A DNA stretch of 34,849 bases from a virus, in the IMG/VR virus record IMGVR_UViG_3300038701_001062, positions 1 to 34,849 of that record. One strand, given 5' to 3'. This document shows, in pieces, positions 1 to 34,849 of the stretch. Position 1 is the stretch's first letter, and every line of letters starts with the position of its first letter. The notes beneath the pieces were generated by a model. The model ran no database searches. It saw nothing but the letters and a program-made list of their open reading frames with translations, and was not told the DNA's origin. A program made the translations under genes and the position numbers.

Positions 1-675
1 GCGGATCAAACCACACAAGGTTTTAACGCAATCGAGAGCAATGCTGCAGCCAATATGAACGGCCAAGGCACGTCAGGGCAATTTCAAAATATAATTGACA
101 ATGGCGGCTATAACTCAGCCCAGCAAGGCGCTATGAGCCAAATGCAACAAGCAGCGGGCGGTTATCAAAACGACCCAACTTATCAAGCCTATCGTCAGAA
201 TACGCTAAATGACGTTTCAAATAGTGTAAACGAGGCTATGTCTGGCGCGGGTCGTTATGGCAGCGCAGCGCATACGGGCGCATTGACAGACCAATTATCG
301 GCGGCTGGTTCACAAATGGATATGCAGCAGCTTTCAAGACAAGATGCAGCCAATCAGAATTTGTTTAATATGGGGCAGGCGGCTCAAGGTAATCTTGGCA
401 CTGCATATGCGGGCATGGGTCAACCGGCTCAAGACCTTATGCAAGTTGGCGGTGCTTATGAAGACCTGGCAACACGAACTAAAAACGACGAATTGCGTAT
501 TTTCGATGAAGCTCAAAACAAGCCTTGGGAAAATCTTGGTCGCTTGAATGCAGTAGCAACAGGCGCGGGCAATTACGGATCATCAACAACAACAGCACAA
601 GGACCAAGCGCAAATCCGTTTATGCAAGCGGCAGGCGCGGGGCTTTCTTTAGCTGGCTTATTCGGGGGTTTCTAA
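1..675 (+). CDS. Ala/Gln/Gly-rich virion protein, 5' end outside the window
   Basis: The reading frame is open from the first base of the window, so this is the C-terminal 224 residues of a longer protein; the ATG at 55 is internal. Composition is dominated by Ala, Gln, Gly, Asn and Ser with no Cys, and the C-terminus is a short hydrophobic Gly/Ala/Leu stretch. It lies directly upstream of two similarly biased proteins and an ejection-type protein, all on the same strand and nearly abutting. That position matches the internal-head or DNA-ejection block of P22-like phages (gp7/gp20/gp16 region). I do not recognise a catalytic motif, so a role in the ejected core is inference from composition and synteny. 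Confidence 0.7.
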   Translation, partial: ADQTTQGFNAIESNAAANMNGQGTSGQFQNIIDNGGYNSAQQGAMSQMQQAAGGYQNDPTYQAYRQNTLNDVSNSVNEAMSGAGRYGSAAHTGALTDQLSAAGSQMDMQQLSRQDAANQNLFNMGQAAQGNLGTAYAGMGQPAQDLMQVGGAYEDLATRTKNDELRIFDEAQNKPWENLGRLNAVATGAGNYGSSTTTAQGPSANPFMQAAGAGLSLAGLFGGF

Positions 676-676
676 A

Positions 677-925
677 ATGGGTGGTGGTGGCGGTAGCGCA
701 GCAGCTACAACAGAAGTGCAAGAAGATCCAGCCTTCACAGGCCAAATGAGGCAGTTTGGCGCGGGTCAAGCTGGTTTAGTGCAAAACCAGTTAAACCAAG
801 CTGGATTGGGTGGGATGATTGATCCTACGCAATTTCAACAAACGCAAGCACCTGTTTTTAAAAATCCTGATGAAATTGAGCTTTATTTGAAGTCTCTTGG
901 TAAAACGCCTGCGGAGTACGAATAA
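677..925 (+). CDS. Small Gly-rich phage protein of the virion block
   Basis: An 82-residue protein starting one base after the stop of the preceding gene. It begins with a run of five glycines, continues with Gln/Gly-rich sequence and ends in a more ordered acidic segment (around residues 60-82). Its stop codon overlaps the start of the next gene, so translation is probably coupled. No family is recognised with certainty; context suggests a minor virion or ejection component. Confidence 0.6.
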   Translation: MGGGGGSAAATTEVQEDPAFTGQMRQFGAGQAGLVQNQLNQAGLGGMIDPTQFQQTQAPVFKNPDEIELYLKSLGKTPAEYE

Positions 926-1962
926 TGGATAACAAAACTGGCCTACTAGGTAATATTTCAAACGCTTTCGGCGGTCGTCAGGGGTTGCTATCTGCGGGCT
1001 TGCCTATGATGTTTGGCGGTCCACAAGCACAACAACAAGCGCTTATGCAAGGTTTACAGTATGGCGGCACAATGCAAGCTGAAAACCGCAAGACGCAACA
1101 GGCAGAAGCGCAAAAGAACAAAACGCTTGAGTATTTGCAGCAAAGCAATCCAGAACTTGCCGCATTGATGGAAGCGGGCATGTCGGGCAGCGAGGCGCTA
1201 GGACTGGCTTATAAAGCACAACAGCCGCCAAAAGCAGAAAAACCAACGAGCGCTATCCAGAACTATAACTTTGCAGTAGATCAAGGTTTTGATGGTTCGT
1301 TTGTGGATTGGCAAACCGGCCAGAAGCGAGCGGGTGCAACTAACGTGAATGTCAACAATGCAAGTGAAGTCGGTACAATCCCGCAGGGGTTTGAGTTGTT
1401 CACGGACCCAGAAACGGGCGCGCGTTCTATGCGGCCAGTTACAGGTGGCCCAGAAGACCCTACTAAATTCAACGAGAAAAAGGCGGCTAACGAAGCACAA
1501 AAAGCAACGGTAGCACGTCAGGCTATTGCTGACATCAAAGGCAAACTTAGCCAAGGCGGTCTGTTAAATATGCCTGAGGTTGGCGTTGTTGGCTCGCGCC
1601 TTGCTGATATGGGCCTTAACCAAGAGGCTGTTGACGTAAAACGAAAGCTTGAAACACTTCAATCGGTTGTTTCGTTTGATCGCTTGCAGCAGATGCGAGA
1701 AGCAAGTCCAACCGGCGGCGCTTTGGGTGCTGTATCTGAGAGAGAACTTGCATTACTTCAAAGCAGTATGGGTGCATTATCAAATGACATGAGCGAAGAA
1801 GAGCTTACGAAGACACTGGATTTTATTGATGGTGTGATGAGTAAATTTGCAGCATACCCGCAAGGTGCACAAGCAATGCAGCCAGCAGCAACACAAAATG
1901 GAATGCCTGATTTCTCCACTATGTCAGACGAAGAACTAGAGGCTATTGTCAATGGACGTTAA
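925..1962 (+). CDS. Putative DNA-ejection / internal virion protein
   Basis: A 345-residue protein with a Gly/Met/Gln-rich N-terminal 80 residues. A central segment reads like a short substrate-style repeat (QNYNFAVDQGF, residues ~112-122). The largely helical C-terminal half (about 185-300) contains the LNMPEVGVVGSR region followed by a long amphipathic helix. Similar arrangements occur in ejection-block proteins of short-tailed phages of alphaproteobacteria. It starts on the overlapping stop of the upstream gene and its own stop overlaps the next start, consistent with one late mRNA. No enzymatic motif is visible. Assignment rests on synteny with gp20/gp7-type genes and is inference. Confidence 0.6.
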   Translation: MDNKTGLLGNISNAFGGRQGLLSAGLPMMFGGPQAQQQALMQGLQYGGTMQAENRKTQQAEAQKNKTLEYLQQSNPELAALMEAGMSGSEALGLAYKAQQPPKAEKPTSAIQNYNFAVDQGFDGSFVDWQTGQKRAGATNVNVNNASEVGTIPQGFELFTDPETGARSMRPVTGGPEDPTKFNEKKAANEAQKATVARQAIADIKGKLSQGGLLNMPEVGVVGSRLADMGLNQEAVDVKRKLETLQSVVSFDRLQQMREASPTGGALGAVSERELALLQSSMGALSNDMSEEELTKTLDFIDGVMSKFAAYPQGAQAMQPAATQNGMPDFSTMSDEELEAIVNGR

Positions 1963-3406
1963 ACAAGCTGCACAGCAAGAGCTTTTGCGCCGTAAAGCAG
2001 CAGTAGAGCTTGAACGCCGTAAATCCGCACCGCAAGAGGCCCGTTGGGATCATAAAGTCGGTGCCGCAATTGATGGCGTTGCGCAAGGCATGACTTTTGG
2101 GTTCTCTGATGAAATCGCGGCGGGCATGGCTTCTGGTGGTGGTCTGTGGGGCGATTACGACGAGGAACTTGCAGCAGAACGCGCGCGCATGGCTGAAAAC
2201 AAAGAACTTGCAGGCGGCTATGAATTAGGCGGTCAAATTGCTGGTGGTCTTGCAACCGGTGCAGGCTTGATGAAATCCGGTGTAACTATGCTTGCTAAAA
2301 ATCCTACCGTTCTAAAAGCAGCAGGCGAGGGTGCATTGTATGGCGGTGCATATGGTCTTGGATCTGCGGAAGAAGGCGAGCGCTTAGAGGGTGCGTTAAT
2401 GGGAGCAGGCACTGGCGCGGCATTTGGCGGCTTAGCTCAAAAAACTGGCAATATCATCAAAAGCAAGGTCGCAAATAATGCGGTCAAGAAAGCTGCGCCT
2501 ACAATCGATAGCCTAAAACAGAAGTCACAAGCTCTTTATACTAAAATGCGCGAGTCCGGTGTTGTTGTTCGTGAAAATAAAATCAATAATATTAAAGGCA
2601 ATATTGCTCTTGAGTTATCGCAAACAACCCCTGATCTTGCCCCGCAAGCCCACGCGCTAAAAAAGCTTGTTGATGATACTTTGCAAGGTGATGTCAATAT
2701 CATTGATCTGCATAATATCTCCAAATCCGTCAATCGCGTGTCTCGTGGTGGATTACAAGGCGAAGACGCTCATTTTGTAGGCAAGATTAAAACATATGTT
2801 GATAATGCTATCGACAGCATGCAAACGAGCGATATTAAAGGCCCATTAAGCGCAGTTAAGCTAAAGAATGAGGCTGATGAACTTTGGAAGACAGCGCGTA
2901 AATCTGAAATTATAGATAAAATTTTTGAGGACGCTAAAAGTCAAGCAACTGGCTTCGAGAACGGCCTAGTTATTCAATTTCGTTCGATGTCAAAAAATGC
3001 AAAACTTATGCGTCAGTTCTCAGAAGCAGAACAGAAGATGATTAAAGACTTAGTTCGTCGTGGGTCCGCACGTGAAATTTTGGCTCAGATCGGGAAGTTG
3101 TCCCCAACTAGCACATTTGGCCCATTGGTAACGGGTAGTGTAGGTTTTAATTCTGGATTTGTGCCTGGTGCAGCGCTAGCGGCTACTGGCTATGGTGCAC
3201 GGAAAGGTGCAGAGTATATGACCAAAGGAAAAGCAGAAGCTATTCGACAGGCTGTGATGACTGGAAACGCTCCTATTCGGGAATCTTCGAAATCAGCAAG
3301 ATACTCAATACCAACACTGGCACAGCAATCCACAAACCAAACGATGTCAGCCAATTCCAATAAAAGATACCAACCCAACCCGCAATTGAAGCGCCCCCAA
3401 AGATAA
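1952..3406 (+). CDS. Putative gp16/gp20-like DNA ejection protein
   Basis: A 484-residue protein. I chose the ATG at 1952 over the TTG at 1946 because AGAGG lies 9 bases upstream; it overlaps the previous gene by 11 bases. The N-terminus (about 1-30) is a charged amphipathic helix. Residues ~35-160 are rich in Gly/Ala with repeated G-x-x-x-G spacing, typical of glycine-zipper, membrane-inserting segments. The middle is a long charged helical region and the C-terminus again has a Gly/Ala patch. It is the last gene before an Mnt/Arc switch, which is where P22 gene 16 lies. P22 gp16, gp20 and gp7 are ejected to carry DNA across the envelope; the same role is inferred here. Confidence 0.6.
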   Translation: MDVKQAAQQELLRRKAAVELERRKSAPQEARWDHKVGAAIDGVAQGMTFGFSDEIAAGMASGGGLWGDYDEELAAERARMAENKELAGGYELGGQIAGGLATGAGLMKSGVTMLAKNPTVLKAAGEGALYGGAYGLGSAEEGERLEGALMGAGTGAAFGGLAQKTGNIIKSKVANNAVKKAAPTIDSLKQKSQALYTKMRESGVVVRENKINNIKGNIALELSQTTPDLAPQAHALKKLVDDTLQGDVNIIDLHNISKSVNRVSRGGLQGEDAHFVGKIKTYVDNAIDSMQTSDIKGPLSAVKLKNEADELWKTARKSEIIDKIFEDAKSQATGFENGLVIQFRSMSKNAKLMRQFSEAEQKMIKDLVRRGSAREILAQIGKLSPTSTFGPLVTGSVGFNSGFVPGAALAATGYGARKGAEYMTKGKAEAIRQAVMTGNAPIRESSKSARYSIPTLAQQSTNQTMSANSNKRYQPNPQLKRPQR

Positions 3407-3470
3407 GGACTTTGTGCCAAAGCGTAAATTGAAATTGATTGTCGTTTGCTGGTTCGCGGTTGTCAGTCAT
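3273..3470 (-). CDS. Small two-helix membrane protein, possible superinfection exclusion factor
   Basis: A 65-residue protein starting at 3470, with AGAGG six bases upstream; the start overlaps the stop of the Mnt-like gene, so the two are translationally coupled. A polar N-terminal 20 residues is followed by two hydrophobic segments (about 27-45 and 47-62) separated by a very short turn. Its last 134 bases run antisense through the 3' end of the ejection gene. In P22 the sieA gene, an inner-membrane superinfection exclusion protein, sits between gene 16 and mnt. Position and membrane character match, but this protein is much shorter than SieA, so the role is inference. Confidence 0.6.
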   Translation of the reverse strand: MTDNREPANDNQFQFTLWHKVLIFGGASIAGWVGIFYWNWLTSFGLWIAVPVLVLSILLISKIPE

Positions 3471-3804
3471 CGGAGGCCTCTGAATCCTCTTTATGGCGCT
3501 TTTGCAATACAAACTCGGCAAGAACGTCAGCAATTCCAGATTTGAAAATGGCGTCTTCAAGTTTGTCCCTTAAAATAGCTTCGTCTTCTTTGTTGCCGCC
3601 CGCTCGTTTAGCAGCTGTATCAGCAGGTACTTGTTTATTAAACACATCAGCCGTAAGAGTTCTCTCTAACCTCTGAATTATCTCTGCATTGAGCGACCTG
3701 CCGTTTTCGGCGGCCAGCTTTTTTAATTCATCACGCATTCCGTCAGGGAAACGAAGCATATACTGGTCTAATTGTTGGCTAGGGAATCTGTCTTTTTTAC
3801 TCAT
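3463..3804 (-). CDS. Mnt-like ribbon-helix-helix repressor
   Basis: A 113-residue protein. Residues ~14-50 carry the Arc/Mnt signature: a beta strand (QYMLRFPDG), then MRDELKKLAAENGRSLN, then AEIIQRLE. The NGRS-N-EI pattern is the hallmark of this family. The C-terminal 60 residues are helical and charged, as in Mnt, whose C-terminus tetramerises. Family members bind operators as dimers of dimers, inserting the N-terminal strand into the major groove. The gene diverges from a shorter Arc-like gene across a region with repeated CCTAT...ATAGG sites, which it most likely binds. It is probably the immI maintenance repressor of this phage. Confidence 0.88.
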   Translation of the reverse strand: MSKKDRFPSQQLDQYMLRFPDGMRDELKKLAAENGRSLNAEIIQRLERTLTADVFNKQVPADTAAKRAGGNKEDEAILRDKLEDAIFKSGIADVLAEFVLQKRHKEDSEASDD

Positions 3805-3805
3805 G

Positions 3806-3880
3806 CCTATTAACTAGCGATATTTTTTGCTTGACGCCACCCTATTAACTTGATAGGTATATGCCTATTAACTTGATAGG
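3806..3880. promoter_or_regulatory. Operator repeats between the Mnt-like and Arc-like genes
   Basis: Two identical 17-bp copies, CCTATTAACTTGATAGG, lie at 3841-3857 and 3864-3880, 23 bp apart. Each has inverted ends CCTAT/ATAGG. A third copy at 3806-3822 matches only over its first 10 bases and lies directly against the start codon of the Mnt-like gene. Known P22 Mnt and Arc operators also carry ATAG/CTAT half-sites, so these are likely binding sites of one or both ribbon-helix-helix repressors. Confidence 0.75.
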
Positions 3881-3886
3881 AGTCAA
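3831..3886. promoter_or_regulatory. Divergent promoters of the immI-like region
   Basis: On the minus strand TTGACT (complement of 3881-3886) and CATATA (complement of 3858-3863) are spaced by exactly the 17-bp operator copy, a good sigma70-type layout for the Mnt-like gene. On the plus strand TTGACG at 3831-3836 is a -35 candidate with weak -10 candidates near 3854-3863 for the Arc-like unit. Operators lie inside both promoters, so the repressors would block polymerase directly. Confidence 0.5.
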
Positions 3887-3888
3887 AA

Positions 3889-4062
3889 ATGCATAATAAA
3901 AACTACCCAAGCCAAACGGCTGATAAGTTCATGCTCCGATTGCCGGATGGCTGGAGGGATTTGATTAAAGAACATGCAGCTCGCAATCGTCGTTCAATGA
4001 ATAGTGAAATTGTTGCGCGGTTAGAGCAAGCTTTTGAGCAGGGGCAACCCACCGATGCTTAA
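3889..4062 (+). CDS. Arc-like ribbon-helix-helix repressor
   Basis: A 57-residue protein, close to the 53 residues of P22 Arc. It shows the strand KFMLRLPDG, helix A and the signature NRRSMNSEI followed by the last helix. It starts nine bases after an operator copy and is the first gene of a rightward unit that continues to the terminator at 5949. In P22, Arc represses its own promoter and limits transcription of the downstream ant gene. Here the genes in that downstream position are the RAMP-like pair, so Arc-like control of that pair is the natural inference. It is shorter than the Mnt-like paralogue and lacks its C-terminal extension. Confidence 0.9.
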   Translation: MHNKNYPSQTADKFMLRLPDGWRDLIKEHAARNRRSMNSEIVARLEQAFEQGQPTDA

Positions 4063-4069
4063 AACGAAA

Positions 4070-4101
4070 AACGCCCCCGAAGCTGTAACTTCAAGGGCGT
4101 T
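4070..4101 (+). other. Hairpin just after the Arc-like gene
   Basis: AACGCCC (4070-4076) pairs with GGGCGTT (4095-4101), with a second inner stem GAAG/CTTC (4079-4082 with 4089-4092). On the + strand no U-run follows, so it is a poor intrinsic terminator rightward. Read leftward it is followed by a T-rich tract. It could act as a partial attenuator or mRNA-stabilising element between arc and the genes that follow. Confidence 0.5.
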
Positions 4102-4138
4102 AAGTGAAAAATTCCAATGCAGAAAAGGAAAATATTCA

Positions 4139-4213
4139 ATGAAAAGTATAATTCAATTTAGCCAACAAGGCAACACTCTACCGAATGTAAAATCAAATGG
4201 GGAGTGCGTATAA
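4139..4213 (+). CDS. 24-codon ORF coupled to the RAMP-like gene
   Basis: ATG at 4139 is preceded by AAAGGAAA nine bases upstream. The ORF ends in TAATG, whose ATG is the start of the 218-residue gene. The 24-residue product starts MKSIIQFSQQGN, reminiscent of the opening residues of BRO-N antirepressors such as phage Ant proteins, but it has no domain. It may be a leader peptide that couples translation, or a remnant of an ant gene replaced by the present pair. Both readings are speculative. Confidence 0.4.
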   Translation: MKSIIQFSQQGNTLPNVKSNGECV

Positions 4214-4869
4214 TGCCTGTAAAGAAAACAAATGCAGCTATCGAACTGCCAAAACTCGATATTCGCCTAATGGAAGTAACAGTTGTTGGTGATAGCCCAT
4301 TAATTGTGCATGCTTGGTCAGAGAAATCAAAGCGTGAGATGCTTGATAAACAGTTGAAAGTCGCGAAAGGCGCAAAGGAAGCCAAAGACCCTGTTGCTGA
4401 TTTCAATGCCTCCTTATATCGGCTCGGTGAAGATTATGGCTTTCCGTCTGTCGGATTTAAATCTGCTGCGGTTACTGCTGGTACTTCGGTTGCTGGGCTT
4501 ACAAAAATTGCCGCCCGTCAAGCCTTTCATATTATCGGGCAAGATGTTGATGTAGATGGCGTTTTTGAAGGAACTAGCGCTCGACATAATCTTGTGAAGA
4601 TAGAGGGTGGCGAGCCAGCCATGCGTGAAGACATGGTTCGGGTCGGCATGGGCACCGCAGATATACGGTATCGGGGTGAATTTCGCGACTGGTGGGCAAA
4701 ACTGCTTGTCCGTTATAATGCGAATGTATTGTCGGAAAGCCAAATCTTGAACTTGTTGAATGTAGCAGGTTTTGCGGTTGGCGTTGGTGAGTGGCGACCT
4801 GAAAAAGACGGTTCCTATGGCATGTTTCATGTTGCAACCGAAGCAGAATTAAAGGGGATTGCCGCATGA
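4213..4869 (+). CDS. Phage protein with RAMP/Cas7-like features
   Basis: A 218-residue protein. ATG at 4213 is chosen because GGGGAG sits 8 bases upstream, whereas the GTG at 4204 overlaps that site. A basic N-terminal tail leads into a hydrophobic strand (residues 20-34, EVTVVGDSPLIVHAW). A loop-helix element GFPSVGFKSAAVTAG at 76-90 resembles the segment of RAMP proteins that precedes the first long helix. A second strand-helix half (152-186) is followed by a glycine-rich loop (AVGVGEWRPEKDGSYGMF, 188-205) like the G-loop of Cas7/RAMP proteins. RAMP proteins bind single-stranded RNA with a regular few-nucleotide footprint. The fold is my inference from pattern, not a database match. It overlaps the next gene by four bases, and a G-rich pentamer array follows that gene. 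Confidence 0.7.
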   Translation: MPVKKTNAAIELPKLDIRLMEVTVVGDSPLIVHAWSEKSKREMLDKQLKVAKGAKEAKDPVADFNASLYRLGEDYGFPSVGFKSAAVTAGTSVAGLTKIAARQAFHIIGQDVDVDGVFEGTSARHNLVKIEGGEPAMREDMVRVGMGTADIRYRGEFRDWWAKLLVRYNANVLSESQILNLLNVAGFAVGVGEWRPEKDGSYGMFHVATEAELKGIAA

Positions 4870-5363
4870 ATATTGTAGGGTATGAATTTATTGAGGGTGC
4901 CAGATTTCAGTCTGGCGCTCACAAGGATGCAAATGAAGTTGGTAAACATCTTGAGCTTCTCAAAGAGCAATTCAAAGGTGAGCTTACACCGAATGATATT
5001 CTTGAGGATGCTAAAAATCATAATTCGCCGCTTCATTCATATTTTGAGTGGGATGATGGAAAGGCAGCAGAACAACATCGGCTTCAACAAGCGAGAGGAT
5101 TAATCAGAACAGTTGTTGCCGTGTACAGATCCGATGAAAAAGAGTCTGTTGTGCGACATAGAGCTTATGTCCACATTAAAGAGGGGGAGGCTTCTCATTA
5201 TCGTGAAACTTCACACGCCATGTCTCAGAAGAAAACAAGGGACAATGTGCTGCAAAGTGCTTGGCGAGAACTTCAATCTTGGAAGAAACGTTACGCAGAT
5301 TTAGAAGAGTTTGCTTCTGTTGCAGAGGCAATTGATCAGATAAAAAAACCAGAAATGGTCTGA
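4866..5363 (+). CDS. Conserved-looking partner of the RAMP-like protein
   Basis: A 165-residue soluble protein starting on an ATGA overlap, so it is made with the preceding protein. Residues 20-60 are helical and end in PLHSYFEWDDGKAAEQ (55-70), a block that looks conserved. A strand RTVVAVYR (81-88) and another (98-105) follow, and the C-terminal 50 residues form a charged helix (SAWRELQSWKKRYADLEEF). No catalytic motif or membrane segment is seen. I do not recognise a named family. Tight coupling suggests it works with the RAMP-like protein, perhaps as the small helical subunit of a complex; that is inference. The pentamer array begins 60 bases after its stop. Confidence 0.75.
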   Translation: MNIVGYEFIEGARFQSGAHKDANEVGKHLELLKEQFKGELTPNDILEDAKNHNSPLHSYFEWDDGKAAEQHRLQQARGLIRTVVAVYRSDEKESVVRHRAYVHIKEGEASHYRETSHAMSQKKTRDNVLQSAWRELQSWKKRYADLEEFASVAEAIDQIKKPEMV

Positions 5364-5422
5364 TTTGTCTAGGGTTATGGCGAGAGTTACCTTACTCAAC
5401 CTCGCAATCTTTTTAGATTATT

Positions 5423-5653
5423 GGCAGGCGGGTTCAGGCTAGTTCAGGTGGGTTATGGTATGTTGAGGCAGGCGGGGTGTGGCGTGGCGAGCTACGGCAT
5501 GGTCTGGCAAGGTCGGGCGTGTTGCGTTTCGGCAGGCAAGGAAAGGCACGTTGTGGTGAGACTTGGTTTGGTAAGGCAGGCGAGGCTAGGTTCGGTAAGT
5601 TTAGGTATGGCATGGTAAGGCGTGTTAAGTTTTGGACACGGATGGCTAGGCTA
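5423..5653 (+). repeat. Array of ~47 degenerate GGYNN pentamers
   Basis: From 5423 to 5653 the + strand can be cut into about 47 consecutive units with consensus GG(C/T)NN. Thirty-seven units are exactly 5 nt, including the continuous runs 5481-5530, 5535-5574 and 5579-5653. The other ten are 4 or 6 nt, and the 4-nt units are usually GGCA or GGCG. The first G is nearly invariant, the second strong, the third mostly C or T; the last two vary. The + strand is strongly G-rich and C-poor. It lies in the same transcription direction as the Arc-like unit, after the 165-residue gene and before a perfect hairpin. Because stops are rare in GGYNN text, long open frames cross it, but they look accidental. 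Confidence 0.85.
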
Positions 5654-5666
5654 ACAACCAAAAAAC

Positions 5667-5701
5667 GGCTTCACTCAGTGTTACGAGCACTGAGTGAAGC
5701 C
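5667..5701 (+). other. Perfect 14-bp hairpin closing the pentamer array
   Basis: GGCTTCACTCAGTG (5667-5680) is followed by a 7-nt loop TTACGAG and the exact reverse complement (5688-5701). No U-run follows, so it is not a standard terminator. A 6-bp alternative pairing exists between TAGGCT at 5647-5652 (end of the array) and AGCCTA at 5698-5703. It begins 13 bases after the last pentamer and could be an RNA processing site, a 3' stabiliser or a protein-binding handle. Confidence 0.75.
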
Positions 5702-5729
5702 TAACCAACAATCGAAAGCGAGCTTCGAT

Positions 5730-5921
5730 ATGGCTAATTTAGCATATAAACAACACGAGTCTGTGTATCAACCTGAAACGAAAGAATATTTAATCACTAG
5801 ATTTTGGGATGAAACACAAAACCAACCAAAAGAACATGCGAGACTAATTGAGCGTGGCAAAGCTATTAAGTGTTTTGAGGGCGAAATGCCCATTGGTTTG
5901 TATACACAATTACCAGTCTAA
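5730..5921 (+). CDS. Small hypothetical protein after the array
   Basis: A 63-residue soluble protein if translation starts at the ATG at 5730; a GTG at 5694 is in frame but lies inside the hairpin arm. No strong Shine-Dalgarno sequence is visible. The sequence is Gln/Glu/Tyr-rich with a central KEYLITRFWDE segment and no recognised domain. It is the last gene before the terminator at 5928-5949, so it belongs to the Arc-controlled unit. Confidence 0.5.
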   Translation: MANLAYKQHESVYQPETKEYLITRFWDETQNQPKEHARLIERGKAIKCFEGEMPIGLYTQLPV

Positions 5922-5927
5922 ACTAAG

Positions 5928-5949
5928 GCCCTGCATTGCGGGGCTTTTT
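5928..5949 (+). terminator. Intrinsic terminator of the Arc-controlled unit
   Basis: GCCCTGC (5928-5934), loop ATT, GCGGGGC (5938-5944), then TTTTT. The compact 7-bp stem (one G-U pair) and U-run make a convincing rightward rho-independent terminator, defining the end of a unit that starts at the Arc-like gene. Confidence 0.85.
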
Positions 5950-5978
5950 CTATTGGAGCGAAGAAATGACAAAGTCAT

Positions 5979-6317
5979 CTAATGACGGGTGGGAACCAAT
6001 GGTAACTCTACATGAGGTCCCGACCGAACGGCATAACGCTTTAATTGCTCGGGTGTCGCAGTCCCAAGAAACAATTCTTTTGGTAATTGATCGCGTAATG
6101 CGTAAAGAGCACCAGGGGTCACAGTATTATCCGATGAGCGGGCCACTGACTTTAAAGGAATTGTATACTGTGGTCTCCGCAAACCTAAAGCTTCATTTAT
6201 CTGCCAGTAAACGACGACATAAAGTTCGCCTTGATGCTCTAAAAGGTCAGTTAATGACAAGGCTCTATCGGTCATAAACTCCACGGCTTTTTCGTGTAAC
6301 TTCACATCATCATCCAT
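5979..6317 (-). CDS. Hypothetical protein
   Basis: A 112-residue protein with ATG at 6317, preceded by GGAGG at an ideal 5-base spacing. The N-terminus is acidic (MDDD), followed by helical segments and a hydrophobic strand LYVVVYW (about 31-37). A C-terminal TPEQLKRYAV helix follows. No family recognised. A rightward ORF (ATG 5966 to 6277) overlaps it with its own GGAG. I prefer the leftward frame because its composition and regular hydrophobic pattern look more protein-like. Confidence 0.6.
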   Translation of the reverse strand: MDDDVKLHEKAVEFMTDRALSLTDLLEHQGELYVVVYWQINEALGLRRPQYTIPLKSVARSSDNTVTPGALYALRDQLPKELFLGTATPEQLKRYAVRSGPHVELPLVPTRH

Positions 6318-6401
6318 ATCAACCTCCAAATTTATAAGGTTAGGACGATTCTACTTAATGGGGCAAATTAGCTTTCTATTGGCAGTAATCAAGACGAAGA
6401 G

Positions 6402-6689
6402 TTATTTATTAGTTCTTGGGTCTGGCATAGACTCTAAACAGAATGCTGTCCCATGGTTTCCCGTAACACCTTTTTGAAAAACGCCAGTAAATTCATTAAC
6501 GCAAAGACCGTGTGCCGCGATAACTGAGGCATAGGCTTCTACCCACTCACATTCTTTGTTGTTGGCGCAATTTGAGGCTTCGAGAAGCCAAATGCTTAAA
6601 AGCCAATCCGTATCTAATTTTACGTCAAGTTCCTTCGCTTGAACAAAGGTTGGGATTAAAAGAAATGCAAAAAGAAGATATTTCAACAT
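6402..6689 (-). CDS. Small secreted protein with four cysteines
   Basis: A 95-residue protein with a clear N-terminal signal peptide: hydrophobic core LLFAFLLIP, with likely cleavage after VQA at residue 18. The mature part has four cysteines (NCANNKEC, GLC and AFC regions) that could form two disulfides in the periplasm. Its start codon overlaps that of the divergent transglycosylase gene by two bases. No family recognised. Placed between immunity and virion genes, it could be a lysogenic conversion or superinfection factor, but there is no direct evidence. Confidence 0.6.
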   Translation of the reverse strand: MLKYLLFAFLLIPTFVQAKELDVKLDTDWLLSIWLLEASNCANNKECEWVEAYASVIAAHGLCVNEFTGVFQKGVTGNHGTAFCLESMPDPRTNK

Positions 6690-8094
6690 GAGTTATACCA
6701 AACAACAAATAGAGCAGATTATCATAGAGGAGGCGCAAAAGGTTGGCGTTGATCCTCAAGCCATGCTGAGTATAGCGCATATCGAAAGCAAGCTAAACCC
6801 TAGCGCTAAAAATCCACGTTCGAGTGCCAGTGGTCTGTTTCAGTTTATAACAAAAACCGGCAATGCATATGGGCTTAAAAATCCGTTTGACCCAAGGCAG
6901 AACGCAAACGCTGGCGCGAGGTTGATGCGAGACAATCAAAGAGCGCTAACAAAAACTCTGGGGCGAAAACCGACAGCAGGCGAGTTGTATCTCGCTCATC
7001 AACAGGGGATTGGCCGAGCTAAACAAGTTCTAGGCAATCCAAACCGCAGGGCACGTGATATTTTGCCAGGGCAGGCTTTTAGTCTCAACATCCCGCGTGG
7101 CAGCGACCCAAATATGAGCGCAAGTGAGTTCAGTAATCTGTGGACAAAGAAGATTGACAATACACCATACAAGGAGTGGGGAGGCAATAGCAGCACCGCA
7201 TTTGCATACAACGAGCAATCACTTCCAAGCCCAAGCAAAGCACCTTTTCCAGATACAAGCAGCGGTCTATTCCAACCAGCCAACCTGTTTGCATCCCCAC
7301 GTGGGCAGGTGCAGAGAGAAAGTCTAGGCCCTGCCAATCCTTCGCCGCTTCCATCCGCACCATCTGGCAATGTCATACGAGCTGGCAGTTTACCTAAAGC
7401 TACGCCACCAACGGAAGCAAACCCAAAAGCAGCATTATTACAAGCAGCTTATCAAAAGCGTAATGTGCCTACACCAGCTCCAAGGCCAGCCGATTTAAGC
7501 AAGTCTTACATTCCAAAGGCTTCGGATTACCAGCACTATCAAATGAACGTGAAGCAGCCTACGTTACCAACCGGCAGCGCAATACCATTACCAGCAGCAA
7601 GACCGGCTAATTTAACGCCTGCGCCGGTTATTGATGGACCAGTAGGTAAACCGCTTGATTTAGTACCAACGCCGCCAACACGCATTCAGCAGGCCAAAAC
7701 AAAGGCAACTAATCACCTTAAAGAGCAATTGCATCCTAAGACGCTCGCGGCACGAGGCGCAGGGGCATTAATCGGTGGTCTACTTCTTGGTCCAATGGGT
7801 GCGAAAGCCGGTCAAATGTTTGGTCCACAAATCGCAAAACAACTGAATAATCGTAACGGCGGTCTATTCGGCATGTTCAACAAACAACAGCCAGACATTT
7901 ACAGATCAGGCAAAACAATGGGTTCAAGTTCCTCTGAATGGGGCAGTGCTCAAAACCAAGGCGCGACTTATACCGCTTCAGATGGTGCGACAATTACCGG
8001 CCGTGGAAACGGCACATATGCAAGAACCAACCCGATTACTGGCGGCACGTCTTATTGGAATGAAGACGGTTCTCGCTCAACTAAAGGATATTAA
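6688..8094 (+). CDS. Virion protein with N-terminal lytic transglycosylase (SLT) domain
   Basis: A 468-residue protein. Residues 1-130 form an SLT-type lysozyme-like domain: helix with the catalytic Glu in SIAHIESKLNP (Glu about 33), then SSASGLFQFI and a later AHQQG motif. This domain cleaves the glycan strands of peptidoglycan. The middle (about 170-330) is Pro/Ala-rich and probably extended. Residues ~350-395 form a Gly/Ala zipper (GAGALIGGLLLG) that could insert in membranes. The C-terminus is Gly/Thr/Ser-rich. Such proteins are carried in the virion and open the cell wall during DNA entry. It is followed directly by the tail fibre gene. Confidence 0.82.
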   Translation: MSYTKQQIEQIIIEEAQKVGVDPQAMLSIAHIESKLNPSAKNPRSSASGLFQFITKTGNAYGLKNPFDPRQNANAGARLMRDNQRALTKTLGRKPTAGELYLAHQQGIGRAKQVLGNPNRRARDILPGQAFSLNIPRGSDPNMSASEFSNLWTKKIDNTPYKEWGGNSSTAFAYNEQSLPSPSKAPFPDTSSGLFQPANLFASPRGQVQRESLGPANPSPLPSAPSGNVIRAGSLPKATPPTEANPKAALLQAAYQKRNVPTPAPRPADLSKSYIPKASDYQHYQMNVKQPTLPTGSAIPLPAARPANLTPAPVIDGPVGKPLDLVPTPPTRIQQAKTKATNHLKEQLHPKTLAARGAGALIGGLLLGPMGAKAGQMFGPQIAKQLNNRNGGLFGMFNKQQPDIYRSGKTMGSSSSEWGSAQNQGATYTASDGATITGRGNGTYARTNPITGGTSYWNEDGSRSTKGY

Positions 8095-8892
8095 ATGGCT
8101 AAGAATAAAATAACGGAATATAGCAATACGGCTGCAAGTAATACGGATGTTGGTGGTATTCAAATCGAGGGTGAAAATGTAGTTGCCAATTTTGACAATG
8201 CGCTTCGTGAGATTATGAAGCAAATCGCCGACCTTAACACCGGCGCTTCATTCATCCACGATACATATAAAATAGCTGATAGTGATGCTGAAACCAAGCT
8301 AGCTAAATTCGACGCTGGCTCAATTACAGCGGGTCAAACGCGTACATTTACTTTTCCAGATAAGGATGGAACGTTTGCTATAGCTGCTGATGTTTTGGCG
8401 CTTTCTGGTGGCACTCTAACGGGTTTCGTTACACTTCATGCAGCGCCTACCGCAGATTTACACGCGGCTAGTAAAAAATACGTTGATGACAACGCTGCCA
8501 CCACAAATAATCCTGTATTTACAGGGAATGCAGAATTTGAAAATATTTCGGACGGAACGACTGCTATTGATGTTGAATATGTAGTGAACGGGTCTGCAAA
8601 GGCATGGGTTAATTTTAATGGTACTGGCACAATCGCGATAAGGGATAGTTTTAATGTTTCCAGCTTAACCGATAATGGCACGGGTGCATATAATTATAAC
8701 CTTACCAATTCCATGAATAATACCAATTACGTTGATCTTACAAGGGGTGCTGATACAGCTAGCGGCTTCGTACAGCTTTCAACTGTAACAAATAACACTG
8801 TTTCGGCTGTTTATATTCAATCAAGAAATAGTAGTTTTTCGATAGGCGACAGTGCATACAACATTGGGCAAGTTCACGGTGATCTGGCTTGA
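8095..8892 (+). CDS. Tail fibre or tailspike-like protein
   Basis: A 265-residue protein beginning immediately after the transglycosylase stop. The first 50 residues (VANFDNALREIMKQIADLN) resemble the virion-attachment region of short-tailed phage fibres. Residues ~80-140 have TFTFPDKDGTFA and LSGGTLTGFVTLHAAPT repeats, typical of phage fibre shaft sequence. The C-terminal part is Asn/Ser/Thr-rich beta structure. It most likely binds the host surface. The length is short for a complete fibre, so it may be an adaptor fibre or a trimmed receptor-binding protein. No chaperone domain is seen. Confidence 0.75.
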   Translation: MAKNKITEYSNTAASNTDVGGIQIEGENVVANFDNALREIMKQIADLNTGASFIHDTYKIADSDAETKLAKFDAGSITAGQTRTFTFPDKDGTFAIAADVLALSGGTLTGFVTLHAAPTADLHAASKKYVDDNAATTNNPVFTGNAEFENISDGTTAIDVEYVVNGSAKAWVNFNGTGTIAIRDSFNVSSLTDNGTGAYNYNLTNSMNNTNYVDLTRGADTASGFVQLSTVTNNTVSAVYIQSRNSSFSIGDSAYNIGQVHGDLA

Positions 8893-9383
8893 ACATAGAG
8901 GATTTTAAAAATCACAAGTTTCTTTGGGTCCGTTCTTATTTTTATGCCAAAGTCCTACCAGAAGTAGATTCAAAATATCGCGTCTTGTTTGAAGACCCAG
9001 ACGACCTTGATGGGCCTGTTAAAATACTTATCCCTGATCCGAATTGGATGGCGGCGGCTTTAAACGGGTCGGTTCTCCCAGATATCAGCTCGTACATTGC
9101 TGATCAAAAGACACTTGAGGAATACGAAAAGCAAAACGGTTCTCTTGAGGACTTCAATTGGCGAGATCATGATCCTCAGCACCCTTATGCTGCTCCACGC
9201 GGACCAATGACAGAAGAAGAGGCTATTGAGTACCTTATTCAAAAGGATATCCCACCTAGTGTTTGGCGTGATTACAAAGGCAACCGAACAATCATGAAGA
9301 TTGTACCTGTTGAACTGGTACCGACAGACAGATCATATAGAAATGCTTGGGTTATTAGCCAAGAAGAAAAGGAAGCGGCATGA
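8889..9383 (+). CDS. Hypothetical protein of the tail fibre operon
   Basis: A 164-residue acidic soluble protein. It probably starts at TTG 8889, overlapping the stop of the fibre gene, because no ATG occurs in frame until residue 54 and GGTGAT lies about 6 bases upstream. It has several Pro- and Asp-rich loops and ends with ATGA overlap to the next gene. The RSYRNAWV motif near the C-terminus (around residues 148-155) echoes RLFRSAWV in the following protein, suggesting related peptide features. Probably a fibre assembly or tail-associated protein. Confidence 0.6.
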   Translation: MNIEDFKNHKFLWVRSYFYAKVLPEVDSKYRVLFEDPDDLDGPVKILIPDPNWMAAALNGSVLPDISSYIADQKTLEEYEKQNGSLEDFNWRDHDPQHPYAAPRGPMTEEEAIEYLIQKDIPPSVWRDYKGNRTIMKIVPVELVPTDRSYRNAWVISQEEKEAA

Positions 9384-9853
9384 CTGCAACACAGATTAAC
9401 GTAAACGGACAGCTAGTAAATGCACAGCCACCAGAGGATAGACTTTTTAGAAGTGCTTGGGTGATGGATGGTGATGCTATTGTAGTTGATGTTGAAAAAG
9501 CAAAACCAATTGCATACAAGAAAATTGAAGAATGGCGCACAGCTCAGAAAGAATTGCCCTTCACTGTAGACGGTATTGGCGAGTTTAGTGCTGACGAAGA
9601 GAGTAAGACAAACATTGATGGTGCAAGTCAAGCAGCATTGATGGCTAGTGTAACCTCACAACCATTCTCAATTGATTGGTCCACACATGATGACACTGTT
9701 ATTACACTGGATGCAACACAGATGATGCTAGTAGGTCAAGGCCTGTTAGCTCACATCAACGCAGCTCATGTAGCAGCAAGAGTTAAGTTTTCAGAGGTTG
9801 AGGCTGCAACGACTATAACTGAGATTGAAGCTGTTCTTGATGGTTTGTCTTAA
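9380..9853 (+). CDS. DUF4376-like tail fibre accessory protein
   Basis: A 157-residue protein. The N-terminal 50 residues carry RLFRSAWVMDG, like the tail assembly chaperone-type proteins found next to fibres. The C-terminal ~100 residues (EEWRTAQ, FSIDWSTHDDTVITLDA, then a long helix with HINAAHVAAR) match the pattern of the DUF4376 family, commonly placed after phage fibre genes. It is translationally coupled to the preceding gene. Exact function is unknown; a role in fibre folding or attachment is likely. Confidence 0.7.
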   Translation: MTATQINVNGQLVNAQPPEDRLFRSAWVMDGDAIVVDVEKAKPIAYKKIEEWRTAQKELPFTVDGIGEFSADEESKTNIDGASQAALMASVTSQPFSIDWSTHDDTVITLDATQMMLVGQGLLAHINAAHVAARVKFSEVEAATTITEIEAVLDGLS

Positions 9854-9859
9854 TCTCAA

Positions 9860-10069
9860 ATGCCAGACCTAGAATGCACCTGGTGGCCTGACAATTGGTT
9901 CGGGCTGAACATAACTGATTGCTGCATACGGCATGACTTAGGCGCTTCCGATTGGGAGCTTTTTTTATGCGTGGGTGAACAAGATCCGCGCTTATGGCCG
10001 GTCGCATTTGTGATGCTTATTGGACTGGCAACGCTTGGAAGAGTTTACCGAAAATTCCAGCGTAAATAA
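9860..10069 (+). CDS. Small PLA2-like protein with C-terminal membrane helix
   Basis: A 69-residue protein with the motif ITDCCIRHDLG (about 18-28). This matches the D-x-CC-x-x-HD active-site signature of secreted phospholipase A2 enzymes, whose His/Asp pair hydrolyses lipid esters. The N-terminus is Trp-rich (WWPDNWFG). A hydrophobic helix (about 45-61, WPVAFVMLIGLATLG) precedes a basic tail, so it is probably membrane-anchored. It lies just upstream of the endolysin. Membrane damage during lysis is plausible but inferred. The calcium-binding glycine loop of classical PLA2 is not clearly present. Confidence 0.65.
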   Translation: MPDLECTWWPDNWFGLNITDCCIRHDLGASDWELFLCVGEQDPRLWPVAFVMLIGLATLGRVYRKFQRK

Positions 10070-10086
10070 TCAAAGGAAAATTTGGA

Positions 10087-10827
10087 ATGCGAAAGCTCAA
10101 TGAAATCATTGTGCATTGTTCAGCTACGCCTGAAGGAAAGAACTTCACGGTTGAGCAAATTAGACGTTGGCACAAGGCTAGAGGCTGGTCAGACATCGGT
10201 TATCATTATGTAATTTATTTAGATGGTAGCATTCATGAAGGGCGCTCTATCCGATTAAAGGGCGCACATGTTGCGGGCCGTAATACTGGCACAATTGGCG
10301 TTTGCTATATTGGCGGCGTAAAACGTGATGGGAAAACACCTAAAGACACACGCACAGCAGCACAAAAGAAATCGCTAGAATTGCTGTTGAAAAATCTATT
10401 AGGCAAATATCCTGGCATCAATAAAATCTCAGGCCATAATGAATACGCAGCGAAAGCCTGCCCTTGCTTTAATGCAAACTTAGAATATCGCGGTCTTACA
10501 GGAAACCCAACCGTAGTCGTAAAAGAAAATAAGGCTAACGACCGCATTCGATATCTTCAAAAGCTTCTTAGTAAAACGGGTTACTATGCAGGCCAATTAG
10601 ACGGTATTGCAGGGCCACAAACAAAAGAAGGCATTATCAGCTATCAAAAAGCAAACGGCCTTAATGTCTCAGGCGAGTTTGACGCTGAAACCGTAAAGCT
10701 TCTTAGAAAAGTTGAAACGATTAGCCCCGCGACAAAACAAGTCGTTGTTGCTGCTGTTGCCGTGACCACAACGGCTACGGTTACGCTATGGGATAAAATT
10801 GAAGCATTTTTTGCGGGGTGGTTTTAA
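10087..10827 (+). CDS. Endolysin: N-acetylmuramoyl-L-alanine amidase with peptidoglycan-binding domain
   Basis: A 246-residue protein. Residues 1-130 match the T7 lysozyme type of amidase_2. His10, His117 and Cys125 are the expected zinc ligands, and Tyr39 and Lys123 the expected catalytic helpers, in motifs IIVHCSAT, GWSDIGYH and KACPCF. It cuts the bond between MurNAc and L-alanine. Residues ~150-212 form a PG_binding_1-like domain (RYLQKLLSKTGYYAGQLDG...GPQTKEGI). The last ~35 residues are hydrophobic (VVVAAVAVTTTATVTLW), an unusual C-terminal membrane-seeking tail. The gene's stop overlaps the start of the next membrane protein gene, forming a lysis cassette. Confidence 0.92.
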   Translation: MRKLNEIIVHCSATPEGKNFTVEQIRRWHKARGWSDIGYHYVIYLDGSIHEGRSIRLKGAHVAGRNTGTIGVCYIGGVKRDGKTPKDTRTAAQKKSLELLLKNLLGKYPGINKISGHNEYAAKACPCFNANLEYRGLTGNPTVVVKENKANDRIRYLQKLLSKTGYYAGQLDGIAGPQTKEGIISYQKANGLNVSGEFDAETVKLLRKVETISPATKQVVVAAVAVTTTATVTLWDKIEAFFAGWF

Positions 10828-11027
10828 TGAGCTGGTTTCGCAAAAAACTAAAAGGCTATCGGACTGTCCTTGTCAATACTTTGCTGACTGTCATGCCTAT
10901 TTTGGAAATGACAGAGCTATTAAGCGTTCTACCCGATGGCTGGCAAAACTGGTACGCAATCGCAATGGCTGTGATTAACCTATGGCTTCGATCCATCACA
11001 ACAACGCCGATGGGTAAAAAGCTATGA
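10827..11027 (+). CDS. Small membrane protein of the lysis cassette, possible holin
   Basis: A 66-residue protein whose ATG overlaps the endolysin stop (TAATG). A basic N-terminus is followed by a hydrophobic segment (about 14-35), the polar stretch LPDGWQNWY, and a second hydrophobic segment (42-56). The end is TTTPMGKK. Proteins of this shape are common beside endolysins in alphaproteobacterial phages. Two helices and its place between endolysin and spanins suggest a holin or pinholin, but the class is not proven. Confidence 0.65.
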   Translation: MSWFRKKLKGYRTVLVNTLLTVMPILEMTELLSVLPDGWQNWYAIAMAVINLWLRSITTTPMGKKL

Positions 11028-11278
11028 TGGGTATTGCAGCATTAACCTCACTCCCTAGCCGTATCGGTATTGCTCTAATCATCGCTTTTATGATTGCCGC
11101 ATTTGGCTACATGAAAGGTCGTGAAGCTGGAAAAGTTGAACAGCTAAAAGACAGCGTTGAAGCTTACAAAAACAGAAATGAGATAAACAATGAAGTTAAC
11201 AATCTTGATGACATTGCCTTGTGTATTGCTCTTGGCGGGTTGCCAAACGAATGCGACGAATTGCGCGGGTTGGACTAA
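11024..11278 (+). CDS. Rz-like inner-membrane spanin
   Basis: An 84-residue protein starting on an ATGA overlap. It has one N-terminal transmembrane helix (about 14-30, IGIALIIAFMIAAFGYM) and a charged coiled-coil periplasmic part (GREAGKVEQLKDSVEAYKNR). Rz proteins span the periplasm with the outer-membrane lipoprotein Rz1 and fuse the membranes at the last lysis step. The start of an Rz1-like lipoprotein gene lies inside this gene in the +1 frame, the classic embedded arrangement. Confidence 0.8.
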   Translation: MMGIAALTSLPSRIGIALIIAFMIAAFGYMKGREAGKVEQLKDSVEAYKNRNEINNEVNNLDDIALCIALGGLPNECDELRGLD

Positions 11279-11387
11279 ACCGCCGAAAGCGAATAACCCC
11301 GTTAATCTTGCCAAATCAGAGCGGAATTTATCTCGTTGGGTAGTTTCCACGGATAAGCAGGGGCAGAAACAAGGCTGTTGGAAATGA
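11190..11387 (+). CDS. Rz1-like outer-membrane spanin lipoprotein
   Basis: A 65-residue protein read in the +1 frame of the Rz-like gene for its first 30 codons and extending past its stop. The signal peptide ends in a lipobox LLAGC (Cys18), marking lipid modification and outer-membrane sorting. The mature part contains a short Pro-containing stretch (WTKPPKANNP), as in Rz1 proteins. Together with the preceding gene it makes a two-component spanin. Confidence 0.82.
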   Translation: MKLTILMTLPCVLLLAGCQTNATNCAGWTKPPKANNPVNLAKSERNLSRWVVSTDKQGQKQGCWK

Positions 11388-11572
11388 CTATCGATTTTGA
11401 AAAAATACTTACATCAATAACATTAAGCTTAATCGGTGGCGTTGTATGGCTTGTGCGCAAAGTATTTACCAATGAAAAGAAAATCGCCTTGTTAGAGGCA
11501 GAAATAAAACGAAGAAACGAGGATATAAAGGAAATCAAAGCGGACGTTAAATCTTTAATCGGAGATAAGTAA
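11384..11572 (+). CDS. Small membrane protein with C-terminal coiled coil
   Basis: A 62-residue protein; ATG at 11384 overlaps the stop of the Rz1-like gene. One hydrophobic segment (about 11-26) is followed by a strongly charged helix (EKKIALLEAEIKRRNEDIKEIK) that should form a coiled coil. Similar holin-accessory proteins (XhlA-like) occur in phage lysis cassettes. Its place at the end of the cassette supports a lysis role; the exact family is uncertain. Confidence 0.6.
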   Translation: MTIDFEKILTSITLSLIGGVVWLVRKVFTNEKKIALLEAEIKRRNEDIKEIKADVKSLIGDK

Positions 11573-11573
11573 T

Positions 11574-12707
11574 ATGCTAACCGAGAAACATTTACGTGAT
11601 ATTGTTGCAGTGTATTACGAATGCGATAAAAATAAAACTAAAGCTGCTGAAATGCTTGGTATTCCTCGCAAAACATATTCATACCAATTAAAAAAGGCTT
11701 TCGATGAAGGTGTCCAACTTTCTGATGGTGTGCGAAAAGTTTTAGATGACGGTCAATTATCCGCAAGAGAGGCAAAGGGCGGTTGGATTCATAATTATGA
11801 TGAAGACGGTAAAAAAACGGCTGCAACACGCTGGTCCGCTCCAGAGCTAGATATTGATGGTTGGTTTGAAAAGCTAGAAGAACGTTTTGCTAGTCTAAAG
11901 CCTGTAAAAAAGATTAAAGCACCTAAAGTAAATGATGACGATTTAATCACACTATACCCAATTGCTGATCCTCATATTGGTATGAAGGCTTGTGAAGAGA
12001 TGACAGGCGAAAAGTATGACACAGCAACAGCGATTAGTAGGCTTCAAAAGTGGATTTGTGCGCTAGTCGACAAAAGCCCGTCTTCGGGTACTGCTATAAT
12101 TCTTGGTGTCGGTGATTTGCTTCATGCAGATGACACAAACAATGAAACGCCACGGGGCAAGAATAAGCTAGATGTAGACACCGATATTTATGACAGCACT
12201 GATTTAACTATCGAGGCTTTAGCTACGGCAATCGATGCAGCAGCACGAAAGCATAAAAACATCTTAGTCAATATCCTTCCTGGCAACCACGATAAACACT
12301 CACATAGAGTTGTAGCAATAGGACTTAGAGAGAGATATCGAGATAATCCGCGTATTGACGTAAACACTAGTAAAAATGAGTTCTTTAAATACAAGTTTGG
12401 TAATGTTGGTATTGCAGCTCATCATGGCGATAAAGCGCAGCCAAAAGAGATTATTCTAATGCTATATGATTTGTTTTCTAATTTCTTTGCAGGGGTTAAA
12501 ACTCGTATTTTGTATACGGCTCACAGACACCACGAGCGCCAAGCTGAGATTGGTGGATGGTTATGGGTGCAATTGAAGGCCATGACTAATAGAGACGCTC
12601 ACGCGGCAACACATGCCTATACAGGCGTTCCAGGTATGGAAGCTGTTACCTATCATCGAAAAGGGAATAAATACTGCTCATTCCCTGTGGATTCTTTCGA
12701 TGACTGA
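11574..12707 (+). CDS. Metallophosphoesterase with N-terminal helix-turn-helix
   Basis: A 377-residue protein. Residues ~5-45 are a helix-turn-helix of the Fis/HTH_8 type (NKTKAAEMLGIPRKTYSYQL). Residues ~125-330 carry the calcineurin-like phosphoesterase motifs: ADPHIG (D132, H134), LGVGD (D181), LPGNHDKH (N238, H239), AAHHGD (H283/H284) and TAHRHH (H317, H319). These residues hold two metal ions and hydrolyse phosphoesters, often nucleic acid or nucleotide. Fusion of a DNA-binding domain to the enzyme suggests action on DNA. It begins one base after the coiled-coil gene and is the last large gene before small genes and attP. Confidence 0.85.
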   Translation: MLTEKHLRDIVAVYYECDKNKTKAAEMLGIPRKTYSYQLKKAFDEGVQLSDGVRKVLDDGQLSAREAKGGWIHNYDEDGKKTAATRWSAPELDIDGWFEKLEERFASLKPVKKIKAPKVNDDDLITLYPIADPHIGMKACEEMTGEKYDTATAISRLQKWICALVDKSPSSGTAIILGVGDLLHADDTNNETPRGKNKLDVDTDIYDSTDLTIEALATAIDAAARKHKNILVNILPGNHDKHSHRVVAIGLRERYRDNPRIDVNTSKNEFFKYKFGNVGIAAHHGDKAQPKEIILMLYDLFSNFFAGVKTRILYTAHRHHERQAEIGGWLWVQLKAMTNRDAHAATHAYTGVPGMEAVTYHRKGNKYCSFPVDSFDD

Positions 12708-12855
12708 TAAACCAATTATCCATTGCAAGCCCAATAATAAGAAACAACTAGAATACCGGCTTGAATTAGGCTCTCATACCTACATATTCAGCGACAAAGA
12801 GGAATTACTTAGCTTTCTCTCTAACGGGCTGTTTTGCGCATCCCTCAAGGTATAG
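12700..12855 (+). CDS. Small hypothetical protein
   Basis: A 51-residue protein; ATG at 12700 overlaps the end of the phosphoesterase gene by 8 bases. The sequence is short and polar with a YIFSDKEELLSFL segment. Its 3' end overlaps the end of a leftward gene (12805-12945) by 51 bases, so the two converge. No family recognised. Confidence 0.5.
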   Translation: MTDKPIIHCKPNNKKQLEYRLELGSHTYIFSDKEELLSFLSNGLFCASLKV

Positions 12856-12945
12856 TGCCATCTCTTCCTCACTCACCCATCTTTCATAAGCCACACTTTC
12901 CCCGTCTTCTGTTACGGTAATAAGTATGTGTATGGGCTTAGACAT
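12805..12945 (-). CDS. Small hypothetical protein
   Basis: A 46-residue protein. ATG at 12945 is preceded by AGGGA at good spacing. It has a strand pattern (HILITVTEDGESVAYERWVSEEE) suggesting a small beta-hairpin plus helix. It converges on and overlaps the 51-residue rightward gene. The start region is nearly identical to that of the next gene upstream (12957-13148). Confidence 0.5.
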   Translation of the reverse strand: MSKPIHILITVTEDGESVAYERWVSEEEMALYLEGCAKQPVREKAK

Positions 12946-12956
12946 GATCGTCCCTT

Positions 12957-13148
12957 TTATGGTGTTGTATTTTCTACATGCGCGACTGATCCGCAATTCG
13001 GGCATTTCATTTGAAAATTATTGTCTGCCGCGTCGAGCCAATCGATTAAATCAAAGTTTATCAAATCTTGCGTGTCACATGACTTATTGCAATCAAGCTC
13101 TATCCAGCCTTGGTCACCGTTGTCGTAATGGATAATCTGATGTGGCAT
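12957..13148 (-). CDS. Small protein with one C-terminal CxxC motif
   Basis: A 63-residue acidic protein with ATG at 13148, preceded by GGGGA at good spacing. Near the C-terminus is MKCPNCGSVAH (about 47-57), half of a zinc ribbon; Cys19 and Cys24 upstream could complete a metal site. No named family. It lies on the far side of attP from the integrase, so after integration it would be at the other end of the prophage. Confidence 0.6.
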   Translation of the reverse strand: MPHQIIHYDNGDQGWIELDCNKSCDTQDLINFDLIDWLDAADNNFQMKCPNCGSVAHVENTTP

Positions 13149-13168
13149 GATCGTCCCCTTTATTTGGT

Positions 13169-13345
13169 TTATAAAACACTCTCAAAATAGGAAGCAGAAG
13201 CCCTAAGCAATTCTTCAGTATTCATTGTTTCCAAATGGTACTGATCCAGACCGTCTTCCATGACTGTCTCTCCCTCATTCCACGCGTCTTTAACGGCAGC
13301 AGAAAAGATTGTTTGGGCTATGCTTTTTAATTCATTTTCTTCCAT
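13169..13345 (-). CDS. Small acidic hypothetical protein
   Basis: A 58-residue acidic helical protein; ATG at 13345 has AAGGAG seven bases upstream. It reads MEENELKSIAQTIF at the N-terminus and ends SYFESVL. No family recognised. It starts beside the leftmost candidate integrase arm site and begins the small-gene group outside the integrase side of attP. Confidence 0.55.
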   Translation of the reverse strand: MEENELKSIAQTIFSAAVKDAWNEGETVMEDGLDQYHLETMNTEELLRASASYFESVL

Positions 13346-13362
13346 TTCAATGCTCCTTTTTA

Positions 13363-13600
13363 TTTTACAATTTAGTGGGTTTTACCGTGTAAAAGCGGGT
13401 ATCTTTTACAATCGTCTTTTTTAATTAATCAATAATATCAATTAGTTATGCGCTTGATAACTACACTGGGGGTGTAGGGGTCGCTGGTTCGATTCCAGTC
13501 GCTCCGACCAATGTTTTCTTAATTAACTCAATTAGATAGCGTGTTGTCATTTTCTTGCCTTTTTAGCCCCGTTTACAGTTATCCTGAACCGTTTACAATT
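13363..13600. promoter_or_regulatory. Candidate integrase arm-type sites flanking attP
   Basis: Related sequences around (T/G)TTTACA(A/G)TT occur at 13363-13373, 13404-13412, 13571-13580 and 13591-13600, with an inverted relative GTGTAAAA at 13387-13394. They lie on both sides of the tRNA-derived core at 13461-13510, as arm sites of tyrosine integrases do. No coding sequence is seen between 13346 and 13618. Confidence 0.55.
13461..13510 (+). other. attP: attP core: 3' half of a tRNA-Pro(GGG) gene
   Basis: This 50-bp block is the 3' part of a tRNA gene: anticodon arm CTACA-CTGGGGG-TGTAG (anticodon GGG), variable loop, T arm around GGTTCGATTCC, acceptor strand CGCTCCG, discriminator A and CCA. 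The D arm and 5' acceptor strand are absent. Acceptor and anticodon fit tRNA-Pro. The integrase gene begins the leftward cluster nearby. Such a fragment restores the host tRNA gene on integration, so this is attP. Phage genes on both sides show the genome here is not in integrated form. Confidence 0.85.
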
Positions 13601-13618
13601 TCGTTCTTGATTCGGTCT

Positions 13619-13819
13619 TTACGATGAGGGGGTTTTAGCGGGTGCGCTTTTTGTTAACGCCCATATTTTTGCTTGAAATACAGGGTCATCAGAAACGGTC
13701 GCCGCAATTCTAATGCCATCGAAAAACGCCTGTTCTGCAAGTCCTTGAATGCATTCTGGCGTTACAGTTATCATTTCACCGGTATCAGCTTCCATCGCTT
13801 CTTTTAGTATATTATTCAT
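13619..13819 (-). CDS. Small hypothetical protein near attP
   Basis: A 66-residue acidic protein with one Cys and an Ala-rich helix (about 25-45). No strong Shine-Dalgarno is visible. It is the last gene of the leftward cluster before attP, and its stop lies about 20 bases from the last candidate arm site. No family recognised. Confidence 0.5.
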   Translation of the reverse strand: MNNILKEAMEADTGEMITVTPECIQGLAEQAFFDGIRIAATVSDDPVFQAKIWALTKSAPAKTPSS

Positions 13820-13856
13820 TATCTCGCACGCCTTTTTGGTGAGTTATGTAATCAAA

Positions 13857-14228
13857 TTAATAATCAATAACTTTTAAACCTGCTCTTTTACCTTTTTTTA
13901 TCATATCTTGCGTTCCGTAACCTCCTGGCAGAGCAAGAACAACATCAGGCTCCCACTTTTCGATCATTCTGGAATTTCGAATAGGTCCAGCCGCCTTACC
14001 TTCTGCATCCCACAGGGCTGGTTCATTAACGAACGGTATTTGATATTTTCTAGCCCACTCTGAAGCTAGCCAATCCGCACCGATCCATTTACTATGAAGC
14101 TTGTCCCATGTCCGTTGTCCGCCTTGGATTAAAAGATCAATTGGCAAATCATTATTTATTTTGTTAAGAACTTTTTCGGCAAGAATAAAATCATCAAATT
14201 CCCTGCCTCCACAAACTAGTATTTTCAT
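13857..14228 (-). CDS. DUF2493 / SLOG-like nucleotide-binding protein
   Basis: A 123-residue protein. The N-terminus MKILVCGGREFDD, central IQGGQRTWDKL with ADWLASEWA, and C-terminal DVVLALPGGYGTQDMI match the DUF2493 (YspA-type, SLOG superfamily) Rossmann-like fold. The family is thought to bind nucleotides or nucleotide-derived ligands, and related proteins occur in defence and counter-defence loci. It overlaps the integrase gene by four bases and lies between int and attP, a usual position for accessory cargo. Its role in this phage is unknown. Confidence 0.8.
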   Translation of the reverse strand: MKILVCGGREFDDFILAEKVLNKINNDLPIDLLIQGGQRTWDKLHSKWIGADWLASEWARKYQIPFVNEPALWDAEGKAAGPIRNSRMIEKWEPDVVLALPGGYGTQDMIKKGKRAGLKVIDY

Positions 14229-15253
14229 CGCTTCCTCTTTTCAATTTTCTCAACAGCACCACCAGACACTAGATAATGTTTCCTGATAATCCGTTCAGCA
14301 TCTTTTATTGTGTGGCCGGTTACGTCTGCTATTTCTTCAATGCTTGCACCATTACGCCATGCAAGTGTTACAAATGTTCCTCGAAGGTCGTGATAGTTCA
14401 ATCCCTCAATGCCAGCGCGTTCTAATGATTTGCGCCATGAGGATTTAAAACCCGTTCCCCAAGGTTTTCCCGCTTGGTTCGTTAATATCGTGACTGCGGT
14501 TCTTTCCATGCTATCAAGCATAGTCTTTAATTCAGCGCTGACTTTTACGCGGGCATATGTTTTGGTCTTGGATTGCTCAATTGATAGCGTGTGACCGTCA
14601 TAAGCGTTCCAGCGTAGCTTTAACAAATCGCCTTGTCGTTGCCCTGTCCATAAACCGAGAATAAGCGCCTGGTTAATCTTTTCATTGTCGAGCGACTTTA
14701 ATTTGGCAATATCAGCATCCGTCCAGATGATATCTTTACGCGATCCACTGTAAATCTTACCCACGTCCTTTAATGGGTGATGGTCTATCATTTCCAAGTT
14801 GATGCCAAACTGCAATATGCGCTTTAATATCGACATAGCGCGGTCAGCGGCGGCGGGTCCACCTTTGGGTTTAGGTTCTTTGGCAATTTCATTGCGCCAT
14901 CTTATAAACTCGCTTCTAGCACCTTTCTCAGACAATGCCTGCAACGGAAAATCAAAATAACGGTCCATTATCCGTTTAATTGAATAGCCGTTTATTTCTT
15001 TTGTGCTGTCAGCCAGGTTCATAAAGTCGGGTGAAGCTTTATATTCATTGATAAGCTCGCCTAAACAGCCCTTTACGGGGTCTTGATTGCGTTCTGCTGT
15101 TAGTTCGATGTATTCACGCATAAAGGCTCGTGATTGTGGGTCTGTGTTCTCCATACGGGGACCACCGCGCCACGCGTAGTAATAGGTGCGCTTTGACCTA
15201 TCCGCTAGTCGTCTCGTGACTTTGTGAATACCCTTCATTCTAACTTTGACCAT
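14225..15253 (-). CDS. int: Tyrosine recombinase (integrase)
   Basis: A 342-residue integrase. ATG at 15253 is chosen for the GGGGA seven bases upstream; the frame stays open to 15307. An N-terminal arm-binding region (1-60) and SAM-like core-binding domain (about 62-165) precede the catalytic domain. Catalytic residues are visible: Arg206 (TGQRQGD), Lys229/231, His288 and Arg291 (YHDLRGTF), His314 (VTGHT) and nucleophile Tyr327 (RKHYL). It should recombine attP at 13461-13510 with a host tRNA-Pro gene. It overlaps a 68-residue gene upstream and DUF2493 downstream. Confidence 0.95.
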   Translation of the reverse strand: MVKVRMKGIHKVTRRLADRSKRTYYYAWRGGPRMENTDPQSRAFMREYIELTAERNQDPVKGCLGELINEYKASPDFMNLADSTKEINGYSIKRIMDRYFDFPLQALSEKGARSEFIRWRNEIAKEPKPKGGPAAADRAMSILKRILQFGINLEMIDHHPLKDVGKIYSGSRKDIIWTDADIAKLKSLDNEKINQALILGLWTGQRQGDLLKLRWNAYDGHTLSIEQSKTKTYARVKVSAELKTMLDSMERTAVTILTNQAGKPWGTGFKSSWRKSLERAGIEGLNYHDLRGTFVTLAWRNGASIEEIADVTGHTIKDAERIIRKHYLVSGGAVEKIEKRKR

Positions 15254-15446
15254 TTGCTTTCCCCTGCCATTCGGCAAGAGAATTAGGTTTATCGCTGGAA
15301 TCGTCAAGTGTGTTGTCTTGTGGATTCTTATGTATAAAGCGCATTGAGCCGTTTTCGAAGTTGATTTCGCATAGATGGCCTAGCTTTTCGGCTGCTCTAA
15401 TACCCGCTTCAATCTGGTTCTGTTTTATGGCTAAACGTTTAGTCAT
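15240..15446 (-). CDS. Small protein coupled to integrase
   Basis: A 68-residue protein overlapping the integrase start by 14 bases. The N-terminal IKQNQIEAGIRAAEKLGHLCEI, followed by a strand with FENGSMRFI, is of a type often found just before integrase genes in alphaproteobacterial phages. It is not an obvious winged-helix excisionase. A directionality or helper role is suggested only by position. Confidence 0.6.
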   Translation of the reverse strand: MTKRLAIKQNQIEAGIRAAEKLGHLCEINFENGSMRFIHKNPQDNTLDDSSDKPNSLAEWQGKANGQS

Positions 15447-15453
15447 AATTTAA

Positions 15454-15666
15454 CTATTTCCCTTTCTTGATAACTGTAATTTGCCAGTCATCTAGTTCAT
15501 ACTTTGCGGAATCTAAATCTGCATGTTCCATTACTGTGACAAGTGCGACAGCAGCTCCAGCAGCAACACTGCTACCGCTGAAGTCTTTCAGTGTTAGGGA
15601 GCATTTGTCTGATATCCACCAGAGTTTCTTGCCTGCTACTAGTTGCATTAGAAATTCACTCATCAT
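15454..15666 (-). CDS. Small hypothetical protein
   Basis: A 70-residue protein starting at 15666 on an ATGA overlap with the upstream gene (a second ATG follows immediately at 15663). It contains an Ala/Gly/Val helix (SSVAAGAAVALVTVM, about 32-46) and a final strand WQITVIKKGK. AAGGGA near its 3' end probably serves the next gene. No family recognised. Confidence 0.55.
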   Translation of the reverse strand: MMSEFLMQLVAGKKLWWISDKCSLTLKDFSGSSVAAGAAVALVTVMEHADLDSAKYELDDWQITVIKKGK

Positions 15667-15875
15667 CTATTCCAATTCTCAGGCACTAATTTACAACTCC
15701 AGTTCCATTTAATTACACCACGGGGCAAAGGCTGTTGTTCTATGAATGTCTTGCGCTCTAAACATGCTTCAAGTGTTGCGTGAGAACGTGGTGACCAACC
15801 ATCAATTTGATTACCATCAATGCCGCGACCGTCTGGCAGATAAAAGAATACTGTGAGTAGGTAGATGATTTTCAT
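15663..15875 (-). CDS. Small hypothetical protein with hydrophobic N-terminus
   Basis: A 70-residue protein starting on an ATGA overlap with the HNH gene. The N-terminus IIYLLTVFFYLPDG is hydrophobic but short. A later C-x20-C pair and Trp-rich end (IKWNWSCKLVPENW) suggest a small exported or membrane-associated protein. A similar small protein (MFILVILVN start, Cys pair) is encoded at 27113-27277. No family recognised. Confidence 0.55.
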   Translation of the reverse strand: MKIIYLLTVFFYLPDGRGIDGNQIDGWSPRSHATLEACLERKTFIEQQPLPRGVIKWNWSCKLVPENWNR

Positions 15876-16234
15876 CGTTCAACCACCGATCCATCAATCT
15901 TCTTTTTCCATTTAGAATTACCCCATGCTTTTGATTTAGGCTTGAGGCCGTTATGTTTTTTTCGAATATTGTTCACTTTCTTGCGAACCTTTGCTTCTGT
16001 TGATGTCTTCTTTTTATGGGCCTTTGGAAGAACCGGCTGCAAATTGCTTTCCCTGTTCTCACCACCAAGCCAAAGCGGGGTAATGTGGTCAAACTCGATC
16101 TTGTCGCCAGGTCGAAAGGCAATGCCAGATAAAGCGCACTTGTTATCGTATGCCTCTAACACGCGGTCTTTTACCCGTGGCGGGACTGCGCTATCATCTG
16201 TCTTACCTATCCATTCGGGTGTTGATCGGCTCAT
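15872..16234 (-). CDS. HNH endonuclease
   Basis: A 120-residue protein. The HNH motif is clear: CALSG, then KIEFDHITPLWLGG (the DH pair), then ESNLQPV and KAHKKKT. These residues form the metal-binding nicking centre of HNH nucleases. The C-terminal 45 residues are very basic and probably bind DNA. It starts on an ATGA overlap and is embedded in an operon of small genes beside recombination functions. It could be a recombination or host-DNA nuclease rather than a packaging HNH, which normally sits next to terminase. Confidence 0.85.
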   Translation of the reverse strand: MSRSTPEWIGKTDDSAVPPRVKDRVLEAYDNKCALSGIAFRPGDKIEFDHITPLWLGGENRESNLQPVLPKAHKKKTSTEAKVRKKVNNIRKKHNGLKPKSKAWGNSKWKKKIDGSVVER

Positions 16235-16521
16235 GGCTTACCTGCTAACCCGCAAAAGCCTTTATCTGATTTTTCAAGTTTAGGCGGTAGCGCGTAGGTT
16301 GGGTATGTGGGTTCAAATAAACCCCAAAACCAATTTTGTTTTTTCTCTTCCTCTGCCTCGTTCTCAGGAAAAACAATACGGTAATTCCAACGCCATGCCA
16401 TGCATCTACTCGCTGTACAAAAGCGGGAATAAACACCGTCAAGATTGCTTTCATAAGCCGCACCGCAATCACTTGGACCACAACATTGCATTTCAGTTGC
16501 TTCTTTTTCTGTGTGAGTCAT
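16231..16521 (-). CDS. Cysteine-rich phage protein
   Basis: A 96-residue protein; ATG at 16521 is preferred because AGGAAAG is well placed, while the frame is open to 16557. It carries CCGPSDCG near residues 13-20 and FCTASRCMAWRWNY around 34-47. The latter is a block I associate with small proteins in phages of Hyphomicrobiales. Four or more cysteines may bind metal. The C-terminus is Pro-rich. Function unknown. Confidence 0.6.
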   Translation of the reverse strand: MTHTEKEATEMQCCGPSDCGAAYESNLDGVYSRFCTASRCMAWRWNYRIVFPENEAEEEKKQNWFWGLFEPTYPTYALPPKLEKSDKGFCGLAGKP

Positions 16522-16639
16522 TGTCTTTCCTTTTGCGTTTATTTGGCTTTCTGCCAATAATCATTCCAAATATGTACGGCGCTAAAAAAGCGGGCATTGG
16601 GACGTTATCAAAAATCCATGCTGCTATTCTTCCTTTCAT
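16493..16639 (-). CDS. Very small basic membrane-type protein
   Basis: A 48-residue protein on a TGATG overlap with the preceding gene and overlapping the following gene by 29 bases. A hydrophobic segment (about 13-28, VPMPAFLAPYIFGMII) is followed by a strongly basic tail (GRKPNKRKRKDN). No family recognised, but the coupled start in a dense operon supports it. Confidence 0.5.
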   Translation of the reverse strand: MKGRIAAWIFDNVPMPAFLAPYIFGMIIGRKPNKRKRKDNDSHRKRSN

Positions 16640-16818
16640 CAATTCATCCTCTTACGTGCTGGCACTCTATAGCGGGGCTTGGGAGCACCTGATTTGAGTG
16701 CAAGTTGATCTAAACGAATACGCTGTTTGTAATTCTCAAGTGCGTTAATTGTTAAACTGCCAGCCCGTCTTGCATCGATGAGCATTTGAAGCTTGTCTAT
16801 GTGCTGTTGGTGGTTCAT
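16639..16818 (-). CDS. Small basic hypothetical protein
   Basis: A 59-residue protein starting at 16818, overlapping the end of the upstream gene by four bases. A helical first half (MNHQQHIDKLQMLIDARRAG) and a basic C-terminus (PKPRYRVPARKR) suggest nucleic acid binding. No family recognised. Confidence 0.55.
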   Translation of the reverse strand: MNHQQHIDKLQMLIDARRAGSLTINALENYKQRIRLDQLALKSGAPKPRYRVPARKRMN

Positions 16819-17279
16819 GCTGCATTCCTATCTATTGGCTGTAATCCCAATGTCGCGGGATCAGTTAATTCAATGCCTTGTTGAGCAAAGTGTCGGCCCA
16901 TACGATCCAGATATTCTTTTTTCTGTTTGGTCGTCATTGCCCGTGTTATTGCCATATCCATAGGCTCCATCATTAAGTTGAGCTTTTGCTCTGGTGACAT
17001 GCCTTGCGTGATATACCGCCAACGCTGGTCAAACATCTCGCTATCTTCACAAAGGATCGGAACACCAAAGGACAGTTTGCAATAGCCTCTTATTTCCTCT
17101 GGTGTTGTGTCTCCAAGCTGTTCGGATATTTCCTTAATCCATAACCGTTGAAGCTTATTCTGCTTCGTTGAGCGGAGCTTGCCTTGCTCAATAGAACAGA
17201 CAAAAGGGAGCTTTTGTGCGTCGATAAAACGATGCAGCATGTCTCTTGCTTGTTCTGTTTCTACTGTGCGTGTTGGCAT
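16815..17279 (-). CDS. Phage protein of recombination operon, NinB-like context
   Basis: A 154-residue protein. It reads QNKLQRLWIKEISEQLGD (about 41-58), then RGYCKLSFGVPILCED and MTTKQKKEYLDRMGRHFAQQGIELTDP near the C-terminus. This order of segments occurs in phage proteins encoded with Rad52/Erf and SSB genes and resembles the shape of NinB-type recombination proteins, though I cannot claim homology. The Shine-Dalgarno GAGGA lies inside the end of the Gly-repeat gene upstream. Likely a DNA recombination accessory factor. Confidence 0.6.
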   Translation of the reverse strand: MPTRTVETEQARDMLHRFIDAQKLPFVCSIEQGKLRSTKQNKLQRLWIKEISEQLGDTTPEEIRGYCKLSFGVPILCEDSEMFDQRWRYITQGMSPEQKLNLMMEPMDMAITRAMTTKQKKEYLDRMGRHFAQQGIELTDPATLGLQPIDRNAA

Positions 17280-17282
17280 GGG

Positions 17283-17504
<222 letters not shown>

Positions 17505-17505
17505 A

Positions 17506-17799
17506 TTATCGGCCTTGCACTGGAGCAGAAATCCAAGCTTGTTCGGCTTTATCAGTTACACCAAACACACAAGTCACGCCGTTAAATTTAGCTTTATCAA
17601 GCGGGGCCGATACCGATGTATCATCGTTAGGCCCAATTTCACCCAAACCGAAAACGCCGCCAACACTTGAAGGCCAATAAAGGCACATACGAGCATTAGT
17701 TAGTTTTATCGGATCGGCGGTCGTGTCTTTTGTATAACCAAAAATCACGCCGCGTTTATCGGTGCAGATTACTACTGGTTGTTTTGATTTTTTAGACAT
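17506..17799 (-). CDS. DUF6948-like phage protein
   Basis: A 97-residue protein; ATG at 17799 has AAAGGA at good spacing, whereas the open frame extends to 17946 inside ssb. The order VVICTDKRGVIFGYTKD, ARMCLYWPSSVGGVFGLGEIGP, then NGVTCVFGVTDKAEQAWISAP fits the small family annotated DUF6948 in phage genomes. It is probably a beta-rich protein. Function unknown. It sits just after ssb. Confidence 0.65.
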   Translation of the reverse strand: MSKKSKQPVVICTDKRGVIFGYTKDTTADPIKLTNARMCLYWPSSVGGVFGLGEIGPNDDTSVSAPLDKAKFNGVTCVFGVTDKAEQAWISAPVQGR

Positions 17800-17872
17800 T
17801 GTTTTTCCTTTGGTTGATCTTTCTGGGTGGTCTATAGCCTGCCACCCGTCAGGCGGGAGGTTAGTTATTCTC

Positions 17873-18298
17873 TTAAAATGGGATTGAATCTTCGTCTGGC
17901 TCATTGCTGAAATTACCCAATTGACCGCCTTGTGACGTAGAGCCATAGTTATTGCCTGAATTAGCGTTGTCGCGGCTATCGAGCAGAATTAGCTTGTCGA
18001 TATTGATTTCCGTTGAGTATTTGTCTTGACCATCTTGCGACTGCCATTTGCGCGTAGCCATCTTACCAGAGACGTAAATCTTAGAGCCTTTTTTAACGTA
18101 GCTTTCGATAACTCCGATAAGCCCCTCTTGGAAACAATTGAGACGCACCCACTCAGTTTTTTCTTGACGCTCACCTTGTTTGTTTTTCCATTTCTCAGTT
18201 ACGGCAAGTGATAGATTAGCAACCTTGTTACCGTTGCCCGTGGTTCTAATGTCGGGATCATTTCCAACATTGCCTATAAAATTACATGAGTTCAGCAT
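17873..18298 (-). CDS. ssb: Single-stranded DNA-binding protein
   Basis: A 141-residue SSB. The OB fold spans residues 1-105 with NFIGNVGNDPDIRTTGNGN, WVRLNCF, YVKKGSKIYVSGK and the following strands. The C-terminal tail is short and ends with the acidic tip DEDSIPF, which recruits partner proteins. It coats single strands in phage replication and recombination. Its ATG overlaps the stop of the coiled-coil gene (TAATG), placing it in one operon with the Rad52-like annealase. Confidence 0.93.
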   Translation of the reverse strand: MLNSCNFIGNVGNDPDIRTTGNGNKVANLSLAVTEKWKNKQGERQEKTEWVRLNCFQEGLIGVIESYVKKGSKIYVSGKMATRKWQSQDGQDKYSTEINIDKLILLDSRDNANSGNNYGSTSQGGQLGNFSNEPDEDSIPF

Positions 18299-19026
18299 TA
18301 AATTACCTTTTCTTCTGTGATGGAAAATCCATCAAGTTTTGTTGAGCCTGCACGAACTGACTTCTCAGCAAGCGTTAGAATGAAAACCATCAATTGCTCG
18401 CGTTCATGTTTCCATGCCCATGCTGCTGCATCGCGTTCGTTGGCGATTGAAACCTTAGTGCGTGTTCGTAAGCCTGTTGCACGTCCAGCACCTTTTGCAT
18501 GTGCTTTAGCGTTGTTTGCCTTGTTCGCTGCTTGTTGAGCTGCTTTAGCTTGTTCAGCTAATCGGTTAGCTTCTTCCTGCTGCTCAAGATTTGACGGGTC
18601 GCGATGTTGCATTGCAGCTTGTGCGTCACGTTCGGCGCGTTCTGCTTCTTCACGGGCTTTTTGTGCTACCTCTTGTTGAATGCGATCAAGTTCCAAAAGA
18701 TACGGCTTTAGAGATGATTTAACCGCATTCAGCGCAAGTTCGGTTTTGCCTTTGCCTTTTTGAATAAGCGGATTGTAACGCTCTTGAACGGCTTTCTTGC
18801 CATCATCGAACGGCTTGGCTTCTGCCTTTCGCATTTCTTCTGCTTCTTTTGCAGCTTCACGAATTTGACTGGCAAGCGTGTTGAGTGCATCGGCTTGTGA
18901 TTGTTCTGTGACTTCTTCACCGTCAAGCCATTGTCGGGCTTCATCGTACAAATCGTTGATACGGGTTTCGATGTCGTCAAATGGTGTTGGTGGGCTGTTA
19001 TGCCCAATTGCTGCTATCTGGTTCAT
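18298..19026 (-). CDS. Coiled-coil phage protein of the recombination operon
   Basis: A 242-residue protein. The N-terminus AAIGHNSPPTPF is a signature of a widespread alphaproteobacterial phage protein. Residues ~40-175 are a long Ala/Glu/Lys/Gln-rich coiled coil, and the last 60 residues form a compact domain (TKVSIANERDAAAWAWKHER). It lies between the Rad52-like and SSB genes with start/stop overlaps on both sides. Probably a structural partner of the annealase or a nuclease accessory; no catalytic motif is seen. Confidence 0.7.
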   Translation of the reverse strand: MNQIAAIGHNSPPTPFDDIETRINDLYDEARQWLDGEEVTEQSQADALNTLASQIREAAKEAEEMRKAEAKPFDDGKKAVQERYNPLIQKGKGKTELALNAVKSSLKPYLLELDRIQQEVAQKAREEAERAERDAQAAMQHRDPSNLEQQEEANRLAEQAKAAQQAANKANNAKAHAKGAGRATGLRTRTKVSIANERDAAAWAWKHEREQLMVFILTLAEKSVRAGSTKLDGFSITEEKVI

Positions 19027-19655
19027 TCTGCAGCCTCCGTAAATGGTGATTGTTCAAGTTCTGCTTCTTTCTTTTCAGAGACTTGTTGCAAATAGTCTTG
19101 CGTCACTTGTGGGAACGTTTTGATTTCATCAACATTATCGTTCCAGAATGATTTAATGCCCTCGACTGTCCCGATTGCTTTTAGTTCTGCGGATAGACTG
19201 CCAGCACGTTCTTTTTGAGCTGCTTTAGGGTCTTCAATGTTGCGCTTTTGTTTGTCGTAAAGGGCAAGACCAAATTGATTGCCAAATGTTCGTAAGGCAC
19301 GTTTTAGCGCATCCGTAACGGCTTCTTTCGTTGCGCCTTCATGAGCATCGCCAAGGCTTTTGCTAATGCCCGAACCATAACCAACGTCTTGACGTGTAAC
19401 ACCATCAACTGAAACGGAGATTGTGCAGATATACGCAACAACATTGTTTCCGTTGCCGTTCTTTGTCGGTTCGCAAGCTTGCTTCAATGATAGAATTTCA
19501 TAAGACCAGCCGCCGAAACCAAATATGCGGTTAGCTTCATTGATAACGTGCCAGCCTTCAAGATAGTCACCTTTTGGACCATTAGCCCGTTGCGGCTTTA
19601 CGTTGTTTGTATCGAGCTTTTGCTCAAGTAATGATGTTGCTTGTTGCCAGTCCAT
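19023..19655 (-). CDS. Rad52-family single-strand annealing protein
   Basis: A 210-residue protein. The pattern YLEGWHVINEANRIFGFGGWSYEI, then DVGYGSG, then AHEGATKEAVTDALKRALRTFGNQFGLALY is the hallmark of the Rad52/Rad22 annealing domain (residues ~25-150). It forms rings that anneal complementary single strands in phage recombination and repair. The C-terminus is a variable acidic helical tail that may contact SSB. It is coupled to its neighbours by 1-4 base overlaps. Confidence 0.92.
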   Translation of the reverse strand: MDWQQATSLLEQKLDTNNVKPQRANGPKGDYLEGWHVINEANRIFGFGGWSYEILSLKQACEPTKNGNGNNVVAYICTISVSVDGVTRQDVGYGSGISKSLGDAHEGATKEAVTDALKRALRTFGNQFGLALYDKQKRNIEDPKAAQKERAGSLSAELKAIGTVEGIKSFWNDNVDEIKTFPQVTQDYLQQVSEKKEAELEQSPFTEAAE

Positions 19656-19867
19656 TACACTCTCCCATGAAATTCATAATCGTTTGCTCTGTTGAAATGT
19701 CGAACAGCTTCCGACATCCAATATTGTTGGTGATAGCCCGTTTCTTTTTCGGCTAATTCCTCGCATTCGCGGCCTAGCTTTCGGGCGTGTTCTGCGGCCA
19801 TCAAATTGACGGTTTGCCAAGATGTAGGTCTAACCAAGCTTGATTGTTTTTGTGCCTGATTGCTCAT
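19655..19867 (-). CDS. Small hypothetical protein
   Basis: A 70-residue charged helical protein (AAEHARKLGRECEELAEKE) that overlaps its upstream neighbour by 38 bases and the Rad52-like gene by one. It ends with Tyr/His-rich sequence (GYHQQYW, NDYEFHGRV). No family recognised. Confidence 0.55.
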   Translation of the reverse strand: MSNQAQKQSSLVRPTSWQTVNLMAAEHARKLGRECEELAEKETGYHQQYWMSEAVRHFNRANDYEFHGRV

Positions 19868-20114
19868 TGTCAGCCTCCTGCATTGGAATAATTGTAAGTT
19901 CGAATAAATATTCGGCGATACGTTCTGCGCCTAATCGTGTAGTCCAGTCGATATCCATGCTATCGTCTAAAACCTCTTCAAAAACATCAGCCACGTATTC
20001 TTTCCCCGATGAAAAGAAATCGAGAATGTCGCCAGTGTTCATTTCCTTAACCTGAGTTTGGAGGGGGGCAACCAAGCTTGTTTCTTGTTGTTGGTTTTGT
20101 TGTTTATTGTTCAT
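19830..20114 (-). CDS. Hypothetical acidic protein
   Basis: A 94-residue protein; ATG at 20114 is preceded by AAGGAG six bases away. The first 15 residues are Gln/Asn-rich. The rest is acidic (VADVFEEVLDDSMDIDW) with a final helix-strand part. It overlaps both neighbours. No family recognised. Confidence 0.55.
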   Translation of the reverse strand: MNNKQQNQQQETSLVAPLQTQVKEMNTGDILDFFSSGKEYVADVFEEVLDDSMDIDWTTRLGAERIAEYLFELTIIPMQEADNEQSGTKTIKLG

Positions 20115-20292
20115 TGGTTGCTCCTTGGGAGGATTTAAATTCATTGCAGCTCGTATTCTTAAACGGGAACTGCTTTAGGTTGCCTAAGCCGTGTCTAACG
20201 TCACAAGCTTTTTCAAGTTCTGTCATTGGAAAATCGGACCAAATTTGATGATATTCATAGATAAGATGCTTGCAGTTTGCGCATGTGTTCAT
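20104..20292 (-). CDS. Small cysteine-containing protein
   Basis: A 62-residue protein. ATG at 20292 forms an ATGA overlap with the small membrane protein gene; an in-frame ATG at 20304 is an alternative start. It begins MNTCANCKHLIYEY, with further cysteines at EKACDVRHGL and NTSCNEF. That C-x2-C...C...C layout suggests zinc binding. No named family. Confidence 0.6.
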   Translation of the reverse strand: MNTCANCKHLIYEYHQIWSDFPMTELEKACDVRHGLGNLKQFPFKNTSCNEFKSSQGATNEQ

Positions 20293-20435
20293 GACATCAC
20301 CCATGCAATTGCTGGGGCGTATGCGAATGCCAGAACACAAAGCAATATACGCTCTACCCACTTACGACGCTTTGATGCTTTTGAATGCTCAAAGTCTTCA
20401 AGTGCGTATTTTGCTTGGAGGTTGGTGCTAATCAT
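20289..20435 (-). CDS. Very small membrane protein
   Basis: A 48-residue protein on a TAATG overlap upstream and an ATGA overlap downstream. A basic helix (HSKASKRRKWVER) precedes one transmembrane segment (about 30-46, ILLCVLAFAYAPAIAWV). The double coupling in a tight operon supports it. Function unknown. Confidence 0.6.
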   Translation of the reverse strand: MISTNLQAKYALEDFEHSKASKRRKWVERILLCVLAFAYAPAIAWVMS

Positions 20436-20758
20436 TATGCATGCTCCATTTGTCTGTTGAAATTCTGTGACGTTTCCAGTTTGATAAGAAGCATGCAGTA
20501 ATTGCGGCGTTCATACAGCTTTCGCCATTTCCAAGAAGCATTGAGAAAATCTTCTTGATTAATGATGTATTCTCTATCTGTCAGAGCTGTTGTGCGCTTG
20601 ACGTTTGCGCGACCTTCAGCAGCATGATAAACCATGTGGTAATGACGCTCTTTAATACATTCAGCTTCATCGGCTTCATACTTAGCTTCTGCAATCGCGT
20701 CTGCGTTATCAGCTAGCCATTCCAAAGCTTGTTGAGCTGTTTTGACCGAGAACGTCAT
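20435..20758 (-). CDS. Hypothetical protein of P_L operon
   Basis: A 107-residue helical charged protein (TAQQALEWLADNADAIAEAKYEADEAE). The later part has YHAAEGRANVKRTTALTDREY and a basic aromatic C-terminal helix. It overlaps the end of the first operon gene by one base. The composition hints at a nucleic-acid or recombination accessory protein. No family recognised. Confidence 0.6.
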   Translation of the reverse strand: MTFSVKTAQQALEWLADNADAIAEAKYEADEAECIKERHYHMVYHAAEGRANVKRTTALTDREYIINQEDFLNASWKWRKLYERRNYCMLLIKLETSQNFNRQMEHA

Positions 20759-21045
20759 TACGCGACCTCCCGATCAATTCGCTGATCAATGTCAAAATGA
20801 ATGTCGTTATAAATAAGCTCAATTGTCTCTTGGATTGGCTCGTTAACATCATCAAACCCGCGTTCGTTATCTAAACCGTGAGCGTTTGCATAATCGTCAC
20901 CAAGCTCAACAAGGGTATGTGATACCGCTGCACCGATTGCTTTCATTGTGTTAATGCGTTGAGAATTTGGAATTGATTTGATCATGCCAGACAGTTCCAT
21001 GATTAGGTTTTCAACTGCCTGCTGCTCGTTTGTTTGATTGCTCAT
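20758..21045 (-). CDS. First gene of the leftward P_L operon, hypothetical
   Basis: A 95-residue acidic helical protein with ATG at 21045 and GAAGGG upstream. It follows P_L by a leader of about 27 bases. The sequence contains MELSGMIKSIPNSQRI and acidic QETIELIYNDIHFDID. Its position first after P_L recalls regulators such as lambda N, but it lacks an arginine-rich motif, so an antitermination role is not supported. Confidence 0.6.
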   Translation of the reverse strand: MSNQTNEQQAVENLIMELSGMIKSIPNSQRINTMKAIGAAVSHTLVELGDDYANAHGLDNERGFDDVNEPIQETIELIYNDIHFDIDQRIDREVA

Positions 21046-21078
21046 TTCATCATCCCTTCAATTGCGTTGTTGGGATTA

Positions 21079-21107
21079 TTTATATAGGCATTTGCCTAAC
21101 TTGTAAA
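21079..21107 (-). promoter_or_regulatory. Leftward early promoter P_L
   Basis: On the minus strand TTTACA (complement of 21102-21107) and TATAAA (complement of 21079-21084) are 17 bp apart. The spacer holds a perfect operator TAGGCATTTGCCTA. This is the same design as P_R on the other side of cI, so CI should shut both. Confidence 0.8.
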
Positions 21108-21150
21108 GAAAAAAATAGGCGTTTGCGTAAAATAATTATACGAACGCATA
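21085..21150. promoter_or_regulatory. O_L-like operator cluster (three sites)
   Basis: Three related 14-bp sites lie at 21085-21098 (TAGGCATTTGCCTA, ideal dyad), 21116-21129 (TAGGCGTTTGCGTA) and 21137-21150 (TATACGAACGCATA, same motif on the other strand). The match to the two sites upstream of cro suggests binding by CI and/or Cro. Confidence 0.8.
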
Positions 21151-21167
21151 ATTTTTTATGCGGCAAT

Positions 21168-21190
21168 AAAAAAAGCCGCTATTAAGCGAC
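21168..21190 (-). terminator. Intrinsic terminator after cI
   Basis: On the minus strand GTCGCT-TAAT-AGCGGC (complement of 21175-21190) forms a 6-bp stem with one G-U pair and is followed by seven U residues. It lies 27 bp after the cI stop and before P_L, insulating the leftward operon from cI transcription. Confidence 0.75.
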
Positions 21191-21216
21191 TTGATGTTTT
21201 TGGTATATTTTATGTG

Positions 21217-21888
21217 CTAAATATCAAATTCGGTATAGCTACCTATAACAGCACCTTTGATAAGGATTTCAGTATCTAAGCCGCCATTAATCTCGATGGG
21301 TAAATGCTTTGAGTTGGTGCTGTCTGGCTCAAGCCATCTTTTACCGTCACGCTCTATATATGTTTTGATTGTCGTTTCAATCATCGAGCCAGCTTTGACC
21401 CGTTCAACATGTAATATCATGCCATGTTTCAGTTCTTTGCCAAGTCCTGCCCATTCAGCGCAAGTAACGTATGAACCGTCTTGAAACTTATTATTCATGC
21501 TGTCACCAGCTACCAACAAGGCGTATTGGTGAACATGTGCGTATTTAGGATTAACAGGAGCAGGGATAGTTTTGCGTTCGTGTTCATCATCTTCTATCAA
21601 GCTAATGTCTCGAAACATGCCAGCCTGGGATATGCCCTCAACGCGGATCTGTCGGACTTGTATAGGTGTTTGTTTTTGATCGCCATCAACACCATGAAGT
21701 AGCCAACTTAAAGAAACGCCAAAGCAAGACGCATACTTTTCTAAAAATTCAGCTTTTGGCACTCGTGAGCCATCTTCATGACTTATATATGTCTGATAAT
21801 TGACACCTATTTCCCTAGCAGCAGGAGCTGCCTTTTTAAAGCCTGCATCAATGCGAGCCTGTATCAATCTTTCCGATATTTTAGACAT
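21217..21888 (-). CDS. cI: CI-like repressor with S24 autocleavage domain
   Basis: A 223-residue repressor. Residues ~5-65 form an HTH_3-type domain (AREIGVNYQTYISHEDGSR). The C-terminal part is a LexA/S24 peptidase domain: cleavage pair Ala89-Gly90 (ISQAGMF), nucleophile Ser130 (AGDSMNNKF) and general base Lys175 (TTIKTYIERDG). Such repressors keep lysogeny and are cut after RecA activation. It faces cro divergently, with operator clusters on both sides of the gene. A weak promoter with TATGAT about 30 bases upstream of the start may be P_RM. Confidence 0.93.
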   Translation of the reverse strand: MSKISERLIQARIDAGFKKAAPAAREIGVNYQTYISHEDGSRVPKAEFLEKYASCFGVSLSWLLHGVDGDQKQTPIQVRQIRVEGISQAGMFRDISLIEDDEHERKTIPAPVNPKYAHVHQYALLVAGDSMNNKFQDGSYVTCAEWAGLGKELKHGMILHVERVKAGSMIETTIKTYIERDGKRWLEPDSTNSKHLPIEINGGLDTEILIKGAVIGSYTEFDI

Positions 21889-21934
21889 CTCAGAATCGTT
21901 TTCCTATTTGATGTCGATCATACAATTAAAAAAA

Positions 21935-21983
21935 TATGCGTTGGCATAATAATAATGTTTGACAATTATTAGGCGTTCGCCTA
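21935..21983. promoter_or_regulatory. O_R-like operators (two sites)
   Basis: TATGCGTTGGCATA at 21935-21948 and TAGGCGTTCGCCTA at 21970-21983 share the 14-bp dyad motif found left of cI. The second fills most of the P_R spacer, so occupancy would block polymerase. The first lies toward cI and could mediate repression or activation of cI. Confidence 0.8.
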
Positions 21984-21987
21984 TAAA
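21959..21987 (+). promoter_or_regulatory. Rightward early promoter P_R
   Basis: TTGACA at 21959-21964, a 17-bp spacer and TATAAA at 21982-21987 give a near-consensus sigma70 promoter. Expected initiation is around 21993-21995, at the cro start codon (21994), so the transcript should be leaderless or nearly so. Confidence 0.85.
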
Positions 21988-21993
21988 TGAAGT

Positions 21994-22191
21994 ATGGAAT
22001 TAGAAATCACATCAAAAGATGTTCGGGAATACCGAGCAAAAAACAATTTAACCCTTATGCAATTGGCTGATGCTGTTTGTGTGGACAAGCAAACTTTGCA
22101 TCGCTGGGAAAAAGGGAAAATCCCAAAAGTGAAGACTGCGGGATTTGCTGCTCTGGTTTCTAAAATCAAATCTCAGGAGCCAGCAGAATGA
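21994..22191 (+). CDS. cro: Cro-like HTH regulator
   Basis: A 65-residue protein with one helix-turn-helix (about 20-41): LTLMQLADAVCVDKQTLHRWEKGKIP. It is the first gene after P_R and divergent from cI, the place of Cro. It probably binds the same 14-bp operators to turn down cI and the early promoters. The predicted transcription start leaves no room for a Shine-Dalgarno site, so translation would be of the leaderless kind. It overlaps the next small ORF by four bases. Confidence 0.88.
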   Translation: MELEITSKDVREYRAKNNLTLMQLADAVCVDKQTLHRWEKGKIPKVKTAGFAALVSKIKSQEPAE

Positions 22192-22295
22192 TTTCACTGA
22201 AAGATATAAAACAACTGGCAGGGATCATCTTTTTTTTGATCGTGCTTTGCCTTGTTGCGTTGATTGGACGTGCGGAGGTTCTGCACATCATTTGA
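22188..22295 (+). CDS. Very small membrane protein after cro
   Basis: A 35-residue protein on an ATGA overlap with cro and with GGAG eight bases upstream. One transmembrane helix (about 11-27, AGIIFFLIVLCLVALIG). Translation coupling supports it. Function unknown; small early membrane proteins of phages can inhibit host functions. Confidence 0.6.
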   Translation: MISLKDIKQLAGIIFFLIVLCLVALIGRAEVLHII

Positions 22296-22304
22296 GTTTA
22301 AATA

Positions 22305-22451
22305 GACAACGTTGCCACTCCCCTCCGTTGTCTTAGAAGGTGGTCGAGCCTCGTCCCTATCTCCCACCTTCGCCCTTTTCCCTAGCTTCGCGATCAGTTC
22401 GCTTGAGGCTTGACCTAAAGATTTAAATTCGTCGTTACCCAAATGCGACGA
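22305..22451 (+). other. Structured region in the P_R transcript (three stem-loops)
   Basis: Between the 35-codon ORF and the next clear gene (22296-22575) lie three stems: GACAACG/CGTTGTC (22305-22311 with 22326-22332), AAGGTGG/CCACCTT (22337-22343 with 22364-22370) and TCGTCG/CGACGA (22429-22434 with 22446-22451). No U-runs of terminator strength follow directly. The region could be an antitermination or regulatory leader, or a small RNA. A leftward 107-codon frame with TTG start (22517-22194) also crosses it. Confidence 0.45.
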
Positions 22452-22460
22452 GTTGAGAGC

Positions 22461-22559
22461 ATGACGATCAACAATGTTGTCGCCGCGATTTTGTTTAACT
22501 TCGTCATGTTCTTTCAAATTCTATCCCTCGTGGATTTGTTCCGTAGCAAGAACAACTAA
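22461..22559 (+). CDS. Possible 32-residue membrane peptide
   Basis: ATG 22461 to TAA 22559 encodes a single predicted helix (VVAAILFNFVMFFQILSLV) with a basic end (RSKNN). The ribosome site is weak. It lies just before the Shine-Dalgarno of the 122-residue gene. An overlapping leftward frame competes for the same DNA, so this call is tentative. Confidence 0.3.
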   Translation: MTINNVVAAILFNFVMFFQILSLVDLFRSKNN

Positions 22560-22575
22560 CCACAAGGATTTTACA

Positions 22576-22944
22576 ATGGGTAAGAAAGTACTGAGTAACG
22601 AAAGGAAGATTTTTCCGATGGAACGGATAACGGTAAATTCAGCGCAGGAGATGGCTAGATATTTAGTCAATTCAGAACTGCGTGGTTGGGGCGATACACA
22701 AGAGGCCGCAACCCACAGACTAAGCGTTAAATATGGCGTTAAACCGAGCCTAGTTCGTCGCCTTGTTTATGGCGAAGTGAAAGACATGCTCCTTTCAAAT
22801 TTCGCTGCAATTGCATCCGCATATCAAGCAGCATGTTCAAAAGTCGAAGCCAATATAGAACACGAGAAGGCCACCCATGAACATTATTCGATTGCTAATA
22901 GCGTGGCTGGTCTTGCGATTGGGCAGAAAGAGGAAACGGAATAA
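22576..22944 (+). CDS. Hypothetical early protein, possible CII-position regulator
   Basis: A 122-residue protein with ATG at 22576 and AAGGA seven bases upstream. The middle (EAATHRLSVKYGVKPSLVRRLVYGEVKDM) looks like a helix-turn-helix-type DNA-binding element, followed by a helical C-terminal half. It is the first sizeable gene after cro, which is where lambdoid phages carry cII. A transcription-regulatory role is plausible but not shown. Confidence 0.6.
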   Translation: MGKKVLSNERKIFPMERITVNSAQEMARYLVNSELRGWGDTQEAATHRLSVKYGVKPSLVRRLVYGEVKDMLLSNFAAIASAYQAACSKVEANIEHEKATHEHYSIANSVAGLAIGQKEETE

Positions 22945-23106
22945 ATGAAAATGATTCAAAGAGTAAAAAAATCCGCAGCTTTTACAAGATGTATTGTTGA
23001 CTCTGATGCTGACGCAAAAGTCCGAGATTCCAAAATTAGCAGAAAAAGAGAGATTGCGGATCTACTGCAAAAAAAATGGCAAAATAAAGCCAAGGTGAAC
23101 AAATAA
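22945..23106 (+). CDS. Small basic hypothetical protein
   Basis: A 53-residue Lys/Arg/Asp-rich protein starting one base after the previous stop and ending directly before the RusA start codon (TAA then ATG). The C-terminal helix REIADLLQKKWQNKAK is basic. AAGGTGAAC near its end serves as ribosome site for rusA. No family recognised. Confidence 0.55.
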   Translation: MKMIQRVKKSAAFTRCIVDSDADAKVRDSKISRKREIADLLQKKWQNKAKVNK

Positions 23107-23523
23107 ATGAAGTTCGCAATCAATTTGCCCTGGCCTGACAAAAACCTTTCACCTAACGCAAGGGTACATTGGGCAGTAAAGGCTAGAGTAGCTAAAAACG
23201 CCCGTAAAAACGCTTATTGGGCTGGCATGAGCGAAGGTTTGCACAAGATCAAAACAAGCGCTGTGAGCATCACACGGGTTTATTCACCACCTAACCGCAG
23301 AAGACGCGACAAAGACAATCTTGATGCTTCAATGAAGGCGTATTTAGACGGCCTATCAGATGCGCTTGGAATTGATGATTATCATTTCGATTTAGAAAAA
23401 TCCGTAATCTCAGAGCCTGTCAAAAACGGCAATGTTTGCTTCATCATTGAGGCGAAAAACACGTTCTCACAAGACGCTATTGAAGACGATGGTTTTGTAA
23501 CAATAACACCAATGGAGAAGTAA
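23107..23523 (+). CDS. rusA: RusA-like Holliday junction resolvase
   Basis: A 138-residue protein. LPWPDKNLSPN at the N-terminus, RRRRDKDNLDASMKAYLDGL (about 64-83) and GIDDYHFD (88-95) match RusA. Asp70, Asp73 and Asp90/91 are candidate metal-binding catalytic residues and Lys77 a helper. RusA dimers cut four-way junctions and resolve replication or recombination intermediates before packaging. The length is usual for the family, with a short extra acidic C-terminus. Confidence 0.92.
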   Translation: MKFAINLPWPDKNLSPNARVHWAVKARVAKNARKNAYWAGMSEGLHKIKTSAVSITRVYSPPNRRRRDKDNLDASMKAYLDGLSDALGIDDYHFDLEKSVISEPVKNGNVCFIIEAKNTFSQDAIEDDGFVTITPMEK

Positions 23524-23524
23524 A

Positions 23525-23713
23525 ATGGATGCATTCATAGGGTTCATCGTTGGCATATGCCTATGTGTTTGGGGATTTATGCAAGTTGAAGAGCAAAGAG
23601 TTCAACGCGGATGGTTTGAGCATGAAGGTAAATACTACCAGTACATAGAAGTCGATCCTCCATACAAAAAGGTCAATTTGATTGGTGAAGCACCAATGGA
23701 GAAACAGGGATGA
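23525..23713 (+). CDS. Small membrane-anchored protein
   Basis: A 62-residue protein with an N-terminal hydrophobic helix (about 3-19, AFIGFIVGICLCVWGFM) and a polar Tyr/Pro-rich remainder (YYQYIEVDPPYKKV). It sits one base after rusA and overlaps the next gene by four bases. No family recognised. Confidence 0.6.
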   Translation: MDAFIGFIVGICLCVWGFMQVEEQRVQRGWFEHEGKYYQYIEVDPPYKKVNLIGEAPMEKQG

Positions 23714-24555
23714 GCATAGTTCATATCGCTTTCTATCCTTCTGACTGGTTAGCTGGCACACGCGGTTTATCTGATGCAGAAGCGGGCGTTTATATCAATC
23801 TTATTTGCCGTATGTATGAGATGGCAGGGCCTATTGAAAGAGATGATAATCGACTTGCAAGAGTATGCGGGTGCAAGTCAAAAGCATCCTTTGTTAAGTC
23901 GCTAAATTACCTAATAGCAGAAGGTAAAATTATACAAAGTGGTCAAGAACTTTTCAACGAACGTGTTCAAAAAGAGATCAAAAACACGACAGAAAAGAGT
24001 TCGAAAGCTAAATCAGCAGCGCAGTCACGTTGGGACAAAAAATCTAATAAAAACAATGATAGTGCTAATGCAAACGCATCTTCCGAGCATATGCCCGACG
24101 AATGCCAGTCAGAACCAGAGTCAGAACCATATATTAACTCTTCCTTTCAGTCAGAGTTAAGCGCACCTACAAAACCAGATAATTCGAAAATCGAAATCAA
24201 TCAGGCATTCGAAGCTTACAATCTCGCAGCACAAGAAAATGATTGGGCTGTTTGCCAGAAAATCAGCAAAGCAAGAACTTCACAGATGAAAGCACGGTTG
24301 AAAGACTGCGGCGGGATCGATGGGTTTATGGCTTGTCTCGAAAAGTGCAAAGCCTCTGATTTTCTTCAAGGCCGTGTAGGTGGGTCAAACGGAGCCTTCC
24401 AGCTTGGAATAGATTTTATTCTCAGAGATTCCAGCTTCACTAAAATCATGGAAGGCAATTACGACAACCGCAAGCAACCTGAAAAACAAAAATCAATGTC
24501 ATCTGCTTCGATGTTTTTTGAAGCGGCAAGACAAGCAGAAGGGTTAACTCAATGA
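23710..24555 (+). CDS. DUF1376-like replication protein
   Basis: A 281-residue protein. The N-terminal ~90 residues (HIAFYPSDWLAGTRGLSDAEAGVYINLI...) are the DUF1376 winged-helix module found in phage replication genes. A Lys/Ser/Asn-rich linker (about 95-150) leads to a C-terminal domain (about 165-260) ending with GAFQLGIDFILRDSSFTKIMEGNY, a motif shared with DnaT/primosomal-type phage proteins. It probably binds the phage origin and recruits helicase. It is coupled to both neighbours by ATGA overlaps. Confidence 0.8.
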   Translation: MSIVHIAFYPSDWLAGTRGLSDAEAGVYINLICRMYEMAGPIERDDNRLARVCGCKSKASFVKSLNYLIAEGKIIQSGQELFNERVQKEIKNTTEKSSKAKSAAQSRWDKKSNKNNDSANANASSEHMPDECQSEPESEPYINSSFQSELSAPTKPDNSKIEINQAFEAYNLAAQENDWAVCQKISKARTSQMKARLKDCGGIDGFMACLEKCKASDFLQGRVGGSNGAFQLGIDFILRDSSFTKIMEGNYDNRKQPEKQKSMSSASMFFEAARQAEGLTQ

Positions 24556-25172
24556 ACCAATTAGTTCGATTTGAAAACAACAGGCCGTTGTTCAAAGATG
24601 GCACGACACGAGACGAAATATTTTCTTCAGTGCCAAAGGCCGAACCAAAACAAATACTGCAACAGCTTGGATTGATGTTTGCCACGCTCGCAAGTCGTGA
24701 GGACATGCCAGACGAAGATAAGATTATCAGAAATCAAATCTATGCTCAAAAGCTTCAAGACTATCCACAATACGCAATTGAAGCGGCTGTGACTAAGTTT
24801 ATCGATGAAGAAATCTTTGTCCCTGCTGTTAGCGAGCTTGTGAAAGAAGTTCGTGACCAAGTGTTTAAAAAAATCGTTTGGACTGACGTTCCTAAAAAAC
24901 AAGACCCGTTTGAGGTTAGCGATGCGGTTAAACAAGAACGAGCAAAACGAGCTGAGTTCGTCAAGGATACGATTAAGAAAAGCTACGGCAATCAAGAGGG
25001 CGCACCAACTGGCAGCATCAAAGCTAAACCGATTGATCAACGTCAATCAGGTGAAGAACGCCGCGCAGCTATGGAACGCCTTAAGGCCCGTGCTGCTGAT
25101 TTAGACGACGACAAGCAAGAAGCTGGAATGAAGTTTTTAGGGTTTGCAGCAGAAAAGAGGGAAGTCTCATGA
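24552..25172 (+). CDS. Replication-associated protein, possible helicase loader or accessory
   Basis: A 206-residue protein coupled to the DUF1376 gene. The helical core (residues ~33-110) includes KLQDYPQYAIEAAVTKFIDEEIFVP and ELVKEVRDQVFKK, a shape common in small phage proteins that follow replication initiators. The C-terminal 80 residues are charged and likely disordered. No nucleotide-binding motif is present, so it is not a DnaC-type ATPase. The role in replication is by context. Confidence 0.65.
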   Translation: MNQLVRFENNRPLFKDGTTRDEIFSSVPKAEPKQILQQLGLMFATLASREDMPDEDKIIRNQIYAQKLQDYPQYAIEAAVTKFIDEEIFVPAVSELVKEVRDQVFKKIVWTDVPKKQDPFEVSDAVKQERAKRAEFVKDTIKKSYGNQEGAPTGSIKAKPIDQRQSGEERRAAMERLKARAADLDDDKQEAGMKFLGFAAEKREVS

Positions 25173-25942
25173 GCAAATTAAAGGTTCTTGATCTTTTTAG
25201 CGGAATTGGTGGATTCAGCCTTGGCTTAGAGCGGACAGGTGGATTTGAAACCGTTGCATTCTGCGAGATTGAAGAATTCCCCCGCAAGGTATTATCAAAA
25301 CACTGGCCAGAGGTTCCGCAATATGAAGACGTTAGACAGCTCACAGGCGACATTATTAAACGAGACGGAATTTCCGTTGATGTCATCACTGGTGGTTTCC
25401 CATGCCAAGACATCTCAGTTGCAGGAAAGCAAGCCGGCATCGGTGATGGAACCAGATCAGGATTATGGTCCGAAATCGTGCGACTTATTGGCGACCTACG
25501 ACCGCGATACGTCATCTTGGAGAACGTTGCAAACTTGCTTAGAGGCCCTAGCGAGCAACCAGGCGAATGGTTTGGCAAAATACTCTCAGACTTGGCCGAA
25601 TGCGGGTATGATGCAGAATGGGAAAATATACCAGCGTCAGCCTTGGGCGCTCCCCATCGCAGAGAACGCATCTGGATCGTGGCCCACCCCCGCAGCGAGG
25701 GACGGGAAAGACGTGAGCAAGAAGCGGGAAGCATATGCTGCAAGCAGAGAGCGACATCAGCCTTCAGCGGTAACGGAATCTTACATGAGACAGATAAACG
25801 TTTACGAGCCAACACTATACGAAATTTTGATGGGTTATCCCGTGGGGTGGACCGACTTAAAGGACTAGGAAACGCAGTAGTTCCTCAAATCCCTGAACTC
25901 ATTGGCAACGCTATTTTGGCCGCTGAAAGGGATGCAGCATGA
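25169..25942 (+). CDS. DNA cytosine-5 methyltransferase (Dcm-like)
   Basis: A 257-residue C5 methyltransferase. Motif I LDLFSGIGGFSLGL (7-20), motif IV GGFPCQDIS with nucleophile Cys79, motif VI ENV (118-120), motif VIII HRRERIW (163-169) and the late RLKGLGNAVVPQIPE motif are all present. It transfers a methyl group from SAM to cytosine C5, probably protecting phage DNA from restriction or regulating genes. It is short for the family: the variable target-recognition part between about 175 and 230 is only some 55 residues. The same DNA carries a second long frame with its own phage-protein motifs. No restriction enzyme gene is adjacent. Confidence 0.9.
   Translation: MSKLKVLDLFSGIGGFSLGLERTGGFETVAFCEIEEFPRKVLSKHWPEVPQYEDVRQLTGDIIKRDGISVDVITGGFPCQDISVAGKQAGIGDGTRSGLWSEIVRLIGDLRPRYVILENVANLLRGPSEQPGEWFGKILSDLAECGYDAEWENIPASALGAPHRRERIWIVAHPRSEGRERREQEAGSICCKQRATSAFSGNGILHETDKRLRANTIRNFDGLSRGVDRLKGLGNAVVPQIPELIGNAILAAERDAA
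25239..25868 (+). CDS. Overlapping +1-frame ORF inside the methyltransferase gene
   Basis: An open frame of 209 codons lies entirely inside the methyltransferase gene. It is numbered from its first ATG at 25239; ATGs at 25380 or 25446 are more likely starts if it is translated, and none has a strong ribosome site. Its C-terminal 120 residues read SSWRTLQTCLE, KYSQTWPNAGMMQNG, SGSWPTPAARDGK and LYEILMGYPVGWTDL. I recall this motif series from phage proteins annotated in or next to cytosine methyltransferase genes. Motifs in both frames over the same bases suggest overprinting. The alternative is that the second frame is a constrained by-product of conserved methyltransferase codons. Confidence 0.45.
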   Translation: MDLKPLHSARLKNSPARYYQNTGQRFRNMKTLDSSQATLLNETEFPLMSSLVVSHAKTSQLQESKPASVMEPDQDYGPKSCDLLATYDRDTSSWRTLQTCLEALASNQANGLAKYSQTWPNAGMMQNGKIYQRQPWALPIAENASGSWPTPAARDGKDVSKKREAYAASRERHQPSAVTESYMRQINVYEPTLYEILMGYPVGWTDLKD

Positions 25943-26091
25943 GCAAGGTTAAAGAGATTTGGTCAAATACTATTGGTTCTGTTCATGGCGCTGATGTTGA
26001 TCGGAAACTGTGTTTTGAAGCCGCTTGTAAACTTGCAGCTTATGCCCGTGAATTGGAAAAGATTTTGGCAGCGAAAAAGGAAGCGTCATGA
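25939..26091 (+). CDS. Small hypothetical protein
   Basis: A 50-residue helical protein between ATGA overlaps on both sides. The sequence is MSKVKEIWSNTIGSVHG, then DRKLCFEAACKLAAYARELEKIL, suggesting a two-helix protein. No family recognised, but coupling supports expression. Confidence 0.6.
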   Translation: MSKVKEIWSNTIGSVHGADVDRKLCFEAACKLAAYARELEKILAAKKEAS

Positions 26092-26438
26092 ACAACCAAC
26101 CTCAAATCTGTTGCCCTGTATGCCAGCAACCATTGAAAAACCCATCGCTTGAAATTGGTCAAATCACTGAAATCAGAATGACCAAACACCGCAAGCGAAT
26201 ATTGGAAAAGCTTATTGCGGCTTATCCACGCCGTGTAGAGCGAGACGATATCATTGAAGCTGTTTACTTCGACTGCTCAAAGGATGGCCCTGAGTGGGCG
26301 ATCCATTGCCTTTACTCGATGGTTTTAGCTCTCAACAAAAAGCTAAACGGTTACGGTTGGCAGATCAAAGGCCACGGCAAAGGAATGGGTAATGTCCCGT
26401 CATATCAACTAATCAACATTTCGGAAGGTGCAGAATAA
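26088..26438 (+). CDS. Winged-helix DNA-binding protein with N-terminal CxxC
   Basis: A 116-residue protein. CCPVCQQPL (8-16) is a one-sided zinc-knuckle motif. Residues ~35-110 resemble a response-regulator-type winged helix (RILEKLIAAYPRRVERDDIIEAVY, then ALNKKLNGYGWQIKGHGKGMG), in which the last hairpin touches DNA. It may regulate phage transcription or replication. It starts and ends on overlaps within the early operon. Confidence 0.7.
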   Translation: MNNQPQICCPVCQQPLKNPSLEIGQITEIRMTKHRKRILEKLIAAYPRRVERDDIIEAVYFDCSKDGPEWAIHCLYSMVLALNKKLNGYGWQIKGHGKGMGNVPSYQLINISEGAE

Positions 26439-27112
26439 TGAACATCGCAGTATCACCGTTAGCGCTTAAAATGGATGGCGTACACAAATCAGCGAAATTA
26501 TTTGATTACCAATTCAACCGCCCATTCAGTCGTTTGCAAGAGATGAATTACTTGCAAAGATTGCGCCGCGCGAAGTGGAAGAGAAAAGCAACTCTTCGTA
26601 AGAAATTGAATGAGAGAATTGAATTAAATAAAGCAGTTATTGCACCACCGAAAAAGCAACTTGCGCAAAGACTGAAAGACAAAACAAAGCCCGTTATCGT
26701 GGGACATCATAACTTTCATGTGAAAGCTTATTATCATCATTTGTCATGGACTGATGCAAAAGCGCAATCACCAGAAGACGTTTCAAGCCGGTTAAGCGTT
26801 TCAGACATTCAGCACATTGTTGCAGGGAATGCCTGGGAGCTTGACGGGGTAAAAGTTGAGCCGTTTGAAATCACAGTTAAGCAGATCAAAGGCCATCGCA
26901 GAGAACGAAAGATTGCGCTTGTTCGTCAAGTCTCGATGTTCGTTGCTCGTCAAAAGACCGATTTATCATTTCCATCTATCGGTCGGCATTACGGAGGCAG
27001 GGACCATACGACAGTCATACACGCTTATCAGAAGATGCTCAAAGCAATCGCATTCGGTCAACTCCTGATGAACGGCAAACCCTTTAACCTAGACCGGATA
27101 GGAGAAATCTAA
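26438..27112 (+). CDS. Phage protein with DnaA domain IV-like DNA-binding domain
   Basis: A 224-residue protein. The C-terminal ~80 residues match DnaA domain IV: a helix-turn-helix with ERKIALVRQVSMFVARQ, LSFPSIGRHYGGRDHTTVIHAYQKM. GGRDHTTV is the DnaA-box-contacting signature. The N-terminal 130 residues are basic and unlike DnaA; there is no AAA+ ATPase. It could bind DnaA boxes to recruit or block host replication, or act at the phage origin. Confidence 0.85.
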   Translation: MNIAVSPLALKMDGVHKSAKLFDYQFNRPFSRLQEMNYLQRLRRAKWKRKATLRKKLNERIELNKAVIAPPKKQLAQRLKDKTKPVIVGHHNFHVKAYYHHLSWTDAKAQSPEDVSSRLSVSDIQHIVAGNAWELDGVKVEPFEITVKQIKGHRRERKIALVRQVSMFVARQKTDLSFPSIGRHYGGRDHTTVIHAYQKMLKAIAFGQLLMNGKPFNLDRIGEI

Positions 27113-27277
27113 ATGTTCATTCTTGTCATCTTAGTCAATGTAGCCGCGTTCGAACCACCATTAGAAGGACACCGCTATTTTGACACGATGGCAAAGTGCG
27201 AGGTGGCGCAAAAGAGCATCGCGAGACGATACAAAGAACACGTCAAAATCAAGATTAAATGCACATTGGTTTCTTAA
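27113..27277 (+). CDS. Small hypothetical protein with hydrophobic N-terminus
   Basis: A 54-residue protein starting directly after the DnaA-like stop (TAA then ATG). The N-terminus MFILVILVNVAAFEPP is hydrophobic, signal-like, and a Cys pair (Cys29, Cys50) follows. It resembles in shape the 70-residue protein at 15663-15875. Ribosome site GGAG lies upstream within the previous gene. No family recognised. Confidence 0.55.
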   Translation: MFILVILVNVAAFEPPLEGHRYFDTMAKCEVAQKSIARRYKEHVKIKIKCTLVS

Positions 27278-27290
27278 ACGAGGGTAACAC

Positions 27291-27929
27291 ATGCCAAAGA
27301 ACAAAGACCGCTATGAGATCCATTTAAACGGTGAGTTTCATTCTGCTAAGAAAACCCGCCGATCAGCTAACATGGTCGCTGCTACGTTATCTGGCAATGT
27401 TGAAATCAAAGACACAGATCCGCCAAAAAAGAACATCAAAGGCGAGGGATTTGTCATGGAGCAAGAGGTAGTTGACCCTCATGAGACACAAAAGACCACC
27501 AAAGTTAAGCGCGCTAAACATCAAGCACCTATCGAGCGGATGCACCAACGTGGCTTTATAACGCTACAGCAGTTCCATGCAGCGCAGCGCTATTACTTAG
27601 CTAAAATGACATCCTCAGGACAAACGGGCCTTGGTATGGATTACGCAAAAGAGCGGGTTGATACATTTGGCAATGGTCAGGCTGTTCCATATTCACAGAT
27701 TAACGCTCAAGAGGATTTGAAAAAAATCAACAATGAGCTGACAAAATTAGAAACGTATCGCTTGGAGGCTATCCTGGTTCAAGAGCAAACACTTCGTAGA
27801 TATTGCCTAAAGACATTTAGAACGGACGATACTCGCCGACAGCAGAAAGAAAGTACAGCACTCAAGCAATCACTCACCACATTAGCGGTTCTTTGGGGAT
27901 ATGAAAGCAAAGGAAGGAAAGTAGCATGA
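27291..27929 (+). CDS. DUF6456-like phage protein, possible late-gene regulator
   Basis: A 212-residue basic protein. After a polar N-terminal region, residues ~80-205 read like the DUF6456-type helical domain of alphaproteobacterial phages: IERMHQRGFITLQQFHAAQRYY, an acidic LEAILVQEQTLRRY core, and a final LTTLAVLWGYESKGRK helix. Related proteins lie near the end of early operons, just before late genes. That is the place of lambda Q, so a role in late-gene activation is a reasonable guess. No experimental link is known to me. Confidence 0.6.
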   Translation: MPKNKDRYEIHLNGEFHSAKKTRRSANMVAATLSGNVEIKDTDPPKKNIKGEGFVMEQEVVDPHETQKTTKVKRAKHQAPIERMHQRGFITLQQFHAAQRYYLAKMTSSGQTGLGMDYAKERVDTFGNGQAVPYSQINAQEDLKKINNELTKLETYRLEAILVQEQTLRRYCLKTFRTDDTRRQQKESTALKQSLTTLAVLWGYESKGRKVA

Positions 27930-28246
27930 GTAATGTTATTGAAATGCCACATGTTGCGCTGGCAAAAGAGACTTATGAAAGATACGTGTTGGAGATGGCC
28001 GACCTTTATGTCGGTACTTGCAAGATTTTTGGAAAAGAAAAAAATCCTAGTTACCATGATTATATCGAAATATCAGAAGACGGAAAACATTCATCTCTTA
28101 AAAAGAAGGATATAGAAGATAATAACGTATTTCTATGCATGGTTACTTTAGAAATGGCAGATTTAATTTGTTATCGGTGTTTAGGTGATAGCCCTATCTC
28201 TGAAGACGAAGCAAACGACAATGAAGGGGATAAATATGTTCATTAG
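27926..28246 (+). CDS. Hypothetical protein
   Basis: A 106-residue acidic protein on an ATGA overlap. It has a helix with TYERYVLEMADLYVG and a middle Lys-rich SSLKKKDIEDNN segment. The FLCMVTLEMADLICYRCLG block repeats the LEMADL motif, which occurs twice (about 22-27 and 75-80), pointing to two related helices. No family recognised. Confidence 0.6.
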   Translation: MSNVIEMPHVALAKETYERYVLEMADLYVGTCKIFGKEKNPSYHDYIEISEDGKHSSLKKKDIEDNNVFLCMVTLEMADLICYRCLGDSPISEDEANDNEGDKYVH

Positions 28247-28505
28247 ATTAGACGGTTTACTAGAATGTGCAGTACATGGAGTTCACCCATATAATGACCC
28301 AGATATCTTTATCGTAGACGTTAACGAGATATCTTTTGTGCATGGTGCTTGCTCAAATGATCATACTGGTGTGACTGTTAAAACTATGTATGTCCACTTA
28401 AAAAATGGCAAAGTCTTCGAAGTACGGCAAAATGAAGAACAAATATCCGCGCTTCTTGACTGCAAAGTGGCTCCAGAAATAAATCCCGAACAAATAGGGG
28501 GATAA
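28236..28505 (+). CDS. Hypothetical protein
   Basis: An 89-residue protein; ATG at 28236 with AAGGGG seven bases upstream, overlapping the previous gene by 11 bases. It appears to be a small beta-rich domain (MFIRLDGLLECAVHG, IFIVDVNEISFVHG, TVKTMYVHLKNGKVFEV). It is the last gene of the early operon before the late-control region. No family recognised. Confidence 0.6.
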   Translation: MFIRLDGLLECAVHGVHPYNDPDIFIVDVNEISFVHGACSNDHTGVTVKTMYVHLKNGKVFEVRQNEEQISALLDCKVAPEINPEQIGG

Positions 28506-28518
28506 ACAAGAACGTAGC

Positions 28519-28546
28519 TTGACAATTGCAATCCATAAGGTAACAT
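28519..28546 (+). promoter_or_regulatory. Candidate late promoter (pR'-like)
   Basis: TTGACA at 28519-28524 and TAACAT at 28541-28546 are 16 bp apart. Transcription would start near 28553 and run into a terminator some 80-120 bases later. A constitutive promoter followed by a terminator ahead of packaging genes is the layout of lambda pR'-tR'. Confidence 0.65.
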
Positions 28547-28552
28547 GTGGTT

Positions 28553-28673
28553 TAACATGGTGATTTGCGTTTATCGGCGGGTTGCTAAGATTTTTTGAGT
28601 GTAATTGATTGATAAACGCGCTCATGATATGGCAGGGGCCACTTGCAGAAATGTTACGCCCCTGTCTTTTTTT
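28553..28673 (+). ncRNA. Predicted structured leader RNA / small RNA
   Basis: The predicted transcript from 28553 to the U-run at 28673 is about 120 nt. It contains a perfect 9-bp stem GCGTTTATC/GATAAACGC (28567-28575 with 28611-28619) enclosing a 35-nt loop, followed by a terminator. No ORF is convincing here. It may be the terminated leader of late transcription, as with lambda 6S RNA, or a separate regulatory RNA. Confidence 0.5.
28633..28673 (+). terminator. Intrinsic terminator in the late leader
   Basis: CAGGGGC (28633-28639) pairs with GCCCCTG (28658-28664) around an 18-nt loop, and TTTTTTT follows at 28667-28673. It lies between the candidate late promoter and the terminase genes, so late transcription must pass it by antitermination or start elsewhere. 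Confidence 0.75.
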
Positions 28674-28855
28674 GTGGCAGCTCTACTATGTATCTGCATT
28701 AAGTCCCTAACAAGGGCCTCACGGGTTGATCTCCGTGGGTTAGTTATAAACTAGGGCCATTTTCCAAAAGTGCTTTTGTCACTGCGGCAAATCCTATCGG
28801 GTGCAAGGGGTTGGGAGTTCTCGACTGTCTTAATTTTCGAAAGCCCGTTTCAGAA

Positions 28856-28886
28856 GTCGCTAAGGAGAAGTCCAAGGCGGCTTTTT
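28856..28886 (+). terminator. Second weak terminator upstream of late genes
   Basis: GTCGCT (28856-28861) can pair with GGCGGC (28876-28881) with two G-U pairs, followed by TTTTT at 28882-28886. It is weaker than the first, but its position 17 bases before the 57-residue gene suggests tandem terminators in the late leader. Apart from a nested CACGG/CCGTG hairpin near 28719-28736, I see nothing else in 28674-28903. Confidence 0.45.
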
Positions 28887-28903
28887 CTATTTCAGGAGCG
28901 TTC

Positions 28904-29077
28904 ATGCCAGATAAAGACTTAGAAGGCATAACCAACGAAACAGTCCATGAAGTGCTAATAGCTCGCAATAACCTAATGCTTGAAGCTGTCATAGCCGCTT
29001 ACATGGATACAAGTACCCCAGAAGAAACAGCGGCAATACTCGAAGAACACGCAAGGCAGTTAAGAGAATATGGTTGA
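28904..29077 (+). CDS. Small acidic protein before terminase
   Basis: A 57-residue acidic helical protein; ATG at 28904 with AGGAG at ideal spacing is chosen over the TTG at 28811. It includes LEGITNETVHEVLIARNNLML and a final helix TAAILEEHARQLREYG. First gene of the late operon. No family recognised. Confidence 0.6.
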   Translation: MPDKDLEGITNETVHEVLIARNNLMLEAVIAAYMDTSTPEETAAILEEHARQLREYG

Positions 29078-29144
29078 ACTATTCATAGTAATAACGTTAT
29101 TTATCTCTTTTGCTTTAATATGGGACATGCATAGCGATGGCTGA
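29070..29144 (+). CDS. 24-residue membrane peptide
   Basis: ATG 29070 overlaps the previous gene by 8 bases, and its stop overlaps the terminase small subunit start by 8. The peptide is essentially one hydrophobic helix (LFIVITLFISFALIW). Overlaps on both sides are typical of coupled genes, but so short a frame could be chance. Confidence 0.35.
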   Translation: MVELFIVITLFISFALIWDMHSDG

Positions 29145-29559
29145 TAAGTTAACGCCAAAACAAGAGGCATTTGCTCAAAAGTATGTAGAGCTAGGTAACG
29201 CTTCAGAAGCTTATAGGCAGTCGTTTAACGTCACAAAAGAAAATAGCGAGTGGGTTAAGGTCGAAGCTTCAAAGCTATTAGCATCCCCTAACGTAGCCAT
29301 AACAGTAATTAATTTGCAGGAAATGCATCAGGAACGTCATTCTGTAACCGTTGATAGCCTCACTCAAGAGCTTGAAGAAGCAAGAATGGTTGCAACGGTA
29401 GAAGGCCAAGGCGCAGCTATGACAAGCGCTACAATGGGCAAGGCTAAACTTCATGGCTTGTTGGTCGATAAGAATGAAATCAAAGCAGACCTTAATGTTC
29501 AAGTCTCAAAGATAGAGCATACAATCATTGACCCGAACGCTACAGATACCAACAGCTAG
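29137..29559 (+). CDS. Terminase small subunit
   Basis: A 140-residue protein. LTPKQEAFAQKYVELGNASEAYRQSF (5-30) is the start of the Terminase_2 family, whose N-terminal helix-turn-helix recognises the packaging site. The middle DSLTQELEEARMVA and the C-terminal region assist oligomerisation and contact with the large subunit. The large subunit gene begins inside its 3' end. Length is normal for the family. Confidence 0.9.
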   Translation: MADKLTPKQEAFAQKYVELGNASEAYRQSFNVTKENSEWVKVEASKLLASPNVAITVINLQEMHQERHSVTVDSLTQELEEARMVATVEGQGAAMTSATMGKAKLHGLLVDKNEIKADLNVQVSKIEHTIIDPNATDTNS

Positions 29560-31825
29560 AGTATTCCAGCCATTATTGCAGCCTTCACGGTATAAAGGCG
29601 CACATGGTGGCAGGGGATCGGGCAAGTCACACTTCTTCGCTGAGAACTTAATTAAAGACCATATGCTGCATAGCGGGTTACGATCCGTCTGTATTCGTGA
29701 ACATCAAAAATCACTGAAAGAATCCGCTAAAAAACTAATTGAAGATAAGCTAGCTAAGTTTGGACTTGGTGAGGCTGACGGGTTTAAGGTCTTTAAAGAG
29801 GTTATTGAAACGCCTGGCGATGGAATTATCATCTTCCAAGGCATGAAAGACCACACAGCGGAAAGTATCAAATCACTTGAGGGTTTTGGTCGTGCATGGG
29901 TTGAAGAGGCTCAAACGCTTTCAAAGGATTCATTAAAGCTATTACGCCCGACAATCCGCGCTGAAGGTTCAGAGATTTGGTTCTCATGGAATCCTAGACG
30001 GGAAGAAGACCCCGTAGACAAGTTGCTTAGATCAGACGAAACACCAACAGACGCAATTGTAATAAAGGCTGATTATTCGGATAACCCTTGGCTTCCAAAA
30101 GAATTGGAGCAAGAGCGGTTAGACTGTATGCGCACCGACCCAGATCAATACAATCATATCTGGGAAGGTGATTACGTCAGTGTTATCGATGGCGCTTATT
30201 ACGTCGAGCAATTGAAAGAAGCTGAAAAGCAAGGCCGCATTGGTCGCGTTGCCCGTGATCCGCATATGCAGATTAGAGCAATCTGGGATATTGGCGTTGC
30301 GGATTCAATGACGATTTGGATTGCTCAATACGTCAATAGAGAAATTAGAGTGCTGGACTATTGCGAGGGGCAAGGTCAATCGCTTGGATATTATTTAAAC
30401 TGGTTACGTTCAAACGGTTATGAAAACGCGTTGTGTGTGTTGCCTCATGATGGCGCTAAACGCGATGCTGTATCGGCAACAAGGTTTTCTGACCATATAG
30501 AAGAAGCTGGTTTCGAAACTAAAACAATACCTAATCAGGGCAAAGGCGCGGCAATGAAGCGTGTTGAAGCTGCTCGTAAGCGCTTTCCTATGATCTGGTT
30601 TAACAAAGACACAACAAAAGACGGGCGCAAGGCTCTCGGCTGGTATCACGCGAAGAAAGATGAAGCGCGCGGAACTGATTTAGGCCCAGAGCATGATTGG
30701 AGCAGTCACGGTTGTTTGGTCGGAAGCTCGCTCGTTTCTACTGACCGTGGTCTGTTGCCTATTAAAGATGTTGCGGTTGGTGATTACGTTCATACGCCTG
30801 ATGGGTTAGGTCTTGTTCAATGGTCAGGTGAGGTTAAGCGGACAGCAGAAACCATAACTTTGATGTTATCTGACGGAAATCAGTTGACAATGACCCCTGA
30901 ACATAAGGTCTTCACGACTAAAGGCGTTGTTACTGCGGACACTATCGAGTATGATGATGTAGTTTTTACTGCAAAGGATTTGTCATGCTTAAAGTTAGCG
31001 AACGCAAAGAACATCGGCTTTCGGGCCGCTTTTATAGAGAGTTTCAAGGGGACAAATACTGGTACTGGCCTAAAAGGGGGCTATACGTTAGTCAGAAAGG
31101 CGGTCGTCAGCGTTTATTGCACCGCGAAGCGTTTGGTGTTGGGCATGGCGAGGTCATCCCCATTAATGGAGACTGGGAAGATTTCTCTCCAAACAACTGG
31201 ACAGAGCGACCTAAAAACACAGGGCGAAACATCCCGTCAAAACATGACTGGCAAGAGATTGACGGAGTTCGTTACTACCAAGAGCCTGAGTCAGGATATT
31301 ACTCACGGCGATACCCTTCGATTGAATACATGCACAGAGCGCAATGGTCTAAGCACAACGGGCCGATACCTGAAGGATTTCATATCCACCATATCAACGG
31401 CGATAAGGCAGATAACAGGATCGAAAACCTTGAGCAGATCGGCGCGTCTGAACACTCTAAGCTTCACGCTAAAACAAATATTTGGGTTGGGAGTGAAGAC
31501 AACAAGCGGCAACTTAAAGAGGCTGGTAAACTGGCTAAGTCAGGGCGCAAAAAGTGGAGAGGTCAATGCGTTGAATGTAACGCAGGTTTCGAAACAATTG
31601 CCCCGACAAGAAAATATTGCAGCAAGAGTTGTAGATATAAAGCGGAATACAAACGAAGTCGCAGTTTATGACCTGACGGTCGAAAAACATCATTGTTATT
31701 TTGCGAACAATTTCTTGGTCAGCAATAGTGATGCATTCGGCTTGATGTGCGTTGATTACGAAGAGCCTTTAGAGCCCAAAAAACGAAACAGACCTAAAGC
31801 GGCTCAAGGCGCTTGGATGGGATAG
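29528..31825 (+). CDS. Terminase large subunit interrupted by an intein
   Basis: A 765-residue precursor. It starts at TTG 29528, overlapping the small subunit gene by 32 bases; no better start is visible before the conserved N-terminus. The ATPase has Walker A GGRGSGKS (27-34) and Walker B with FGRAWVEEAQ (Glu126/127). The nuclease part begins around AIWDIGVADS and continues to GPEHDWSSHG. Residues 396-733 form an intein; splicing would join SSHG to SDAFGLM, restoring the last nuclease motif. The mature protein is 427 residues, normal for the family. It pumps DNA into proheads and cuts concatemers. Loss of splicing should abolish the nuclease. Confidence 0.92.
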   Translation: MTRTLQIPTARVFQPLLQPSRYKGAHGGRGSGKSHFFAENLIKDHMLHSGLRSVCIREHQKSLKESAKKLIEDKLAKFGLGEADGFKVFKEVIETPGDGIIIFQGMKDHTAESIKSLEGFGRAWVEEAQTLSKDSLKLLRPTIRAEGSEIWFSWNPRREEDPVDKLLRSDETPTDAIVIKADYSDNPWLPKELEQERLDCMRTDPDQYNHIWEGDYVSVIDGAYYVEQLKEAEKQGRIGRVARDPHMQIRAIWDIGVADSMTIWIAQYVNREIRVLDYCEGQGQSLGYYLNWLRSNGYENALCVLPHDGAKRDAVSATRFSDHIEEAGFETKTIPNQGKGAAMKRVEAARKRFPMIWFNKDTTKDGRKALGWYHAKKDEARGTDLGPEHDWSSHGCLVGSSLVSTDRGLLPIKDVAVGDYVHTPDGLGLVQWSGEVKRTAETITLMLSDGNQLTMTPEHKVFTTKGVVTADTIEYDDVVFTAKDLSCLKLANAKNIGFRAAFIESFKGTNTGTGLKGGYTLVRKAVVSVYCTAKRLVLGMARSSPLMETGKISLQTTGQSDLKTQGETSRQNMTGKRLTEFVTTKSLSQDITHGDTLRLNTCTERNGLSTTGRYLKDFISTISTAIRQITGSKTLSRSARLNTLSFTLKQIFGLGVKTTSGNLKRLVNWLSQGAKSGEVNALNVTQVSKQLPRQENIAARVVDIKRNTNEVAVYDLTVEKHHCYFANNFLVSNSDAFGLMCVDYEEPLEPKKRNRPKAAQGAWMG
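30713..31726 (+). other. Intein in terminase large subunit (338 residues)
   Basis: The intein starts at Cys396 (CLVGSSLVSTDRG), followed by VAVGDYVHTPDG. Block B is LTMTPEHKVFTTKG with the T-x-x-H motif. The C-terminal splicing blocks are VAVYDLTVEKHHCYF and NNFLVSN, ending at Asn733, with Ser as +1 residue. The residue before the final Asn is Ser rather than the usual His, a less common but known variant. No endonuclease motif is in this frame: the central ~200 residues are Thr/Ser/Lys/Leu-rich and look unstructured. An HNH gene lies in a different frame over that part. Confidence 0.88.
30985..31671 (+). CDS. HNH homing endonuclease encoded out of frame within the intein
   Basis: A 228-residue protein in the +2 frame relative to terminase, wholly inside the intein. 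It has its own ribosome site AAAGGA six bases before ATG 30985. N-terminal parts (YWYWPKRGLYVS, RQRLLHREAFG) resemble truncated repeats of the core. The HNH core is IEYMHRAQWSKHNGPIPE, then GFHIHHINGDKADNRIENLE and SEHSKLH, with His135/136, Asn147, His157 and His161. A zinc-ribbon follows (Cys195, Cys198, Cys212, Cys216). It should nick or cut intein-less terminase genes and drive intein spread. Homing endonucleases are normally fused in frame; independent translation from another frame is unusual. Confidence 0.88.
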   Translation: MLKVSERKEHRLSGRFYREFQGDKYWYWPKRGLYVSQKGGRQRLLHREAFGVGHGEVIPINGDWEDFSPNNWTERPKNTGRNIPSKHDWQEIDGVRYYQEPESGYYSRRYPSIEYMHRAQWSKHNGPIPEGFHIHHINGDKADNRIENLEQIGASEHSKLHAKTNIWVGSEDNKRQLKEAGKLAKSGRKKWRGQCVECNAGFETIAPTRKYCSKSCRYKAEYKRSRSL

Positions 31826-31826
31826 T

Positions 31827-33797
31827 ATGACAGATCAAGATATCGAAAAAGATGCTATCAGTGATGAAGATATTCTTTCTCAAGCTAAAGAAGATTACGA
31901 GCTTTGTAGTAGCGCTGAAACCGAAAATAGGACATCTGCGCTCAATGATATGAAGTTCGCTAAACTTGGCGAGCAATGGCCTAGCGATATCAAAACAAAG
32001 CGTGAGAGTGAATCTCGCCCTTGTTTGACTATCAATAAAATGCCTACGTTTATTCGTCAGGTCGTAAATGATTCACGTCAGAACAAGCCGCAAATCAAAG
32101 TTAAGGCTGCTGATAGTCGCGCAGACCCAAAAACAGCGGAAGTATTAAACGGTCTTATCCGCAATATTGAGCATATTTCTAATGCTGATGTATCATATGA
32201 TACGGCAATCGATAACGCAGCATCTGGTGGTGTAGGTTATATCAGAGTAAACGCCGATTATGCTTATGATGATGTATTCGATATGGATTTGCTTATTGAA
32301 CGGGTAATCAATCCGTTTTCTGTGTATGGCGATCCTAACTCAACATCTGCTGACGGTTCCGACTGGAATGTAGCATTTGTTACAGACAGGATTACAAAGA
32401 AAGAATTTAAGCGCCGGTATAAGGGCAAGGCAAATACTGATTTTAGCGGTGTAGAGTGGCAAGACGCGGAAGCATGGCTAAATGACGAAGGTGTCATGAT
32501 TGCTGAATATTGGATTCGTGAAGTTGTTGATAAGAAAATCGTTCAACTCAGCAACGGGCATGTCTTCACAGAAGAAGACTTGATGTCAGAGCCGGATCTT
32601 TTAACGGCTATTCAGGTTGGACAATTACAAGTAACCAATGAACGCACAACAAAAGGCCATAAGGTCACTCAGTATCTTGTTTCTGGCGTTGATGTCTTGG
32701 AAAAGAACGAATGGCCTGGGAAATATATCCCGATTATTCCCGTTTATGGTGATGAGTTTGCAATTGAAGGCAAGCGTTATTTCAGAAGCCTAATTCATTC
32801 GGCAAAAGATCCGCAACGGATGCTAAACTATTGGCGTTCGACATCGACTGAATTGGTTGCACTTGCTCCCCGCGTTCCGTTTATCGGTCCTAAAGGATCA
32901 TTCGGTTATGATGAAGAGCGTTGGGAAACCGCCAACACTGAAAGTCATGCTTATTTAGAGTATGATCCAGCTAAAGGACCACCACCACAACGCCAACCGC
33001 TTGATATGGGTGTTGCGGCAGGAGCCTTGCAGGAAGCATTAAACGCCAACGACGATATAAAGTCAGTCATTGGCATGTATGATGCATCTATAGGCGCTCG
33101 ATCAAATGAAACCAGCGGTAAAGCTATTATGGCTCGTCAACGTGAGGGCGATACGTCAACTTTCCATTTCATTGACAATTTGAGCCGTTCAATCCGTCAA
33201 GTGGGTAGAGTTCTTATTGATCTAATCCCATCAGTTTACAGCGGTGAGCGCGTCATACGCGTTCTTGGTGAAGATGGTAAAGAGCAAAACGTTCCATTAG
33301 GTCAGCCAACGCCGCAGCTTGATAAAAAAGGCCAGCCAGAAACCGACGATCAAGGCCAAATAATTATGGCTATGCATGATTTGACGGTTGGTAAATATGA
33401 TCTAGCTGTTGATGCTGGTCCATCGTTTACGTCGAGACGTGAAGAGGCAGCAGCTCAAATGACAGAAATGATCAGAGCATTCCCACAAGCTGCACCGGTT
33501 CTCGGTGGTCCGTTGGCTCGAAACATGGATTGGCCTGGTGCGCAAGAAATTGCGGATAAGCTTGATAAGCTTGACCCAACCAATAAACAGCAATTACCGC
33601 CACAAATCCAGCAGGCAATGGAACAAGGCAAGCAGAAGATTGCCCAATTAGAGCAAGAAAATGCTCAATTGAAAATGCAAATGCAGAATAAACAAGGCGA
33701 ATTAAAGGTTGACGAGTTCGAAGCTCAAACAGACCGCATGAAGGTTGAAGCTGAAATTGGCGAGAAGATTGTCAATGCAGTTAGTCCTTACGTCTAA
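31827..33797 (+). CDS. P22-type portal protein
   Basis: A 656-residue portal, close in length to P22 gp1 (725). The order RESESRPCLTINKMPTFIRQVVND, SRADPKTAEVLNGLIRNIEH, DNAASGGVGYIRV, VINPFSVYGDPNS, AKDPQRMLNYWRS and GARSNETSGKAIMARQREGD is characteristic of the P22 portal family. The C-terminal ~70 residues form a Gln/Glu/Lys coiled coil, like the P22 barrel. It makes the dodecameric channel for DNA at the head vertex and contacts terminase. It starts one base after the terminase stop. Confidence 0.93.
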   Translation: MTDQDIEKDAISDEDILSQAKEDYELCSSAETENRTSALNDMKFAKLGEQWPSDIKTKRESESRPCLTINKMPTFIRQVVNDSRQNKPQIKVKAADSRADPKTAEVLNGLIRNIEHISNADVSYDTAIDNAASGGVGYIRVNADYAYDDVFDMDLLIERVINPFSVYGDPNSTSADGSDWNVAFVTDRITKKEFKRRYKGKANTDFSGVEWQDAEAWLNDEGVMIAEYWIREVVDKKIVQLSNGHVFTEEDLMSEPDLLTAIQVGQLQVTNERTTKGHKVTQYLVSGVDVLEKNEWPGKYIPIIPVYGDEFAIEGKRYFRSLIHSAKDPQRMLNYWRSTSTELVALAPRVPFIGPKGSFGYDEERWETANTESHAYLEYDPAKGPPPQRQPLDMGVAAGALQEALNANDDIKSVIGMYDASIGARSNETSGKAIMARQREGDTSTFHFIDNLSRSIRQVGRVLIDLIPSVYSGERVIRVLGEDGKEQNVPLGQPTPQLDKKGQPETDDQGQIIMAMHDLTVGKYDLAVDAGPSFTSRREEAAAQMTEMIRAFPQAAPVLGGPLARNMDWPGAQEIADKLDKLDPTNKQQLPPQIQQAMEQGKQKIAQLEQENAQLKMQMQNKQGELKVDEFEAQTDRMKVEAEIGEKIVNAVSPYV

Positions 33798-33867
33798 TCA
33801 AAGAATACCCCGCGCGGAGGTTTAGAAGCGCAATCAATTGCACCAACCAGAAAAGGAGTGCATCGTC

Positions 33868-34782
33868 ATGGATCTTGACGAGATGAACACGCATGTCGAA
33901 AACGGACTGGAAGCAGCAACCGAGACAGAGCAGGAAACAGAAGTCGAAACGGATCAAGGACCAATCGATCTTGACCAAAATGACGAAAGCGAAACGCCTG
34001 AAACAGATGCAGAACTTGAAGCGGAAGAAGAAGGCGAAGAGCAGGAACAACAAGAACCCGAATTTGTAGAGTTCGAATTAAACGGGCAAACCTATCAAGT
34101 ACCACCTGAGTTAAAAGATGGTTACATGATGCAAGCGGATTATACCCGCAAAACTCAAGAAACGGCTAAAGCTCAACAGGAAGTGCAAGCACTGCGCGAA
34201 CAAGCGCAACAAGCTTTGCAAGTTACCGATGAAGAGCTAAATGTCAGAGCTTCTCTAATCGGCATCAACCAGCGACTTGATGAATATCAAAAAGTTGACT
34301 GGAATGCTTGGAACAGTGAAGATCCAATGGCTGCACAAGCTGGATGGATGGAATATCAGCAGCTTGAAAAACAACAGCAGCAAGCAAAAACTTATTTAGA
34401 TGGTTCGCAAGCTCGCAGGTCTGAAACGGAGCAGCAGGAAACTGCCAAGCGCCTTCAGGAAACCTTAGACTACGCTAAAACGAACATCCAGGGCTGGACA
34501 CCGGAAATTGACAAGCAAGTCACAGACTTTGCAATGGAAGAACTTGGTTACACTAAAGAGGTGTTGCTAGGGGCTTATAGCCCTTCAGTTTATCGCACAT
34601 TGCATCTTGCTTATGTCGGCGCTCAATCAATGAAACAGGCACAAACACGTCAACCGAAACCAGCCAAAACAGTCAAACCGCTCAAAACCGTATCAGCCAA
34701 GTCATCAGGCCTTTCAACAAAGGACCCATCTGAAATGACTATGGATGAATACGACAAATGGGCATCCAAAAAATACAAATAG
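33868..34782 (+). CDS. Scaffold-like protein
   Basis: A 304-residue protein; ATG at 33868 with AAAGGAG nine bases upstream, although the frame extends to 33838. The N-terminal 70 residues are extremely acidic (Glu/Asp/Gln). FVEFELNGQTYQVPPELKDGYMMQADYTRKTQE (about 70-105, here abbreviated by ends) is a motif common in phage scaffolds. A Gln-rich coiled coil then leads to a basic C-terminus with KPAKTVKPLKTV, like coat-binding helices of P22 gp8. It lies between portal and coat as in P22. It should guide procapsid assembly and leave before packaging. Confidence 0.82.
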   Translation: MDLDEMNTHVENGLEAATETEQETEVETDQGPIDLDQNDESETPETDAELEAEEEGEEQEQQEPEFVEFELNGQTYQVPPELKDGYMMQADYTRKTQETAKAQQEVQALREQAQQALQVTDEELNVRASLIGINQRLDEYQKVDWNAWNSEDPMAAQAGWMEYQQLEKQQQQAKTYLDGSQARRSETEQQETAKRLQETLDYAKTNIQGWTPEIDKQVTDFAMEELGYTKEVLLGAYSPSVYRTLHLAYVGAQSMKQAQTRQPKPAKTVKPLKTVSAKSSGLSTKDPSEMTMDEYDKWASKKYK

Positions 34783-34794
34783 GATATTTGAAAA

Positions 34795-34849
34795 ATGGCA
34801 AATGATGTCAAAAAACAGGTCAATCTCATCGCGAAGGAATCCCTTCGTA
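34795..34849 (+). CDS. Major capsid (coat) protein, 5' end only
   Basis: ATG at 34795, twelve bases after the scaffold stop, opens a frame that runs off the window after 18 codons. The first residues are MANDVKKQVNLIAKESLR. Its place directly after scaffold is that of the P22 coat gene, and the start resembles N-termini of P22-coat-like proteins. Too little sequence is present for a motif-based call, so the assignment is mainly synteny. Confidence 0.6.
   Translation, partial: MANDVKKQVNLIAKESLR

What the first reader, a model, noticed from the sequence alone, without database searches (positions are those of the whole stretch)
3889..5949. Arc-controlled unit of a RAMP-like protein, a partner and a pentanucleotide RNA array
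Seen: one rightward unit contains an Arc-like repressor with operators, a translationally coupled pair of proteins (218 and 165 residues), 47 degenerate GGYNN units, a perfect 14-bp hairpin, a 63-residue ORF and an intrinsic terminator. Known: RAMP/Cas7 proteins coat single-stranded RNA with a regular few-nucleotide step. Inference: the G-rich array transcript is the ligand of the RAMP-like protein, forming a periodic ribonucleoprotein with two free bases per unit. It occupies the place of ant in P22, so it may serve immunity, anti-immunity or inter-phage competition.
Basis: partly seen in the sequence, partly recalled or inferred. Interest (0 to 1): 0.92.

Follow-up and report, generated by a model that had tools for sequence, protein, structure and literature searches.

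The report
Phage RNA-guided weapon against sister phages
A bacterial virus carries a small RNA-guided system (VIPR, described in a 2026 preprint) whose four gapped guide sequences decode to genes that closely related rival viruses use to inject their DNA, while the virus's own copies of those sites are altered, so it appears built to hit its relatives and spare itself.

Summary
The 218-residue protein has a RAMP (Csm3/Cas7-like) fold and is homologous to Vipr of phage SUSP1. This is a VIPR system: a RAMP protein, an accessory protein and a GGYNN guide-RNA array. Arrays lie on the same strand, beside the gene, in 75 of 80 homologous loci (a 76th just below threshold, the other four truncated). 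They are punctuated every 9-13 units by a 4-nt step, GGCA|GGC, which marks guide boundaries. The window holds four guides (8, 12, 8 and 10 units). Read with VIPR's 1-nt skip rule, guides 1, 3 and 4 match perfectly, in frame, three ejection-gene sites of one sister phage that lacks VIPR. The window's own orthologous sites are broken by amino-acid-changing differences. Guide 2 matches (24/24) a cell-wall-hydrolase motif, GVVDTILNRVAS; a sister phage carries a 21/24 version in the same virion gene. No other skip length or control gives such matches. The cassette sits in the P22 immI region, where a sister phage has the antirepressor gene. The Arc genes, 63-residue ORF and 14-bp hairpin belong to the phage backbone. 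Expression and repression were not tested. The kind is known; the targets and self-avoidance appear new.

The parts
3463..3804 (-). Arc-like repressor, divergent (immI-type; phage backbone, not part of VIPR)
   Evidence: PF03869 E 3.8e-14; orthologue in VIPR-less sister phage G002/L234
3841..3880 (.). two copies of CCTATTAACTTGATAGG (3841-3857, 3864-3880), likely Arc-type operators
   Evidence: read directly from sequence; operator function inferred
3889..4062 (+). second Arc-like repressor (immI-type), upstream of VIPR
   Evidence: PF03869 E 1.3e-17; Arc homologues in only 4 of 80 vipr loci
4213..4869 (+). vipr: RAMP protein, 218 aa
   Evidence: phrog_4652; AlphaFold2 pLDDT 87; the 48 PDB hits at E<=1e-3 are CRISPR Csm/Cmr/type III/type VII complex chains; homologous to SUSP1 Vipr, 48.7 bits, hhalign 97.3%
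4866..5363 (+). vap: accessory protein, 165 aa, ATGA-coupled to vipr
   Evidence: phrog_15946; homologue in 72 of 80 vipr loci; not related to SUSP1 vap1; no significant solved fold, weak winged-helix hits
5372..5422 (+). conserved 5' leader of the array; helix 5380-5388 with 5398-5405
   Evidence: 11 homologous leaders, 100% of cells paired, 3 pairs with changes on both sides, slid controls at most 48% paired
5423..5426 (+). GGCA 4-nt step opening guide 1
   Evidence: GGCA is 402 of 505 such steps in 76 arrays
5427..5466 (+). guide 1, 8 units; NN = GG CA TA CA GG AT AT GA
   Evidence: 16/16 in-frame match in sister phage G001 (L232:8799-) in the DNA ejection protein gene
5467..5470 (+). GGCA step between guides 1 and 2
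5471..5530 (+). guide 2, 12 units; NN = GG GT GT GA AC AT CT AA CG GT GC TC
   Evidence: 24/24 in 7 viral contigs and one Rickettsiales MAG, all GVVDTILNRVAS in frame; 21/24 in sister phage L237; reversed-pattern control 0 hits
5531..5534 (+). GGCA step between guides 2 and 3
5535..5574 (+). guide 3, 8 units; NN = AA AA AC GT GA TT TT AA
   Evidence: 16/16 in-frame match in G001 (L232:7662-), orthologue of window gene 925-1962
5575..5578 (+). GGCA step between guides 3 and 4
5579..5628 (+). guide 4, first 10 units; NN = GA TA TC AA TA AT AT AA GT AA
   Evidence: 20/20 in-frame match in G001, G003 and G004
5629..5651 (+). degenerate end of the array, not part of the match to the target
   Evidence: last four NN do not match the targets
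5667..5701 (-). perfect hairpin, likely a leftward intrinsic terminator; right edge of the VIPR cassette
   Evidence: T-run on minus strand; z -8.7; sister-phage homology resumes at 5699
5730..5921 (+). 63-aa ORF, phage backbone, not VIPR
   Evidence: 0 of 80 vipr loci; N-terminus shared with VIPR-less sister L237
76..98 (+). own site orthologous to the guide 1 target, disabled (13/16; Y to F, G to N)
1117..1139 (+). own site orthologous to the guide 3 target, disabled (13/16; V to L, F to Y, K to Q)
7525..7553 (+). own site orthologous to the guide 4 target, disabled (15/20; S to Q, N to H, M to Q)
6688..8094 (+). own ejection-type transglycosylase gene (SLT); sister orthologues carry a Hydrolase_2 domain instead, aimed at by guide 2
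   Evidence: PF01464; G001 and L237 orthologues PF07486

Best explanation
This is a complete phage-borne VIPR system placed in the P22 immI slot. Vipr coats the array RNA through the GGY triplets. Each guide runs between two GGCA|GGC steps and presents its NN pairs, which pair with the template strand of double-stranded DNA and skip one base per codon, the wobble base. Shown here, from sequence: the code, the guide boundaries, the targets and the broken own sites. Inferred from the preprint on relatives: RNA binding, DNA binding and transcriptional repression. The guides are aimed at ejection-protein genes of sister P22-like phages, so expression during co-infection or lysogeny should silence the rival's late ejection genes and make its progeny unable to inject, while the phage's own alleles escape through amino-acid-changing differences at the sites.
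For: RAMP fold and homology to SUSP1 Vipr. Same-strand arrays in 75 of 80 loci. GGCA steps spaced mostly 9-13 units. The 1-nt skip rule recovered independently: at lnE<-4, 24 matches for skip 1 against 1, 0 and 2 for skips 0, 2 and 3. Guides 1, 3 and 4 match 16/16, 16/16 and 20/20 in the one 27.3-kb sister contig G001, with no comparable match at other skips or in reversed or parallel controls. Guide 2 gives 24/24 in eight records against 0 for the reversed pattern. All four match in the sense of the coding strand at codon phase 0, so they cannot pair with the mRNA, which points to DNA. Own sites are orthologous and broken. In gp55, 3 of only 11 non-wobble nucleotide differences from the sister fall in the 24-nt target (about 0.4 expected).
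Against: No expression, binding or infection data for this phage. Its host is unknown, and sister phages are known only from metagenomic contigs. Guide 2 has no perfect match in a sister phage (21/24 in L237). Targets are late genes, whereas the main text of the preprint stresses satellites and lysogeny regulators. Matches at the own sites score no better than chance maxima, so their significance rests on position, not score. Repression with guides of 8 units (16 base pairs) is untested; the preprint reports 9-16 repeats.
Confidence: 0.87

Rival explanations
1. Cassette-protection model: the guides chiefly mark rival alleles of genes flanking the VIPR cassette (gp55, gp925, gp6688, all within about 5.4 kb of the array), so that recombination with a sister phage that would replace the region and remove VIPR is punished. 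VIPR would then act as a selfish, linked element as well as a weapon.
For: All three self-orthologous guide targets lie on either side of the cassette. Across the family, near-matches to genes within about 5 kb of the own array are enriched: 23 sites against 6 and 8 in controls, 13 in sense codon phase 0 against 2 and 2. Three other arrays aim at the vap gene of rival VIPR loci.
Against: Distant genes were not surveyed in most loci (only about 5 kb each side held). Ejection genes are adjacent and variable for other reasons. Guide 2 also matches unrelated phages perfectly.
Confidence: 0.15
2. Antisense or mRNA-regulating RNA: the array pairs with rival or own transcripts.
For: It is an RNA array next to an RNA-binding protein.
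Against: All four window guides and 9 of 11 family modules with confident targets are sense copies in codon phase 0, so they cannot pair with mRNA. The preprint shows double-stranded DNA binding for relatives.
Confidence: 0.03
3. The array is a structural or packaging-type repeat bound by the RAMP-like protein with no sequence targeting.
For: Strong periodicity, G-rich, constant position.
Against: Perfect gapped matches in frame to sister-phage genes only at skip 1, and 0 for the reversed control pattern in the whole viral collection.
Confidence: 0.02
4. Guides are relics of the phage's own earlier alleles (self-regulation that has decayed) rather than weapons.
For: Targets are orthologues of own genes.
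Against: Rival contigs match perfectly while the own sites carry amino-acid-changing differences. Guide 2 targets a domain absent from the own genome. L029's own vap avoids its own guide while encoding the same peptide as the targeted alleles.
Confidence: 0.07

Closest known systems
VIPR of Escherichia phage SUSP1 and a Pseudomonas fulva prophage (type II; bioRxiv 2026.04.26.720920, PMC13142463)
   Same: RAMP protein with GVGxWRP glycine loop, homologous by profile; GGY/NN repeat RNA; 1-nt skip DNA code; skipped base at codon wobble; use between phages
   Different: Accessory protein unrelated to SUSP1 vap1. One continuous array punctuated by GGCA|GGC instead of separate vrRNAs with 3' tails; conserved 5' leader; targets are ejection genes of sister phages rather than satellites or regulators. 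The supplement was not readable, so this clade may be one of the seven types listed there, possibly the staggered-array one.
Class 1 CRISPR Csm3/Cas7 backbone RAMPs
   Same: Predicted fold; periodic RNA binding with disrupted pairing
   Different: No cas genes, repeats or spacers; 5-nt instead of 6-nt step; noncontiguous guide
P22 immI region (mnt, arc, ant)
   Same: Arc-like divergent repressors and position after the ejection genes; sister G002 has a P22_AR_N antirepressor gene there
   Different: Antirepressor replaced by VIPR in the window
TIGR-Tas
   Same: Tandem guide arrays with interspaced guide letters
   Different: Longer units and an unrelated protein and code (own knowledge); not tested here

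Membership tests
VIPR | RAMP-fold protein homologous to Vipr | tested here: met
   Fold hits are CRISPR type III/VII complex chains; SUSP1 Vipr 48.7 bits, hhalign 97.3%
VIPR | tandem YNNGG (GGY/NN) repeat RNA encoded beside vipr | tested here: met
   47 units in the window; 76 arrays, 4766 full units
VIPR | vap gene beside vipr | tested here: met
   165-aa ORF, homologue in 72 of 80 loci; it is a different family from SUSP1 vap1
VIPR | NN dinucleotides specify DNA target with 1-nt skip | tested here: met
   (sequence evidence only)
VIPR type II (SUSP1 clade) | separate vrRNAs, each with a structured invariable 3' tail, and vap1 | tested here: not met
   Guides abut through GGCA|GGC with no tail between them; a structured 5' leader is found instead; vap unrelated to SUSP1 vap1. 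This excludes type II, not VIPR
VIPR | vrRNA expressed, copurifies with Vipr and represses transcription of the target | not testable with these tools
   needs small-RNA sequencing, pull-down, reporter
CRISPR-Cas class 1 | repeat-spacer array and other cas genes | tested here: not met
   None among the neighbouring ORFs; no Pfam Cas match for the tested proteins
P22-like immI region | Arc-like repressors next to ejection genes, with antirepressor | tested here: inconclusive
   Arc pair and position met; antirepressor replaced by VIPR here but present in sister G002

The most novel reading that the evidence does not exclude
VIPR in these phages is a kin-discrimination system. Its guides are written against alleles of the phage's own gene set carried by sister phages, and selection recodes the own sites: amino-acid changes in the window phage; synonymous swaps at six-fold codons (Leu, Arg, Ser) in L029, the one kind of silent change that the wobble skip cannot ignore. 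The linkage of targets to the cassette may also guard it against replacement by recombination.
Probability: 0.55. Interest if true: 0.88.

Novelty: new member of a known kind. Interest (0 to 1): 0.8.

Why it matters
VIPR was first described in April 2026. How it tells self from non-self is not discussed in the main text of that preprint. This locus decodes almost completely: four guides, three perfect targets in one sister-phage contig, a fourth in a domain that sister phages carry instead of the own one, and own sites broken at the matching places. That gives a small, ready test system for kin discrimination between phages, and independent support for the 1-nt skip code from sequence alone. 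The GGCA|GGC steps give a rule for splitting continuous arrays into guides across many phage genomes, so natural targets can be read at scale.

Tried and rejected
Pfam gave nothing for vipr or vap, and Rfam nothing above threshold for the locus. DNA-level search of phage records with 3800-6300 found nothing. Skips 0, 2, 3 and 4, reversed order and parallel pairing were tested and rejected as codes. The last four units of the array were tried as part of guide 4 and do not match. The single base A of the GGCA step was considered as part of the guide and dropped: the guide 2 targets do not match it. L092 and the other out-of-frame hits of guides 1 and 4 were set aside as chance. Host: the portal gene was sought in the Rickettsiales MAG and 289 genomes of its class; one distant match only (35% identity), so the host stays unknown. 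Relatives of a virus record are not drawn. The idea that the hairpin caps the vrRNA was dropped because its T-run is on the other strand. The hexamer run near 17.3-17.5 kb was checked as a second array and reads as a coding Gly-Ser/Tyr repeat. The L029 self-recoding case has a codon-usage probability of about 0.017 (product of frequencies) and is suggestive only.
Full report
What is there. The window is a 34.8-kb virus record of a temperate P22-like podovirus (integrase and repressor; P22-type portal). Between its ejection genes lies a rightward pair of genes of 218 and 165 codons with an ATGA overlap, then 47 units of G(G/T)(C/T)NN. The array scores 115 bits; 300 dinucleotide shuffles reach at most 20.8.

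What the proteins are. Pfam has no name for either; PHROGs has phrog_4652 and phrog_15946, both unknown. An AlphaFold2 model of the first from 41 homologues (mean pLDDT 87) has 48 PDB matches at E<=1e-3, chains of type III (Csm, Cmr, III-D) and type VII CRISPR complexes, led by 6xn3_F at 2.2e-6. TM-scores are only about 0.5, so this is a shared fold with a different build. The second protein (pLDDT 93.7) has no significant solved relative; its weak hits include many winged-helix DNA-binding proteins.

The known system. A preprint (PMC13142463, April 2026, version 2 June 2026) describes VIPR: a phage RAMP protein, an accessory protein, and vrRNAs of alternating GGY and NN. The NN pairs read double-stranded DNA with one skipped base between pairs; binding represses transcription. 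I fetched the phage it studied, SUSP1, and compared the 195-aa protein at 28474-29061, which has the length, place and neighbouring repeats expected of its Vipr (this assignment is mine). It matches the profile of the window's family with 48.7 bits and hhalign probability 97.3%, including the GVGxWRP loop; the neighbouring accessory protein does not match. So the window protein is a Vipr, and the system is not of SUSP1's type II. The preprint's supplement was not open to me, so I cannot say which of its seven types this is.

The family. Of 80 homologous loci in IMG/VR, 75 have an array above threshold on the same strand next to the gene; a 76th (L014) has a short one just below it, and the other four loci end shortly after vap or vipr. 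Arrays hold 1 to 15 guides. Mycobacteriophage Quico, Gordonia phage ODay and a Sulfitobacter plasmid have them too. The accessory gene is present in 72 of 80 loci, Arc in 4, and the 63-aa ORF in none.

Punctuation. Every 9-13 units, mostly, the 5-nt step is broken by a 4-nt step, GGCA in 402 of 505 cases, followed by GGC or GGT. In the window the steps lie at 5423, 5467, 5531 and 5575. They cut the array into guides of 8, 12, 8 and 14 units. The matches found later begin at the first unit after a step and, for guides 1-3, end at the last unit before the next; in guide 4 they end after 10 units. The steps are therefore guide boundaries. In the Sulfitobacter plasmid the step is GGCG|GTC.

The code, tested without using the preprint's data. 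With 387 guides from 76 arrays against the relatives' own DNA (arrays masked), exact 8-unit matches number 9 for a 1-nt skip and 0, 1, 2 and 1 for skips 0, 2, 3 and 4; the reversed control gives 1 at skip 1 and 0 elsewhere. At lnE<-4 there are 24 matches for skip 1 against 1, 0 and 2 for skips 0, 2 and 3.

What the window's guides hit. Guide 2 (24 letters) finds seven contigs in the viral collection (scanned with its first 20 letters; all 24 then matched) and one Rickettsiales MAG (scanned with all 24). All are in frame, and all encode GVVDTILNRVAS of a cell-wall hydrolase domain (PF07486). The same 20-letter pattern read backwards finds none. Guides 1 and 4 were sought separately, and both hit contig 3300020182_000153. 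Reading that 27.3-kb contig (G001, loci L232/L233) gave a third perfect hit, guide 3: 16/16, 16/16 and 20/20, all in frame and in the sense of the gene. At other skips and in reversed or parallel controls the best scores for these three stay at 11-15 letters. G001 is a sister phage (portal region 93.6% identical) without vipr, vap or array in the part held. The three genes are the DNA ejection protein (phrog_4287), the next ejection-type gene, and the virion transglycosylase gene.

Self and non-self. The window's own orthologous sites score 13/16, 13/16 and 15/20, which is the level of chance maxima. The differences change amino acids: Y to F and G to N; V to L, F to Y and K to Q; S to Q, N to H and M to Q. 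In gp55 the two phages differ at 63 nucleotides, 52 of them at wobble. Only 11 are not, and 3 of those fall in the 24-nt target, where about 0.4 would be expected. Guide 2 has no counterpart in the own genome: the own gene carries an SLT transglycosylase domain, where sister phages G001 and L237 carry a Hydrolase_2 domain. L237 has the guide 2 site at 21/24 in frame. So all four guides point at the same block of ejection genes in sister phages, guide 2 with less certainty.

Is this general? Near-matches (at least 79% of letters) to genes in the own locus number 23 across the family against 6 and 8 in controls, with 13 against 2 and 2 in sense codon phase 0. Three arrays (L007, L020, L029) aim at three different conserved motifs of the vap gene of rival VIPR loci. 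L029's own vap encodes the same peptide as two targeted alleles but matches its own guide 15/22 against 19/22, because Leu, Arg and Ser use TTA, AGG and AGC. From codon usage this has a probability near 0.017, so it is suggestive.

Sense and strand. All four guides have the sense of the mRNA and cannot pair with it; they can pair only with the template strand of DNA. The skipped base is the wobble base in every case.

Place in the genome. Arc-like genes face away from each other at 3463-3804 and 3889-4062, with two CCTATTAACTTGATAGG copies between them. In sister G002 the slot holds a P22 antirepressor-type gene (P22_AR_N, PF10547) with two Arc-like genes; in L237 it holds an ORF6N-domain gene. 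Homology to L237 resumes at 5699. So the cassette is roughly 4.1-5.7 kb in window coordinates. Its right edge is a hairpin that looks like a leftward terminator, and Arc control of VIPR is plausible but inferred. The array has a conserved 5' leader helix (11 sequences, all cells paired, three pairs with changes on both sides).

Verdict. Observation confirmed; interpretation supported in its core. It is a member of VIPR by every general feature I could test. New here, as far as the readable text of the preprint goes: the punctuation, the ejection-gene targets in sister phages, the broken own sites and the immI location. Expression, RNA processing and repression in this phage are not shown.

Noticed in passing
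window 29528-31825 (+) and 30985-31671 (+): The terminase gene carries an intein (PF14890), and a 228-codon HNH endonuclease ORF (PF13392, E 4.5e-17) lies inside it in a different reading frame, so an intein and a homing endonuclease appear to overlap out of frame.
   Followed up: partly
window about 17285-17475 (-): A GGCTCT/GGCTAT hexamer run that reads as a short Gly-Ser/Gly-Tyr repeat protein; it mimics a G-rich array in scans.
   Followed up: partly
L233:7130-7297 (+), sister phage G001: A run of GGTCNGGGNTCA-type repeats near the end of the contig, at about the same genome position as the window's hexamer run; nature unknown.
   Followed up: no
L007:1595, L020:6225, L029:6170: Guides of three other phages aim at three different conserved motifs of the vap gene of rival VIPR loci, i.e. 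VIPR against VIPR.
   Followed up: partly
L034:6233 to L045:9650; L016:5370 to L020:9785: Guides aimed at a DPPY-type DNA methyltransferase motif and at a motif in a very long ORF (tape-measure-like) of other phages.
   Followed up: no
L003, L006, L007, L008, L011, L012, L016, L017, L019, L020, L030, L031, L033, L035, between vap and array: A second, different conserved leader (GCGGAGCCGGATGCCCGTCCGGCTGGCGAGGATCAAGGTAGGGCAGGC type) replaces the window's leader in many of the close relatives.
   Followed up: no
L241 (Mycobacterium phage Quico): Here the array lies upstream of vipr, and the locus sits beside genes annotated Cro and antirepressor, again in an immunity region.
   Followed up: no
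L070, L074, L076, L077, L080, L081: A distant subclade has the array between vipr and vap instead of after vap.
   Followed up: no

Follow-up and report, generated by a model that had tools for sequence, protein, structure and literature searches.

The system closest to the locus considered here is VIPR (Viral Interference Programmable Repeat), which a 2026 preprint (PMC13142463) describes as the combination of a phage RAMP protein, a vap gene and vrRNAs built of alternating GGY and NN units. In that account vrRNAs read double-stranded DNA with one base skipped per dinucleotide and repress transcription; the Vipr family fold comprises an RRM core, a G-loop and a thumb, and a vrRNA has 9-16 GGY/NN units. 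Seven VIPR types are distinguished there, with the SUSP1 system as type II; each vrRNA of the SUSP1 clade carries a structured, invariable 3' tail, and other array layouts, as well as staggered arrays with overlapping vrRNAs, are mentioned. The targets that the main text of the preprint names are satellites and lysogeny regulators.

The window, that is, the whole stretch of 34,849 nucleotides analysed here (IMGVR_UViG_3300038701_001062), almost certainly holds a VIPR locus in the region 4213-5653, as the cargo of a temperate P22-like podophage. The locus is present in its entirety, with vipr, a vap-like gene, a leader hairpin and a GGY/NN pentamer array, and includes the minimal arrangement of vipr and one vap gene with non-coding flanks; the phage, which encodes a portal, terminase, integrase and repressor, looks temperate and P22-like, and no phage record nearly identical to the window was found. 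Homology, fold, array, exact target matches and mismatches to the phage's own genes were all computed for this locus. The system has already been described: its protein, repeat and code have been public since April 2026 (PMC13142463), and the window provides a further example of VIPR, not a novel type of system. What the window adds is a Vipr member in a branch distant from the characterised SUSP1 system, and four natural guides whose putative targets could be decoded from sequence. The sequence-only reading of this DNA had suggested that a RAMP protein standing alone goes with an unusual repeat RNA, which it said would be new; the pairing stands, since an array lies at 5423-5653, but the novelty does not, because the combination is VIPR as given in PMC13142463 and the family profile matches SUSP1 Vipr.

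The vipr gene lies on the plus strand at 4213-4869 (ATG at 4213, stop codon ending at 4869), where that reading had placed it, and encodes a single Csm3/Cas7-like RAMP protein of 218 residues belonging to phrog_4652 (E 7e-31), a family of unknown function. Gordonia and Mycobacterium phages contain relatives at 38-45% identity, SUSP1-like coliphages are at about 24%, and among uncultivated phages 160 stretches with a relative were confirmed, of which the best 80 were kept. An alignment of 52 homologues has 31 invariant columns, ten of them (G190, G192, E193, W194, R195, E197, K198, D199, G200 and G203) in the terminal glycine-rich loop GVGEWRPEKDGSYGMF, so that the attention drawn to this loop from the letters alone proved well placed. 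An AlphaFold2 model computed from the homologue alignment (pLDDT 87.5, pTM 0.82) has the loop joining helix 175-188 to strand 205-207, and in this predicted structure it sits where RAMPs have their G-loop. In a Foldseek search, 53 PDB chains fell below E 0.001 (best E 4e-6); the 50 matches listed all belong to CRISPR effector complexes, and Csm3 of Lactococcus, Staphylococcus and Enterococcus stands at the top of them. With VIA-align the model reached Z scores up to 10.2 (rmsd 3.8 over 154 residues, residues 15-210 covered). The structural search that had been proposed as a test therefore agrees with the suggested Cas7/RAMP-like layout, and the model displays the RAMP fold, RRM core and G-loop of class 1 CRISPR effectors; the tandem ferredoxin fold that had also been envisaged gives way to the single RRM core and thumb that PMC13142463 reports for the family.

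When the profile of 52 relatives was compared with the PDB, the sole distinct sequence matched was 36pp_D, 'SUSP1 Vipr protein' (E 5.9e-12), and hhalign aligned the window Vipr family with SUSP1 Vipr at 97% probability across the G-loop region; by homology, fold and G-loop this is a phage RAMP homologous to SUSP1 Vipr. A fold whose nearest solved chains are Csm3/Cas7 might also belong to an orphan CRISPR effector subunit that uses host crRNAs or serves as an anti-CRISPR decoy, but we regard this as very improbable, given that the sequence profile matches Vipr only, that no Cas family is matched, that the gene has its own adjoining GGY/NN array in nearly all relatives and that the exact targets obey the VIPR code. 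No real family was matched by the Vipr protein in Pfam, NCBIfam or PADLOC, and no Cas family was found among the neighbouring genes scanned. Tandem-repeat and Rfam scans likewise detected no CRISPR array in the window, and no cas gene was seen there, as had been read from the sequence; neither the array nor the further cas genes of a class 1 CRISPR-Cas system were found with vipr here.

The stop codon of vipr is overlapped by 4 nt by the vap-like accessory gene (4866-5363, plus strand; 165 residues, phrog_15946), and a vap-like ORF adjoins vipr in most relatives. The Vap model is confident (pLDDT 90) and its structural matches are weak and winged-helix-like (e.g., MecI, Z 5.8), no significant solved relative being found; nor did hhalign detect similarity between the window Vap and the ORF after vipr in SUSP1. 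A DNA-binding role for Vap would agree with vap genes as PMC13142463 describes them. Upstream of vipr, two small genes in divergent orientation (3463-3804 on the minus strand and 3891-4061 on the plus strand) appear by eye to be Arc/ribbon-helix-helix repressor-like, and possibly control the VIPR cargo.

Between vap and the array is a leader RNA element (plus strand, approximately 5372-5407) with the motif GGTT..GCGA..AACC..TCGC, which eleven loci, the window among them, have in common; in other relatives the leader hairpin is a different one. In the second stem both sides have changed in three of the four pairs, and the covariation score was reached by none of 500 shuffles. The element has the look of an H-type pseudoknot, and a nested hairpin with GTT for GGTT fits about as well. 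Beyond the array there is a perfect 14-bp inverted repeat (5667-5701) with a T-run on the minus strand, probably the RNA end or a terminator, such that one hairpin precedes the array and one follows it. An Rfam scan of the window and the array returned nothing, and a known ribozyme was not detected.

The array itself (5423-5653, plus strand) is composed of GGY/NN pentamers in four register blocks of 8, 12, 8 and 10 units, and every block begins at a GGCAGGC junction, where a 4-nt GGCA unit shifts the register by one base. The opening GGCA unit, at the first such junction (5423-5426), leads into guide block 1 (5427-5466; eight pentamers, NN = GG CA TA CA GG AT AT GA), and the further units, starting at 5467, 5531 and 5575, lead into block 2 (5471-5530; twelve pentamers, NN = GG GT GT GA AC AT CT AA CG GT GC TC), block 3 (5535-5574; eight pentamers, NN = AA AA AC GT GA TT TT AA) and block 4 (5579-5628; ten pentamers, NN = GA TA TC AA TA AT AT AA GT AA), past which degenerate repeat runs on to 5653. 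Only GGCA units, and no 3' tail, separate the blocks. The best 12-unit GGY score of the array is 33/36; shuffling the whole window 20 times gave at most 24, and Markov resampling of the GG-rich array, repeated 2000 times, at most 31. Slippage can make GG-rich pentamers, and this, with the 31/36 reached by resampling the array's own dinucleotides, is what speaks for a tract of simple sequence or non-coding spacer that has nothing to do with the protein; we nevertheless assign that explanation a negligible probability, in that NN varies while GGY is held, junctions are spaced by 4+5n with n mostly 8-12, arrays accompany vipr across divergent phages and the decoded strings match codon-aligned gene stretches exactly. 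Elsewhere in the window, a hexamer tandem repeat (GCCAGA, 28.7 copies, 93% matches) lies at 17295-17466 within small minus-strand ORFs.

By a strict score, 76 of 82 relatives carry GGY/NN arrays, which share the strand of vipr without exception; in four of the six relatives that have none (L008, L014, L064 and L078) the locus ends within about 600 bases of the gene. Over 1613 units the base usage is G (95%), G (80%) and pyrimidine (93%), followed by two mixed positions. Junction spacings in relatives cluster at 44, 49, 54, 59 and 64, which is 4+5n for n = 8-12, and 173 of 249 spacings equal 4 modulo 5, many of the others being two blocks summed. One relative, L012, has three separate arrays, before vipr (3696-3858), between vipr and vap (4703-4801) and after vap (5440-5573). 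The window array may represent the 'staggered' layout mentioned in PMC13142463. We can also imagine, at somewhat less than even confidence, a set of tail-less, register-shifted guides of 8-12 pentamers, each closed by GGCA and all served by one leader for the whole RNA, which would act in superinfection exclusion against the orthologous virion genes of sister phages while mismatches spare the phage itself.

Guides were decoded by concatenating their NN pairs with one wildcard base between them, which is the published 1-nt-skip rule. The query for guide 2 comprised units 2-11 (20 fixed bases), with units 1 and 12 withheld. This core has exact matches in seven viral contigs, and all seven also match the withheld units 1 and 12, in codon frame; the sites encode GVVDTILNRVAS with varied wobble bases, although several of these contigs are homologous and they do not amount to seven independent events. 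On the same collection, guide 2 gave no matches with a 2-nt skip and none with the unit order reversed. The target is a tape-measure-type gene, being tape-measure-like by PHROGs in L084, which comes from a phage sharing about 85% identity with Acinetobacter phages. Among genomes guide 2 has two matches, one in a Rickettsiales assembly with 12/12 units and another with 10/12. Guide 4 matches three contigs with 10/10 units, in each case in frame as DYSNYMMNVK, and the later units fit at none of the three, which suggests that this guide is ten units long.

Guide 1 matched 19 contigs, among them IMGVR_UViG_3300020182_000153; on its own, with 16 fixed bases, it also matches unrelated genes, and guide 3 alone is too unspecific for a scan of the collection. 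Guide 3 was sought on IMGVR_UViG_3300020182_000153 after guides 1 and 4 had singled out that contig, and has exactly one exact match there, where about 1e-5 would be expected by chance in 27 kb. Guides 1, 3 and 4 are thus all exact in a single 27-kb contig, and it is on this co-occurrence that the proposed targets of guides 1 and 3 rest. The window guides follow the VIPR rule of a 1-nt skip in which the wobble base is the one passed over. When 143 decoded guides, nearly all from relatives, were compared with 1.35 Mb of locus DNA, the 1-nt skip performed slightly better than 0 or 2, in a test that is not decisive because most targets lie outside those loci and a 3-nt skip trivially re-finds the arrays. 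In the same material, the guide L028:5275 matches L002 at position 2318 with 18/18 bases under the 1-nt skip, and the guides L023:5199 and L006:1591 have two mismatches each to the C-terminal part of vap in L025 and L001; the latter pair suggests, from these sequence matches, guides directed against the vap genes of other VIPR phages, that is, VIPR against VIPR.

The contig IMGVR_UViG_3300020182_000153 belongs to a sister of the window phage: its orthologue of ORF 55-675 (a DNA ejection protein family) shows 97% identity, and there are syntenic orthologues of ORF 925-1962 and of the transglycosylase ORF 6688-8094. The exact matches of guides 1, 3 and 4 fall in these three orthologues respectively, at sites orthologous to the window's own best near-matches for the same guides (76, 1117 and 7525). 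The window reads GQFQNIID, NKTLEYLQ and DYQHYQMNVK at these sites where the sister has GQYQGIID, NKTVEFLK and DYSNYMMNVK, and the window copies differ from the guides at 2, 3 and 3 dinucleotides. That the best window sites fall in the phage's own virion genes might indicate that the guides regulate those genes, in the timing of lysis-lysogeny or of late genes, and not rivals. We think this unlikely, for the own sites mismatch 2-3 of 8-10 units when the relative matches all of them, and guide 2 has no site in the window within three mismatches of its 10-unit core. Interference with other phages is accordingly our preferred reading, the decoded targets lying in competing phages or mobile elements. 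A preference of changes in the phage's own genes for the target sites is weak for guide 1 (P 0.025) and null for guides 3 and 4, so we make no claim of selection on these sites. Vipr was not found in the sister contig, a record that may be a fragment; between the corresponding flanking genes the sister has about 0.5 kb and the window about 3.3 kb including VIPR, and the region 3407-6687 looks like a cargo insertion relative to the sister.

The mechanism that we propose takes ribonucleoprotein assembly, binding of double-stranded DNA, repression and the help of Vap from PMC13142463, from which we infer them for this locus. On every guide block of the array RNA, Vipr subunits would line up, one per GGYNN pentamer, each holding the GGY and presenting the NN dinucleotide. 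The NN pairs would then read a double-stranded DNA target in coding frame, skipping one base between dinucleotides at the wobble position, and the bound Vipr-RNA complex would keep the targeted gene of a competing phage from being transcribed. Of the four guides, three would be directed to virion genes of a sister podophage and the fourth to a conserved tape-measure-type stretch, with the phage's own orthologous genes probably spared by the 2-3 mismatched dinucleotides per site. With VIPR, the phage or a lysogen carrying it would be able to repress the virion genes of related phages that enter or share the cell. From a branch distant from SUSP1, the locus adds independent support for the VIPR code; it also suggests that VIPR can target closely related phages in their virion genes, in addition to the satellites and lysogeny regulators of the preprint's main text. 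The paired window and sister sites also offer natural self and non-self alleles for establishing how many mismatched dinucleotides protect a genome.

Set against known systems, the locus is most like the VIPR of Escherichia phage SUSP1 (KT454805), which also has a RAMP of about 200 residues with a G-loop (GVG.WRP...G.F), the order vipr, next ORF, array, GGY/NN pentamers with 1-nt-skip targets at codon wobble bases, and targets in competing elements. The two differ in that Vipr is only about 24% identical and Vap is without detectable similarity to the neighbouring ORF of SUSP1, the window guides form a single array, linked through GGCA units and lacking individual 3' tails, and a hairpin element precedes the window array. 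The guides here count 8, 12, 8 and 10 units, and the vrRNAs of PMC13142463 9-16. The Csm3/Cas7 backbone of type III and type VII CRISPR effectors shares with Vipr the RRM fold, the glycine-rich loop and an expected polymerisation on guide RNA, whereas the window has no CRISPR array and no Cas10 or other cas genes, and employs a pentamer register in place of a hexamer one, with a gapped NN code. The phrog_4652 family (Gordonia phages ODay and UmaThurman, Mycobacterium phage Quico and others), whose members are annotated solely as hypothetical proteins, represents the same Vipr subfamily at 38-45% identity; in ODay (L082), as in the window, GGY/NN arrays adjoin the gene.
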